DNA of 64,000 nucleotides from Tridacna crocea (lineage: Eukaryota; Mollusca; Bivalvia; Cardiida; Cardiidae). The stretch covers positions 16,705,501-16,769,500 of the forward strand of contig OX031072.1 in assembly GCA_943736015.1 (NCBI GenBank), given 5' to 3'. Within the stretch, counting starts at the first letter, position 1. Every line of letters begins with the position of its first letter. This document shows, piece after piece, positions 1 through 64,000 of this stretch. The translations under genes and the position numbers were made by a program. The notes under the pieces are model-generated. The model was not told the DNA's origin. It saw only the letters and a program-made list of their open reading frames with translations, and made no database searches.

Positions 1-501
1 CTAAATTCTATTTGTCAGATAAAAAAATATATGCGAAAAGCATGTCATTATTATATGTAAGCATGGATATGAATTATTCCGGATATAATCTTGGCGTGCT
101 GATGTAAAATTTAAAATTTTCGGTGGTGCAATGGACAGTCTACGTCAAGATCTGGGCCCGTATACACCAACCATTCTTGAGAATATTCTTAGTCTTATTC
201 TCCAGAATTTTCAACATTTGTAAGTAACACAACTTCTGATTGGCTAAACCATTCAAATGATTTAGCCAATCAGAAGTTGTGTTACTTACAAATTTAGAAA
301 CCTTGAAGAATAAGACTAAGAATATTCTCAAGAATGGTTGTGTTTATGGGCCCAGACTGCACATGGATTTATGATGTCCTGTTGTACAGTTATTGAGATC
401 ACAGTAACTGTTGTCAATACTTATTCTCAAATCTGAGAAGGAAAAACGTCCCTTTTATTGATTTCAGAAAATAAATGTTAAAGTTTTGGTTATCATTTCA
501 G
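1..501 (+). other. Intron (3' part) upstream of first visible exon
   Basis: Intronic sequence ending in a TTTCAG acceptor at 496-501. It holds fold-back element J1 (148-358). Nothing else is recognised. The 5' exons of the gene, including most of the PTB domain, lie outside the window. Confidence 0.8.
148..358. repeat. Fold-back element J1
   Basis: Long inverted repeat. The left arm (ATTCTTGAGAATATTCTTAG) is repeated inverted on the right, with GATTGGCTAAACC and its complement near the centre at about 238-270. Ends read CTGGGCCC and GGGCCCAG. Related copies lie at 26330-26754, 28936-29109 and 30246-30473. Confidence 0.85.
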
Positions 502-801
502 GCAGAAGAATTGAACACAATAATTGGGAATGCTTTTAAAATGGCGTACGCTCAACAGAAAGTCCGACAACCAACTTTCAATGAGATTATAGAGAAACAG
601 TTGGTCGAACAAAAGGCGAAATTTGCGGAATATCAGCAACAAGCTAACAAGGCCCTCCAGCAGCGATTAAATGAGATAGCAACACCTACTGCTATGCAGC
701 GCATGGAGATGAGGCGACAGTCTTCAAGCGATGATTTGTTGGGTATTAGTACTCCACCCACCAGCGAAAAGGAGTATATTGTAGGGAAAAACAAAATTTG
801 G
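502..801 (+). CDS. Exon of PTB-SH2 adaptor: end of PTB domain and coiled-coil
   Basis: Internal exon of 100 codons, phase 0 at both ends, between TTTCAG and G|GTAAGT. Residues 1-19 (AEELNTIIGNAFKMAYAQQ) look like the last alpha helix of a PTB domain, where a hydrophobic face with Ile-Gly-x-Ala-Phe-x-x-Ala-Tyr closes the fold. Residues 25-60 are Gln/Glu/Lys-rich with no Gly or Pro and are probably a coiled-coil. Residues 71-76 (RRQSSS) form a basophilic kinase / 14-3-3-like site. The rest is Ser/Thr/Pro-rich linker. The earlier part of the PTB must lie on upstream exons. The Met at 475 is in intron, so it is not the start. The protein is expected to act in the cytoplasm as a phosphotyrosine adaptor. 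Family assignment rests on the downstream SH2 exon and is inference. Confidence 0.85.
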
Positions 802-1739
802 GTAAGTTAACTTTATAGGGCTAAATAAATGAATCAAACAGTTTCAGGTCAGTACAAGAGACCAATACTGGAATGTCAAGGTTGACTTTGTCTGAATAGC
901 TGGCACGAAGGGACACAGTGTAGATCTGAACTTCTTGTTTGCAAAAGTAACTGAATCCAGAAAGACCTCAGCACATTGAAGAACATTCTATAGTTACTAA
1001 TAGGTGTTTTGAGCAACTTCCTCTGTTGAGGTGAGAGAGTTTGTGTATGTGTAGTCTCACCTACCAGAGGGTCTGTTATGAATTTGGCAATGAGTGTAGT
1101 CCACCTTTGGAACTACCCATGTCACAGCAAAAGTACTGGTTACCTTTCAAGGTAGCAATCATTTAGTATGATTTATGTAAATTATATAATGTGTTCATCA
1201 ATCCATGTGTGAAAGAACATAGGAAACTTAAACAAACTGTGATGGACAATATCAAGTGTAGACTAAAGATACGCAGTCTGACCTTGCATCAATTAAGCCA
1301 TTTTTCTTGTTAAATGTTCTAGCTTAAATATAGATTATGTTAGTGTTCTGTCAGCTGTTGAATGATTGCTTAAAAGATTGAAGTGTTTAGAACACTTGAC
1401 CAGCAGACAGGTTTTTTGAGCAATTTGTGGTTTCATATAAAAAAGTGATAAGGTTTTTCTTTTCCCATACCTTTATGACAACAACAAGGAAAAAATTCTC
1501 TTTGTAACTTAATGCAAAAAACATTCTCATTCTCACTACGGAAATATTTAAAAAGGTTACTTCAGATTGAAGATGTAATTTTTTCATTGATCAAGGGAAG
1601 TAATCCATGTAAAACAAAAACTTGTAGATAGAGGTAGCCTCTCTTGGTAGCTTTTAGGTCTTTCTCTTTCAGAACAAACTACAAGAGATCTTGTGTACTT
1701 GGCCCCTAAGAAATGTAATATATTATTTTATACCCACTT

Positions 1740-1950
1740 TTAACTCTTTACCAAACCACAAAATTACAGACGGGTCCAAGTCGAAAGCAGTTGCAGACGA
1801 CAAAATCACTGTGACTGAAAATTTGAAATTTCGTTTGGGAAGGGTAGAAAAACATTTTGGTTACCAGCATTTTCTCCTTTTCCCACAATGACTTTAAAAG
1901 GCTTCTTTATAAGGGTTGTGAAAAGTAGGGATTGTTCGGTAAGGAGTTAG
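1740..1950 (-). repeat. TTAA-A MITE, minus, core half-deleted
   Basis: Starts TTAACTCTTTACCAAACC and ends GGTAAGGAGTTAG. Only the right arm of the core palindrome is intact. Confidence 0.85.
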
Positions 1951-2122
1951 GCATTCACACTGTTGTCTTCTAGCAGCAAAGGGTTTTTTTGTTAGAAAAG
2001 CTTTCATACCATTTTTGTGACTGAATTCCTAGGATGTAATTTGTTCACTGTGAATCAAACATGGTTTTTGTATGTGTGTCTGTGGTGTATGTGTGGAGTA
2101 ATCTAGAGTCATGTACTGAATC

Positions 2123-2352
2123 TTAAGTCTTTACCAAACAACAAATTTTTTGACAGGTTCAAATTGAAAGCATTGGCAGACGACAAAATAAAAGTGACTG
2201 AAAATTTGAAACTTGTTTTTGGAAGGGTACAAAACATTGTGGGAAAAGGAGAAAATGCTGTTTACTAGCATTTTCTCCTTTTTCCACAATGTTTTCAAAA
2301 GGCTTCTTTATCACAGTCATTAAAAATTGGGATTGCGTGGTAAAGGGTCTAA
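2123..2352 (-). repeat. TTAA-A MITE, minus, near full length
   Basis: Both ends and the core palindrome are present. The end motifs are TTAAGTCTTTACCAAAC and GGTAAAGGGTCTAAG. Confidence 0.88.
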
Positions 2353-2530
2353 GAAACAGCCACCTCACTCTCACATTGTCACTTTTTAGTCCCTTACACT
2401 GGTTGCACTAGAGGAGACTCATCAGACTGTTTGTCTCCCTATTTCTGGGTCCTGTAATACAGGCCATCAGCTGCCATGTACTGGAATCTTGTCCTAGATA
2501 CACACAATAATACAGAGATACTGCGTTTCT

Positions 2531-2768
2531 ATATGCCCGAAGGGTTGTATTATGTTATGGCCCGAGTCGTCCATCTGTCTGTTAACAATTTCTTGTGCGC
2601 ACAACTCCTCCTATAGTTTGAAATATGTTAAAACTTACCACAATTAATCTGTATAATGTCTAGTAGTGCATGCCACTTTCAAAATTTTGGGATCTACAGG
2701 CTCTCTAGATTTTAAGCCATTTTACTGACCAGCCCCTGTGTATGCAACACTTTGCAAAGCTTGTGTTT
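2531..2768 (+). repeat. Dispersed repeat I, copy 1
   Basis: Begins GTATTATGTTATGGCCC, then CGTCCATCTGTCTGT, and ends with TTAAGCCATTTTACTGAC and a GCAAAGCTTGTG motif. Copies at 48425-48660, 51806-51945 and 54640-54895 share the same order of motifs. Class unknown. Confidence 0.7.
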
Positions 2769-2770
2769 GA

Positions 2771-2976
2771 TTAACCCTTTACCACACAATGATGACTTTT
2801 AAGGACCTTAAGGAAGAAGCCATAAAACATTGTGGGAAGAGGAGACAATGCTGCTAACCAGCATTTTCTCCTTTCACACAAAATTTTCTTCTCTATCAAA
2901 GGCAAAATTCCACCATTTAAGCCATTTTGAAATTGTCCTCTGCAAATGAATTCGGAAGGTCTAAAATTTTACTTAA
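2771..2976 (+). repeat. TTAA-A MITE, plus, diverged
   Basis: TTAACCCTTTACCACACAA at the left and a degraded right end at TTAA 2973-2976. The core palindrome is recognisable at 2827-2890. Confidence 0.8.
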
Positions 2977-3027
2977 CCCCAAAAAGCCATGGTCACTTGG
3001 AAAAAAGAAGAAAGAAAGACAAAAATA

Positions 3028-3051
3028 AGATTTATTTATTTATTTATTTTG
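3028..3051. repeat. TTTA microsatellite
   Basis: About five tandem TTTA units. Confidence 0.9.
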
Positions 3052-3921
3052 ATGGTATATACTTTTATTTCATGTCTATGGTTAAGGTCAAGGTCTCTTA
3101 TATGGGGCATAGAAAAAGTGGGATAGAAACTCCAAATCTGTAGGCAAGTTATCTTTTGTTGTGCAAAAGTCCAGCGCTTCTTTCACAGAGCTTGTCCTCC
3201 CCAAATGTCACTTACCCAGTCATACCACTGTTTTATCCTTAAAGCCCCAGTTAAGTCCAAAGATAGGTAATTTTCACTGTTTATAACTCAAAAATATAAC
3301 AGATAACCCATTACAACACACATATATAAGATTGGAGACAACTTGAACATGTCAGTTACTGCATTGGTAGCCATGATAATATTTATATAGGTGCAAAAAT
3401 GCATGGAGAAGACAGTTGATTTTAGGGATGCCATTGATCGAGACAGTCTTTCTTATCGTTGGTGTATATTCAAACTAGGTCTTCAAGAATGCCATGTGAT
3501 AACATTGCATCTCATTAGTGCTGTGATATAGTACACAGAACTATTAGGTACAATTCCATTATTATGTCGTCGGAGAGTTGATTTCTCATTCTGAACCTGC
3601 TTTCTTATTTAGATTCAGTAAACTCTTCCTGTATTGATGATAAATGATTAAGTGATGATCAGACTGTGTTGTTGTTTCACATCACTACATGTGCAACACA
3701 ACATCCAAAATGGTGGCGCCGATCAATCACCAGACTGCACACTTATGCATCAAACTGCACTTTTTAGTGACATCAGTTTCCAATGACGTCAGTTTTGATT
3801 GAATTGGGGCACTCAGACAGGAATTTCTATTTGGTCAGCTAGTTGATTAGTGAGATTATAATGCAGGAAAATTTCGCTTAACACGCTTTGAAAGGGTAAA
3901 ACTTTGCAGTATAATAAATTT

Positions 3922-4065
3922 GTTGTACGGTTAGGTGGCAGGGGACTTGGAAACTTGTTCACGGCTGTGGTGAATCATGTCGCCACCTTGCCCTCGGCTT
4001 GGGGCGACCTGATTCACCACAGCCATGAACAAGTTTCCAAGTCCCCAGCCACCTAACCGTACAAC
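3922..4065. repeat. Fold-back element, 144 bp
   Basis: Near-perfect hairpin. GTTGTACGGTTAGGTGGC at the left returns inverted as GCCACCTAACCGTACAAC at the right, with arms of about 60 bp and a short GC-rich loop. No related copy was seen in this window. Confidence 0.9.
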
Positions 4066-4290
4066 TAATAATGTCTCCTTTATCCCTGGTAGGATATAGG
4101 AAAGGGGTTTATATTGCTTGGTTGAATTGTGTTTTAGGCCTCTTTCAGCATTGTTACAGACATATTAGAGCAACAGCTCACATTTTCATGTTAGGTCTTG
4201 GGTTTCTCTGGTATTTAAGGCATGGGCTAATGGATATATAAGTGATAGTATAATTTTAGTAACATTTGCTAAATCAGTGAAAGCCACATA

Positions 4291-4320
4291 CTTAAACAGA
4301 CTTAAACAGACTTAAACAGT
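4291..4320. repeat. Three tandem CTTAAACAGA units
   Basis: A 10-bp unit repeated three times. Confidence 0.9.
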
Positions 4321-4379
4321 TTAAAACACACATCATTGCAATATTTCAGGGCTGTTTGTCAAAATGTCTGACATTATAA

Positions 4380-4437
4380 AAAGTGGACGCTGAAGATCCA
4401 AGATTAGACTGCACTTAGTTCTCTGTAGTCTGATCTT
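4380..4437. repeat. TTAA-E hairpin fragment
   Basis: AAGATTAGACTGCAC and CTGTAGTCTGATCTT form the GATCAGACTGC-type hairpin. It abuts the TTAA of the next MITE. Confidence 0.6.
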
Positions 4438-4641
4438 AACTCTTTACCACATAACAAAATTTTAGACTGGTTCAAATTGAAAACATTTGCAGACGACAAA
4501 ATAAAGGTGACTGAAAAATTGAAATTTGTTCTGGGAAGGGTAGAAAACACTGTGGGAAAAGGAGAAAATGCTGGTTACCAGCATTTTCTCATTTTCCTAC
4601 AGTGTTTTCAAAAGGCTTCTTTCTGTGTGGTAATGGGTTAA
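4436..4641 (-). repeat. TTAA-A MITE, minus, right outer arm lost
   Basis: TTAACTCTTTACCACATAAC to GTGTGGTAATGGGTTAA with the full core palindrome. The GGGTCGTTAAAA segment between core and end is missing. Confidence 0.88.
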
Positions 4642-4933
4642 TCAACATTGTCCACATTAGGGACTACAGCAGGGTCAAGTGTGTCAAAGTTAAAATTTCT
4701 TGCTTTTTTTCTTGGTCACAGGATTGGATGCAGGAGTTTTACAAATCAGTGGTCAGGACTTCAGTATTTTTATGCCTGTGTTGCTTGTTAGCCTCAACTG
4801 TTTTCTGCAAAATTTATGAGAGGTGCCTCCCAAAAAAGGGGACTTAATCAATCTCTGCAATCCATTATACCAAGCAAGTTGTCACTTAATTATGGATCCA
4901 TAAAATTGTTTGTAACAACAGAATCAATATATA

Positions 4934-5124
4934 CAGAGCTCAAGATAGAGGGAGTGATATTGATTTCAAAACTTAAGATATTAATTTTTCTCTTTGAAAC
5001 CCTATGTTGTAGGTACTCAGTAGAATCATCTCATCGAGACAATTCTAATGAGTACCAACAATGTAGGGTTTCAAAGAGAAATAATGACTTTAGAATACCA
5101 TCACTCCCTCTTATTAGGAGCTCT
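4934..5124. repeat. Palindromic element G1
   Basis: Ends AGAGCTC and GAGCTCT, with AGAGGGAGTGA and TCACTCCCTCT internal to them and a central hairpin around GTACTCAGTAGAAT / ATTCTAATGAGTAC. Three further copies lie at 36290-36479, 37876-38060 and 55616-55804. Confidence 0.88.
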
Positions 5125-5517
5125 TACACAGAATGGTCTTATAATTGATACATAGAAAACTGACCAATAGTAAAAGGTTTCTACCATTGTCATCCTGCCA
5201 GGACTGTGCAGGCTGACTTGAGTGGCTGCTTTTTGCAGATGCATTAAACCCCCCTTTTGACACAGCATAGCTCACATAAATTGGAATGTCTTGGATGGCT
5301 GTTCATAGAATTCTGCTGCAGTTGGCAAGACCATTTGGTTATATAAGTAGTTTTAAATGAGATTGTCAGCAGTGTGGCTCTCAGATCAGACTTAATCTCC
5401 TGTGCATTTTAGCTCAGCTTTTTCAAAGAAAAATTAAAGTTTTTGACATAGCTCTGTTGTTGCCTGCATTTGTGTCATCATGAACAACCCTTGACATTAA
5501 TTAAACTTCGATGTTTT

Positions 5518-6733
5518 TAGCTCATCTGAGCACGCGGTGAGCTTTGGTGATTGTCCTGTGTCTGTTGTGAATTGTGCATTGTCACTTCTATCTTATGTAG
5601 GCCCCAGAGGCCATATTTTCAGCCTGATACCCATGAAGCTTTGTCAGAATCAAAAACTACATCACTAGGTCGAATCTTATAAAATAATGTTCTACACTCT
5701 TGAGGCCACATTTTCGGTCCAATACTCTTCAAAGTTGGTGAGAATCTTTGTCTTGATATCTCTGACCACTTTAAAAAATGTGTCATGTTGATACAAAAAC
5801 TATGTCACTTGGTCATATCTTAGAAAAACCTTGTGTATGCTCTGGAGATCATATTTACAGTCCAAAACTCTTGTAAGTTGGTCAGATTGTCTTGATGATA
5901 TATAGGATGTATAAGAAATAGGTCATCTTGGGTCAAACACTAGGTCACTAGGTCAAATTTTAGAAAAACCTTGTGTATGCTAGAGACTTCATTTCCAGTC
6001 CAATATTCTTGAAGTTTGGTCAGTCTTTTTCTCTATCATATCTTGGACAAGTTTGGAAATGGGTCATGTTGTATCAAAGATTAGGTCACTAGGCGTAATC
6101 TTAGAAAAACATTGTCTAAGCTTTGGAGACCACAATCATCCATACTCATGAAATTTGGTCAATATGTCTCTATTATATCTTGGATGAGTTTGAAAATGGG
6201 TCATGCTGTATCAAAAACTAATACAAATCGTAGAAAAAGCCTCGTGTATGCACTAGAGACCACATTTTCAGTCCAATATTCTTGAAATTTGGTCAGTGGA
6301 AATGGGTCATGTTGTTTTAAAGACTAGGTCCAAGGTCTAATCTTATAAAACCTTGTGTAAGCTTCAGAGATTACATTTTTTGCCCAATACTCTTGAAATG
6401 TGGTCAGAATATTTGTCTCTATCTTATCTTGGACAAAAATCTTATCTTGGACAAGTTTGAAAATGGGTCATTTTTGGTAAAAAACAAAGAGAAACCTTGA
6501 ATACACTCCAGAGGTCACGTTTCCAGTCTAATACTGATGAAACTTGGTCAAAATATTTGTCAAGATGACAGATGAGCCTAGAGAAAGTTTGTGTACAAGC
6601 TACAGGCCAAATTTTCAGTCCAATATTTTTTGAAAGCTTGTTAGAATATTTCATAATATCTGTAAAGAGCTTCTACATGGATCATGTTTGGCCAAAAGGC
6701 TCAGGTGAGCAAGTTGGGGGCCATCATGTATAA
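5518..6733 (+). repeat. Tandem-unit element F1
   Basis: Begins AGCTCATCTGAGCACG and ends CTCAGGTGAGC. The interior is about eight degenerate units, each with CACATTTTCAGTCCAATA, TCTTGAAATTTGGTCAG, AATGGGTCATGTT and TAGGTCACTAGGTC. The arrangement matches F3. Confidence 0.85.
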
Positions 6734-6734
6734 C

Positions 6735-6930
6735 ATCTCAGTTATAACTAAAGAAACTTGAAACTGTAACCTTGTTAATTATCAAATGTGGAACCCATAC
6801 AAAAGGACAGATAACACATAAGTATTTTTATAGTCATGCCCCTTTTTTGAGGACTTTTCACTAAAAATCAAGTACCGGTAATTGCAGCCGAGCATTGAAA
6901 ATGGCATGCAGTGCTCTCCGGATCTGCATC
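6735..6930 (+). repeat. Dispersed repeat L, copy 1
   Basis: Shares AAAAGGACAGATAAC, GCAGCCGAGCATTGAAAATG and GGCATGCAGTGCTC motifs with 29365-29570. A weaker copy is at 8225-8410. Confidence 0.55.
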
Positions 6931-7564
6931 ATTCATCATAGCAATTTCTGTAGCATATTGCAAAATGATAGTTGCTAATACATTGCCACCTCAACTGTCA
7001 GTAATGATAGAGACATAGTGTACTAAAGGAGTATTAATTTTTGGAAAGTTGCAAGTTTTTATTCATTCTTTACAGATAAAGATGCAGAAAAGTAGTGAAA
7101 TGTTGTTAGAAATCCTTGCTCTTTTTTTGTCTGTAATTGTATTGTAACTGCCTTTTTTGTGTTCCCTCAGTACAGTTTGCTGCAGCAATAAAAAGAGCAT
7201 GAAAACCTTTTAATTGGTGATAGTACAGAATTTGACAAAAATAGCAGCTTTTATAGACTGCTTTCAATTTGAAATAGATATTCTGAGCTGGCAGAAGCTA
7301 AATTTTGCAGATTCTGTGCAAGCTATCTCTAGCTAAACTGTCTCACAAAAATTGGACAGAGTTAAGGTCGTTGAAAGTCCTGTCTGAACAATCTGTTATA
7401 GCCTTTGTTCTATACTGTTTACAAAATCACTGGAAAAAGTGCATGGCATTCTGTTGACTGCAATGTTTAATTTTCAAAAAGAATCTTAGGGGCCCCCACC
7501 TGCAACTATTCCAAAACCAAGGATCATTTTCACCAGCTAATTATGTAAATTCAATTCCAAATCT

Positions 7565-7760
7565 GAATTCCAAGGCTAGCCGTCTGATTGGTGGAAAAAG
7601 CATTTGCAGACAACAAATCAATTGTAAGTGAAACAGTTGGATTTGACTTTGAAAGGGTGGAAAACATTGTGGGAAAAGGAGAAAATGCTGGTTACTAGTA
7701 TTTTCTCCTTTATCTACTATGGTTTTAAAAGGCCTCATCCAAAGGCATTATTTTTTTAAC
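7565..7760 (-). repeat. TTAA-A MITE, minus, old copy
   Basis: The core GGAAAACATTGTGGGAAAAG and GCATTTGCAGACAACAAAT are clear; the ends are eroded. Confidence 0.75.
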
Positions 7761-8224
7761 CGAAGATTATTGCACTTTATCTGAAAGCATCCAGGTTCAT
7801 CAGTCTAGAATTTTTTATAAAATTTAAAACATGTTTGAATGGTTGGAGGATGGAGACTGAGGCTGCATGTGGCATAAGGCTGGTAACCTTTTGGTTGTTT
7901 GTAAGCAGCATTTTAAAGCTATGATATGTAGCTCCATTAAATGATTGCATGATGACAAAATTGCATCCCCCTCATCAATTTGTTTGCTTGATTACATCAT
8001 TGAAATGTATTCAGTTGTAAATTTGGTCAGGCTTTATGAGCAAACAAGACTAGTGTAAATAAAGTTATGAATCTTTAACCTCCACTTATATGCCATACTA
8101 AGGGAGGTAATTGTTACAGCTGATGCCTCCCAACAGTACCCAAAACACTTTAGGTATGTAAGGAGAAAGTGTTTCACTGTCATAGGCCTGGTGTTGTCTT
8201 TTTGTACAAAAACTTTCACATTTT

Positions 8225-8410
8225 ATAGTATCTCCCTCATTACTGAAGATATTATTACAAACTTGAGCTAGTATCAAAAGGGGAACCAGTGCAAGAGGGG
8301 CAGGTAAACATCAAAATATTTTGATAAAGTTATGTCCCTTTTTCAGTATACAGTTTTCACTGTTTTAACAACAGTTTAGTGTTGGCACCCTCATGCTGTG
8401 CTCTTACTTT
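8225..8410 (+). repeat. Dispersed repeat L, copy 2 (weak)
   Basis: AAAAGGGGAACC, GAGGGGCAGGTAA and ATCAAAATATTTTGA match the L pattern. Confidence 0.45.
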
Positions 8411-8691
8411 CAAAAGCTGTCCAATTCAGGGTCATTTCTATTCACTTTCTATGATGAGAAATTTGAAAAAGGACTTTGACCAGAATTTTGTCTGTATGAT
8501 CTATCTAAGATATGTTTTATACTCAATCTATTGCAAATTCCAAGAATCAAGCCAAGTTTTATGGTGGTAATTATTCTATGGAATGATAATTTGAAATACC
8601 CAGTATAATAAGGACATTGCCAAAAAATGTGGTGATTTTGCTGAAACTGTTGTCATTCCTAAAAGTAAAGCTCTTTTCCACACAACTCAAG

Positions 8692-8881
8692 TTTTAATAA
8701 CACACAGAAAGTAACTTTTAGAAAATCTGGCAAGGAAAAGGAGAAATTGCTAAATACCAGCATTTTCTCCTTTTTCCACAAGTGTTTCACAGACAAATCT
8801 TTATTTTTTCAACATATACTATGTTGTTTACAAATGCTTTGAATTTGGACTGGTCTAAGATTCAGTTGTGTGGTAAGTAAA
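8692..8881 (+). repeat. TTAA-A MITE, plus, old copy
   Basis: The core AAAAGGAGAAATTGC and GCATTTTCTCC remain, with TTTGGACTGGTCTAAGATT and GTGTGGTAAG at the right. It lies 65 bp before the 8947 exon. Confidence 0.75.
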
Positions 8882-8946
8882 GAATGAAAAGAACATAATT
8901 ATGAGGAAAAAATTCTAATTCTTTTTAATTTCTTGAAATATTTCAG

Positions 8947-9441
8947 GCAAAACATGCTGCAGAAAAAATTCAACACAAGTCACCAGCATTTGAAGGACCT
9001 ATGAGGAGCGAGTCGCCAACATTTTCCCCACCACGTTCTTCCCCATCCTACCAAAACCAACAACAGCAGTTTGCACAGTCTAGAACACGGATGAGTGATC
9101 CATCTTTCTCGGCAACAAAGAGAAATTCAGCCCCAGTGCAGATGTCTCCATCAAAATCTTCAAATTCAAACACAAACTCTCCAAAACGTAACTCAAACCC
9201 ACCTACGTCCACCCTACAAAACTTTCAGGTTGTCACCATACGTGAATCTCTGGAAAACAATGTGAACAATTCTAACAGGTTTAAAGGTTCGCCTGTAACA
9301 GCGTTAAAAGATGAGATTGACAGACGGTTTAGTAATGGTGGCCTTGGTACATTAGATTCAGGGCTTGGTATGGGCTTTGGAGATGAAATGGACAGTTTTC
9401 TCCGGCAGAAGACTGCACATCACTATGATAATGAAGACGTG
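8947..9441 (+). CDS. Exon of PTB-SH2 adaptor: Ser/Pro/Asn-rich linker
   Basis: Internal exon of 165 codons, phase 0 at both ends (TTTCAG acceptor, donor G|GTAAAG). It is low-complexity and probably disordered. Several Ser-Pro sites (SESPTFSPP, RSSPS, MSPSK, NSPKR, KGSPV) suggest proline-directed phosphorylation. KRNSAP (58-63) and KRNSNP (80-85) fit an R-x-S-x-P 14-3-3-type pattern. Residues 96-150 are less repetitive (VVTIRESLENN, DEIDRRFSNGG, DEMDSFLRQK) and may contain a short conserved segment. The exon ends HHYDNEDV, where Tyr160 sits in a Y-x-N motif of the Grb2-SH2 type. The exon runs in frame from the first exon into the next. Functional readings of motifs are inference. The open frame, splice sites and phases are seen directly. 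Confidence 0.88.
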
Positions 9442-9552
9442 GTAAAGAAAGTTATTTTTATTCCAGATATTATCTAATCTTTTTGCTCTTTGATTTCTTG
9501 ATAGTTTTTAACAACGATCCTGGGAAGCTTATTTTTTATACATTTCTCTAGT

Positions 9553-9930
9553 ATACCTTTACGACATAATGATGACTTTTAACAGCCCTTAACCCTTTAC
9601 CCCATAAAGCATTTCTATGGAATCTCTAATTGACCCTAAATAAAAGCAAGAATGAAGCCGTTTCTTATGTGTATATGACACCTTTTGATACTGTAGAAAA
9701 CATTGTGGCAAAAGGTGAAATTGCTCGTCATGAGCAATTTCACCGTTTGCCACAATGTTTTCCAAAGGCTCCTACAACCAATGCGTAGAAATGAGTATCT
9801 ATGGAGTACGGGCTTTAGAAGAAGCTGGTAACCAGCATTTTCTCCTTTTTCCACAAAGTTTTCTACCCTATGAAAGACATACTGCACCATTTAAGCCTCT
9901 TTGAAATTGTTGTCTGCAAATGCGCTCAGT
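9553..9930 (+). repeat. TTAA-A MITE, plus, split by a TTAA-B copy
   Basis: The left arm (CTTTACGACATAATGATGAC) lies at 9558-9588 and the right half resumes near 9812 with GCTGGTAACCAGC. A TTAA-B copy sits between them. Confidence 0.75.
9589..9815 (-). repeat. TTAA-B MITE, minus, nested
   Basis: Starts TTAACCCTTTACCCCATAA, with core AAAACATTGTGGCAAAAGGT and GAAATTGCTCGTCATGAGCAA. The far end resembles ATGAGTATCTATGGAGTA. It is inserted in a TTAA-A copy. Confidence 0.85.
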
Positions 9931-10138
9931 TTAACTCTATACCTCATATTCTCGATTTTTAAGGACCCATAGAAAGAAGCCTTTTGAAAACATTGTGGGA
10001 AAAGGAGAAAATGCTGGTAACTCTGTTTTCTACCCTTCCAAAAACGAATTTCAACTTTTGAGCCACATTTTGTTTGTTGTCTGCAAATGCTTTCAATCTG
10101 GACTAGTCTAAAATTTTGTTGTTTGGTAAAGAGTTCAA
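9931..10138 (+). repeat. TTAA-A MITE, plus, right core arm deleted
   Basis: TTAACTCTATACCTCA to TTGGTAAAGAGTTCAA. The palindrome's right arm is missing between GCTGGTAA and TTTTCTACCC. Confidence 0.85.
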
Positions 10139-10336
10139 TAGGTCTAAAATGTTTGGTGTGGCAGAGGAATATAAAGTCTAAAGGAAAAGTAATATACATA
10201 CCACTCTTTGTGAATGAATGGAAAACTTTGCTCCTTCTGCCACAATGAGATTGTAGGCCAGTCATAGAAAATGTTCATTTCTATATATGTATTCAGGGCT
10301 TTTCCTCACTTAGAAACTTTTTGTCTTGTGCAAAAT

Positions 10337-10389
10337 AACTCTTTACCAAACAAAAAAATTAAGACTGGTTCAATTTGAAAGCAGTTCAA
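10337..10389 (-). repeat. TTAA-A MITE fragment, minus
   Basis: Only the terminal 50 bp from ACTCTTTACCAAACA to GAAAGCAGTT. Confidence 0.75.
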
Positions 10390-10407
10390 GTTAACATATA
10401 CATGTCT

Positions 10408-10636
10408 TTAACTCATTACCACACGAGAAAATTTTAGACTAGTCCAAATTGAAAGCATTTGCAGACGACAAAATAAAAGTGACTCAAAAATTGAAATTTG
10501 TTCTGGTAAGGGTAGAAAACACTGTGGGAAAAGAAGAAAATGCTGGTTACCAGCATTTTCTCCTTTTCCCACAGTGTTTTCAAAAAGCTTCTTTCTCAAG
10601 GGCGTCAAAAGTAGGGATTGTGTGGTAATGGGTTAA
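10408..10636 (-). repeat. TTAA-A MITE, minus, full length
   Basis: Intact 229-bp copy with TTAA at both ends. It shares the TTAA at 10633-10636 with the next, oppositely oriented copy, making one long palindrome. Confidence 0.95.
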
Positions 10637-10861
10637 CCCATTACCACACAATCCCTACTTTTGACGACCCTGAGAGAGGAGCCTTTAGAAAACATTGTGG
10701 GAAAAGGAGAAAATGCTGGTAACCAGCATTTTCTCCTTTTCCCACAACGTTTTCTACCCTTCACTGAACAAATTTCAAATTTTCAGTCACTTTTATTTTG
10801 TCCTCTGCAAATGCTTTCAATTTGGACAAACCCAAAATATTGTTGTTTGGTAAAGAGTTAA
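10633..10861 (+). repeat. TTAA-A MITE, plus, full-length reference copy
   Basis: Reference for the family: 229 bp including TTAA at both ends. The left end is CCCATTACCACACAATCCC and the right end is TTGTTTGGTAAAGAG. The core at 10688-10754 is a near-perfect palindrome, GAAAACATTGTGGGAAAAGG ... GCTGGTAACCAGC ... CCTTTTCCCACAA(T/C)GTTTTC, centred on 10721. Between core and right end lies TTTTATTTTGTC then CTGCAAATGCTTTCAATTTG. It has no coding capacity. TTAA flanks and CCC-starting ends suggest piggyBac-type mobilisation in trans (inference). Confidence 0.95.
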
Positions 10862-10885
10862 AAGGGTAGAAATTGATTGATTGTA

Positions 10886-11106
10886 TGATGTTTAACACTG
10901 CTTTCAACATTATTTCAGTTACATTGCCGGCCAGTACACAAATCTATGCTTACCTGGAGTCTCTTTTACCAGTGGTGGGAGAGAAATGAATTCTGTTGCA
11001 ATGACTATCATCAATCTTCGGAAAGAAATTGGGCAAGCCGGGGATCGAACCTACGACCCTCTGTTCTCAAGTCCTATTTGCTACCAACTGAGCTACCGGA
11101 GCTAGG
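10886..11106 (-). repeat. tRNA-derived SINE, minus
   Basis: The tRNA-like head on the minus strand has B box GGTTCGATCCCCGG (11038-11051) and A box GGTAGCTCAGTTGG (11084-11097). The body matches copies at 17057-17246, 37610-37830 and 55853-56130 (GAGAGAAATGAATTCTGTTG, GGAAAGAAATTGG), and the distal end has GTTTAACACTGCTTTCAACA. It looks like a mollusc SINE with a conserved central domain. Confidence 0.88.
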
Positions 11107-11107
11107 C

Positions 11108-11235
11108 AAAAGGGTAGAAAACATTCTAGGAAGAGGAGGTAGTGCTACTTACCAGGTTTTCCTCCTTTTCGTATCATGTTTTCAAAAGTCTTGTTTTTCA
11201 AGTCATTATAACTTGAGATTGCATGGTGAAATGCC
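11108..11235 (-). repeat. TTAA-A MITE, minus, half copy
   Basis: GGGTAGAAAACATTCTAGG through GATTGCATGGTGAAA. The left half is replaced by the SINE. Confidence 0.75.
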
Positions 11236-11349
11236 AAGGTTTTTTCTCCAAATCTGATCGATGATCATGAAGGTGGTAAAAAGCAGAAAGATTTAAAGAG
11301 GGAAACAACTAATCGTTTTATGCTTTAAGAAAGTGTCATAGTTGACAGT

Positions 11350-11671
11350 TTAATCCTTTATCGAACAATCCCTGGTTTTCACGACCCTGAAGAAGGCTTT
11401 TGAAAACATTGTGGGAAAAGGAGAAAATGCTGGTAACCAGCATTTTCTCCTTTTCCCACAATGTTTTTTACCCTTAAAAAAAACCAAATTTTAATTTTTG
11501 AGTCACCTTAACCCTTTCCCAAGCGACAAACTTTTGGAGTAGACCAAATTGAAAGGTTACTATTCCAGACCTGTAAAAACCAGGGTTTGTTTGCGAAAGG
11601 GTTATTTTTGTTATCAGCAAATGTTTTCAATTCGGTCCAGTCTAAAGTTTTGTTGACTGGTATAGAGTTAA
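11350..11671 (+). repeat. TTAA-A MITE, plus, carrying a nested short MITE
   Basis: Left end TAATCCTTTATCGAACAATC, full core, and right end GACTGGTATAGAGTTAA. It is interrupted at 11508-11605 by another TTAA element. Confidence 0.88.
11508..11605. repeat. Short TTAA-C-type MITE, nested
   Basis: TTAACCCTTTCCCAAGCGAC to GTTTGCGAAAGGGTTAT. The C-type ends have no core palindrome, and the host copy continues cleanly on both sides. Confidence 0.8.
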
Positions 11672-11853
11672 TTTGATATTGTTTAGAGAACAGGACCTGT
11701 TCCCAGTCAAACTGCTGACAACCAATCCAAATCTTCAGTTGATTGAACTGGCTTGATGTTATTTTTCTAAAATTGTTTTCTGAATCCTTACCAGACATCA
11801 CACAGTTTAACTCTTTACCAGTTAATCTCCTGCTTTATTCTCCCAAAGTTCAC

Positions 11854-12081
11854 TTAACTCTTTACCAAAGGACTTTTTTTGGACTGGATCAGGTTGAAAC
11901 CATCTGCAGACGACAAATTAAATCTTGTTAATGTGATGATTTCTGACTTTGATATGATAGAAGAAATTGTAGGAAAAGGAGAAAATGCTGGTTATCAGCA
12001 TTTTCTCCTTTTCTTACAATGTTTTCTATAGGCTTTTTTCTCAGGGGTTTTAAAAGTGGGGATTGTGTGGTAAAGGGTTAA
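11854..12081 (-). repeat. TTAA-A MITE, minus, full length
   Basis: TTAACTCTTTACCAAAGGAC to GTGTGGTAAAGGGTTAA with the full core. It shares its right TTAA with the next copy. A short end fragment precedes it at 11808-11853. Confidence 0.9.
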
Positions 12082-12280
12082 CCCTTTAACAGAGGACAAA
12101 ATTTTAGCCTTTTCCAGATTGAAAGCATTTGCAGACAACAATTTTTTTGTGCCACAAATGGTTCAATTTTTCTTCGATATGCTTGTAAACATTGTAAGCA
12201 TTTTCTCCTTTTCCCACATGTTTTCAAAAGCTTTCTTCTACAGGGTCGTAAAGAGTTGGGATTGTGTGGTAAAGGGTTAA
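12078..12280 (-). repeat. TTAA-A MITE, minus, left core arm lost
   Basis: TTAACCCTTTAACAGAGGAC to GTGTGGTAAAGGGTTAA. Tandem and same orientation as the previous copy. It ends 126 bp before the exon at 12407. Confidence 0.88.
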
Positions 12281-12406
12281 CTTTTATTCATCAGGATTTT
12301 ATAAATAGTTTAAATTTCTGATTCATCTTGTGGTCAAAACAAAGCAAATGAAGTGTTTTGATCTACTACATTCAGGTATGAATTTGCCATGATCATTACC
12401 TTTCAG

Positions 12407-13059
12407 TCAATGGCACCATCATACAAGATGCAGAACAGGCCATTGCCAGCCATACCCCCAGCCTCTGACTCGGCCCCAGATCACAGAGCAAGTCCACGTC
12501 TTAGAAACTGGACAAGTTTAGATGACGACGTCATTCCACATCATACCAGGATGCATAGTCAGGCCAGACTACGAGATAGCCCAAAACGACGTCCTCAGCG
12601 TCCACAGAGTGAAGTCATTCTGGACTCTAAACTGTATAATGCAGGAATTAGTGGAGACCAGCCGGGAGTGTATATTTATGGTTTTAAATCACATACTCAG
12701 AATCAATTATCTTCCCATTCACAAACCTCTCCAGATGGCCCATCAAAGGCTGGTTTATCAACAAACTTTAACAGTGGCAAACCTATGCATCAACAGACAC
12801 ATAATAAACTGGAAATGAACATCAAGCCAGGCCAGCAGCCATATTTATCCAAGGGGAGCAACTCCAATGGTAGTCTGTATTCTCCAAAGGGAAGTTACTC
12901 TCTTCAAAAGACTGGTTATGATAATATGCACAGTTTGCAGAATGGAAGTTCTGCCTCAAGTTCACATATACATTTTGTTAATGGAAGTCCTAATCACGTA
13001 ATTAATGATGTCACTGGGGAAGACGGCAGCCCAACAAAAACCAAAGAAAAAGGCAGTGG
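12407..13059 (+). CDS. Exon of PTB-SH2 adaptor: proline/tyrosine motif linker
   Basis: Exon of 217 codons plus 2 nt, starting in phase 0 after TTTCAG and ending AGTGG|GTATGT, so the split codon is completed by the next exon. Residues 11-17 are RPLPAIP, matching the RPLPxxP class I SH3-ligand pattern. Residues 54-66 are strongly basic (RLRDSPKRRPQRP). Tyrosines occur as LYNAG (77), VYIYGF (89, 91), SLYSP (158), GSYSL (164) and GYDNM (171); the last is a second Y-D-N motif. The remainder is Ser/Asn/Gly/Gln-rich and likely disordered. This resembles the linker of adaptors that recruit Grb2-type proteins once phosphorylated, which is inference. Intron retention past 13059 would soon hit a stop at 13160-13162. 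Confidence 0.88.
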
Positions 13060-13092
13060 GTATGTATTCTTTTCAAGATTTGATATATGTTT

Positions 13093-13160
13093 TGGTTTGG
13101 ATAAGTCCAAAACTTTGTCACTTTGTAGAGAGTTAGAAACCAGTCATTTAGTAAAGGGTT
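13093..13160 (+). repeat. TTAA-A MITE end fragments
   Basis: TTTGGATAAGTCCAAAACTT and GTCATTTAGTAAAGGGTTAG lie just after the exon 3 donor. Confidence 0.6.
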
Positions 13161-13379
13161 AGTTAGAGATCTTATGGGGACACTGATGTCCGGGAATTTC
13201 CACACAGATGAATACAATGTATGTATCACTCTACCCCTTTCCAGACTTGCTAAATTAAAATTTGACCAATGTTACTGGAGTAAAATTAATGTCTTCATAG
13301 AAAAAAAACCATTTATATTATTAAGAGAAAGGAATTTTTTTTTTCCAAGTGATACTGAAATACTGAGAAAAACTATGCT

Positions 13380-13598
13380 TTAACTTTTTACCATGCAATA
13401 TGGAGTTTTAACAACCCAGAGAAGAAAGGCTTTCGAAAACACTGTGGAAAAAGAAGAAAATGCTGGTAGCCAGCATTTTCTCCTTTTCCCGCAATGTTTT
13501 CTACCTATTCTAAGACAAATACCATTGTTTGAAAAACTTTGGAATTGTCTTCTGTAAACTGTACGAGTCTATGATTTTGCCATGTAATACAGAGTTAA
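13380..13598 (+). repeat. TTAA-A MITE, plus
   Basis: TTAACTTTTTACCATGCAAT to GTAATACAGAGTTAA, with the core present. Confidence 0.85.
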
Positions 13599-13698
13599 AT
13601 AAGCTGTTGTTCCTTTGCCACAATGTTTTCCATATTGTTGAAAAACTATATTAGCTTTTCCTACAAAATGTTTGTGCCTGTTATAGCTATTGATAGAT

Positions 13699-13927
13699 TT
13701 AATCCTTTACCAAACAATCCCTGGTTTTTACGACCCAGATGAAGAAGCCTTGTGAAAACCTTGTCGGAAAAGGAGAAAATGCTGGTGACCAGCATTTTCT
13801 CCTTTTCACACAATGTTTTGTTTTCATCTAAAGTCAAGTTTCAGTTTTCAAGTCACATTTATTTTGTCATCTGCAAATGCTTTCAATTTGGACCAGTCTT
13901 AAGAATTTGTTGTATGGTAAAGAGCTA
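13699..13927 (+). repeat. TTAA-A MITE, plus, full length
   Basis: TTAATCCTTTACCAAACAAT to GTATGGTAAAGAGCTAA. The core centre is GCTGGTGACCAGC. Confidence 0.9.
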
Positions 13928-14242
13928 AATCCTATACTGTGATGGGTTAATTATCACTTGTATCAATGGAGAGCCCTGTACTGGTTACAAACTAACAGTT
14001 CACATTCTTTAAGGGACCTTTTCAGAAATTTAATGGTATGTGAACCTTTTCAAAATCTTTCTATATCCTGTTTTTTTGGCCCTTTCTGACCTAAATAGTT
14101 TTTTTTTAAACCTGTCAAACCGTTGAAAGAACATTACTTTTGGAATGCTAAATTAATGAACTTTTTACTTTGAATTTTAACAAAAAATGCTAAAAATATT
14201 GCATTGTGGAGGCTGTCTAGGGCAAAAATGTGCAGTATTTAT

Positions 14243-14295
14243 CAAACTGGAGAAGATCCAAGATTGATTGGCCTTTTTCTGTAGTCTGATTTTGA
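14243..14295. repeat. TTAA-E hairpin remnant
   Basis: GAAGATCCAAGATTGATTGG and CTGTAGTCTGATTTTGA resemble the hairpin at 4380-4437. Confidence 0.45.
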
Positions 14296-14398
14296 TATCC
14301 AAGTACCATATGTGCAATTTAAGTTTATGTTAGCACTATATGGGTTAAATCTTACACTAGCATTTAGAGAGTGGGATAAACCCAACAGACATTTTCCA

Positions 14399-14613
14399 TT
14401 AACCCTTAGGCTATTAAGTGTGACAACATAATCTTTTGCAGGCAGTGTAGATCAAGATTAGACTGCACAGAATGTACAGTCTGATCTTGAATCTACACTG
14501 TCCAATAAGGAGATTTTTCTTCTCAAAAAAGAAATAGTTTGAAATGCCAATACTCTGGTTTTTACTATCTGCTTGAAAGTTCCATATTAGTTATTTAACA
14601 AGATAAGGGTTTA
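14399..14613 (+). repeat. TTAA-E MITE, full-length-like
   Basis: TTAACCCTTAGGCTATTAAG, then the hairpin GTGTAGATCAAGATTAGACT / AGTCTGATCTTGAATCTACA at 14445-14497, ending AGATAAGGGTTTAG. Other copies: 20396-20480, 22113-22185, 32374-32576, 52940-53095, 53681-53785, 55190-55301. Confidence 0.8.
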
Positions 14614-14669
14614 GAAATAAGGCCCGAATAGTTCAGTATCATGGCTGTTTTAATCGTGGGTGTCTTAAC

Positions 14670-14749
14670 TGAGCAGACAGTTTAAATCAAAGATCAGACT
14701 GCATGTATTATGCAGTCTGATCTTTACTGTAAACTGGCTGCAATGGAAG
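14670..14749. repeat. TTAA-E hairpin copy
   Basis: CAGTTTAAATCAAAGATCAG and CTGATCTTTACTGTAAACTG are inverted around TGCATGTATTATGCA. Confidence 0.8.
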
Positions 14750-14769
14750 TCATTTTTACGAAAGGGGTA

Positions 14770-14972
14770 TTAACTCATTACCAAACAACAAAATTTTAGA
14801 CTGATCAAAATTGAAAGCATTTGCAGATGACAAAATGTAAGTGACTGAAAATTTGAAATTTGTTTTGTGAAGGGTAGAAAACTTACCAGCATTTTCTCCT
14901 TTTCCCACAATGTTTTCTAAAGCCTTCTTTCCGAGGGGCGTCAAAAGTATGGATTATGTGGTAATGGGTTAG
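14770..14972 (-). repeat. TTAA-A MITE, minus, left core arm deleted
   Basis: TTAACTCATTACCAAACAAC to GTGGTAATGGGTTAG. Head-to-head with the next copy. Confidence 0.9.
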
Positions 14973-15188
14973 TCCTTTCCCACACAATTATGCCTTTTGA
15001 CGACCCTAGGAAAGAAGTCTTTAAAAAAAAACATTGTGGGAAAAGGAGAAAATGCTGGTAACCAGCATTTTCTCCTTTTCCTTCAATGCTTTTACACCTG
15101 TCAATAAACAATTGCACCATTTGAGCCACATTGAAATTGTTGTCTGCATGTGGACAGAACAAAAATTCTGTTATCTGGTAAAGGTCTA
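14969..15188 (+). repeat. TTAA-A MITE, plus
   Basis: TTAGTCCTTTCCCACACAAT to TATCTGGTAAAGGTCTA with the full core. It forms an inverted pair with 14770-14972. Confidence 0.88.
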
Positions 15189-15337
15189 TCAAAGGTTAAA
15201 ACCCATTGACATTTCAGAAGTTGTCTGATATTTTGTTTCATAGATTATCATCAGTTGAATCATTAACAATAGCAGTTGTTTAAAAATATGGCTTTTACCT
15301 GTTTGATTCTTTTATCAGAATGATCAATCCCAATTTT

Positions 15338-16130
15338 AAGCTCACCTTAGCACAACATGCTCAAGGGGAGCTTTTAGGATCACCAGGTGTCCGTCGTCCA
15401 TCATGCATCGTCAACAATTCTTTAAACATCAACTCCTCCTAAACCGCTGGGCCAATTCGGACCAAACTTGGCAGGAATGTTCCTTAGGAGGTCCTCTTTA
15501 AAAATTGTTCACAGAATTGGATTCCGTCAAAAACTCTGGTTGCCATGGCAACTAAATGGAATTTTCTAAGAAATTCTTTAAAAATCTTCTTCTCTGAAAC
15601 CGCTGGCCAGATTTTAAAATAATTTCACAGAGATGTTCCTAAGTTGACCTTTTTCGAAAATTGTTGGTGAAATTTTGATCCGTCAAGAAACATGGCTCTG
15701 GTGAATGGGGGCTACTTGCACTATACAGAAATGAAGAAATTCTTAAAAATTTTTCTTCTCTGAAACCACTGGTCAGATTTTGAAATAATTTCTCAGGGAT
15801 GTTCTTTGGGTGACCCTTTCCAAAAAGTGTTCGCCAAATTTTTATTGGTCAAGAAACATGGCTCTGGTGAATGGGGGGCTACTTGCATTATAGGGAAATA
15901 AAGAAATTCTTGAAAATTCTTCTTCTCTGAAACGGCTTGACAAATTTTGAAATAATTTCACATAGTTGTTCCTTGGGTGACCCTTTTCAAAAAATGTTCA
16001 CGAAATCTTGATCCGTCAAGAAACATGGCTCTGGTGAATGGGGGCTACTTGCACTATACAGAAATGAAGAAATTCTTAAAAATTCTTCTTCTCTGAAACC
16101 GCAGTTCAGATTTTGAAATAATTTCTCAGG
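15338..16130 (+). repeat. Tandem-unit element D1
   Basis: Starts AAGCTCACCTTAGCACAAC, with GTCCGTCGTCCATCATGCAT near the left. The interior is about four units of roughly 150 bp with TCTTCTTCTCTGAAACCGCT, TTTTGAAATAATTTC and GTCAAGAAACATGGCTCTGG. It is cut off on the right by a TTAA-A half copy. Its left-end resemblance to F suggests a related element class. Confidence 0.8.
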
Positions 16131-16272
16131 TAACCATCATTTTCTCCTTTTCCCACAAAGTTTTCTAACCTTCCCAACACAAATTTCAAATTTTCAGTCA
16201 CTTATGTTTTGTCACCTGCAAATGCTTTCAATTTGAACAATCTTAAAATTTTGTCGTTAAGTAATGAGTTAA
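16131..16272 (+). repeat. TTAA-A MITE, plus, right half
   Basis: From GTAACCATCATTTTCTCC to TTAAGTAATGAGTTAA. Confidence 0.85.
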
Positions 16273-16396
16273 CTCTTCACCAAACAACAGAATTTTAGAC
16301 TCTTTCAAATGGAAAGCTTTTGCAAACGCAAAATTTTGCAAAATTTTAATGCCACTCAAAAATTGAAATTTCTCAGGATTTTGTCCTGAAGGGTTA
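16269..16396 (-). repeat. TTAA-A MITE, minus, left half with odd end
   Basis: TTAACTCTTCACCAAACAAC into the arm, then a short junction to CCTGAAGGGTTAA. It shares the TTAA with the previous half copy. Confidence 0.75.
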
Positions 16397-16718
16397 ATGC
16401 ATCAAGCATGTCGTTTAGGAAATGAGTTTCTTAAGCTCAGTGCATTCTTATTGATCAATGTCGCATTCATATCTGATAGGTTTCTATGATACAAAAATAT
16501 CAAATTTCTATACAGAAATATCAGATTTCCCTAGATTATAATCAACCTAAGATTTTTTCTGTATATATTTTATGTACAATGTCACTATGACACATAGTAC
16601 CCAGTAAATCTGCCGAATTTCTGGGTTCTTGATGAAAGATTTGATCAGAGCATGCAAGTCTATCCCTACACCAAACAAGAGCGCCATATATGAATGTCAA
16701 CTCTGCCCTGCAATTGCT

Positions 16719-16928
16719 TTAACCCTTTACCAAACGACAAAAATTTACACATGTCCAAATTGAAAGCACTTGCAGATGACAAGATAAATGTGGCTCAAAA
16801 AAACCAAATTTGTTTTGGGAATGGTAGAAAACATTGTGGCTACCAGCATTTTCTCCTTTTCCTACAATGTTTTCAAAAGGCTTCTTTCTCAGGGTGGTTA
16901 AAAGTCATGATTGTGTGGTAAAGAGTTG
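16719..16928 (-). repeat. TTAA-A MITE, minus, left core arm short
   Basis: TTAACCCTTTACCAAACGAC to GTGTGGTAAAGAGTTGA. Confidence 0.88.
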
Positions 16929-16965
16929 AGTGAAAATTCGTAAGTTTCAGAAATTCCTATAAAGC

Positions 16966-17056
16966 TTTTACAGATGACAAAATGAAAGTCACTGTAAAAT
17001 TGAAATTCGACTTGGGAAGGGTAGAAAACATTTTGGGAAAATGAGAAAATGCAGGT
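16966..17056 (-). repeat. TTAA-A MITE fragment interrupted by SINE
   Basis: GCTTTTACAGATGACAAAAT to GAAAATGCAGG, followed directly by SINE sequence. Confidence 0.75.
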
Positions 17057-17246
17057 CTAGTTTTTCCAAGTCGCTGGCTGCTTTCCCACATAACCATCCA
17101 CGAAACAATGATCAGATGTGAGAGAGGAATGAATCCTGTTGCAATCAGTGCCATCAATCCTTGGAAAGAAATTGAGCCAGGGATTGAACCCATTACTCCT
17201 TGAGTCCTATACGCAACCAACAGAGCTACCGAGCTTGGCTTCGGAG
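17057..17246 (-). repeat. tRNA-derived SINE, minus
   Basis: B-box region GAGCCAGGGATTGAACCC and A-box region CAACAGAGCTACCGAGCT, with the body GAGAGAGGAATGAATCCTGT shared with 10886-11106. Confidence 0.82.
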
Positions 17247-17298
17247 AAAGAAGGCTCCATGGAAACATGAAAACATTGCTGTACAAGGAAAAAAATTA

Positions 17299-17605
17299 TA
17301 TTAACTCAATACAAGACAACAAAGATTAACTATTGTCCAAATTGAAAGCATAATGCAGAAGACAATTTCCGTGTGCCTTAAATGATGCATTTTTTTCTCG
17401 ATAGCATAGAAAATGTTGCAAAAGGAAAACCATGAAGAAGCCTCCTGAAAACATTGTGGGACAAGGAGAAAATGGTGCAAATTGTCTTCGATAGCATAGA
17501 AAACATTGTGGAGAAAGGAGAAAATTTTCTCCTTTCCCCGCAATGTTTTCAGGAGGCTTCTTTCTCACAGTGGTTAAATGTCGCCATTATGTGACAAAGG
17601 TTTGA
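17299..17605. repeat. Rearranged TTAA-A/B MITE with duplicated core
   Basis: TTAACTCAATACAAGACAAC at the left. Two core arms (17446-17480 and 17500-17550) include GAAAACATTGTGGGACAAGG and a short GGAGAAAATTTTCTCC palindrome. The right part resembles GCTTCTTTCTCACAGTGG. Confidence 0.7.
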
Positions 17606-17981
17606 CCACTATTTTTTCCTTCTTCAGCAATGCTTTCTCTGCTTCGAAAGACGTTGTTCATAATTTTAGACACACTTTATAATGATAGCATCTGTAATCA
17701 GTTTGAATTTGTAAAAGCGTCAAAGTACGTCCTCTGATAAATGGGTTAGTACAAATGGATAAATGTGCATGTCAGTCCAACCAAGGGACCAATCAATTAT
17801 ACCTGATTTACTTCTGTTTCTTTTGTTGTTGATCTTTGGTGTACAGCCATTTTGTTTTTTTTTTCTTTTTGTTCAAGTTGTTACATCCTGAGTCATTGTC
17901 TTACTTCATGAAAAAATTCTTTGGGTCTTTTTAGTGTTAAGGCCATGGTACATCGTTTAGGATTACACTGTCTTGGTTTCT

Positions 17982-18218
17982 TTAACCCTTTACCACACAA
18001 TCCCGAATTGTAACGACCCTGAAGAAGAAAGGCTTTTGAAAACATAAAACATTGTGGGAAAAGGAGAAAATGCTGGTGACCAGCCTTTTCTCCTTTTCCA
18101 ACAATGTTTTCTACTCTTCACAAAACGAACTTCAAATTTTCAGTCACTTTTATTTTGTCGCCTGCAAATGCTTTTGATTTGGACAAGCCTAAAATATTTT
18201 TGTTTGGTAATGACTTAA
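17982..18218 (+). repeat. TTAA-A MITE, plus, full length
   Basis: TTAACCCTTTACCACACAAT to TTTGGTAATGACTTAA, with a small AACATAAAACATT duplication in the core. Confidence 0.9.
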
Positions 18219-18668
18219 CCCTTTACCACACCATCCCGAACTTTAACGACCCCGAGGAAGAAAGGCTTTTGAAAACATTGTGGGAAAAGGAGAAAATGCT
18301 GGTTACCAGCATTTTCTCCTTTACCCACAATGTTTTCTACCCAGATCATTAAAAATTTCAATTTTTAAAGTACCTTTAACCGATTACCAAACGACAATAT
18401 TTTGGACTGGTCCAATTTGAAAGCACTTGCAGACGACAAAATAAAAGTGACTGAAATTTTGAAATTTGTTTTGTGAAGGATAGAAAACATTGTGGGAAAA
18501 GGAGAAAATGCTGGTTACCAGCATTTTCTTCTTTTCCCACATTGTTTTCTAAAGGCTTCTTCCTCAGGGGCGTCAAAAGTAGGGATTGTGTGGTAATGGG
18601 TTATTTTGTTGTCTGCAAGTGCTTTCAATTTGGACCAGTCTAAAATTTTGTAGTTTGGTAAAGAGTTG
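18215..18668 (+). repeat. TTAA-A MITE, plus, split by a second TTAA-A copy
   Basis: The left part at 18215-18378 and right part at 18601-18668 (TTATTTTGTTGTCTGCAAGT to TTTGGTAAAGAGTTGA) form one element with the 18376-18604 copy inside it. Confidence 0.9.
18376..18604 (-). repeat. TTAA-A MITE, minus, nested, full length
   Basis: TTAACCGATTACCAAACGAC to GTGTGGTAATGGGTTAT, inserted in the copy at 18215-18668. Confidence 0.92.
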
Positions 18669-18689
18669 ACCATTGGCAGTAAAAACAAA

Positions 18690-19275
18690 GAATATTGAGT
18701 CTAAACACCGTCATCACACATAAACAAGCAAACACCGGTTTGCAACAGCCAGACGGAGACGCTTTATTGGGCAGCACTGGCAATCCATATAAAAAATGTT
18801 ATATTTACCACAAGCTTATTTACATGAACTCAATACAAAACGTAAAGGAATTTCCTAGTAAGGATACTGGCCGTACACGTAAAACCCCTCAGTGAGAGGA
18901 ACCGTGTATCCGCAACATGCACGAAACAACGTAGTGTTTCTCAGACTATCCATAGGAAATCAGGGTTGGCGGATTTCAACCTACTACAACCGTTTTACTC
19001 CCTGAACATTTATCGGCTTGAGACAATATCTCAAAAACCCTCAGCAATTCGAATGGCGTTGGTAATTTGCTGCCTGTCTGTCGGACGTCTGACGTGGAAC
19101 TGACCGAATATACCCCAATACACCATGAAAATCCCGCCACTTCATGCTTCATGCGGATGGAGACACACAATACATATGTGTGCATCAACCATGTTAAGAC
19201 AAACATTCTCCGCTATACTACGTACCACGGAGAATTTATAAATACATCCTACTATTTTATTTGTATGTAGGGGTG
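18690..19275 (-). other. CpG-richer island, possible solo LTR (minus)
   Basis: Composition differs from the surrounding MITEs. On the minus strand it has TATAAATTC near 19235-19243 and AATAAAGCG near 18760-18768 followed by GT-rich sequence, the order expected in an LTR. I could not find clear TG/CA ends or a target duplication, and there is no convincing ORF. It could equally be another element or unique sequence. Confidence 0.35.
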
Positions 19276-19431
19276 ATACTTTGATGGGGAAACAGAAATT
19301 TATTTAACTCAGCTAAACAGTCCCAAGGTTTTGAAAACAAAAGGGAAAATTAGAAAATTCAAGTGATCAGAATTTTCCATTTTCTATCCATATAAAATTA
19401 ATAATGTCAAATCCTTCAGTCCTGGCCACAT

Positions 19432-19649
19432 TTAACTCTACCAAACGACAAAATGTTAGACTGGTCCATTTTCATAGCATTTGCAGACGTCAAACTGAGT
19501 GTGTCTCGGTTTATAAAACTTGTCTCAGAACATTGTGGAAAAAGGAGAAAATGTTGGTCACCAGCTTTTTCTATTTTCCTACAAGGTTCCCACAAGGTTT
19601 TCAGAAACTTTTTTTTCCAGGGTCCTGAAAATGAGGGATTGTTTGTTAA
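19432..19649 (-). repeat. TTAA-A MITE, minus, diverged
   Basis: TTAACTCTACCAAACGAC to GATTGTTTGTTAA. A fragment of the same family precedes it at 19305-19390. Confidence 0.82.
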
Positions 19650-20094
19650 CCCTTTACCACACAATCCCTATTTTTGATGCCCTGAGAAAGAAGCTTTAGA
19701 AAACATTGTGGGAAAAAGAGAAAATGCTGGATACCAGCATTTTCTCCTTTTCCCACAATGTTTTCTACCCTTCACAAAACAAATTTCAAATTTTCAATCA
19801 CTTTTATTTTGTCGTCTGCGAATGCTTTCGATTTGGTTAACCCTTTACTCCATAGATACTAATTTCTACGCATTGCTTGTAGGAATCTTTGGAAAACATT
19901 GTGGCAAAAGGTGAAATTGCTCGTGACGAGCAATTTCGCCTTTTGCCACAATGTTTTCTATGCTATCAAAAGGTGTCATATACACATAAACAGCCTCATC
20001 CTTGCTGTTATTTAGGGTCAATTAGAGATACCATAGAAATGCCTTATGGGGTAAAGGGTTAAACATAAAATCTTGTTCTTTGGTAATGAGTTAA
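19646..20094 (+). repeat. TTAA-A MITE, plus, split by a TTAA-B copy
   Basis: TTAACCCTTTACCACACAAT, full core, then TGCTTTCGATTTGG up to 19836. It resumes at 20063 with ACATAAAATCTTGTTCTTTG and ends GGTAATGAGTTAA. Confidence 0.93.
19837..20062 (+). repeat. TTAA-B MITE, full length, nested
   Basis: Reference for subfamily B: TTAACCCTTTACTCCATAGA at the left, ATGGGGTAAAGGGTTAA at the right. The core has AAAACATTGTGGCAAAAGGT and GAAATTGCTCGTGACGAGCA. TTAA is retained on both sides within the host TTAA-A copy. Confidence 0.95.
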
Positions 20095-20395
20095 AGTGTT
20101 GATATATTGTCTGCAAAGTCATAGAATGTCAAAATGTCAAAAATCTTGTTTGTTGTAAGTTTAGTTTTTGGTCCTATTTTAAGGGGGGTCATGATTAAGA
20201 ATTGCCCAGGGGTCAAAAATTTTTTGTCTACAATCTCAATTGGATTCTTAATGACTGTTTTGTTGTTGAATATAAAAGATGGGTCAAATTTTGTTTTCTC
20301 CAAGTAACATGAGAAGTTACCCGAGTGAAGGAACCTAGCTAGCTAAGGCAAATCTGTGTTAACTCTTAAAATCCTTTTGTATATAGAGTTCCATT

Positions 20396-20480
20396 AAACT
20401 GGACAGTGTAGATCAGTGGACACTAAAGATAAGACTGCATGTTTTGTGCAGTCTGATCTTAATCTACACTGTCCGCAAAG
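20396..20480. repeat. TTAA-E hairpin copy
   Basis: GGACAGTGTAGATCAG on the left, GTGCAGTCTGATCTTAATCT and ACACTGTCC on the right. A left-arm fragment recurs at 20740-20762. Confidence 0.8.
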
Positions 20481-20503
20481 GCAGATTTACTTGTGAAAAG
20501 CCC

Positions 20504-20734
20504 TTAACTCTTTACCAAAGGACAAAAATATAGACTGGTCCAAATTGTAAGCATTTGCAGACAACAAAATTTAAAGTAACTGAAAATTTGAAATTCGGTT
20601 TGGGAAGGATAGAAAACATTGTGGTTAACAGAGAAAATGCTGACTACCAGCATTTTCTCCTTTTCCCACAATGTTTTCAAAAAGCTTCCCTCTCTCAGGA
20701 TCTTTAAAATTCGGGATTTTGTGGTATGAGTAAA
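20504..20734 (-). repeat. TTAA-A MITE, minus
   Basis: TTAACTCTTTACCAAAGGAC to TTTTGTGGTATGAG. The core centre is GCTGACTACCAGC. Confidence 0.88.
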
Positions 20735-21000
20735 ACCAGACAGTGTAGATCAAAGATCAGAACAATAACTCTACCTAGCGCAGATATTGAGTAATGCCAC
20801 TTCAATCCTCATTTTTACAATATTTCTTGCTTGTCTTGAATGAAACTTTGAAGTGGCAAGTCAAATTGGGACAATTTGCTGCTCTTGTTTCATCATCATT
20901 TGGCCTTGAACCTTGATATTTGCTGTTTATTTTTATTCTAGACCTATACTGCTTGCTACTTAGGTGAGTGATATAGGACCATCATTGTCCTCTTGCCTCC

Positions 21001-21122
21001 ATTTCCCACGTTTTCTTCCCTTCCCACTAGAAATTTAAAATTTGTATTCACTTTTATTTTGTTGTCTGCGAATGCTTTCGTTTTGGAGAAGCCTAATATC
21101 GTGTTATTTGGTAAAGGGTTAA
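21001..21122 (+). repeat. TTAA-A MITE, plus, right half
   Basis: TTTCCCACGTTTTCTTCCC to TTATTTGGTAAAGGGTTAA. Confidence 0.85.
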
Positions 21123-21333
21123 CCCTTTCCCAAACAAGCCCTGGTTTTTACATGTCTGCTGTAAAAGTCTTTTGAAAACACTGAGAAAAAGAGAAATTGA
21201 GCAATTTCTCCTTTTCCCACAGTGTTTTCTACCCTTTGTGAGAGCTTCCTGGCATTTTCTCCAAATCTAAAATTGTCGTCTGCAAACTCTTTTGGTTTGG
21301 ATGAGTCCAAAATTTGTTGTTTGGTAAAGGATA
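21119..21333 (+). repeat. TTAA-C/A MITE
   Basis: Left end TTAACCCTTTCCCAAACAAG (C type), core GAGAAATTGAGCAATTTCTC, and an A-type right end TTGTTGTTTGGTAAAGGA. Confidence 0.85.
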
Positions 21334-21696
21334 AAATGCTGTACTATGTTGACTGGAAACATAATCTCTAATGGATTTTGAAAAGTGTCAACTGTGAATA
21401 CTCTTAGATAATCATATAGATTGGGAATTTTTTAAAATTTTTAGGGAAAGATGAATCATTAGAAAGTCATTTGGGTTTATTTGATGCTTTACCACCCACA
21501 AAAAATTTAATTCTTGTAGATGACTAGTGTTAAAAGTATACTGTCAGATGCAAAAATTGATAAAGGCAAGCAATTTTGCATTTTCCCGCAATGTTTTTGC
21601 ATGTATTGATGTATAATGAGACAGATATTAATTTTCGGTATTGTATTTGAATGCTTTTAAGTCTTCTGCAGCAATTTTGTCTCAAAGGTAGCAGGT

Positions 21697-21905
21697 AAAC
21701 AATTTACCAAAAGACAAAATTCAGTGGCTGTTGACAGAATAAAATGTGGCTTTAATTGATAAAGTTTATTGCTTTAACTATAGAAAAATTTTTGAAAAAA
21801 GCGAAAATGCTGGTTGCCAATATCTTTCCGTTTTCACACAGTTGTTTTCAAAAGGCTTCTTCCTCAGGGTTGTTAAAATTTGGGATTGTGTGGTTAAGAG
21901 TTGAA
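21697..21905 (-). repeat. TTAA-A MITE, minus, diverged
   Basis: CAATTTACCAAAAGAC to GTGTGGTTAAGAGTTGAA. The core is degraded. A very old relative may occupy 21486-21690. Confidence 0.72.
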
Positions 21906-22112
21906 TTGTTTGAATGCCCCGAAGTTAATAACAATCAAACAATGGAAGGTTATTTGTGAATTATTGGGAAGACAGAAATTTGATGTTGGCATGTAGAGTT
22001 GGCTCCAACCAATCAGCTGTAATTTGAGGATGGACAGTTTTAGCTTTTGAAAGCTTTTATTGAATAGATTGCCATTATTAATCCTACTTAGTGTCCTAGG
22101 AGAAAAAGGAAA

Positions 22113-22185
22113 GCTTAAGTGGATGGCATAGATAAAGATCAGACTGCACAAAACATGTAGTCTGATCTTCAGTCTATACCCTGGG
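22113..22185. repeat. TTAA-E hairpin copy
   Basis: TAGATAAAGATCAGACTGCA and TAGTCTGATCTTCAGTCTAT. Confidence 0.75.
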
Positions 22186-22202
22186 TTTGTTTAGTCAAGT
22201 TT

Positions 22203-22388
22203 TTAACCCATTACCACACAATCTCTACTTTTGACGACCCTGAGAAAGAAGCCTGTAGAATACATTGTGGGAAAAGGAGAAAATGCTGGTAACCAGCGTT
22301 ACGAGCAATTTCTCCTTTTCCCACAGTGTTTTCAAAAGACTTGTCCTGCAGACATGTAAAAACAAGGGCTTGTTTGGGAAAGGGTTAA
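22203..22388. repeat. Chimeric TTAA-A / TTAA-C MITE
   Basis: Left arm A type (TTAACCCATTACCACACAAT), right arm C type (GTTACGAGCAATTTCTCC, then GCTTGTTTGGGAAAGGGTTA). The switch is at the core centre near 22297. Confidence 0.88.
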
Positions 22389-22549
22389 GTTTATATCATA
22401 CCATTTCAAAGTATGGAAACTACTCTGTTGCTGACAGTATGTCATTGTACAGTTGGTTGTCAGTGTTAGTTGGTTACAGAGAAATAAATTTCAAATCTAG
22501 GTTAAAACCTACCAGAAAGCTGTGTCTTTTGTTTACTCTTTGCCTCACT

Positions 22550-22779
22550 TTAACCCTTTACTCCATAGATACTCATTTTGACTCATCAACAAGAGATAAA
22601 TTTTGAAAACATTGTAGGAAAAGGAGAAATTGCTTGTAACGAGCAATTTCTCCTTTTCTCACAATGTTTTCCACTCGATCAGATATTTGTATCCTCATTT
22701 ATCCATATTTTCGACATCATATCTTTATTTGCTGCTGAAATGGAAGAGCTTCAAATTAGCATATCAGGTAAAGGGTTAA
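22550..22779 (+). repeat. TTAA-B-like MITE variant
   Basis: B-type left end TTAACCCTTTACTCCATAGA with core GGAGAAATTGCTTGTAACGA. The right region differs from B and ends CAGGTAAAGGGTTAA. Confidence 0.85.
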
Positions 22780-22889
22780 AACTCTGACTGTCATTGTCAG
22801 AATATTTTCCATAGTTTTAAATGATATGATTTATTTCAAATGTCCACTTGCTCTGATATTTTGGCCTATACTGAGCCTATAAGTTCTAT

Positions 22890-22985
22890 GATAAGATCTG
22901 TTAAAAAACAGTGCAGAAAAAGGAGAAAATGCTTGTTACAACCTGTCATTCAATCCTTGATAAAAAATCCTAAGTTTTTACAACC
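22890..22985. repeat. TTAA-A MITE fragment
   Basis: GCAGAAAAAGGAGAAAATGC and CCTAAGTTTTTACAACCCTG. Confidence 0.55.
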
Positions 22986-23889
22986 CTGCAGAGTTCCCGA
23001 TCAAGCAAAATCGTGCGTGAAACATATATAAATGAAATAAAACATGTATGAAATTACAAACCTATACGTGAAATCAAGCACAAAATACAGAGGAAGATTG
23101 AACAAAAATAGTAGGAACTGCTTGCATAGAGTGGCTAACGTGAAAGCGATTTTCAGAACAGGTAAATCATCAGAAAAAAATTGGATTTCCAGCTGTCTAT
23201 TTTTAGAACATTTGCATGGTCGACTTATTCAGTCTTTATTATCAAAGTCAATAATTGCAAACTGGGACTCATTTGTTTCCAAAAAAAAATTCTTCAATTC
23301 AGCTCTCATTTTTTTAGCACAGTCTATTAAAAAAAGCGTTTTGTTGACATAAACATCTTTCGTCTGTAAACCTACATTGGGAATAGCTCAAAAATATACT
23401 TTAGAAGCTTTTGGGTTTCAAAATTTGGGTTCAAGTAAGCAAGGAAGATACACTAGTTGAAGAACGATTAAAAATCTAGAAAACAGAATTCATATCAGTG
23501 TTCCCACTTGCGCAAATCACTGTTTAAATTGCCTTACAAAATTGAAGTTCATGTAACAAATTTTGGTTTGGCAAGACCTCATGAAAGAATGTAACCAAAA
23601 GAAAAACTAATATCCCCTTATCTTGCGTAAAATGACAGGTTTTGAAGGTACTTGTTACCTTTATTGACAACCTTTAGTCAAATCATGCAGAAATACTGTG
23701 CCATAAATAAACAGACATGAAAAATTGATCCATCCAAAAAACACGAAAACCCATGACACAACAAAATGTTCCTCTTACAGTCACTTCATACTGTCTTTTC
23801 TGCTTTTAATGGGTTTAAGCTGTATATTTCTACAAATAGCTTGATATAAAAGACTTTTTTGCTGCAAATCAATATGGATTGCTTTACCT

Positions 23890-24117
23890 TTAACTCATTA
23901 CCACACAGCATTATTTTAGGCTTCTCCAAATCAAAAGCATTTGCAGATGACAAAATAAGAGCAACTAAGAATTTGAAATTTGTTTTGTGAAGGGTAGAAA
24001 ACATTGTGGGAAAACGAGAAAATGCTGATAACCAGCATTTTCTCCTTTTCCCACAATTTTTTCAAAAGGCTTCTTTCTCAGGATTGTTAAAAGTTGGGAT
24101 TGTGTGGTAAAGAGTTA
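23890..24117 (-). repeat. TTAA-A MITE, minus, full length
   Basis: TTAACTCATTACCACACAGC to GTGTGGTAAAGAGTTAA. Confidence 0.92.
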
Positions 24118-24624
24118 ATTGAGATCAATTATTGTCATACCCTCGAATATGAAATCTATGAATCTTTGTTCTGGTAAAGGAAACCTCAGAAAAAGAATAA
24201 ATTGGTGCACTAGCTACAGTAATATAAATAAAATAATATATAAAAGGCTATCAAACACTATAAAGACAGCAAATGAATATAAACAGTAACTCCCACATTT
24301 CTGACAGACACCAGGCATATATTGCAGCAGAAAATGTTGGATACAATGATACTTATGGATGGCATATAGATTTAGGCAGACTTTCTATAACAATTTTTCT
24401 TTGTAATTGTCCAAAGCTAACTTTAAAATTTCTGTACATGCAAATCCAACTTTCTTGCAGATGTTCTCTACAAAAAAAATTACCAAGAACGAACCATTTT
24501 TGTCCTAAATGGCCTGTAGCCATGTTTTACTTCACAAAAGAAAGTGAACTTAATTGTCTGAAATTTAGCAAGTAAACAATAGCAATAGTCATTAAAATAA
24601 TAACAGGTAATAATGAAGTGTGTT

Positions 24625-24859
24625 TTACCCTTTACAGCACAACATGGTGTTTAAACAGGATAATGGTTTTTCAAAAAAAGTCTTGTGGGATAAGGAGAAA
24701 ATGCTGGTAACCAGCATTTTCACCTTTCCTTCACAATCCTTTTCCTAGTCCATCAAAAAAAAAATTGTAATATACTTGAGCTACATACATGTACAATTCA
24801 TTTTCTGCCGACGCTTTAAATTTGGCACTGGTAAAAATTTTTCATCCAGTAAGTGTTAA
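24625..24859 (+). repeat. TTAA-A MITE, plus, old
   Basis: CCCTTTACAGCACAACATGG, core GAGAAAATGCTGGTAACCAG, and right end CCAGTAAGTGTTAA. Confidence 0.8.
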
Positions 24860-25084
24860 CTCTGAACATAACAAGAGGATTTTAGGCTAGTAAAAATTGA
24901 AAGCGTTTCTAGATGACAAATTCAAAAATGGCTTTTGAACAAGAGCATAATGTCTTTGATAGGGTAGAAAACATTGTGGTAAAGGAAGAAAATGCTTGTT
25001 GCCCATTATTTTTTCTTCTTTTTCCACAGTGCTTTCAAAACGCTTCTTCCTTAGGGTCATTAAAACTCCATAGTAAAGGGTTCA
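24856..25084 (-). repeat. TTAA-A MITE, minus, old
   Basis: TTAACTCTGAACATAACAAG to CATAGTAAAGGGTTCAA. It shares the TTAA with the previous copy. Confidence 0.8.
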
Positions 25085-25726
25085 AAGGTGACAAACCCCT
25101 GAGGTATGGGACAACCCTTCTCTCGTAAATTTTTATTTTAGATTGATAAAAGTAGCTGCTGCTAAAATTATGTTATGAAAATGCCAATTTGTTCTAAATT
25201 GACATTTTCATAATCATATAGAATTGTTTGAAATTTCTCTTTTAAATTTGCTTAAGGGCAAAAATAACTATGGGCTTTCTTGTTAATTTTTCATAATTTA
25301 ATCAGATTTCTTTTTTTTTGTCTTCTATGAATTTTGAATTTTCCTAGACACATATAACAAAGGATTTAATTATGCAAGTCCAATTATGAGGGTAAAGGGG
25401 CCCGCGGGGTGGGAGCAAAATGTCAGCATTACAATAAAACAATCTTAGAACAAAGAACAAAAATGATAACTAGTTGATGAATTGTTGTGAGTCATTCAAA
25501 GTTTTGCGAAAATGGATTTTTTGAGTTTAAGATAATCAAACTGCCCTAAGGTAGCGAACAAATTAATTGCAACATAGTTTGATCAACTGGGGAATGCAGA
25601 GGCGAGCATCAGCATTTATCTTTAAGGTTGAAACTATGAATACAAACAAACAAATTGTTTTTAGCAATTGAAAAATGTCAAATAGAGGACAGTTTTATTG
25701 TGGTATAAATGTAATGTCATTGTAAA

Positions 25727-25797
25727 CAGTGGAGAAAATCTAATATCATTGAAAACAGTGAAGAAAATCTTAATATCATTGAGAACAGTGAGGAAAA
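25727..25797. repeat. Short tandem repeat, about 30-bp unit
   Basis: Two to three units of AATATCATTGAAAACAGTGA with GAGGAAAA-type spacers. Confidence 0.8.
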
Positions 25798-26329
25798 AGC
25801 TTTCCCTACCGTAGAATTTGATATTTTCAACAAGGACATTGATGGGACAGAAAAATGGATTTAAAATCTTTGTGAACATGGGAAAGTCTGGGTAAGTTAC
25901 GAATCACTACAACTACAATTTTCTCTTTTCATGTTTTCATTCTGAACGACTTTAACCTACTGCTAGACGACACCATCGATCTTTGTCTATGATTTTACAC
26001 TGAAAATATTTTTTTTGAAATGCTTCTCGATTATGGTGTTGGCGATGCCAGATTTAAAGTATCGCTAAGCTTGATTTGCAACAAATGATAGGATTGGATA
26101 TCGACAAGTTAAAAATAGAAGTAATGGCATATTTGTGATAAAAATAGTTTGAATTTTCTAAAAGAAAAAGTGAGATCACCAAAACAAAATGCTTCATAAA
26201 TAATTCATGAGAACAAGGAAACAGCAGAGAAATAACCCAAAGGCCATTATAGAATGAATTGAAACTGGGTCACCCAGGATGGCAGACATAAGCCTTAGGC
26301 AAATTTACCTTCCACACTGGAAATGTTAG

Positions 26330-26754
26330 AGGAACCTGGGTCTGTATTCACCAACTTTCTCTTTGTCTTATCACCATGATTTTCCAACTTTGAAAGTTAC
26401 ACACCTGATGATTGGCTAAACCAAATGGTTTATCCAATCAGAAGGTGAGTTACTGTCAAATTTGGAAAAATCTGGAGGATAAGACTTAACCCTTTAGCAA
26501 ACAATCCCTGGTTTTTACAGCCCTGAGATAGAAGCCTTTTGAAAACATTGTGGGAAAAGGAGGAAATGCTGGTAACCAGCATTTTCCCTTTTTACAACAA
26601 CATTTTCTACACTCCCAAAATCAAAAATCAGTTTTTGATTCACATTTATTTTGTCGTCTGCAAATGCTTTGGATTTGGAGTTGTCCAAAACTTTGTCGAT
26701 TGGTAAAGGGTTAAGAAAATAATTATGTAAGAATGGTTCAGGTGAATTCAGGCC
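26330..26754. repeat. Fold-back element J2, split by a TTAA-A MITE
   Basis: The left arm GGGTCTGTATTCACCAACTT and central GATTGGCTAAACCAAATGG end at GGATAAGAC. The right arm resumes at 26715 and reads GAATGGTTCAGGTGAATTCA. Confidence 0.85.
26486..26714 (+). repeat. TTAA-A MITE, plus, nested in J2
   Basis: TTAACCCTTTAGCAAACAAT to GATTGGTAAAGGGTTAA. J2 flanks show a TTAA target. Confidence 0.92.
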
Positions 26755-26997
26755 TAATGATCACTTTAGCACTTTTGAAATTTCCATTTATCACCTGTCT
26801 GTTTCAAACAAGTTCTTATCTGCAGGTAGCATTAAGTTAGAAGGATTCTGTAGCATATGTGCAAAATGGGTAGATAGATAACCACAAATTGCTTGATAAG
26901 CCCGGGTTTTAGTATGTCATGACTCCTAGATATTCAGTATTTATGATATTGTAAACTTTTGATACCTGACAGTCTAAAGTTTCAACAAACTTGAGAA

Positions 26998-27187
26998 TGA
27001 AGAGGCTTCTGAAAACTTCTGGTGGGAAAAAGGAGAAAATCCTGGTACATGTAACAGCATTTTCACCTTTTTCCAAAATGTTTCTGTCCTTCCAAAGGCA
27101 TTTTCTGCAATTTTAGCCACATTTTATTTTGTCATTTAATACTTTGGAAATGGACAGGGTTAAAATTTTGTTGTTTGGTAAAATATT
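26998..27187 (+). repeat. TTAA-A MITE, plus, old
   Basis: The core AAAAGGAGAAAATCCTGG and right end TTTTGTTGTTTGGTAAAA survive. Confidence 0.75.
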
Positions 27188-27199
27188 GCCTTGTTTAAT

Positions 27200-27434
27200 T
27201 TAACCCTTTACTCCATAGATACTCATTTCTACGCATTGCTTGTAGGAGCCTTTGGAAAACATTGTGGCAAAAGGTGAAATTGCTCGTGACGAGCAATTTC
27301 ACCTTTTGCCACAATGTTTTCTATGCTATCAAAAGGTGTCATATACACATAACGAACTACTGTACTTCATCCTTGCTGTTATTTAGGCTTAACTAGAGAT
27401 TACCATAGACATGCTTTACAGGGTAAACGTTCAA
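27200..27434 (+). repeat. TTAA-B MITE, full length
   Basis: TTAACCCTTTACTCCATAGA, then core GAAATTGCTCGTGACGAGCA and TTGCTGTTATTTAGGCTTAA, ending AGGGTAAACGTTCAA. Confidence 0.92.
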
Positions 27435-27668
27435 AAGAAAGGGAGATTCCCAAAACATGCAGATTTTACAATTGCAAGGCTACTTTTGTCAGACTGGATA
27501 TGGGTTGGCCTGTTTTGAAAAAAAAAAATTGGCCTGTTTTAAAAAAAAAATAGAATTGTTTGATAAAAGGTAAGTGTGTGAAGGAATTTTGTGTTCAAAA
27601 CTGATTTATCCCCTGTTATGATATGGGATAATCGGGGATCAATAGATGGGTATCTTAAGGTATTCTAG

Positions 27669-27896
27669 TTTAACCCCTTTAAAACTCCAAGGTGTTACAA
27701 CCCAGTGGAAGAAAAAACTTTTGAAAGCATCATAACAAAAGGAGAAAAGTGCTGGTAACCAGCAGTTTCTTCTTTTTCCACAATATCATCAACCCCTCTA
27801 GAGACAGATACCATCATTCAAGCCATACTTGAGTTGTCATCTGCAAACACTCTCAATTTGGATTGGTCCAACACTATGACATGATGTTAAGAGTTT
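27669..27896 (+). repeat. TTAA-A MITE, plus, old
   Basis: TTAACCCCTTTAAAACTCC, core GCTGGTAACCAGC, and distal CATCTGCAAACACTCTCAAT. Confidence 0.75.
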
Positions 27897-28186
27897 AGCT
27901 TAAATGTATTAACATTCCATTTAGATGACAGAGAAAGATAAATCCGTTATGTTTAGAAAGAAAAGTGGTCACTAACAGTCTAACACCCATTGGTCAGTGA
28001 CTGGACATATCCAGGGTTACTCATCAGTTAGGGTCCCTTTTCAGTTGTCACTGAGAACCTAACAATGACAGTGACTGGATCTGGGTTCTACCCAAGGGTC
28101 AAGACAAGAAAGTGAAAAAAAAGCCTATTGTACAAGTTTCATGGCACATTGTGAATGAAATCATACGGTAGTCTGTTCATCCAAAA

Positions 28187-28384
28187 GCATTCAATAGATT
28201 TTTATGCCATGTAATGCCAATTATGCCAATTGAAAACATTGTTGGCAAAGGATGAAAACCACCATTTGCTCCTTTTTTCCCACAATGTTTTCCTCTCTAC
28301 CAAAGACAAGTTTCATGATTTAGGACACACTTCAATTGTCATCTGCAAATGCTTTAGAAAAATCTACAGTTTTGCCATGATTAG
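28187..28384 (+). repeat. TTAA-A MITE, plus, old
   Basis: GAAAACATTGTTGGCAAAGG, CCCACAATGTTTTCCTCT and TCATCTGCAAATGCTTT. Confidence 0.7.
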
Positions 28385-28935
28385 TGTATTTTATTAAAAG
28401 ATCTAATCTGTGTGTACACTATACACAGACATGGGCATTTTAAAAAAAGGGCACCCTTATGCTGCCGAAAAACATACTGATTCAGTGCAAAATTGGGTAA
28501 TCCACAATAGATGGGCTGATAGACACTGATTCCTGCATCGATTACAGATTACCGGAGTCTTAGTTAAATCGAAACCATATTTTGGCAATGAAAGGTGATG
28601 ATACTCGAATCCCATTAGGGTGCCTTATCCTGAATAGCAATGCTTGTAACATGGTATTGATTCCTTAACGTAATTTAGAGTTAGATCCAAAAAAGTATGG
28701 AACAAGCAACTAAAAATAGATGTGATATGAATGATGGAAAGGGTTCTTTGCTAAAGGTACAACCACAGTGTTGATGTAGTGCTTTATTGTGGTCACTTTG
28801 TGGTCAAGCTGTGGTTTCAAAGATCATTATGTTAGACAAGATCCCACATCCATCACAATAGAATAGGAAAGCTTCTTATGTAATGAAAAACACTACAGAG
28901 TACTCCCAGTGATGGATCACAGTTGCTAAACTCAG

Positions 28936-29109
28936 GGTCTGTATTCACCAGCCATTCTCAAGAACATTCTTTGCCTTATTCTTTAAGATTTTCTGACTGT
29001 GAAAGTGACAGAACTTGTGATTGGCTAAAAATTCTGTTATTTTCACAATGAAAAGATTCTGAAGAATGAGACAAACAATGTTGTAAGAATGGTTGGTGAA
29101 TATGGACCA
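28936..29109. repeat. Fold-back element J3
   Basis: GGGTCTGTATTCACCAGCC at the left, GAATGGTTGGTGAATATGGA at the right, with GATTGGCTAAAA central. Confidence 0.8.
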
Positions 29110-29364
29110 ATGTCATCTAACATATTCTTGGTGCAGGTGAGGAATCAGGCTTGAAAAGCCATGAAAACGAATTACTGTAGAAATATTAAAATCTTGATCC
29201 ATTCATTTTCTGAGCATGAAAACATTGTTGTAAAAAGATAAACGCTCAGGTATCCTGCAATTAAAGCTCGACTTTTTTATAGCCTCGGCTGGGTCATTGT
29301 TATCATAGGAAAACTTTGATGTTTTTACAACATTTCCAACATAACTGATGAAATACTTCAAACT

Positions 29365-29570
29365 TACACAATTTGCGATAATGTAAAAAGGGGAACCTTT
29401 ACACAATTTGCGATAATGTAAAAAGGGGAACCTTTACAACAAGGGCAGATAACTATCAAAGTATTTTTGACACCGGTATACCCCTTTCTGGACCTAGAAT
29501 TTTTGCTGAAAATGGAACACTTGCAGCCGAGTGTATGCACCTGCATGCAGTGCTCTAAAGTTCTCATTTC
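29365..29570 (+). repeat. Dispersed repeat L, copy 3, with tandem duplication
   Basis: A 30-bp unit (TTACACAATTTGCGATAATG then TAAAAAGGGG) is duplicated at 29373-29432. The rest matches 6735-6930 in GGGCAGATAAC, CAGCCGAGTGTATG and CATGCAGTGCTC. Confidence 0.7.
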
Positions 29571-29651
29571 TGTCATTATTTTCTTCCCTTTCAAAGGTCA
29601 ATTCAATCCTTTTAGAAATGTCTGCAATTGTCATCATCTTGAACAATTTTA

Positions 29652-29877
29652 AATAGTTACCAAACCATCCCTGGTATTCATGACCCAGAGGAAGAAGCCT
29701 TTTGAAAACATTGTGGGAAAAGAAGAAAATGCTGGTAACCAGCATTTTCTCCTTTTCCCACAATGTTTTCTAAGCTTTCCAATACTAACTTTAAAGTTTC
29801 AGTCACTTTTATTTTGTTATCCGCAAATGCTTTCAATTTGGACCAGTCTATAAATTTGTTGTTTGGCAAAGAATTAA
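29652..29877 (+). repeat. TTAA-A MITE, plus
   Basis: AGTTACCAAACCATCCCTGG to GTTTGGCAAAGAATTAA with the full core. Confidence 0.88.
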
Positions 29878-30120
29878 CACATGTCTGCTATTTTCATCAT
29901 TTTGGACCAATTCATGTCTTGTACAAGTTGAATTGCTGTACAAAATCAAACGGCTCGACCTTTTAGACTAAGTGAAATTGGGAACAGGAAAAGGGGCAGT
30001 TTGGGGTCATGGTTAACATGGTGACACAAATTGGTACCATTAACATTCCTACCGGGTGATCATCCTTATTGCTCCTTTCAGTTGGGATGTCATGACTGCT
30101 ACTAATTTGGCTATTTAATA

Positions 30121-30215
30121 CATTACCATAAACCTTAGTTTTCTCAGGACCCTGAGCAAGGGGATGTTGGAAAACATTGTGGGAAAAGGAGAAAATGCTG
30201 TTGACCCCCTTTTGT
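30121..30215 (+). repeat. TTAA-A MITE, plus, left part
   Basis: CATTACCATAAACC, then CAGGACCCTGAGCAAG and GAAAACATTGTGGGAAAAGG. It stops just past the core centre. Confidence 0.75.
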
Positions 30216-30245
30216 TGACCCAGATTGTTCCTCAGGGATATCAGA

Positions 30246-30473
30246 GCCTGTATTCACCAACCATTCTTAAGAATGTTCTTTGTCTTATTCCCAGAATTTT
30301 GTACATTTGTAAGTAACAAAACTTCTGATTGGCTAAACCATTCGGTTTAGCCATTTGATTGGCTAAACCATTCGGTTTAGCCTATCAGAGGTTGTGTTAC
30401 TTATAAATTCAGAAAACATTGCAGAATAAGACTAAGAATATTCTCAAGAATGGTTGGTGAATACAGACCCTGG
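30246..30473. repeat. Fold-back element J4
   Basis: GCCTGTATTCACCAACCATT inverted as AATGGTTGGTGAATACAGAC. The central GATTGGCTAAACCATTCGGT is tandemly duplicated. Confidence 0.9.
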
Positions 30474-30479
30474 TATTCA

Positions 30480-30709
30480 ATTAACTCCTTTATACATGAC
30501 AAAAATGTGGATTTGTCCAAATTGAAAACCTTTACAGAAGACATCCTCTAAGAGAAGCTCACAATGATGTCATGGATAGGGAGAAAAACATTGTAATAAA
30601 AGGGGAACATGCAACTCATCAGTATTTTCTTATTTTTCCCCTCAGTGTTCTGTATAGGCCTCTTCCTTAGGGTTGTGAAAGCAAGTGATTGTATGGTTAG
30701 TTGTTAAGG
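30480..30709 (-). repeat. TTAA-A MITE, minus, old
   Basis: TTAACTCCTTTATACATGAC to GTATGGTTAGTTGTTAA. The core has diverged to AACATTGTAATAAAAGGGGA. Confidence 0.75.
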
Positions 30710-30779
30710 AATTTTGTTTTATTTGCTCAGAATGTTTTGTCATAAGATCAACTCATAATAGCACAGACAGGGATCTCTC

Positions 30780-30918
30780 AAAATTTCTCCTTTGCCCAAT
30801 TTTTATTTTTTCTACCTCTGTCGAAAAGAATTTCCATTTTTGAGTCACATTTAATATGTTGTGTCCTACTGCTTTGAATTTGGACATGCCTGAAACTTTG
30901 TTCTTTGGTAAAGGGTTA
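30780..30918 (+). repeat. TTAA-A MITE, plus, right half
   Basis: AAATTTCTCCTTTGCCC to TTCTTTGGTAAAGGGTTAA. A left-end fragment of another copy lies at 31157-31220. Confidence 0.78.
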
Positions 30919-31240
30919 AAGGAGTCAAGTGTTAAAGTTTTGTGGATTTCACTTTTAAGGAGAAAAGGACCAATTCCTTAGAGGGTATGAAAATTGGTAT
31001 TCATGCTTGTGAAGTAATGTATGAAGGTTTGAAAATGTGAAAGCTGATAGGATTTTAATGTTTAGAGTAAGTGTCAATTTACCACTTTGTGATAGCCATT
31101 AAATGGTCCATCCAGGAGGTCACTGTATTGCCATCAGCTTTCATTCTGTCCATTTTACTCTTTACCAAACAAAACCCTTTAGACCACCCTTGTAAATATT
31201 GCAGGAAAAGAAGAAAATGAAAATGATTTAAATCAGTAAA

Positions 31241-31788
31241 TTTAGCTCACCTGAGTATTACAATTGCTCATGGTGAGCTATTTTGATCATGCTGTGCCTG
31301 GAATCCTTCATCCATTGTCAACTTTTTACCTTGTATAAACTGTAGAAGCCACATTTTCTGTCTGATACTCATGAAACTTAGTCAGAATGTTTGTCTTGAT
31401 GATATTTTGAACAAGTTTGTAAGCGGACCGTGTCAGGTCAAAACTAGGTCACCAGGTCAAATCTAAGATAGATGTGTGTATGCTGTAGAAGCCACATTTT
31501 CAGTCCAATACATTTGAAAGTTTGTCAGAATGTTTGTCTTGATTATATCTTGGACAAAATTGAAATAGGGCCATGTTGGGTTAAAAACTAGGTCACTTGG
31601 TCAAATCTTAGAAAAAAAACCATCGAGGACGCTCTACAGGCCACATTTTCTGTCCAATACTCCTGAAAATTTGTCAGAATATAAGTATTTATGATATCTT
31701 GGATGAGTTGAAAAATGGGCCATGTTGGGTTAAAAACTAAGTCACCAGGTCAGATCTTGTGTACAGTCCGATACTCTTGTAAAACGAA
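31241..31788 (+). repeat. Tandem-unit element F2, truncated right
   Basis: TTAGCTCACCTGAGTATTAC at the left, then about three units with CACATTTTCAGTCC, TTTGTCAGAATGTTTGTCTT and ACTAGGTCAC. No right end was found. Confidence 0.85.
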
Positions 31789-32207
31789 TACCAGCCTTGT
31801 AATGGATAAACCGGAGTATTCCAGTAAAGTACTGTTTGCTTAACGGATGATAACGGACAACTTATGCATACAAAAATGCAAAGAAAGGGCTGGAACCAAA
31901 CTATTGATGCACACTTTCTATGGAATAGCGAAACGTAGTTAGCCTGTGTCAGTGTTTCATTTTGTTCTGGTATGCTACCTAAGAAGACCATATACATGTA
32001 CAATGGAGTGTCATGCTTGCATTCGAATACAGTGTCAAGCCGCACTCGTGCAGGTCCAGATTGGCCTGCTTGATGCTAATCTGGCCATGCTCAGATAGAG
32101 CAAGGAGATAGAGGCAGTGCAGGTGGTGGGTCAGGGCTTGGCTTTGTTGTAGTACTCATCCACGTTAAAAAATTCACTGCCAAGAAATTAAAAAAATAAT
32201 ACAGGTA

Positions 32208-32262
32208 TTCCTGCTTTCAATTTGGACTGGTCTAGAATTTTGTCGTTTGGTAAAGAGTTAAT
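32208..32262 (+). repeat. TTAA-A MITE right-end fragment
   Basis: GCTTTCAATTTGGACTGGTC to TCGTTTGGTAAAGAGTTAA. Confidence 0.85.
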
Positions 32263-32373
32263 AAAGAGTTGGAAGCGTGATGGATTAGGCTGGCAGACAG
32301 CAGTGGGTGACTAAACCTTTTTGTTGTATTTCTAATTAACTACAAAGGTGTGTTAATGACTAGAATGGTGGGC

Positions 32374-32576
32374 TTAACCCTTAGGCTGGTAAGCGTGACT
32401 CACTGACCCTTTCCAGACAGTGTAGATCAAGATCAGACTGCACATTCAGTGCAGTCTGATCTTGGATCTAAACTGTCCGATTAGGAGACATCTTTCCCCC
32501 AAAATAACTTTCAAACAGCAATATTTGGGTTTTTTCTGTCAGCTTGAAAATTTCTTTTCTTTCATTTAGTAGGCTA
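32374..32576 (+). repeat. TTAA-E MITE, full-length-like
   Basis: TTAACCCTTAGGCTGGTAAG, hairpin GTGTAGATCAAGATCAGACT / AGTCTGATCTTGGATCTAAA at 32418-32476, ending ATTTAGTAGGCTAA. Confidence 0.85.
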
Positions 32577-32794
32577 ACCCTTTCCCAAACAATCCCTGAT
32601 TTTCACGACCCTGAATAAGAAGCCTTTTGAAAACATTGTGGGAAAATGGAAATGTAACCAGCATTTTGTCCTTTTCCCTCAATTTTTCTACCCTTCACAA
32701 AACAAATTTCAAATTTTCAGTCACTTTTATTTTGCCATCTGTGAATGCTTTCAATTTGTACAAACCTAAAATATTGTCGTTTCATAACAAGTTA
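32573..32794 (+). repeat. TTAA-A MITE, plus, reduced core
   Basis: CTAACCCTTTCCCAAACAAT to GTTTCATAACAAGTTAA. Confidence 0.85.
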
Positions 32795-32951
32795 AGCCAT
32801 TCCCTTTGATAAAATTTCACATTTTCATAGACATTGATAAAGAAACGCTTTTGATAAATTGCAGGAAATCAGAAAATTTTGGTCACTAATATTTGCCTCT
32901 ATTTACACAAATTTAATGTTTTCTATCATGTCTTAAACAAATACCATCTTT

Positions 32952-33221
32952 TAACCCTAATTACTGAACAATCCCTGGTTTTCAATACCCTGAAAAAGAA
33001 GCCTTTTGAAAAGTTGGTAACCAGCATTTTTTCCTTTCCCCTCAATGTTTTCTATGAAGAAATGGAGAAAATGCTGCAGGCAAGCATTTTCTCCTAATCC
33101 AACACTGGTTTCTACCCTTCCGAAAACAAATTTCAATTTTTTGATTCGCTTTTAATGTCTTGGGTGCAAGTGCTTGAACTTTCGGTCAGTATAGAAATTT
33201 GTTGTTTGGTAGCGAGTTGAC
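32952..33221 (+). repeat. TTAA-A MITE, plus, with second core
   Basis: TTAACCCTAATTACTGAACA, then two successive GCATTTT(C/T)TCC arms with an extra GGAGAAAATGCTGCAGG, ending GTTTGGTAGCGAGTTGA. Confidence 0.8.
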
Positions 33222-33275
33222 ATCTATATTATGCTCTAAATCTAAAAAAGCCTAAAATCTTTTTATGCCATAGAG

Positions 33276-33516
33276 TTGAACTCTTACAGCACAATCATGG
33301 GTTTTTACGACCCAGGCAAAGAGGTCTTTTAAAGACCAGGTGGGAAAATGAGAAAATGCTGATAATCAGCATTTTCTCCTTTTCCCATAATGTTTTCTAT
33401 CATATAAAAGACAGAAATTGTTATACTGGCAACATTTGATTTGTTGTCAGCAATTTAATTTGTCAGCTTTTAATTTGGACAAGTTTTGAGTATTATGTTA
33501 TATGGTAAAGAGTTAA
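33276..33516 (+). repeat. TTAA-A MITE, plus, old
   Basis: ACTCTTACAGCACAATCATG, core GAGAAAATGCTGATAATCAG, ending ATATGGTAAAGAGTTAA. Confidence 0.82.
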
Positions 33517-33696
33517 TTCACTTCAGAATAAAGAGATTTGTTTTCAGGAAAGGGTGTTGTTTAAAATTCTTTGATAGTTTGACTGTGGAATTTTTGAAAT
33601 TCGTGAGATATCTGAGAAAGGGTATTGGAGAAGATTTGGGGGCGGGGATGATAGTACAGGGCTAACCCATATCTTCAGGTAATTTTGTATGGGCTC

Positions 33697-33927
33697 TTAA
33701 CCCATTACCACACAATCCCTACTTTTGACGACCCTGAGAAAGAAGCCTTTAGAAAACAAATTAGATGTGGCTCATAGGGTGAGATTTATGTGTGAAAGGG
33801 CAGAAATTATTGTGGAAAAAGGAGAAAATGCTGGTTACCAGCATTTTCTCCTTTTTCGAAAATGTTTTCAAAAGTCCTCTTTCTTTTAAGGATCGTTAAA
33901 ACTCAGGATTGTGTGGAAAAGGGTTAA
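33697..33927. repeat. TTAA-A MITE with the same end on both sides
   Basis: Left end TTAACCCATTACCACACAAT. The right end is also the ACACAATCC type, inverted (CAGGATTGTGTGG, AAAAGGGTTAA). The CTGCAAATGC end is absent. Confidence 0.85.
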
Positions 33928-34155
33928 CTCCTTACCACACGAGAAAATTTTAGACTGGTCTAAATTGAAAGCATTTGCAGACAACAAAATAAAGGTGACT
34001 AAAAACTAGAAATTTTCTCAGTGAAGGGTAGAAAATACTGTGGGAAAAGGAGAAATATATGCTGGTTATCAGCATTTTCTCCTTTTCCCATAGTGTTTTC
34101 AAAAGGCTTCTTTCTTATGGGCGTCAAAAGTAGGGATTGTGTGGTAATGGGTTAA
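33924..34155 (-). repeat. TTAA-A MITE, minus, full length
   Basis: TTAACTCCTTACCACACGAG to GTGTGGTAATGGGTTAA. It shares the TTAA with the previous element. Confidence 0.92.
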
Positions 34156-34254
34156 AGGGTTAATGCTTATGAGAACAACAACAGTTTTTACCTGTCCATA
34201 TTGTGAGAGCATTTTTCAAAGGACAAGTACAGTTGAAATAATGTGAGTTGTCTT

Positions 34255-34345
34255 TAAAAAAAAATAGTAATAAACATTGTGGTAGGGAGAGAAAATGCTG
34301 GTTTAAAACATTTTCCTTCTTTTTCCATAGTTATGTTTTTTGATA
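34255..34345. repeat. TTAA-A core fragment
   Basis: AAACATTGTGGTAGGGAGAG and AAACATTTTCCTTCTTTTTC. Confidence 0.6.
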
Positions 34346-34789
34346 CCTTTGCCCTGACACAGTTCAGGATCACTTTGTACAGGGTTATTGTCACTGACGG
34401 GTATTGATTCATAGTAAAAACCCAAGTGATCCGCTGGTTTGATTTTCATTTTACCATTGGCTGGATTAGGGTGGTAATGGTTTATATGTTAGGAATGGTT
34501 GTTTATAGTTTGGATATTGTGTTTATATGAACTTACAGGACTTTTGAAGTCGTGCCCTGTGGATTATTTTTGTGATATAAAAATATGTGTGATTTTTGAA
34601 AGATTTAAGCAAGTTTATTGGTGTGGACTGTTGGTTAAGAAATACAAAGTGGGTAAAATGGTAGAGCAAGTAGTAGAAAAACATGTAGATATTTTTTTGT
34701 TTACATGAAATGCTTGTAACTAAATTTGTGACTGAAATCATTTTTTTTCATTCAGAAAAGACAAAAGTTAAAGAATTTCATAGTGTTCT

Positions 34790-34999
34790 TTAACTCCTTA
34801 CCACAAAATCATGAGTTTATCGGCCCTGTAGGACAAGCCTTTGGAAAACATTGTGGGAAGAGGAGAAAATGCTTGTAACCAGCATTTTTTCCTCTTCCCA
34901 CATTTTTGCTACTCCATCAGAGAATTTCATCATCTAAAGAACACTTAAGAACACTCAATTTGAATAAGTCTGTACCTTTTTTGTGTTGTAAAGAGTTAA
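34790..34999 (+). repeat. TTAA-A MITE, plus
   Basis: TTAACTCCTTACCACAAAAT to GTGTTGTAAAGAGTTAA. Confidence 0.88.
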
Positions 35000-35094
35000 T
35001 TAAATATTAATCGTGTTGTTTTTGTAAAACTTTGTACCATAGATCTGCGTCAAGATAATTATATTCATTTTATATAATTGATAAGTCTTTCATT

Positions 35095-35432
35095 ATCTCC
35101 TTTTCCCCACAATGTTTTAAAAGTCTTCTTTCCTGAGGTTGCCGGGCCAGGTAGCTCACTTGTGAATGTGGGGGGGTTCTACCAGGTTGTGGCCAATTTT
35201 CTTTCGGGGGATTTTTTGCCTCTCACCTCTGAGGCATGTAAGAAAAGTAGTCAGTGGCATTGGTGAGAAAGTTGTGTCAGTACTGGTGTGAGAAAGCCAG
35301 GAAACAACTATTGGTGTGTCACTAACTGCCATGATAATTATAGCTGTTGAAATGGTGTTAAACTCAAATACAGCATTTAAATACAAATACCCCAGGGTTG
35401 TTAAAAAATGGAATTACTTGGTAAAGGTTTAA
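35095..35432 (-). repeat. TTAA-A MITE remnant split by a SINE-like insertion
   Basis: The core arm CTCCTTTTCCCCACAATGTT to CTTCTTTCCTGAGG is at 35097-35140. The end CAGGGTTGTTAAAAAATGG to GGTAAAGGTTTAA is at 35392-35432. Confidence 0.75.
35142..35391 (+). repeat. SINE-like insertion
   Basis: Begins GCCGGGCCAGGTAGCTCACT, which resembles a degenerate tRNA A-box region, and ends in an A/T-rich ATTTAAATACAAATACC tail. It interrupts a MITE. Class uncertain. Confidence 0.5.
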
Positions 35433-35571
35433 GCTGTTTTTTCATCTTTGAAGTTTTTCCAGTCTTTGAAGACTGAGTAATCGCCATGTTATGTCATTGA
35501 TAAAGATATTCCAGATTCTAAGAAGAGGATGGATAGCCACAGGTATAAATGTGCAGCTGCATCCCTCTATG

Positions 35572-35846
35572 ATGCAGATTATGACAAAAATTTTTTGAAG
35601 AGTTGAAATCGCAAGCAGTTGCAGTAATTTTAATGGGGATCACTACGGATGGAAATTTACATTTCATGGGAATAGAAAACATTATGGGAAAAGGAGAAAA
35701 TGCTGGTCGCCAGCATTTTCTCCTTTTCCTGCAATGCTTTTTACCTAATCAAAGAGGGATATAATCACTTTAGCAACACCTTATAAGTCGTCTGCTAATA
35801 CAATCAATTTGATCACCTCTGAAATTTTGCCATTTGTTAAAGACTT
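35572..35846. repeat. TTAA-A MITE, old, both ends of the CTGCAAATGC type
   Basis: GAAATCGCAAGCAGTTGCAG at the left, core GGAGAAAATGCTGGTCGCCA, and GTCGTCTGCTAATACAATCA at the right. A core fragment follows at 35885-35965. Confidence 0.7.
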
Positions 35847-36174
35847 GCGTGTGGATGGATTATAATGGGGGTCTTTCCTTTTAGGGTAAAAAAGAATGTG
35901 TGAAAAGGAGAAAATGCTGGTTTCCACTGTCTGTAAATTTAGCTTTCTCCCCAAGTTTTCTACTAGCTAAGCATGTTTAAACAAAGAAATGCCCAGATCC
36001 ATTCAATACTAGAAAAACTTTAAAGATGAGAAAACTGACACATTGAGATCTTTACCAAGCTACCCCCAACCATTAAATTGCTTAGATAACTGAAATGATA
36101 GCTGTAACCTGTATATTTCCAGGTGTAACGTTTTTACCTTTGTCAGCTTGAATCCAGCATGTCTTTCTTAGTAA

Positions 36175-36285
36175 CGCATATGGGGTTCAATTTACATTGG
36201 AATGTCCTTGGGCAAATCAGTTCAGACCGCTAGCTTAGAACTGATGGGACCAAGGACAATGTGATCTGATGCTGTTACATGATAG
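36175..36285 (+). repeat. SINE-like fragment (second family)
   Basis: GGAATGTCCTTGGGCAAATC and an inverted CTAGCTTAGAACTGATGG resemble the body of the 52505-52680 element (GTGTCCTAGGGCAAGACAG). Confidence 0.45.
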
Positions 36286-36289
36286 AAAC

Positions 36290-36479
36290 AGAGCTCCAGA
36301 TAGAGGGAGTGATTTTGATTTCGTAACTCTAAATATTAATTATTCTCAATGAAACCCCATGTTATGGGTACTCATTAGAATCGTCTCATCGAGACAATTC
36401 TAATGAGTACCCACAACATGGGGTTTGGAGAAAAAATGATAGATTTAGAATGCCATCACTCCCTCTTACCTGGAGCTCT
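36290..36479. repeat. Palindromic element G2
   Basis: AGAGCTCCAGATAGAGGGAG and CTCCCTCTTACCTGGAGCTC. The central hairpin is GGGTACTCATTAGAATCGTC / ATTCTAATGAGTACCC. Confidence 0.92.
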
Positions 36480-36514
36480 GCAGAAATAATTTTGAAAGTA
36501 ACATACAGCCCCAT

Positions 36515-36640
36515 TCAATCAAACAGTCTGATGCCATAGGATTCATTCCTCTCTTTCTCTGCTGATAAATGTTTGAACTCGGTTTATGTGGGAAAAATAA
36601 TGCTAGTGGCTTAAAGGGAGGTAATAGTTTATGCTTCATG
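36515..36640 (-). repeat. SINE body fragment
   Basis: GATTCATTCCTCTCTTTCTC and TTATGTGGGAAAAATAATGC match the central domain of the main SINE in plus-strand complement. The tRNA head is missing. Confidence 0.6.
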
Positions 36641-36698
36641 CTATGAAAAGGATTATCAAACATCACCACTGTGCATAAATTTGCCATTAGTCCTTTTC

Positions 36699-36902
36699 TT
36701 AAACTCTTTGCCACGACTTTTAAAGACCTTGAGAGAGAAAGCTTTTGAAAACATTGTGGGAAATGGAGAAAATGCTGGTAACCAGCATTTTCTGCCTTTC
36801 CCACAATGTTTTTTACCCTTCCCAAAACAATTTTGATTCTTCAGTCTGCAAATGCTTTCAATTTGGACCAGTCCAAAATTTTGTCGTTTGGTAAAAAGTT
36901 AA
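36699..36902 (+). repeat. TTAA-A MITE, plus
   Basis: TTAAACTCTTTGCCACGACT to TCGTTTGGTAAAAAGTTAA with the full core. Confidence 0.88.
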
Positions 36903-37064
36903 AGAAAAAGGATTTAATGAATAAAGTAAATTGTTAACTGTTAATCAAGTTAGAAGAAAATAATTAACATTTTGTGGACTGCCTTTCTTAATTGTGGATT
37001 TACATCTGCATTAACTCTTATGTTGCTTAATAAGAAACTTGACATTCTCTGTAAGTGCTAATAT

Positions 37065-37070
37065 GTGTGT
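37065..37070. repeat. TRIM target-site duplication, left
   Basis: GTGTGT, repeated at 37599-37604 on the other side of the element. Confidence 0.75.
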
Positions 37071-37276
37071 TCTTACGAACAAAGTCCGTAACAAAGAAAC
37101 AAATGAATAAATGCATGGCAGAAATAAGGGTCGGAGCGGGATTCGAACTCCGAACTCCCGGACGCAAAGCCAATACCCTAACCACTGAGCCAAAGAGATA
37201 TCTCCCTGACGCAGTAGCCAGGTATTGTATTTAAATCGGGAGTATGCCATGCAGGAAGGAGTGGTCTCCCGTAACA
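37071..37276 (-). repeat. TRIM 3' LTR
   Basis: On the minus strand the B box GTTCGAATCC is at about 37139-37149 and the A box TGGCTCAGTGG at 37182-37192. Identical in length to the other LTR. Confidence 0.88.
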
Positions 37277-37289
37277 CACCCCCTCTTAA
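37277..37289 (-). other. TRIM polypurine tract
   Basis: The minus strand reads TAAGAGGGGGTG immediately before the TGTTACG start of the 3' LTR, where plus-strand priming is expected. Confidence 0.75.
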
Positions 37290-37374
37290 AGTCATCATTT
37301 ATTGATGACTCAAAGCCTTATTAGGCAGGAAGTCCGATTTAGGACAACAAATGGGATTAATGGGTCAATGGCCA

Positions 37375-37392
37375 ATCCCGGACGAGCCCCCA
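37375..37392 (-). other. TRIM primer-binding site, tRNA-Pro type
   Basis: The minus strand reads TGGGGGCTCGTCCGGGAT, directly after the 5' LTR. This is the 18-nt primer-binding sequence known for tRNA-Pro-primed retroelements. Confidence 0.88.
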
Positions 37393-37598
37393 TCTTACGA
37401 ACGAAGTCCGTAACAAAGAAACAAATGAATAAATGCATGGCAGAAATAAGGATCGGAGCGGGATTCGAACTCCGAACTCCCGGACGCAAAGCCAATACCC
37501 TAACCACTGAGCCAAAGAGATATCTCCCTGACGCAGTAGCCAGGTATTGTATTTAAATCGGGAGTATGCTATGCAGGAAGGAGTGGTCTCCCGTAACA
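37393..37598 (-). repeat. TRIM 5' LTR
   Basis: B box at 37461-37471 and A box at 37504-37514 on the minus strand, spaced as in a tRNA. TTTAAATA near the LTR start could act as a TATA-like site. Confidence 0.88.
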
Positions 37599-37609
37599 GT
37601 GTGTTAATG

Positions 37610-37830
37610 TGGTGTTTAACAGTGATTTAATTTGCACAATATTTCTCTAAAGCCATTGGCTGCCTGCCTGCAGAACCATCATTGAAACATTGATCAGAGG
37701 TGGAAGGAACAAATTATTTTGTGATGTCACCATTGTCAATTCTCTAAAAGAAATTGGCTGAGCGGGTGATTTGAACCAGCAACCAGGTTGTATCAAGTCT
37801 AGTATGTAATCAACTCTGTGCCTGGCAGAG
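37610..37830 (-). repeat. tRNA-derived SINE, minus, older copy
   Basis: GGTGTTTAACAGTGATTTAA distal end, GAAACATTGATCAGAGGTGG and AAAAGAAATTGGCTGAGCG body. The tRNA head is eroded (GATTTGAACCAGCAACC). The TRIM lies only 11 bp away. Confidence 0.78.
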
Positions 37831-37875
37831 ATACAAGTGTTTTGTACACTCTTTTGAAATTTTGTACATGGTAAC

Positions 37876-38060
37876 AGAGCTCCAAATCAGAAGGAGTGAT
37901 TCTAAATCCATTATTTCCCTTTGAAACCATATGTTGTTGGTACTCATTAGAATCGTCTCGATGAGACGATTCTAATGAGAACCCACAACATACAGTTTAG
38001 TGGAGAGTGATTAATATTTTTCATTTTGAAATCAAAATCACTCACTCTATCTACAGCTCT
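37876..38060. repeat. Palindromic element G3
   Basis: AGAGCTCCAAATCAGAAGGA at the left, CTCACTCTATCTACAGCTCT at the right. The central hairpin is TACTCATTAGAATCGTCTCG / GAGACGATTCTAATGAGAAC. Confidence 0.9.
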
Positions 38061-38357
38061 GTTGGAAGAAGTGGACCAACAGTACTGTAACTGTTTCTCT
38101 AAGGCTTGGAAGGATCTAAGTATAGACTTTTGTTTTGTTTTTCCACTGAATTAATTGAAGGAAAATAAAAAGAAGTCAATATGGCAACATCTGCTTCTTT
38201 TAATAGCCTTTTATAAAACACATGTTTCATGCATTATTGATAAGCCATGTTTGATATGCAAATACATTTGGCTTCAAATTTCACATTACCTGTAAGAACA
38301 TAGCAATTGAAGTCTTGAAATGCGGGCAATAAAACAGTTTCAATCATAAATATATAA

Positions 38358-38576
38358 TTCTCTACCAGAAGGTAAAAATTTTAGACTAGTCTAAATTGAA
38401 AGCATTTACAGACAACAAATTAGATGTAGTCAGATGATGCTGTCTTTGATAGGGTTTGAAACATTTTGGAAAAAGAACAAAATATTGGTTACAAGTATTT
38501 TCTCCTTCATCCACAATGTTTACAAAAGCCCTCTCTTTCAAGATTGTTAAAGGTCTGGATTTTTGTAAATGGTGAA
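38358..38576 (-). repeat. TTAA-A MITE, minus, old
   Basis: CTCTACCAGAAGGTAAAAAT, TTAGACTAGTCTAAATTGAA, and a degraded core. Confidence 0.75.
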
Positions 38577-38854
38577 GCTGCATGATGTCTTGCATAGTTT
38601 TTCAGTGTGAGAGAAACACTGAAGAGCTCGTAGGGCATATAAGAAAATATATGTTTAGGATTTCCCGACCCTACCTAGAAAATACTGCCAAACCTAAACT
38701 TTTTTCACCAAGTTTGGAAAAATAAAAATCTGTCCGGTTTGGTTTTGGTGCAAGTAAAAGGGTTTTTTTGGGGGGAAATATGTAATATCTTCAGCATCTT
38801 GGAATGAAGCCCTTAAAAGACAGATGCTCGAAAAATGAAATTTTTCCTTTGACT

Positions 38855-39246
38855 GCATCTTGGCAAGCCAAGGTTACGATCACTACGTGGATCTTACCTT
38901 GGCTGATTAAGCCGGATTTGGAGATTCCTGTGATGGCCCTCTATTGGATTCTGGTTATTACCCCCCTTTACATCATATTTCTGAAAGCCAATGAAATATT
39001 GTTTTACAAACCGCTTACGAATACAATTATTCAACATGAAGAGATAAGCAGACATCCACATGGGTTTCCATATGTACCTTCTATTCTATTTTTATCAAAG
39101 ATGAAATGCTACGAGCGATTTCATTCATTGCAATTAGAGCTGGCTGCATCCAATGAAAAAGCGAATCGTGGGAATGTTAAAATCAAGCTCAATCTGCAAA
39201 GGGTAGAGTAGCGTAGTGAATCGTCAGCCTTGGCTTGCAAAGATGC
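38855..39246 (+). mobile_element. Non-autonomous DNA element with about 32-bp TIRs
   Basis: The left end GCATCTTGGCAAGCCAAGG ... ACGATCACTAC matches the right end inverted (GCATCTTTGCAAGCCAAGG ... ACGATTCACTAC). It spans 392 bp. The 135-codon frame across it (38804-39211) starts outside the element and looks incidental. No target duplication was identified. Confidence 0.75.
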
Positions 39247-39508
39247 TTTAATTGTAATGTCTGCATATTTTGCCTTAAGTGAGGATTGTCATCAATTATG
39301 CGTGGATATTTTTGACGTCTCACAGTGGGATTTGTTCCAGGAGGTTAATGTCAGTTGACATTCTCTGGAGTTAATCGGGTTACTTGGCAATATTTAACAT
39401 TTCAGGATTTCAAATTTATTTTCTTTGAAAATATACCCTTTACCTGTTGCACCTAACAAAAGAATGAAATTAGATAAGCTAGTGAATTGACACTTTGCTT
39501 GATCAAAT

Positions 39509-39765
39509 CTGTAACAAACCATGTAGTAAAATTTTAGACTGGTCCAAATTGTATAAGCATTAAATGCAGATGACAAATTAAATGATATTCCTATGAAAGT
39601 TCGTGTTTGTGAAATGGAATAAAACTTATTTTATTATTAACAATATATTTATTAAATGTAGCTTGGATGGTCATGGAATTTTTCTATAAAACATTGTTGG
39701 AAAAGGAAGAAATACAACTTAACATCATTTTCCCATGCATGTTTCAAAGTTTTCTTCTCCAGATT
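39509..39765 (-). repeat. TTAA-A MITE, minus, old
   Basis: ACAAACCATGTAGTAAAATT, ACTGGTCCAAATTG and AACATTGTTGGAAAAGGAAG. Confidence 0.68.
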
Positions 39766-39773
39766 AGAATGAA

Positions 39774-39957
39774 AAGGCCTTTTGAAATCATTGCAGGAAA
39801 AGAGAAAATGCTTGCAACCAGCATTTTCACTTTTTCCCATAATGTTTTCTGACCCTTTCAAAGAAAAATTTCATAATTTACACAACTTTATTTTGTCGTC
39901 TGCAAATGCCTTCAATTTGGACCATCTGAAAATTTTGTTGTCAGTTAAGGAGCTAAC
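39774..39957 (+). repeat. TTAA-A MITE, plus, left end lost
   Basis: GGCCTTTTGAAATCATTGCA to GTTGTCAGTTAAGGAGCTAA. Confidence 0.8.
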
Positions 39958-40175
39958 CACACAATCCCGGTTTTTAACTACCATGAGAAAGTAGCCTATG
40001 GAAAACATTGTGGGAATAAGAGAAAATGCTGGTAACCAGCATTGTCTCTTTTTCCCACAATATTTTCTACCCTATCAGAGTCAGAAATCATCATACTACC
40101 AAAATTTAATTTGTTGTCTGCAGATTTTTTTTAATTTGGTCCACTCGAAAAAATTGTGGTTTGGTAATGAGTTAA
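39953..40175 (+). repeat. TTAA-A MITE, plus
   Basis: CTAACCACACAATCCCGG to GTGGTTTGGTAATGAGTTAA with the full core. Confidence 0.85.
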
Positions 40176-40835
40176 GATTGTTATAGGCGATAGAAAAAAC
40201 TGATTTTGATTGATGGATAAATATTTTCATAGTTTAACAATGACATGACTTGATTCTAGTGAAGAGGTTGATTTCAGATAGTTAACTGTTACCCTTTGAT
40301 GTTTGACTTTTCTATCATGCGAGGTGTGTAGAAGGCAATATTGAAGTTATGAGGAAATTATTATTTACATTGAACAGATTCCTCAAACGTGGTTTATAGT
40401 GAACAGTCTGTTTACGTGATATTATGCCAATAATAAGTTTACATACCTGCAGAAGCAGACTGGAATTTTCTGTATAAAGTTTGCCATATGTGGACTTTTT
40501 AATGGTGCTGTCTGTGTGCGAGTGTGGATAATATAGCAGCAGTTATGCCTAAGACTTATTACTATGATATGAGCATATTTAAACAATGGCTTGATAGAAA
40601 AGTGAGAAGGAAAAAAGTGGGACAGTTTGTCAGGTAAGTAACATCCAAAATGCATTCTGCCTATTTGACTTTATTGTTTTTGATGAATTTAACTCTGGTG
40701 GTATTGAAGATATTAACTTCAAACTTGATTAAGTTGGTAACTCTCAAAAGGACCCAAATGGGCCATTAATTATCAATATTTTTAATACTGTTTTGCCTGT
40801 ATTCATTCTTTGAGTCAATAAAACATGACAAGTAT

Positions 40836-41045
40836 TAAACTCTTAGCCCAATTATTACAACCCTGAGACAAAAAGCTTTTGGAAACATTGTGGGAAGCTT
40901 GAGAAATTTCTGTAAACTAGCATTTTTTCTCAGTTTTGTGCTCAGTCAAAGGCAAGTTTCAACTGTTGAGTCAACTTTAATTTGTATCGAAACCCTTACA
41001 GTTGGACATTAAGTCTAAAATTTTGCAGTACAGTAATGAAGTTTA
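40836..41045 (+). repeat. TTAA-A MITE, plus, old
   Basis: TTAAACTCTTAGCCCAATTA, AAACATTGTGGGAAGCTTGA and GTACAGTAATGAAGTTTAA. Confidence 0.75.
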
Positions 41046-41129
41046 ATAAATGTCAACAAGAAGCAAAGAATTATTTGGCCTGATCAGGTTTGACAAAATT
41101 ACCCGTAAGATATGAGTCCCTGTTCTTCT

Positions 41130-41363
41130 AATTACTCTTCACCAAACAAGCCCTTGTTTTAACGAAGACTGGAAAGAAGTCTTAACAACATTGTTGGAAA
41201 TGGAGAAAATGCTGGTAACTGGCATTTTCTCCCTTTCAAACAATGTTTTCCAGTCTTTCAAGGACAAATTCCAGCATTAGAGCCATTTTTGGTTTGTCAG
41301 CGTCTACAAAATGTTAAATCAATTTGGACAAGTGTAAAATTTTGTCGTTTGGTAAAGAGTTAA
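41130..41363 (+). repeat. TTAA-A/C MITE, plus
   Basis: ATTACTCTTCACCAAACAAG to TCGTTTGGTAAAGAGTTAA with core GCTGGTAACTGGC. Confidence 0.82.
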
Positions 41364-41367
41364 TTTG

Positions 41368-41555
41368 AATATTGTTAAGAATATTTGAAGTAATGATCTT
41401 TTTGGATGCCCAGACATTGCTGCCCAAGAATATTGTTAAGAATGATGTATGAAGAAATGATCTTTTTGGATGCACAGACACTGCTCCCCAAGAATATTGT
41501 TAAGAATGGTGTATGAAGGAATGCTCGTTTTGAATGCACAGTCATTGCTGTCCAT
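41368..41555. repeat. Tandem repeat, about 70-bp unit
   Basis: Between two and three units of AAGAATATTGTTAAGAATG, ATGAAG(T/A)AATGATCTTTTTG and GATGC(C/A)CAGACA. Confidence 0.88.
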
Positions 41556-41570
41556 TGTCAACTATGTCTT

Positions 41571-41811
41571 TTAACACTGTACCAGATGACAAAGCTCTAA
41601 ACTTTTCCATATTAAAAATATTTGCAGACAACAAACGCATACTTATATGGCTAATTTTTACAGGAATTTGTCTAAAATAATAGGAGAAAAATAAAATTGG
41701 GACAAAGAGAAAATTAATGCTGGTCACCAGCATTTTCTCCTGTTCCCACCTTGTTTTGAAAACCTTTCAAAACTGTTGCCAAAACAGTGAGATTGTTTGG
41801 TAAAAGGTCTT
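41571..41811 (-). repeat. TTAA-A MITE, minus, old
   Basis: TTAACACTGTACCAGATGAC, core GCTGGTCACCAGC, and GATTGTTTGGTAAAAGGTCT. Confidence 0.75.
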
Positions 41812-42109
41812 ATGCAAATGTAGCTAGCTATACTGGTATTGATGAATGATACCTGGTTGATTTATTGCAGTCGATATATTGCCGTGCATGCACATACATT
41901 TTTCATGAAGACATGAATTTTAGCAGCTAGCCATATTTGGTAATGAGTTATTGCGCCACTAAAGCATGTAAATACGAAATGATATATTGACCTCACATGG
42001 AAATTCTGTTTGAAATGAGCAATTTCTGCTATCTTTTCACATTTCTACATTTTCTTGAACTTTTTGTAAATGTTCAGTAGGTTTTTCTCGCTGCAAACAA
42101 AGCATAGTA

Positions 42110-42340
42110 GTCCAGTAGAGTTCATGACCTTGAATCAGGGGATTGCCAGTACAGACCCTCAGTTTTAGTGCACTTCTTTCCAAGGATTGATGATGGTCAT
42201 TGCAACAGGATTTTTTCCTCTCTCAGCCTTGATCAGTTTGCACAATGATGATTTTATGAGAAAGCAGGGAGTGGCTCGCAAAGTATTGGTAAAAGAAACT
42301 TTTGGAAAAGATGGAAAGGTGCACTGACTGCCTATACATA
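42110..42340 (+). repeat. tRNA-derived SINE, plus, older copy
   Basis: CCAAGGATTGATGATGGTCA and TTGCAACAGGATTTTTTCCT are the reverse complement of the body in the minus-strand copies. GCGAGCC to GGTGCACTGACTGCC is the distal end. The tRNA head (upstream) is barely recognisable. Confidence 0.68.
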
Positions 42341-42462
42341 ACTGAAATAATTTTGAAAAAAGCATACAAATAATTTAATGAGATAAGCTGGAAATATAAT
42401 TAATGAGGACTGTGCCAATCAAGTTTTGGAATGGACATTGAAAAATTTTGTTGGTCAAAATT

Positions 42463-42734
42463 GACTTTTTACCAAGCAATAAAATTTTTTACTTGTCCAA
42501 ATTGAAAGGATTTGCAGCTGACAAAATAAATGTGAATAAAAATTGAAATTTCATTTGGTGGAAAATTTGCAGGAAAAGAAGAAAATGCTAGTAGCTTGTA
42601 CTGTCTCTTTTTCTGAGAATGTTGTCTTCTTTCTCAAAAAAAAAAAATTGACATTTAAGCAACATGTTGTCTGCATGAATGCTTTGGATTTCAGCATCTT
42701 CAAAACTTTTCTTTTTAATTTGGTAAATAATTAA
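42463..42734. repeat. TTAA-A MITE, both ends of the CTGCAAATGC type
   Basis: TTTTTACCAAGCAATAAAAT with GGATTTGCAGCTGAC at the left, GTTGTCTGCATGAATGCTTT with ATTTGGTAAATAATTAA at the right. Confidence 0.72.
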
Positions 42735-42779
42735 ACGGAGAAAATTATCACAGAAAATGCCACACATGGGTCTTTCTAT

Positions 42780-42963
42780 AACCCTTTTATAAACAAAGAC
42801 TTTTGAAAACATTATGGGAAAAGGAGAAAATGCAGGTTTCCCCATAATGTTTTCTACCCTTCTTAACACAAAGTAAATTTTAATTTTTGAGGTAGTTATT
42901 TTGTCATCTGCAAATCCTTTGAATTTGGACTGGCCTAAAATTTTGTGGTCTGGTTTAGAGTTT
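42780..42963 (+). repeat. TTAA-A MITE, plus, part of core lost
   Basis: ACCCTTTTATAAACAAAGAC, GAAAACATTATGGGAAAAGG and GTGGTCTGGTTTAGAGTTTA. Confidence 0.78.
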
Positions 42964-43395
42964 AGAGTGCTCTAACTGGAGCGTCCGGGGTAATAGACCT
43001 TGAAATTAAAAGTCACTTCTGTATTGATCAAAACGGCTAAATTGATGTTGAATTCTCCCTGAAACATTCTCTAGTAAACTTATCACCTTTTCAGCGAAAT
43101 AATGCATGGCTAATCAAAGAAACTGGGACTTTGTTTTCTATCATAAAGTTTAAATAAATGTTGGTCTTAATTGAAGAAAATTGTTATTTTTGTGCTAAAT
43201 TTTCCATTTTCTTTGAGAGTACCTTCTTTTCACCTCTGTTTTAATTCTAATTTAATTTACAGCTTGTTTGAATCCGATTGTGGTGATTGTTTTTTTACAA
43301 AGAAAAAAAAATCATGGTTTTTATTCCTGACATTTTTATAAAGAACTAAACATTTATCCACTAAGTCGTTACCACTAGAGAGATTTTTCAAAATT

Positions 43396-43622
43396 AAAAT
43401 CTTTACCAAACAACAAAATTCAGATTGGTCAAAATTGAAAGCACTTGCAGACAGCAAATAAACATAACTCAAAAATTGAAATTTGTTTCTAGTAGGGTAG
43501 AAAACATTGTAGGAAAAGGAGAAAATGCTGGTTACGAGCATTTTCTCCTTTTCCCACAATGTTTTCAGCAGGCTTCTTTCACAGGGTAGGTAAAAATCAG
43601 GATTATGCTGTAAAAGGATAAG
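43396..43622 (-). repeat. TTAA-A MITE, minus
   Basis: AAAATCTTTACCAAACAAC to TTATGCTGTAAAAGGATAAG. The core centre is GCTGGTTACGAGC. Confidence 0.88.
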
Positions 43623-43908
43623 ATGAATTTGCAGCAAATGGAATGAAACATATTCTTGGAATCCAGGATTTTTAAACATTATTGAAAGTTTTAATTTATC
43701 CTCCAGAAACATTTCCATTTTAACAACACTGAGTCGGAACATTATTGGTAACATCCTTGGTAATAGATAAAAATGTTGAAAACCTTTCTTTATCAGTTTC
43801 TCCTCTTTCCACCATGATGTCTCCCTTGAAGGACAAATCATATCAATTGAAATTTGTCTCATATGTCATCTCCAATTTGATTAATGCTTTCAGTATTAAC
43901 CAATCAGT

Positions 43909-44654
43909 TATCCTCTACCACACAGTCCCAAGTTTTAACAACCCTGAGAAAGCTACTTTTGAAAATATTGATGGAAAATGACAAAGTGCTGGAAACAAGC
44001 ATTTTAGCTGCGCTGGTTAAAGTCCAGCAGTAGCGGTCATGTGTCATAGCCCCGTGTCTGTGTGTGTTAGCTTTTATTTCAAACATTTTCTCTGAAACTG
44101 GTCATTCAGTTTTGATGAAACTTGACAGAATGATACTGCCATGGTCCCCTTCAGAATTCTTGAAAGAATTTGATTCCTTCAAAATCTCTGGATACCATGG
44201 CAACAAAACCAAATATTATTGAACATCTTTGAAAATTTCTTGTCTGAAAGGATTAGGCAGCTATCAAATATTGCATGCAGCTTTTTCTTATAGACCTCTC
44301 TACCAAGTTTCGTCAAAATGTAGCCCTTTAAGGGTTAAAATTGGCTCTCCTATTAGGGTCACAAGTTTTACATGGGTTTATGTATTATTAAACTTTCCCC
44401 TGGGCTTTTATAGAATCAAGTTCATATGATTTCTTGTTTGAAACCAATTGGCCAAGTATGTGATATTTGCTTGGAATGGTGCTTTACTAATTACCCAGTG
44501 GAGTGGTGCAGGGCCATCATGGCCCTTTATTTTTTGCACTATATTTTCTGCCCTTCCCAAACCAAATTTTAATTCTTTAGTCACATTTGATTTATGATAA
44601 GCAGAGTATTTTTAATTTGACTTGTCCAAAATTTTGTCATTTAGTATCAATTTA
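43909..44654 (+). repeat. TTAA-A MITE, plus, split by element D2
   Basis: The left part at 43909-44006 (CTCTACCACACAGTCCC to CAAGCATTTT) and right part at 44529-44654 (TATATTTTCTGCCCTTCCCA to TTTAGTATCAATTTAAT) form one copy. Confidence 0.8.
44007..44528 (+). repeat. Element D2, nested in a MITE
   Basis: From AGCTGCGCTGGTTAAAGTCC to GGGCCATCATGGCCCTT, containing TTCTCTGAAACTGGTCATTC and GATACCATGGCAACAAAAC, as in D1. The GGGCC-ATCATGGCCCT end recalls the sequence after F3. Confidence 0.7.
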
Positions 44655-44956
44655 ATTTTCCACGTCTAGTAAAGAATTCATGATGGATACAGTCATGGGA
44701 AATCCTTCTACAATATTGTCTTTGAGACTGCACGAAAATGTCTTCTTGTAGCTATTTGAGGTCTTAGGTATTTCAGACTCAAAAAAGAAGGATCTTCAAA
44801 TTATTTTAATGGATGGGTGTTTTTTGCTCTAGGTCAGGTGGAAAATGATTGTTGATGACTTAAGTTGAAATTTATCAGGTATTTATTACATTCTAAAGTT
44901 GTTAGTTTTATGTGAAATAAATTGATATACAATCACTTTGTTATTCCCCAAAATCA

Positions 44957-45117
44957 ACCCTTAACAGGCAACAAAGCTTTAGCCTTGTCCAGATTGAGAG
45001 CATTTGCAGGCGAGAGTTTCTGTGTGGTTACCAGCATTTTCTCCCTTTCCCACAATTTTTTCTAAAGGCTTCTTTCCCAGGGTCATTTAAAGCTGACATT
45101 GTGTGATAAAGGCTTAA
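44957..45117 (-). repeat. TTAA-A MITE, minus, left core arm lost
   Basis: AACCCTTAACAGGCAACAAA to GTGTGATAAAGGCTTAA. Confidence 0.8.
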
Positions 45118-45224
45118 ATGAAAGAAATAAAGTTAGCATAAATTTTACCTTTATTCTCAAATAGAAAAGCTACAGTACTAGTACTTAGATTTTACATGTT
45201 TGTAACTTTTTTTCAGATGGCAAA

Positions 45225-45377
45225 ATGTTAGACCCATCCAAACTAAAAGCATTTACAGTCAGAAAAAATAAAGTTGACTCTAAAGATCTGTTTGTGAAAG
45301 GGTAAAGAACCTTATGGGAGAAGGAGAAAATGCTGGTAAATTACTATTTCTTCTATCCCTACAATGTTTTCAAAATT
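45225..45377 (-). repeat. TTAA-A MITE, minus, old
   Basis: TTAGACCCATCCAAACTAAA, GGAGAAAATGCTGGTAAATT and CTACAATGTTTTCAAAATTC. Confidence 0.7.
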
Positions 45378-46360
45378 CTGTCTGTCCAACCATCTGTAGA
45401 CTTGTTGGTTTCCATGATGTTACTCAGTAGCTGTTTGACATGGGACCATGAAACTTTATGCAATTATTGCCCATGATCCAAGAACATGCCCTCATTTTGG
45501 GGTCACATGGGTCAATGGTCAAGGTCACAGATGATCTTTTGTAGCAGAACTCATTTCAACTCAGATCTTGACTAAACTTGTCCCGGTGGACAATAGGCCA
45601 AACAGAACTTCGTCAAACAAAGGTCTATAATCAGCCTCAAATTGTAAAGAGCACTTAGATATATCAGCACAATCCTAATCCTTTAGATTTTATAATAAAT
45701 TATGTTCAACTTGTGAAAAAGTGAAATCAATGATCAATATAGGCAAGTAGCATGGTCAGGGAACATATTTTTCCTGTCTTTCAGCTTTAACTAAGTTGGT
45801 TTTTTATCAGTGACATCATCCAACAACCCTACTGTACAACTATAGAGCAGAGAATATGCTACATGGAAAAAACTTACCTGTGACAATATTGATAAATTTG
45901 TGGAATATTGAGCTGTGTTGTAACCATGGTAATGGAGCATGTACTACAATGTCACAGTAATGAATATCACACCCTTTCCAAGCATACAGTTCTCTGTACT
46001 GTGTGGAACAAAATTAACTAGAACTGTCATAAAGCAGATAAATACCCCCTCACCAGCATCCTGTCACTTTAAAGCAGCATAAATAGAGGACAGAAATGAT
46101 TTTCAAAGCAAAAGCACATGTAAACTGTTTACAAGTAATTGAGAAAGGTAAGTTTTCAGTGCAATTTTGATAAGAATAGTAGTTATTACACTACGAATTG
46201 TTAAATGGCAAGGTAATGTGCAATTTTGGATTTTATCCTCAGATTATGTATTGAGTTTCAATTAAGCTTGGCATTTTCAGGCTAGCTTGCAGGGTTTGCA
46301 TTTTGTAAATTTTGAAATATAGGCTCAAATGGCATATTTTGTCAGTTATTTTTTCTTTAT

Positions 46361-48330
46361 TAGCTCACCTGAGCATGAAGCTATTGTGATCATGCTGTGT
46401 CCGTCGTCCGTTGTGCGTCGTCCGTTGTCAACTTTTTACCTTGTGTACACTCTAGAGGCCATATTTTCAGTCCGATACTCATGAAAGTTGGTCAGGATAT
46501 TTGCCTCGATGAAATCTCTCGTGTATACGAAAATGGGTCATGTCGGGTCAAAAACTAGGTCACTAGGTCAAATCTAAGAAAAACCTTTTATACGCTCCAG
46601 AGGCTGTCCGATACTCATTAAAGTTGGTCAGGATGTTTGTCTGGATGATATCTCGGACCAATTCGAAAATGGGTCATGTGGGGTCAAAAGCTAGGTCACT
46701 AGGTCAAATTTCAGAAAAACCTTGTGTATGCTCTAGAGGCCACATTTTCAGTCTGATACTCATGAAAGTTGGTCAGGATGTTTGCCTGGATGATATCTTG
46801 GACAGCTTTGTAAATGGTTCATGTCGGGTCAAAAACTAGGTCACTAGGTCAAATCGTAGAAAAATCTTGTGTACGCTCTAGAGGCCACATTTTCAGTCCA
46901 AAAGTCTTGAAAGTTGGTCAGAATGTTTGTCTTGATGATATCTCGGACAAGTTCAAAAATGGTTCATGTCAGATCAAAAACTAGGTCACTAGGTCAAATC
47001 TTAGAAACCTTGTGTATACTTCAGAGGCCACATTTTCAGTCCGATACTCATGAAAGTTGGTCAGGATGTTTGCCTCCATGAAATGTAGGACGAGTTTGAA
47101 AATGGGTCATGCCAAGTCAAAAACTAGTTCACTAGGTCAAATCTAAGAAAAACCTTGTGTAAGCTCTAAAGGCCACATTTTCAGTCTGATACTCATGACA
47201 ATTGGTCAGGATGTTTGCCTGGATAATATCTCAGACAAGATCGAAAATGGGTCATGTGGGGTCAAAAACTTAGGTCACTAGGTTAAATTTTAGAAAAACC
47301 TTGTGTACGCTCTAGAGGCCACATTTTCAGTCCAAAAGTCTTGAAAGTTGGTCAGAATGTTTGTCTTGATGTTATCTCAGACAAATTCGAAAATGGGTCA
47401 TGTGGGTCGAAAACTAGGTCACTAAGTCAAATCTTAGAAAAACCTTGTGTACGCTTTAGAGGCCACATTTTCATTCCAAAACTTTTGAAAGTTGGTCAGA
47501 ATATTTGCCTTTATGATATCTTGGATGAGTTTGAAAATGGGTCATGTGGAGTCTAAAACTGCATCACCAGGTCAAATGTTAGAAAAACTTTTTGTAGGCT
47601 CTATAGGCCACATTTTCAGTCCAAACCTCTTATAAGTTGGTCAGAATGTTTGCCTTGATGATGTATTAGATGAATTTGAAAATTGGTCATTGGGGGTGAA
47701 AAGCTAGGTCACCAGGTCAAATCTTAGAAAAACCGTGTATAAGCTCTGGATGCCACATTTTCAGTCCAACACTTTTGAAAATTAGTCAGAATGTTTGCCT
47801 TTATAATATCTTGGATGAGTTTGAAAATGGGTGATATTGGGTCAAAAACTAGGTCAATAGGTCAAATATTATAAACATCTTTTGTATGCTCTGGAGGACA
47901 CATTTTCAGTCTGATACTCCTAAAACTTGTTCATGATATTTGTCCTAGTGATACCTTGAATGAGTTTGAAAATGGGTCATGTGGAGTCAAAAACTAGGTC
48001 AATGGGTCAAGTATTAGAAAAACCTTGTGTACACTCTAGAGGCTACATTTTCTGCCTGATACTCTTCAGACTTGGTCAGAATGTTTATTTTGGTGATGTC
48101 TCAAAAGAGTTTGATAATGGGTAATTGTTGGTCACTTGGTGAAATCTTAGAAAAACCTTTTGTACGCTGTAGAGGCCACATTTTCAGTCCGATACTCGTG
48201 AAACTTGGTCAGAATGTTTGTCTTATTGATATCTCAAAGTGTTTGATGATGGGTAATGTCTGATAAAAAACTAGGTCACTGGGAAACTAGATGGTTCATG
48301 TTTGGTCAATAGACTCAGGTGAGCAATTTC
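46361..48330 (+). repeat. Tandem-unit element F3, about thirteen 145-bp units
   Basis: Left boundary TTAGCTCACCTGAGCATGAA, right boundary AGACTCAGGTGAGC, an inverted pair. Successive CTCTAGAGGC(C)-type starts at 46731, 46876, 47020, 47164, 47310 and 47454 give a 144-146 bp period. Each unit has CACATTTTCAGTC, GGTCAGGATGTTTGCCT, AATGGGTCATGTGGGGTCAA and TAGGTCACTAGGTCAAATC. GGCCGTCATGGCCCT follows the right end. It has no coding capacity beyond frames that repeat with the unit. Confidence 0.92.
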
Positions 48331-48424
48331 AGGGCCGTCATGGCCCTCTTGTCTTTAAAAAAGAAAGCCCAGAAATCCAGCATTCTTTGGTACATATATC
48401 TAGATAGAAACTTTTTGACTATTC

Positions 48425-48660
48425 ATGTAAACTGTTTATTTCTCAGTAGTCTGTCTGTCCATCTGTCTGTCCGCCTGTCAGCAATACCTTGTGTATGTAT
48501 CCAACCTACAGTTTCTATTGGAATGATTTGAAACTTATAACAATGAATCTCTATGATGTGTATGTGATTTAAAATTCAGATGTCTGCAGGCACTCTAGAA
48601 TTTAAGCCATTTCACTGACAAGCCCCTTTTGGCATATAATTGCATCATTTTGTGAAGTTC
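48425..48660 (+). repeat. Dispersed repeat I, copy 2
   Basis: CTGTCTGTCCATCTGTCTGT, TTAAGCCATTTCACTGACAA and GCCCCTTTTGGCATA. Confidence 0.7.
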
Positions 48661-48731
48661 TTGTTTCCAGAATGTTTTCAAAAGCCTTCTTTTTTAGGGT
48701 TGTTGAAAGTTTGGATCGTGTAGTAATGGGA
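48661..48731 (-). repeat. TTAA-A MITE right-end fragment, minus
   Basis: AATGTTTTCAAAAGCCTTCT to GATCGTGTAGTAATGGG. Confidence 0.75.
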
Positions 48732-49077
48732 TCATATTCAGACATGTATTGCAGACTTTTGAGGGAGAAGTAACACTGTTCACGCCAGCATGTCAGTTTC
48801 CTTCTAGCAAGTGGAGCTGTACAGGGCCATTGTGATCCTCTCTTGGTTCTCTTCTAATATCAGTTTTTAAAGATTTTAGATTTTTTTTTTCAGTCATAGA
48901 AATAACTTATAATTACTTATAGGTCATATGAGTAACAAAAACACAGACAGAATGCCTTATTTATCATTCCACTCTATTGAGACCATGACGCCTTATTAAA
49001 CATGCCTGATGAAATCCATTGAATGTTGATCGATCAGTTGAAAGGTCTTCAATGCAATTTTATTTTCATTTTTTTTT

Positions 49078-49301
49078 TAACTCTTAACCAGATCACAAAA
49101 TTTTACATCTCTGGCATTTGCATTTGTCCGTTTAAATGACATTGTAGTCGAAAGAATTTCTGTTTGAGAAGACACTAGTCATCATGGGAAAAGAAGAAAT
49201 TGCTAGCCAAAGGTTTTTTTTCTTTTGCTACAATATTTTTCAAAAGCTTAAACTTCCTCAGTGTACAGAAAAGATGGGGCCATTAACAGTACAGGGTTGA
49301 A
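49078..49301 (-). repeat. TTAA-A MITE, minus, old
   Basis: TTAACTCTTAACCAGATCAC, ATGGGAAAAGAAGAAATTGC and CAGTACAGGGTTGAA. Confidence 0.7.
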
Positions 49302-49510
49302 GCTAGGAATAGTTTGGATCTGACAGATCTATCCATCACAGCCTTTGTGTAGCTTATTACTTTTCCATAAATGATCATGAATATTGATAAGGAGGTGTGG
49401 CACGGAATTTACATCCATCATTTAGTTTATATGATTGAATAAATCACATTGTTAAAATGAAGTGGATATAGATGCTTCATCCTTTTCATTCTGTAAAAGT
49501 TTCTAAGACC

Positions 49511-49739
49511 TTAACTCATTATCAAACAACAAAGTTTTAGGTTTGTCCAAATCGAAAGCATTTGCAGACGACAAAATAGAAGTGACTGAAAATTTGAAAT
49601 TCCTTTTGTCAAGAGTAGAAAACATCGTGGGAAAAGGAGAAAATGCTGGTTCCCAGCATTTTCTCCTTTTACCACAATGTTTTCCAAAGGCTTCTTTCTC
49701 AGGGGTGTCAAAAGTAGGGATTGTGTGGTAATGGGTTAA
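49511..49739 (-). repeat. TTAA-A MITE, minus, full length
   Basis: TTAACTCATTATCAAACAAC to GTGTGGTAATGGGTTAA. One of the best preserved copies. Confidence 0.95.
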
Positions 49740-49792
49740 TAAGTGTCGTACAAGTGACCAAATCCAGTGTTCTGCACTTAGAATATCAACCC

Positions 49793-50028
49793 TGTACCAC
49801 TTGACAAGAATTCAAACAAATCTTTAAAGTCGAAAGCATTTGCTGATGATGAATTAATTCCTAAACAAACGACAAAATTTTAGACTTGCACTAATTGAAA
49901 GTGCTTGCAGGCAACGTTTGCAGCAGGAGAAAATGCTGGTTACAAGCATTTTCTTCTTTCACAATGTTTTCAAAAGGCTTCTATCTCAGGGTTGTAAAAA
50001 CCAGGGATATGTTTTGTAAAGGGTTTAA
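49793..50028 (-). repeat. TTAA-A MITE, minus, with a second end fragment in front
   Basis: The fragment at 49793-49855 (ACCACTTGACAAGAATTC, GAAAGCATTTGCTGATGAT) precedes a copy from TAAACAAACGACAAAATTTT to GTTTTGTAAAGGGTTTA. Confidence 0.78.
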
Positions 50029-50052
50029 CTATTGTGAGGCGCATTTAGTCAT

Positions 50053-50168
50053 TTTTCCACAATGTTTTGTAGCTTTTAAAAACAGTTTCAAGTGGTTGAG
50101 TTACATTATGTCATCAACGAAGTCTTTCCATTTTGATCTGTGTAAAATTTTGTTATCTGGTAGAGAGA
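50053..50168 (+). repeat. TTAA-A MITE, plus, right half
   Basis: TTTTTCCACAATGTTTTGTA to TTGTTATCTGGTAGAGA. Confidence 0.75.
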
Positions 50169-50178
50169 TACATGTTGT

Positions 50179-50359
50179 ATAAAACAATCCCTGGTTTTTT
50201 ACAAATGGTTTTTTACAAACTGCAGATGGAAGCCTTTTTCCACAATGTTTTCTACCCTGCTGAAAACTAATTTCAATTCTTAAGTTATGCTTATTTTGTT
50301 GTCTTCATGCACTTCCAATTTGGACCAGTCTCAAATTTTGTTGTTTGGTAAAAAGTTAA
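50179..50359 (+). repeat. TTAA-A MITE, plus, left core arm lost
   Basis: AAAACAATCCCTGG to GTTGTTTGGTAAAAAGTTAA. Confidence 0.82.
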
Positions 50360-50521
50360 AAGAATAGCATTCTTTCTAAAGCCTTGCCCGATGTAAACTG
50401 AAACCACAATTTCAAACCTCCAATTAGCACTCGGAAATGCCAACTGCAATCATCACCATGATTATTCTGCATTATGCTTCACAAAGAACAATTCATAATT
50501 ATATCAACTATGATTAGTATC

Positions 50522-50757
50522 TTAACTCTTTACCAAACAACAAATTTTTTGACTTGATCAAATTCTGCATCTGCAGACAACAAATAAAGTCTTGTTAATA
50601 TGACGATATCTGACTTTTACAGGGTAGAAAATATTGTGGAAAAAGGAGAAAATGCTGTTTACCTGAGCATTTTCAGACCTTTTCCCACAATGTTTTTTTA
50701 TTATAAGGCTTCTTTCTCAGGGTCGTTAAAAGTCGGGTTGTATGGTGAAGTGTTAAC
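50522..50757 (-). repeat. TTAA-A MITE, minus
   Basis: TTAACTCTTTACCAAACAAC to GTATGGTGAAGTGTTAA. The arms are asymmetric around GCTGTTTACCTGAGC. Confidence 0.88.
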
Positions 50758-50857
50758 ACATAAGCCCCCTAATAAAAAGATGTTTCCAACCTAAGATTCA
50801 AGTAATTTCAATTCAAGGTTGTCTGTGTTCAGAATGCGCCTGCAAAGGGGACAGAAC

Positions 50858-50925
50858 AGATCAAAGATCAAACTGTATGGTGTGTGCCATTTGAACTAAA
50901 TATACACTGGCCACAATGGAAGTTG
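50858..50925. repeat. TTAA-E hairpin remnant
   Basis: AGATCAAAGATCAAACTGTA and TATACACTGGCC. Confidence 0.45.
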
Positions 50926-51075
50926 TTAAAGCCACTTGAAAGGTTAATTCAAGAACTTGAACCTTCATTATTTCTCATTTGTATACTATGGTAATTTTGT
51001 ATGCACATTTTATCACATTAGTTCTTTGCTATACAATTAACAACTTGTTTTGAATATTGAGTTCATAATTCTTAT

Positions 51076-51288
51076 CTCTCTACCAAACAGCCAGATTTTA
51101 GACTTGGTAAAGATTGACAAAGCGTGTGCAGACCACAAATTATACCTGGCTCATGTAATGGTTTCTGGCCTTCATTGTCAGAAAAGAATTTTATGCTGGT
51201 TACCAACAGTTTTCTTTTTTCCTATAATGTTTTCAAAGGCCGTCTCCCTTTAGGTTGTTAAAATTCTGTCATTTGGTAATGAGTTTTG
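51076..51288 (-). repeat. TTAA-A MITE, minus, old
   Basis: TCTCTACCAAACAGCCAGAT, GCTGGTTACCAACAG and CATTTGGTAATGAGTTTTG. Confidence 0.78.
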
Positions 51289-51408
51289 ATACATTTTAGA
51301 ATTGCCCATATTAGGGAGCATTTTCCAGATGATAGAATAGATGTTGTGCAGCTCATTGGATTTGTCCCTGATAGGTTTGATGAAGTTGGTTGGATGGTTT
51401 TATGCTGC

Positions 51409-51637
51409 TTAACCCATTACCACACAATCCCTACTTTTGACAACTCTGAGAAAGAAGCCATTTGAAAACATCGTGGGAAAAGGAGAAAATGCTGGTAACC
51501 AGCATTTTCTCCTTTTCCGACAATGTTTTCTACTCTTCACAAACTCAATTTTAGATTTTCCGTCACTTTTATTTTGTAGTCTGCAAATGCTTTCGATTTG
51601 GACCAGCCTAAAATTCTATCGTTTGGTAATGAGTTAA
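51409..51637 (+). repeat. TTAA-A MITE, plus, full length
   Basis: TTAACCCATTACCACACAAT to TCGTTTGGTAATGAGTTAA, 229 bp. Confidence 0.95.
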
Positions 51638-51643
51638 CACCCT

Positions 51644-51745
51644 TTTCAAAATTATTTCAGTTATATTGTGGCAGCCAGTGCACCTATCCATGCTTTCCTG
51701 ATTTCTCTGGAATCTCCTTTGCCCCTAGGTGCTTTCGCAAGGTAA
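51644..51745 (-). repeat. SINE distal fragment
   Basis: TTCAAAATTATTTCAGTTAT, GCCAGTGCACCTATCCATGC and GGTGCTTTCGCAAGG match the distal part of the SINE at 55853-56130. Confidence 0.72.
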
Positions 51746-51805
51746 AAAAAGTAGTGAGAAAATGCTGGCAACCACATTAATATTTTTTTCAAAGCATTTT
51801 TATAC

Positions 51806-51945
51806 GCTGGTAAGGGGTCATAATATGTTATGGCCCTGTTCGTCTATCCCTCCCTCCGTCCCTCTCTGTCTGTCTAGATTTCTACCCATTTCACTGACAA
51901 GCCCCTTTGGGTATAAATGTTTTGCTTTGCAAAGCTCTTGTTTCA
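51806..51945 (+). repeat. Dispersed repeat I, copy 3, internally deleted
   Basis: TAATATGTTATGGCCCTGTT, then directly TTTCACTGACAAGCCCCTTT and TTGCAAAGCTCTTGTTTC. Confidence 0.72.
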
Positions 51946-52321
51946 AAGCTTTTTAGATCTTTGAATTGTTTTGTGAAGGGTTTAGCAAGGTATGAAAAGT
52001 TTCAGTTAGTCATTCAGATACAAAATGTAAAACATTGTATTGATTTTGAAAAATCAGCCTTGAATTATTCATAGCAGCACTATACCATTGATTGTTCAGA
52101 TTAGAAAAGCCAGGTGCAAGTTGCAATAAAACTGAAATAAGAGAGGTCTGCCAGTTTATGATGTTTTTTTTAATCTCATAGCCTCCCTTGTTTTCAGTGT
52201 AATATCCCCATTACAAATTTCTTATCTTACACACATTTATTATCACATTTGTGTGATGTCACTTTTGATGTCATTTTGTACATATTTCATAGAAGAGAAT
52301 GGATCTTATGGATATTACTGC

Positions 52322-52457
52322 TAGGAGAAAACATTGTTTGGAAAAGGAGAAAATGCTGGTTACCTGATGCCCGCATTTCGCCCTTTTCCCATGATGTTTT
52401 CAAAAGGCTTCTTTTCCAGGATCGATAAAAGTCAGGATTGTGAGGTAAAACGTTAAT
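52322..52457 (-). repeat. TTAA-A MITE, minus, right part
   Basis: GAGAAAACATTGTTTGGAAA to TTGTGAGGTAAAACGTTAA. Confidence 0.8.
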
Positions 52458-52504
52458 TGTCAAGAATTTTCAAAGTTTTATATCAACAGAAATTGGGGTC
52501 CATT

Positions 52505-52680
52505 ATGGCCCAGTGGTGTAGGACTCATGACCTGGAGGTCCTGCGTTAAAGCCTAATGCTGGATCCACTGGGTTCTCATAGGAGTGTCCTAGGGCAAGAC
52601 AGTTCAGAGCTTAGCCTGGTACTAGTTAAACCAAGGAAACATGAGTATGTGAGCTGTTGCATAAAAAACTATTGAAACAA
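52505..52680 (+). repeat. tRNA-like SINE, second family, plus
   Basis: TGGCCCAGTGGTGTAGGACT fits an A box. CTGCGTTAAAGCCTAATGCT sits where a degenerate B box would be. The body has GGAGTGTCCTAGGGCAAGAC. A possible fold-back J fragment follows at 52690-52768. Confidence 0.6.
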
Positions 52681-52939
52681 TCAAATCTACAGAATTTATG
52701 ATTGGCCAAACCAAATTCGTTAAAATATCATTGGCTCAACCCAATCACCATTTGTGTTACATTATACAGGCAATTGTAGTACTGGAATAATTACTCGTTG
52801 TGGAGTAGATGATGAATATGGCATCTGGATTTGGACGTGCCCAGTGGGCTTCAATCAAACCCATGCACATACCCAGTGTCTCTATAATCCATTGGATTTA
52901 TTTGTTGATGCTATAGCAATATGACATGAAAGGTCAGTT

Positions 52940-53095
52940 GGCTGCAGAGTATGACTCGCTGACCTCATGTGGACAGTGTAGATCAAGATCAGACTGCACA
53001 GAACATGCAGTCTGATCCTTGATCTACACTACCCAATAAGGACATCACAAAAGAAAATCTTTGAAATTAGAAAATTTGTGGCTTTAGTATTGGCT
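52940..53095 (+). repeat. TTAA-E MITE copy
   Basis: GGACAGTGTAGATCAAGATC and GCAGTCTGATCCTTGATCTA are inverted around the centre, with CCAATAAGGACATCAC downstream as in 14399-14613. Confidence 0.8.
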
Positions 53096-53260
53096 TAATT
53101 CTTCACCAAATGACAAAATTGTAGACCTTTCCAAATTGAAAGCATTTGCAGACAACAAAATAAAATGTTACTCAAAAACTGAAATTTATTTTGGGAAGGG
53201 TAGAAAACGTAGAAAAAAAGAAGAAAATGCTGGTTACCAGAATATTTTTAAAGTCAAAGG
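53095..53260 (-). repeat. TTAA-A MITE, minus, right end lost
   Basis: TTAATTCTTCACCAAATGAC to GAAAATGCTGGTTACCAG. Confidence 0.82.
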
Positions 53261-53680
53261 AAAACTTGTTTTGAAAGATGAAAAGTTAAAATTTGGTAAA
53301 AACTCTTTTGAAAAGATGTGAAACAAAAGTCCTCCTTGGTCAACAAAGGCCAGAAATAAAGGCAGTGTTCTAGCTCTGACTGATCAGACAAGATGATTAT
53401 CATGTAGATTAAGATTGGCTTAAGATTAAAAGATTGCCTTTTATTCTTATAAAAACTTTTTTTCTGTCCTTGTCTAGACTACCTAGATAATACAGAAAAT
53501 AGTTACATGGAAATAATAAACCACCCAACAAAATTTAAGCCATGTAAATTTTGAAAGAACTTGTAGACATAATTCAACTCTAAATGCAATGAATTAATAA
53601 TCTTGACCTTTTTTCATGGGAAAAACAGCACAGAATAGTACTTTTTAAAGGGTTTTCTGTTAAAATACTTAACATAATAG

Positions 53681-53785
53681 TAGATAGTTCAGATCATAGA
53701 TCAGACTCCATGTTTTCTGCAGTCTGTTCTTGATCTGCACTGTCTGCAAAAGGAAGTGAAGTTGGCTCAGGGTTTTAAGGGTTGA
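53681..53785. repeat. TTAA-E hairpin copy
   Basis: GATCATAGATCAGACTCCAT and TGCAGTCTGTTCTTGATCTG, ending TTTTAAGGGTTGAA. Confidence 0.75.
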
Positions 53786-53805
53786 ATATCCCAGTTTCTC
53801 AGTTA

Positions 53806-53900
53806 GAAAGGGTAGAAAACAAGTTGACAATAGGGGTGAAATTCTCCTTTTTTTGCAATAATTTGAAAAGCCTTCGCTTTGTCATTGAAACTTGGGATTA
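53806..53900 (-). repeat. TTAA-A MITE fragment, minus
   Basis: AAAGGGTAGAAAACAAGTTG and ATTGAAACTTGGGATTAAC. Confidence 0.62.
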
Positions 53901-53931
53901 ACAGAAAGAATATTAGCCTATACATGTTGAG

Positions 53932-54154
53932 TTAACCCTTAACTCAACAATTTTGGATTTGTCAGGATCGAAAGCATTTGCAAGCGACATATTAAAGGGT
54001 ATTCGAAACCGGATATGTTTCTTTCAAAGTATAGAAAACATTGTGGAAAAAGGAGAAAATGCTGGTTACCAGCATTTTCTCCTTTTTCCACAATGTTTTT
54101 GAAAGCATTTACCTTCCAGAGTGTTAAAACTTGGGATTGTGTGGTAAAGAGATA
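53932..54154 (-). repeat. TTAA-A MITE, minus, full length
   Basis: TTAACCCTTAACTCAACAAT to GTGTGGTAAAGAGATAA with the full core. Confidence 0.9.
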
Positions 54155-54639
54155 AGGGTAGTTCTATTTAACTTAACATGTGAAGTCATTTGCACAGAAT
54201 CTGTGTGACAGGGTACCGGAACCAAAGTACCAGTATAGTTATTATCATTATAATCTGGAACCAAACTAAGAAGCAGTAACCTTAACCCATGGATAATTGG
54301 TGCATATTGCAGGTTTTTCTGAATTTTTGCACATCTATATCTGTACAAAATACTGAAAGTTGAAGCTTTAGGATGGAATTTGAAATAGTGTAGAGAAGGA
54401 TTGCTGGCACAGACTAATTGGAAATATGAAAAGCTACATGTGAGTTCTAGAACATTTATCTTTTTATGTAGAAAAAAGTGACTGCTGATGAAGGATAAAA
54501 TGTAAAACTAACCTAAGAATCTTTAAAAAAAAGTTATGTCAGTCTGTGTTGTGTATTTTCTGTCCATTTTCTGAAACTGTCAAAATGTCTGAGGCCTGTT
54601 AATATAAAGCAGAAACTTTTACATTCTTTTTACACCTAA

Positions 54640-54895
54640 GGGTTATATTATGTTATGGCCCTACTCATCCATCTGTCCATCCATTTGCAATTTCTTGTTT
54701 GCGCGACTCCTTCTACAGTTTCCAGTGGAATAAGTTCAAAGTTACAACACTCAGAATCTCTCTGATGTATAGTTGTGCATGTGACTCTTAAAGTTTGGAT
54801 CTCTTTTGGTATTCTCAATTTTAAGCCATTTCACTGACAAGCCTCAGGCATATGTGCACTGCTTCACAAAGCTCTTTTTTCACAACTCTGTTACT
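54640..54895 (+). repeat. Dispersed repeat I, copy 4
   Basis: GGGTTATATTATGTTATGGC, CCATCTGTCCATCCATTTGC and TTAAGCCATTTCACTGACAA. Confidence 0.75.
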
Positions 54896-54933
54896 AATGA
54901 AGAAAAATTAACTTCACAAACTTGGGCTACTCC

Positions 54934-55162
54934 TTAATCCTTTATTCCATAGATACTCATTTCTACACATTGCTTGTAGGAGCCTTTGAAAAACATTGTG
55001 GCAAAAGATGAAATTGCTTGCCACGAGCAATTTCATCTTTTGCCACAGTGTTTTCTATGCTATCAAAAGGTGTCATATACACATAAGAAATTGCTTCATC
55101 CTTGCTGTTATTTAGGGTCAATTAGAGATACAATAGAAATGCCTTATAGGGTAAAGGGTTAA
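54934..55162 (+). repeat. TTAA-B MITE, full length
   Basis: TTAATCCTTTATTCCATAGA to ATAGGGTAAAGGGTTAA. The core stem has changed to GATGAAATTGCTTGCCACGA while staying self-complementary. Confidence 0.93.
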
Positions 55163-55189
55163 GACACACTTTGATCATAAACTAGAATA

Positions 55190-55301
55190 TGGCAGTGAAC
55201 AGTGCAGATCAGAGATTGTACTGCATGTTCTATGCAGTCTGATCTTGATCTACACTGTCAACTAAAGGTTCTTGTGTTGTGTATGGTATGGAAAGAGTTA
55301 A
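55190..55301. repeat. TTAA-E hairpin copy
   Basis: ACAGTGCAGATCAGAGATTG and GCAGTCTGATCTTGATCTAC, ending GGAAAGAGTTAA. Confidence 0.8.
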
Positions 55302-55615
55302 AGAACAGATGAAGGGTCAGTGACTGTTATTTGACTTAAGTTTCTGTAAAACATACTTTTTGATTGTAATATGACAAACGGAAATGTTACAGAAGTTTGA
55401 TTTATCCAATGAATAAGTTGAGGGTACTTGTCGGGATTTCTTAACTGGTAATTTGTTTGCATAAGGAGAAAGTTCTATTTGTATTGAGCAATAACAAGCC
55501 TGATTCGTTATCTAAACAACAGCTTTGATATCGGCCAAATACCGCTTTCCAACTAGTTAGTATTGATATGTTCCATGTTGAATTCTTTTAGCTGGCACCA
55601 CAAAATGTGCATGAC

Positions 55616-55804
55616 AGAGCTCTAGATAAGAGGAAGTGACGTCTTTCTAAATCAATTATTTCTTTTCCATACCCTATGTTGTGGGTACTCATTAGAATCG
55701 TCTCAATGAGACAATTCTAATGAGTACCCACAACAAAGGGTTTAATGGAGAATTATCAATATTTTCAATTTTGAAATCGAAATCATTCCCTCTGTCTGGA
55801 GCTC
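55616..55804. repeat. Palindromic element G4
   Basis: AGAGCTCTAGATAAGAGGAA at the left, CTCTGTCTGGAGCTCT at the right. The central hairpin has GTTGTGGGTACTCATTAGAA / TTCTAATGAGTACCCACAAC. Confidence 0.92.
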
Positions 55805-55852
55805 TGCGTGGATATTTGTTTGTTTTATTTTTGTCTGGATCTTACTTTTTTG

Positions 55853-56130
55853 GTATGGTGTTTAATGCTATTTTCAACATTATTTCAGTTATAATACAGT
55901 GCCCAGTGCAATTATTCATGCTGTCGTGGAGTTTCTTTTTACCATTACTCCACAACATTCTTTCAAAGCCACTGGCTACTTTTCAACATAATCATCATTT
56001 AAACATTATGATCGGCAGTGAGAGAAGAACTAATACTGTTGTAGTAACTATATTAATCCTCGGGAAGAAATTAGTCAAGCCAGGGGTCAAACCACTGACT
56101 CCTTGTGCTTGAGTTCTGTACACTGGGCTC
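55853..56130 (-). repeat. tRNA-derived SINE, minus, long copy
   Basis: GGTATGGTGTTTAATGCTAT, TTTCAACATTATTTCAGTTA, GCCCAGTGCAATTATTCATG, GAGAGAAGAACTAATACTGT, and the B-box region AGCCAGGGGTCAAACC. Confidence 0.85.
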
Positions 56131-56251
56131 TGGTTTTTATCTGGACCTTGCAACAATAGCAGTGGAAAGTATACATTGCAGATGTTAAAAAGTGCATGTA
56201 AATTCAAATCATGCCATTTTAACCCATTACCACACAATCCCTACTTTTGAC
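56118..56251 (+). repeat. Duplicated segment, copy 1
   Basis: Begins GTACACTGGGCTCTGG and runs through GGACCTTGCAACAATAGC into the first 33 bp of the TTAA-A MITE at 56219. The second copy is at 59897-60031. Confidence 0.85.
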
Positions 56252-56447
56252 GCCCCTGAGAAAGAAGCCTTTTGAAAACATTGTGGGAAAAGGAGAAAAT
56301 GCTGGTAACCAGCATTTTCTCCTTTTCCCACAATGTTTTCTACCCTTCTCAAAACAAATTTCAAATTTTCAGTCACTTTTATTTTGTCATCTGCAAATAT
56401 TTTCAATTTGAACCAGTCTAAAATTTTGTTGTTTGGTAAAGTGTTAC
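56219..56447 (+). repeat. TTAA-A MITE, plus, full length
   Basis: TTAACCCATTACCACACAAT to TTGTTTGGTAAAGTGTTAC with a perfect core palindrome. A right-end fragment of another copy is at 56660-56722. Confidence 0.95.
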
Positions 56448-57081
56448 AGTATGGAAATTGTTGTGATGATGATAGTCTGTAAAGTAATAGTAGAAACATA
56501 CACTACTCACTGGCAGAAAATGAGTTTTAAAACTTGGTCAAAAGCTGCCAACTTGGTCTTTCTTTTTTCATTTAATTTCAGCATGGTTTTAATATTTATA
56601 CTTTTGCCTTTACTAGGTAATAACTGAAATGTTCAAATATCATTTGTGCCGTATGAAGTTTGTAGGCTGCAAGTGCTTTCACATTGGACCCTTCAAAAAT
56701 ATTGTTGTTTGTGAAAAAGTTAATTACTCAAGACAGAGTGTTTTGAATGGTATTGGACAGGTTGTAGACAAATTTTTCCTCGGATTGTTTGGTGCAGGGT
56801 TAATTGAATGCAGACAAACCTAATTTTTTGTGGAAGAGGACAAATCTGCAAACTTCCCTGACAAGTAATTGGATAACCATCCTGAAGACAAATTTAATTT
56901 TCAGCTTTAGATTTCCAGTATGTAATTCTGATTTAGACTTGTTGCAAAACAGACCTGAAGAAAACATGTCTGAGCTAACATACAGAAAAGTTGTCCAGAT
57001 AAAGGGGAAATAAAATATGTGAAGTTAATTATTATTTGAGTTTATGAATCTTATTTGTCCATTATATCAAGACAAGTCATC

Positions 57082-57475
57082 ATATTCAGTAGGATCAATG
57101 CTAGGCTAAACCATTTGTATTTTCAGTAAGATCCATGCTCAGAACCAGTGGTGTATTCATTAAGATCCACCATCTAAAACATTAATGTATTCAGTAGGAT
57201 TCATGCTTTAAATCATTATAGTATTCACTAAGATTCATGCTTTAAATCATTATAGTATTCACTAAGATCCATCCTCTAAACCAGTCATTTATTCATTAAG
57301 ATCCATGCTATAAACCAGTCATGTGTTCAGTTAGATCCATGCACCAAACCAGTGGTGTATTCAGTTAGATCAATGTTCTTAACCAGTAGTGTATTCAGTA
57401 AGATCCATGCTCTAAACTAGTAGTGTATTCAGTAAGATCCATGCTCTAAACCAGTAATTTATATACTGTGGATTC
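57082..57475 (+). repeat. 34-bp minisatellite, left block
   Basis: About twelve units of AGATCCATGCTCTAAACCAG + TAGTGTATTCAGTA with substitutions. Continues at 58978. Confidence 0.92.
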
Positions 57476-58977
57476 ATATAATTTCGTTGGTATGAAATTT
57501 CGTGGATTTTTCAAATTCGGCATTTTCGTTGGACCATAAATTCGTTGATTTTCCATTTCCAAACGAATTTTTTTTTGTATAAAAAAAAATCTTAACTGAC
57601 CATTAATAAAGTGTGTGAAAGAAAAAAAAAAGATAACATAAGACGGGACTCGATCGATGACAAGTATACAGGTCTCGAGTGTATCGAGTGTCAAGGGTGT
57701 AAAGTTTATGACACTTATCTGATAATCTAATCGCCGGTCTCGAGTCTATCAATTAAATAAGACATGCGTAATTATTAACAATTTACACCGTTATTATTTA
57801 ATACTGTAGTCAGTTTACAATCAAATTTTAAGCCGTAAAAGATACGACGACGTTTTCAGAATCGTCTGCTTAGAAACTGCTGTCTTCCAAAGCTACCCTT
57901 CCCTCATGTCTGGGTCACTTAGGAAAACAAGACTGCTTGTCGCATATTCGCCGATATATTGTGACAGATGGAAAGAGATCGTTTGTTTAGAGCTCGAGTC
58001 GTTACTGACATGATACGTTTTACCTTGTTGTCCAAAAGTGTGTCCGAAATAGTAAGTGTGAACTCCAACAAATTTGCATCTAGATCTATATTTAGAACAA
58101 GCGTGAAGGGTCAAAATTGTAGTAGACCTAAGTTTCGGCTTCCATTCAATCTTGTGCGACTTCCTAAAGTTGCTTTCTTATACGAGCTTGTTCAACTGCA
58201 TGTGATAGATCGACTATCAGACTGCAAGTTCTGTTTAGTCTGACACCGTCCAACAACACGTTGAAATCCGCCATCTTGTCATCACCAATTTCAATATTAG
58301 AACGACCCAAATATAAAACAAGCCGTCCGTCAACATGATTTATGCCTGTCACAGTTACACACGCGTTTGCAGTAAAATTTTGATTTGGGGTAGATCTATG
58401 ACGTAACGTATGGGTCATTCGAGCAAGAGGGTTGTAAAACAAACGTTTGTTGTACTAATTTACGACTATTTTACCCTGTTTTGCGTTTAGAAATGGCTGT
58501 TTCAAAAACACCTGGGCAGTCGTGTCACATGTTTTGTGTAGTCGGCAGAAATTTGGTTTGGCTGTTTGCAAAAAAAAATCCTCGCAGCCGAAATGCAACA
58601 GTAAAAAATAAACATGGATTACTTGACTCAATGCGTGTAGGTAATTTTTCAACAGTGTTTATGCCGTCGTCGCCGGGATAACAAAAAAAGAAATGAAGTT
58701 AAGGCAATGGAGAAATCACTTTTTTTACTCGGTAATTGTTAAGTCTCAACAAAATCTTTATAGGAACAAATAATCTGAGGTGTAAATAACTTTCTGTTCG
58801 ATAGGGAGTGGGTACATTTTAACGTTAGCGTCGTCATGTTCGTTATTAATGAAGCCAAACCAAACTAAGTTGAAGATGGCCAAGGACCTATCTTTCGTCG
58901 GGAACTTGAATTCGTGGACTTACCTACCCACGAAATCAACGAAAATTAGTACTCAACGAATATTAATGGTTTCACAG
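57476..58977. mobile_element. TA-flanked inverted-repeat element inside minisatellite
   Basis: The left end TA|CTGTGGATTCATATAATT matches the right end inverted (TA|CTGTGAAACCATTAATAT). Both termini also carry TTCGTTG and TTTCGTGG/CCACGAAA motifs. It is flanked by TA on both sides and splits a 34-bp array. The interior is 1.3 kb with more CpG than the surroundings and only short frames (up to about 92 codons), so it is non-autonomous. TA targets suggest a Tc1/mariner-like mover (inference). Confidence 0.8.
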
Positions 58978-59890
58978 TAGTAAGATCCATGCTAAAAACC
59001 AGTAGTGTATTCAGGAAGATCGATGCTGTAAACCAGTAGTTTATTCAGTAAGATCCAACCTGTAAACCAGTAGTGTATCCAGTAAGATCCATGCTCTAAA
59101 CCAGAAGTGCATTGAGTTAGATACATGCTCATAACTAGTAATATATTCAGTAAGATCCATGCTCTAAACCAGCAGTGTATTCAATTAGATCAATGCTCTA
59201 AACCAGTAGTGTATTCAGTAAGAGCCATACTCTAAACCACCAGTGTTTTAAATAAGATCCATGCTCTAAACCAGTGTATTCGGTAAGAGCCATGCTCTAA
59301 ACCAGCAGCGTATCAGGTAAAATCCATGCTCTAAACCAGTAGTGTATTCGGTAAGGTCCATCCTCTAAACCAGTAGTGTATTCGGTAAAATCCATCCTCT
59401 AAACCAGTAGTTTATTCGGTAAGATCCATCCTCTAAACCAGTAGTGTATTCGGTTAGGTCCATACTCTAATCTAGCAGTGTATTCAGTTAGATCAGTGGT
59501 CTTAACCAATAGAGTATTCAGTTAGATCCATGCTCAAAACTAGTGGTGTATTCAGTTAGATCAGTGCTCTTAACTAGTAGTGTATTCAGTTAGATCCATG
59601 CTGTAAGCCAGTAGTTTATTAATCAGTAAGATCCATGCTCTGAACCAGTAGTGTATTAAGTAAGATCCATCCTCTAAACCAGTAGTTTATTATTCAGTAA
59701 GATCCATTCTCGAAATCCGTAGGTTATTATTCAGTAAGATCCATGCTCTAAACCAGTAGTGTATTCAGTAAGAACTATGCTTTTAAAATGGTGTGTATTC
59801 AGTAAGATCCATGCTCTGAACCAGTAGTGTATTCAGTAAGATCTGTGCTCTTAACATGTGGTGTGTTCAGAAAGATCTGTACTCTAAACC
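58978..59890 (+). repeat. 34-bp minisatellite, right block
   Basis: About 25-27 units, some with indels, such as CCAGTAGTGTATTCGGTAAG and CCAGTAGTTTATTATTCAGT variants. Confidence 0.93.
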
Positions 59891-59896
59891 ATAAGT

Positions 59897-60031
59897 GTAC
59901 ACTTGGCTCTGGGTTTTTTCTGGACCTTGCAACAATAGCGGTGGAAAGTAAATATTTGCGGGTGTTAAAAAGTGCATTTAAATTCAAATCATGCCATTTT
60001 AACCCATTACCACACAATCCCTACTTTTGAC
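59897..60031 (+). repeat. Duplicated segment, copy 2
   Basis: Roughly 90 percent identical by eye to 56118-56251. It includes the boundary with a TTAA-A end (TTAACCCATTACCACACAAT, CCCTACTTTTGAC), but the MITE stops after 33 bp. Confidence 0.88.
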
Positions 60032-60112
60032 TGTATTCAGCTTTTTATTAAAAGACAATCTGCTGTCTTCTAAACCCTTTCTTTGTCATAGAGACAAACA
60101 GGATTTTGCAGG

Positions 60113-60337
60113 TGGATTACCAAACAATCCCTGGCTTTTATGACCCTGATATGGAAGCCTTTTGAAAACACAGTGTAAAAAGGAGAAAATGCTGGTAACC
60201 AGCATTTTCTCCTTTTCCCACAGTGTTTTCCACTCTGCTCAAAATAAATTTCAATTTTTGGGTTACGTTTCTGTTGTCATCTGCAAGTACTTTCAATTTG
60301 GATCAGTCTAAAATTCTGCCATTTGGTAAAGGGTTAA
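60113..60337 (+). repeat. TTAA-A MITE, plus
   Basis: GATTACCAAACAATCCCTGG to CCATTTGGTAAAGGGTTAA with the full core. Confidence 0.9.
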
Positions 60338-60983
60338 AAGATAAAGACACAGAATTTGTACCATAGACTTATTTACTGTGGCCTTTTACATGTATAGGAA
60401 TCTCTTCCCTAGATTTCGTTATGTACAGAACAGGTAAGATAGGTCCATTTTTCAGATGAACAGTACATTCAAAAGTAAAAATGAGTCATGGCCAGTAAAT
60501 GATCAGTCTTTGTCCAAGTTTGTGGTCAGTTTTATATTGATAAATTCAATGTTGGTAACTGAAACTTTTAATAACCTGTGTTGGAACTGTCTATGTATTT
60601 TGATGTGAATGAGATTGACTACTCTCAAAGGGAATACATAAAAAACTGATTAAGATTATCTTAAATGATGATTTATTCTAAAAGGGTTAAAGAATGCAAT
60701 TTTAGATGATTATTATTTGATGGAAAACTCTTTAAAAGGAATTTCTTGATGAGTGCCAATAAATGGTTTTGTGGAAGAAAATAAAGTTTTGATCTTTTTA
60801 TGTCGATATGATAGAATTTTTGTAAAGTATTGCAGACCACACTGTTTCTCGGCCATTTTCATAACAGTATGATAAAATTGCATGATATTCATCTATGAAA
60901 CACTGATCAGCTTTAGACACAAAGTGGTCTTTTACCCAAGGGTACTTTAGTACTTGGGAGTTCTTCAGATGCATCAAAATCTT

Positions 60984-61204
60984 CACTCCACAATCCGGAC
61001 TTTTGACAGCCCTGAGAAAGAGGCCTTTTGAAAACATGGTGGGAAAAGGAGAAAATGCTGGTAACCAGCATTTTCTCCTTTTCCAACAATGTTTTCTACC
61101 CTTCCCTAATCAAATTTCAAGTTTTTGATTCACATATATTTTGTCGTCTGCAAATACGTTCAATTTGGACTAGTCAAAAATTTTATCGTTTTGTAAAGAG
61201 TGAA
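60984..61204 (+). repeat. TTAA-A MITE, plus
   Basis: CACTCCACAATCCGGACTTT to CGTTTTGTAAAGAGTGAA with the full core. Confidence 0.88.
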
Positions 61205-61468
61205 AGCAATATTCCAGAATATGATGTGTTCCAGTCTAATTTTCAAAGTTAAAGAATTGTTTTTCTATTGGATATGACAGGAATGTGTCTGGTTCTGTGT
61301 TTTATATGAGCCATAAAAATGTAATTTACTTCATCTCTTCAGTAATGGTTGACAAGCAGTCTGGCCTCTTGGCAACATGAATGTGCTATCAAAATACGTA
61401 CAGTTCACTTGGAGAATGATCATTGAAATGGTCAGCAAAGAATTTATATGCACACACTTTTTTTTTTT

Positions 61469-61919
61469 ATCCTTTACAAAACATCCATTCTTGTTAGTGT
61501 GTTAACACTCCAGGGAAGGATTACTCTTGAAAGTATTGCAGAGAAAGCAGAAAAGCTGGTTACCAGCATTTTCTGTGTTTCCTACAATGTTTTCTTCCCT
61601 GTCTAACAGAAATTAACTCTTTACCAAAGGACAAATTTTAGACTAGTCCAATTTGGAAGCATGTGCAGATGATAAAATGATTTTGGCTCAAATGATGTTT
61701 TTTTGTCTTTGATAAGGTAGAAAACACTGTGGGGAAAGGAGAAAATGCTTTTCTCCTTTTCCCACAATGTTTTCAAAAGGCTTCTCTCATAGGGGATGTT
61801 AAAATCTGGGTTTGTTTGATAAAGGGTGAAACCATTTTAGCAATATTGGAGTTGTTGTCTGTAAACGTTTCCAATTTTGACATGGCTAAACTTTCGTTAC
61901 AAGTTTGGTAAATGGTTCA
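61469..61919 (+). repeat. TTAA-A MITE, plus, split by another TTAA-A copy
   Basis: The left part at 61469-61612 has core AGCTGGTTACCAGC and ends TCTAACAGAAA. The right part at 61831-61919 resumes with ACCATTTTAGCAATATTGGA and ends AGTTTGGTAAATGGTTCAG. It ends 62 bp before the exon at 61982. Confidence 0.82.
61613..61830 (-). repeat. TTAA-A MITE, minus, nested
   Basis: TTAACTCTTTACCAAAGGAC to GTTTGATAAAGGGTGAA. The core has collapsed to GGAGAAAATGCTTTTCTCC. Confidence 0.9.
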
Positions 61920-61981
61920 GGAAAAAAAGAAAATCATCCTTCAGTGAAAGGTTTAAGTTATTCCATTTACTATATTTTCAG

Positions 61982-62068
61982 ACTGGAGTCACTGATGGGT
62001 TTAGATCGAAGCCATATCGAGGACGAGACTTTGAGACATTCCTCTTGGTACCAGGCTGGTATACCAAG
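61982..62068 (+). CDS. Small exon of PTB-SH2 adaptor: SH2 entry
   Basis: Exon of 87 bp between TATTTTCAG and AAG|GTAAGT. Its first base completes the Gly codon split from the previous exon, and its last two bases are completed by the first G of the next exon. In that frame it reads LESLMGLDRSHIEDETL then RHSSWYQAGIPR. The Trp-Tyr and AGIPR run straight into the SH2 helix on the next exon, so the 3' half of this frame is secure. The alternative frame is also open and contains FRSKPYRGRDFETF, which is discussed as a finding. TTAA-A copies lie 62 bp upstream and directly at the donor. The 87-bp size and matching phases on both sides make this exon likely. Confidence 0.82.
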
Positions 62069-62073
62069 GTAAG

Positions 62074-62175
62074 TTAACCCTCTACCACACTACCTTGGGA
62101 TTGAATAACCCTGAGAAAGAGGCCTTTTGAAAGCATTGTTGGAAAATGAGAAAATACTGGTAACCAAGTACAATG
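62074..62175 (+). repeat. TTAA-A MITE, plus, left half, at the exon 4 donor
   Basis: TTAACCCTCTACCACACTAC to GAAAATACTGGTAACCA. Its first T is base +6 of the GTAAGT donor at 62069-62074. Confidence 0.9.
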
Positions 62176-62749
62176 GAGATGGGTGATTTTCCGGAAACTG
62201 TTGCTTTATAAAGATAATCATTGGGACCTGTAACAAAACTTGTTTAAAAAAATCCTTTTCAAATGCTTTCGGAGTCAAACAGTAAAAAGACAAAATGATT
62301 ATCAGCTATTGTTAAACAATACTCACATGTCAATGTGAATAATCGCTTGAAAATTTGTTTTCAGTATTTTCAAAGACGGTTCACAAACAGGAAGAGACCA
62401 AATTAAGGCTTTCGGAATTTCTGTATCTGTTCTTAGTTATTTACTTTTGAAAACAATAGTAGTAATGTCTTCTTTACCCCATTGTGAGATGGAGGTAAAC
62501 CAGATGTCGCAATTGGTTTTTGATTGTCCCACGGGCGTCATTTTTGACAAAGTCAGAATGATAGAAAAGGAAAAAATGGAATGGACTTAAAACCAGGCTA
62601 GGTTTGGGCAGAAGTGACGAGCTGTAAATATCAAAATGCTTCTAATATGACTGCATAGTTTCATGCTTTGCTAAACATAATTTTAGACTCACTCATTTTG
62701 GAAGAAATTACAAACTTGAATTTTTTTGTCAAATGATAATAATTCTTTC

Positions 62750-62840
62750 TGTAGAAAACATTGTGGGAAAAGGAGTAAAATCTGGCTACCAGCATTTTCT
62801 TCTATTCCCACAACATTTTCAAAAGGCTGTCTTTCAAAGC
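62750..62840 (-). repeat. TTAA-A MITE core, minus
   Basis: GTAGAAAACATTGTGGGAAA to CAACATTTTCAAAAGGCTGT. Confidence 0.8.
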
Positions 62841-63022
62841 AGCAACTTAAGACAAAGAACAAAATACATCTTTAAAAATGAAATTATCTTAGTCACATTT
62901 CAATGACAGTTCCTTTGTCGTGGGAACCCTGACATGGGGCGTCAGCACAGATTAAAGGATTTAGAGATAATCCTTACTGGATTTCCATAGCTTTTATGTT
63001 GACATTTTGCATTCTTGTCTTT

Positions 63023-63248
63023 TTAACCCTTTACCAAACAATCCATGGTTTTCGACCCTGCAATAAAAACTTTTTGAAAACAATGTGGGAAAAGGAAAAA
63101 ATGCTGGTAACCAGTATTTTCTCCTTTTCTCAATATGTGTTTCACCCTGCTAGAAACAAATTTCAAATTTTGATTTACATTATGTTATCGTCTGCAAATG
63201 CTTTCGATTTGGACATGTCTGAAATTCTGTTGTTTGGTAAAGAGTTGA
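63023..63248 (+). repeat. TTAA-A MITE, plus, full length
   Basis: TTAACCCTTTACCAAACAAT to GTTGTTTGGTAAAGAGTTGA. Confidence 0.92.
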
Positions 63249-63339
63249 AATGTTATTTATACTAACAGGACTAGAAATGACCTGTTGAAGAACATCTAAT
63301 TTGATTAAATAGATGCGATCTTTTTTCTCAGAATAATGA

Positions 63340-63545
63340 AATGGAGAAAATGCTGGTTAAGAGCAATGAACAGGTGTGATGTTTTCCCCACTATTGGAAA
63401 TGGAAAAAAAGCTGGTTACCAGCATGTTCTTCCTATCCCATAAGCTCTTTATCCTACCAAAGACAAATTTCAATTTTTGTGTCACATTATTTTGTCGTGT
63501 GCAACTACTTATTATTTTGACAGGTCGAAAATATTGTTATTTAAA
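63340..63545 (+). repeat. TTAA-A MITE, plus, rearranged
   Basis: Two half cores (GGAGAAAATGCTGGTTAAGA and AAGCTGGTTACCAGC) and a right arm with TTTTGTCGTGTGCAACTACT. Confidence 0.72.
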
Positions 63546-63701
63546 GAACCAATGCCTATTTGGTAACTTTTTTCACTATTTTAACTCTACTTTTAGCTGT
63601 ACTGGCTGAAAGGCAGCAGAGCTTATGTCATAGTGTGGTTTCCTTTGTCAATCAGTCTGTTAGTCTTTTACATGTGTCTGCAATGGAAGTCTGCATTTGT
63701 G

Positions 63702-63832
63702 CTCAGATTTTTTATTAAACTTGGATGAATTGAAAGCATTTGCAGACAAAATGAATTTAATTGAAATTTCTGTTGGGAAGGGAAGAAAACTTTGTGGGAA
63801 AAGGAGAAAATGCTGGTTACCAAGATGTTTAT
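63702..63832 (-). repeat. TTAA-A MITE, minus, left part
   Basis: TGAATTGAAAGCATTTGCAG to GAAAATGCTGGTTACCAA, ending 60 bp before the SH2 exon. Confidence 0.82.
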
Positions 63833-63892
63833 ACTATTTGGTTACAATGATTTCTACAATACTTTGATTTCTACTTTCTCCTCATGTTTCAG

Positions 63893-64000
63893 GGATGTAG
63901 CCTTGGAGATATTGCAGCAGGAGGATATTGGTTCGTTTATAGTTCGGGACAGTACCACCCATCCAGGGTGTTACGCCCTGTCTGTCAGGGTGCCCAAGTT
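63893..64000 (+). CDS. Exon of PTB-SH2 adaptor: N-terminal half of SH2 domain (runs off window)
   Basis: After TTTCAG the exon begins with one base of a split codon and then encodes 35 residues before the window ends. DVALEILQQEDIGSFIVRDS is the SH2 alpha-A helix and beta-B strand. FIVRDS is the FLVRES-type phosphate-binding motif, with the essential Arg at codon 63945-63947. GCYALSVRVPK follows as beta-C/beta-D. Joined to the previous exon, the start is WYQAGIPR plus this helix. From what I recall, human SH2D5 also has PTB then SH2 and a W-x-x-AGI-x-R entry. Tensins carry SH2 before PTB and SHC has a WFHG/WYHG entry, so SH2D5-like is the best fit, though not proven. The rest of the SH2 and the C-terminus are outside the window. 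Confidence 0.92.

What the first reader, a model, noticed from the sequence alone, without database searches (positions are those of the whole stretch)
37071..37598. Miniature LTR retrotransposon whose LTRs contain a tRNA-like Pol III promoter
Seen: two 206-bp direct repeats with three differences; 18-nt TGGGGGCTCGTCCGGGAT touching the 5' LTR on the minus strand; a TAAGAGGGGGTG purine tract touching the 3' LTR; GTGTGT on both flanks. Inside each LTR, an A box TGGCTCAGTGG and B box GTTCGAATCC sit at tRNA spacing. Known: the 18-mer is the tRNA-Pro primer site used by some retroviruses and Metaviridae; plant Cassandra TRIMs carry a 5S promoter in the LTR. Inference: this is an animal analogue that captured a tRNA gene and could be transcribed by Pol III, Pol II or both.
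Basis: partly seen in the sequence, partly recalled or inferred. Interest (0 to 1): 0.88.

Follow-up and report, generated by a model that had tools for sequence, protein, structure and literature searches.

The report
tRNA-promoter mini-retrotransposon of a giant clam
This is one copy of an abundant, gene-less jumping element in a giant clam genome whose ends carry a tRNA-like promoter; the kind of element was described in 2024, but its long RNA hairpin and its swaps with a protein-coding relative are worth following up.

Summary
Window 37071-37598 holds a 528-bp minus-strand element: two 206-bp LTRs (3 differences), 116-bp interior, tRNA-Pro-type primer site, purine tract, and A/B boxes at tRNA spacing in both LTRs. 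It belongs to a large family: 7,287 LTR starts at <=2 mismatches, reversed-pattern control 0. Target duplications are 4 bp, not 5-6: 36 of 40 top-hit loci and 33 of 40 chosen loci on contig C1, solo LTRs and tandem arrays included. The tandem-SINE alternative is refuted. The host is almost certainly Tridacna crocea.

The 'animal analogue of Cassandra' is in print as Helenus (Kojima 2024). This looks like a new family, in a bivalve lineage not listed there.

New here: (a) the tRNA-like half is one arm of a 38-pair RNA hairpin (z about -8) whose arm-to-arm transitions all keep sense-strand pairing; (b) a candidate helper, a gag(SCAN)-integrase-RT-RNase H Gypsy element with the same primer site; (c) one locus where a palindromic form of the tRNA-bearing LTR flanks gag-integrase sequence with a 4-bp duplication. 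Pol III transcription is untested, and conservation tests of boxes and hairpin within the family were negative or inconclusive.

The parts
37393..37598 (-). 5' LTR (206 bp; sense reads TGTTACGG...TTCGTAAGA)
   Evidence: the element ends TCGTAAGA in 40 of 40 loci and starts TGTTACGG in 37 of 40
37071..37276 (-). 3' LTR (3 differences from the 5' LTR)
37375..37392 (-). primer-binding site of tRNA-Pro type, directly adjoining the 5' LTR
   Evidence: tRNA identity recalled, not matched to a host tRNA gene
37277..37288 (-). polypurine tract TAAGAGGGGGTG, directly adjoining the 3' LTR
37504..37514 (-). A box TGGCTCAGTGG in the 5' LTR (LTR 85-95)
37461..37471 (-). B box AGTTCGAATCC in the 5' LTR (LTR 128-138; first base A rather than G)
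37182..37192 (-). A box in the 3' LTR
37139..37149 (-). B box in the 3' LTR
37476..37565 (-). 90-nt RNA hairpin in the 5' LTR (LTR 34-123), apex at the expected first base of the tRNA-like sequence
37154..37243 (-). the same hairpin in the 3' LTR
37550..37557 (-). TATA-like TTTAAATA (LTR 42-49), about 30 nt upstream of the hairpin apex; a second copy lies in the 3' LTR
37289..37311 (-). internal hairpin holding an AATAAA, just upstream of the polypurine tract
37067..37070 (.). left copy of the 4-bp target site duplication (GTGT)
   Evidence: 4-bp length
37599..37602 (.). right copy of the 4-bp target site duplication (GTGT)
   Evidence: 4-bp length

Best explanation
This is one copy of a high-copy Helenus-type TRIM (a miniature LTR retrotransposon with a tRNA-derived Pol III-type promoter in its LTRs, 'TRIMp3') in the giant clam Tridacna crocea. 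Shown: LTR-PBS-interior-PPT-LTR anatomy, 4-bp duplications, solo LTRs, tandem arrays, many near-identical copies. Inferred: RNA starts near the hairpin apex in the 5' LTR, most likely by Pol III from the A/B boxes. It reads through the element, which lacks a TTTT stop, and ends at the first T-run in the flank or weakly in the T-rich LTR end. It is packaged by a Gmr1-like Gypsy element with the same tRNA-Pro primer site, reverse transcribed from tRNA-Pro, and integrated with 4-bp duplications.
For: Anatomy and exact 4-bp duplications at 36 of 40 top-hit loci and 33 of 40 chosen C1 loci; 7 solo LTRs with 4-bp duplications among 20 single places on C1. 7,287 LTR starts, control 0. Recent activity: 28 of 62 LTR pairs identical over both samples, 7 of 25 in the C1 sample. 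A/B boxes at tRNA spacing. No T4 run in the sense strand of the 322-nt LTR+interior unit (shuffle mean 3.07, 0.8% with none); 75 of 80 loci have none. Candidate helper: SCAN gag, integrase, RT, RNase H, same PBS, LTR end GTTACG..CTCGTAACA against GTTACG..TTCGTAAGA. Chimeric locus L126.
Against: No transcription data. The boxes are at best slightly more conserved than the rest of the LTR (one-sided rank test P 0.031 on all sites, 0.054 without CpG sites; slid two-box mask rank 44 of 153). No tRNA model hit. 9 of 198 window segments of 322 nt also lack T4. The B box departs from GGTTC in the window copy and in most LTRs (G at LTR 128 in 17 of 152). A TATA-like box sits where a Pol II promoter would also fit. 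The helper link rests on shared PBS, similar LTR ends and rare chimeras; two of the other candidate helper loci (L128, L129) hold no long coding stretch.
Confidence: 0.82

Rival explanations
1. The element is an ordinary Pol II-transcribed TRIM; the tRNA-like stretch is a SINE remnant kept for another reason, such as the RNA hairpin.
For: TTTAAATA about 30 nt upstream of the hairpin apex; boxes not clearly extra-conserved; no tRNA model hit; the hairpin's left arm lies upstream of where Pol III should start, yet its transitions look selected on sense RNA.
Against: A and B boxes at tRNA spacing, with 0-3 departures per site among 152 LTRs except at the first B-box base, 17; lack of TTTT in a 33% T sequence; no AATAAA in the LTR, the only one lies before the 3' LTR; published Helenus families keep the same boxes.
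Confidence: 0.3
2. A tandem pair of SINEs or a satellite-like repeat, not an LTR element.
For: tRNA-like boxes in each repeat; tandem arrays exist.
Against: PBS and PPT in register; exact 4-bp duplications around full-length copies, solo LTRs and whole arrays; the 8-12 flanking bases printed show no common tail.
Confidence: 0.01
3. The LTR hairpin is a Pol III-driven small-RNA precursor, as in foamy virus and BLV microRNAs, and its product rather than promoter function keeps the arms paired.
For: 38 pairs, -48 kcal/mol, z -7.6 to -8.3; 7 or 8 arm-to-arm transitions keep sense pairing, 0 favour antisense; Pol III-directed retroviral microRNAs are known (search listing and starts of abstracts only).
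Against: The A box lies in the 3' arm, so a Pol III start just upstream would miss the 5' arm; substitutions among 92 distinct LTRs do not favour pairing (transitions at Watson-Crick pairs: 14 keeping against 11 breaking kinds, 19 against 40 cells; all single changes: 49 cells keeping, 94 breaking); no small-RNA data.
Confidence: 0.12

Closest known systems
Helenus (TRIMp3), Kojima 2024, PMC10886601 (text parts 1-4 of 6, tables and legends read)
   Same: TRIM mostly under 1 kb, tRNA-derived A/B boxes in the LTR, PBS and PPT, 4-bp duplications in animals, tRNA-Pro among bivalve primers, tandem arrays in one fish family, thousands of LTRs in some species.
   Different: Host lineage: Kojima's table lists bivalves of Pteriomorphia only; this host is in Imparidentia. 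The terms hairpin, palindrom and inverted do not occur in its main text. It argued that long LTR sharing with the autonomous partner is unlikely; here one coding chimera, itself lacking RT, carries the tRNA-bearing LTR sequence.
Cassandra (5S-bearing plant TRIM; PMC7215508 and PMC10853983, passages only)
   Same: Pol III small-RNA promoter in the LTR; tandem arrays of LTRs and interiors.
   Different: 5S rather than tRNA promoter, plants rather than animals, and terminators inside the LTR.
Gmr1-like Gypsy elements (clade name and integrase-before-RT order recalled; SCAN in Gmr elements from PMC4131045 passages)
   Same: Candidate helper has SCAN-type gag and integrase upstream of RT/RNase H.
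   Different: The TRIM has no coding sequence; clade assignment was not tested by a tree.
PbTRIM of the harvester ant (PMC3532108, search listing and start of abstract only)
   Same: Animal TRIM.
   Different: No tRNA-like LTR content is mentioned in what I saw.

Membership tests
Helenus / TRIMp3 | TRIM: two LTRs, short, no coding region | tested here: met
   528 bp; LTRs 206 bp, interior 116 bp
Helenus / TRIMp3 | tRNA-derived sequence (A and B boxes) in the LTR | tested here: met
   boxes at tRNA spacing in both LTRs, 0 hits in 300 shuffles; no full tRNA model hit; Kojima too finds only a few Helenus predicted to encode a tRNA
Helenus / TRIMp3 | PBS next to the 5' LTR and PPT next to the 3' LTR | tested here: met
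   among the C1 loci that hold an interior, it aligns over 1-116 except in L065 (3-116) and one of two interiors of L054 (10-116)
Helenus / TRIMp3 | 4-bp target duplications (animal Helenus) | tested here: met
   36 of 40 and 33 of 40 loci exactly 4 bp
Helenus / TRIMp3 | sequence similarity to a published Helenus family | not tested
   Repbase and the paper's supplements were not available
Helenus / TRIMp3 | transcription by RNA polymerase III | not testable with these tools
   no expression data; also unproven for published Helenus
tandem SINE pair | monomers without PBS/PPT, with A-rich or simple tails | tested here: not met
Gmr1-like Gypsy (candidate helper, not the window element) | integrase upstream of reverse transcriptase; SCAN-type gag | tested here: met
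   pieces searched apart at two loci
Gmr1-like Gypsy (candidate helper, not the window element) | placement in the Gmr1 clade by an RT tree | not tested
   no tree built

The most novel reading that the evidence does not exclude
The tRNA-bearing LTR is an exchangeable module and not confined to the gene-less TRIM. Template switching at the LTR hairpin makes an inverted double-tRNA LTR and puts it on Gmr1-like coding sequence. The swaps would show co-packaging directly and name the helper of a TRIMp3, and the hairpin would be a selected RNA structure shared by all of them.
Probability: 0.3. Interest if true: 0.7.

Novelty: new member of a known kind. Interest (0 to 1): 0.47.

Why it matters
It extends Pol III-type TRIMs to a bivalve lineage absent from the published list, at thousands of LTRs, with many insertions young enough for population tests. 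It also gives a rare lead to the coding element that moves such a TRIM, and a structural idea (promoter arm = hairpin arm) that can be tested on all published Helenus families.

Tried and rejected
Phage collection and IMG/VR pattern search: no match. Extra conservation of the boxes: weak or absent (rank tests P 0.031 and 0.054; slid mask 44 of 153). Covariation of the hairpin among 92 distinct LTRs: no support; both LTRs of the old copy L065 have lost it. DNA-level similarity of the two arms alone is modest: 4 of 2,000 shuffles reach it. Interior fold: z -1.5, unremarkable. The tRNA-like stretch does not fold as a tRNA (z -0.05). A first reading of L130 as a coding element with TRIM LTRs at both ends was dropped: its 3' LTR is the helper's, and part of a helper LTR lies between the primer site and gag. 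Genome-wide counts of the LTR-PBS junction, of the palindrome centre and of L065-like old copies were asked for but did not complete.

Full report
Observation. Read on the minus strand, the order is LTR (37598-37393), 18-nt tRNA-Pro-type primer site, interior (116 bp in all) ending in a purine tract, LTR (37276-37071). The A box starts at LTR 85 and the B box at LTR 128. A degenerate A+B pattern, written after seeing the element, hits only these two LTRs in the window and has 0 hits in 300 mononucleotide shuffles. A stricter pattern missed them because the B box begins with A. ARAGORN (bacterial setting) and Rfam at gathering cut-off report nothing in the window. Rfam at E<=10 on this stretch gives three sub-threshold matches, none a tRNA.

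Family. The window's own assembly (1,048,827,098 bp, 31 contigs) is held. A DNA search scored 40 of 607 first-look candidates and listed 43 matches, 42 of them over the whole query at 96-100%. The first 23 bases of the LTR occur 7,287 times at <=2 mismatches; the reversed pattern occurs 0 times. I examined 80 loci. Forty are top hits, window included. Forty were chosen from the first places listed on contig C1: 20 single places, 5 of odd spacing and 15 pairs. The second set requires an intact 23-base LTR start, so it is biased against old copies. Exactly 4-bp duplications flank 36 of 40 and 33 of 40. In the first set, one other shows 5 bp and the window 6 bp in a GT run. L026 runs off the fetched stretch, and L045 has a partial LTR beyond its 3' end; both count as none (the simpler test gave L045 a 6-bp match). 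In the second set one shows 3 bp and six none. Of the 20 single places, 7 are solo LTRs with 4-bp duplications, 11 are LTR-interior-LTR (5' LTR incomplete in L049 and L067), 1 is a tandem array and 1 a fragment. Tandem arrays L040, L054, L068 and L069 each have one 4-bp duplication around the whole array. Seven further loci give 5 of 7 with 4-bp duplications.

Age. LTR pairs are identical in 28 of 62 elements over both samples. In the C1 sample 7 of 25 are identical, with a maximum difference of 13.6%. The window pair differs by 1.5%. The family has been active recently; I give no date because no rate was calibrated here.

Host. The mitochondrial ND5 gene on contig C31 is 99% identical to Tridacna crocea ND5, next best T. 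squamosa at 94%. Assembly size matches the 1048 Mb listed for T. crocea (PMC11700175, passages). There are 18 large contigs (C18 40.2 Mb; C19 57 kb), as in the 18 pseudo-chromosomes of another T. crocea assembly, itself 1.30 Gb (PMC10858879, passages). The species belongs to Imparidentia.

Known kind. Kojima 2024 (PMC10886601; text parts 1-4 of 6, tables and legends) describes Helenus: TRIMs with tRNA-derived LTR content in fungi, animals and one plant, with 4-bp duplications in animals and tRNA-Pro among bivalve primers. Its bivalves are all Pteriomorphia. Searches for Helenus with TRIM and retrotransposon, and for TRIMp3, found no other paper on it; a looser search listed 10 of 98 papers, of which only Kojima's holds the word Helenus. 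The word does not occur in the main text of the two Tridacna genome papers. Repbase was not available, so identity with a deposited family cannot be excluded.

Promoter evidence. The 322-nt LTR+interior unit has no run of four T on the sense strand; dinucleotide shuffles average 3.07 and 0.8% have none. Against that, 9 of 198 window segments of the same length also have none, and A runs are uninformative (shuffle mean 0.45). 75 of 80 loci have none, and in the 70 loci with one in the fetched 3' flank the first T run lies at a median of 49 nt. This fits Pol III read-through but was noticed after the fact. The boxes show 0-3 departures per site among 152 LTRs except the first B-box base (17), yet the two-box mask ranks only 44 of 153 slid positions; rank tests give P 0.031 on all sites and 0.054 without CpG sites. 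A TATA-like TTTAAATA lies about 30 nt upstream of the hairpin apex, where either polymerase could start.

Hairpin. LTR 34-123 folds into 38 pairs at -48 kcal/mol (z -7.6; -8.3). The antisense strand reaches only -26.9, though that too is better than shuffles (z -3.9). The apex is the expected first base of the tRNA-like stretch, so the A box lies in the 3' arm. Transitions between the arms are 7 or 8 sense-wobble and 0 antisense-wobble, depending on the alignment (two-sided sign test P 0.016 for 7:0); there are also 5 transversions. Of 92 distinct LTRs, 90 fold at -31.8 kcal/mol or better; the other two are both LTRs of the old copy L065. Substitutions among copies do not favour pairing: 49 cells keep and 94 break a pair. 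Most such changes probably arose after insertion. Selection on the RNA is thus suggested by the arm comparison only, not shown.

Candidate helper. The primer-site 18-mer followed by a base other than T occurs 210 times, control 0; 100 places are listed. I fetched 39 of the 100 (27 with A, 9 with G, 3 with C at that base). 29 are this TRIM; 1 (L117) has a TRIM-like interior with another LTR end. 6 have another LTR ending CTCGTAACA (CTCTTAACA in L123), followed by GAAAT and the primer site (L112, L122, L123, L138, L145, L147). 3 have the TRIM LTR end with a foreign interior (L108, L120, L137). Downstream of L122 and L120, searched in pieces, lie SCAN gag, integrase, RT and RNase H, with integrase before RT; the L122 element has a deletion between gag and integrase relative to L126. 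Downstream of L112 and L123 no long coding stretch was seen apart from one of 122 codons. That order and the SCAN gag are known to me from Gmr1-like Gypsy elements; SCAN in Gmr elements is also stated in PMC4131045 (passages).

Chimeras. At L108/L126 (C2, from 32619977) gag and integrase sequence, without RT, lies between two terminal repeats of 258 bp. Each is an imperfect palindrome: an inverted copy of the TRIM LTR's 3' part followed by that part, centred where the TRIM hairpin is centred. Arms are 121 of 129 and 118 of 124 identical, and their transitions are roughly balanced between strands (1 and 4, 2 and 3), unlike the TRIM's. The right arm of the 5' repeat matches the window LTR at 134 of 134 positions. 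The flanks share ACTA (read), a 4-bp match that chance gives about once in 256. No purine tract adjoins the 3' repeat, which argues against ordinary reverse transcription of this copy. L130/L134 starts with the same kind of palindromic repeat and primer site, but continues into part of a helper LTR and ends in the helper's LTR; it is a rearranged chimera. My reading is that hairpin-primed synthesis or template switching made the palindrome, and that TRIM and helper RNAs met in one particle. Both steps are inference from two loci.

Noticed in passing
37924-37998 and 36748-36812: Two near-perfect inverted repeats (36-nt and 32-nt arms, 3-nt and 1-nt loops) on either side of the element, MITE-like in look.
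   Followed up: no
about 37752-37800, minus strand: A second B-box-like stretch (GGTTCAAATCA) by eye, perhaps a tRNA-SINE fragment close to the element.
   Followed up: no
L117 (C3:67461994-67462312): A TRIM-like interior behind a different LTR 3' end, perhaps a second related family.
   Followed up: no
L045 (C3:4494345-4496022) and L070 (C1:23106070-23107709): L045 shows a partial LTR just beyond the full element's 3' end; L070 has a 5' LTR with a large internal deletion yet a 4-bp duplication.
   Followed up: partly
window 8929-9477 and 12362-13162, plus strand: Long open stretches that look like exons of an unidentified gene; no significant Pfam family.
   Followed up: partly
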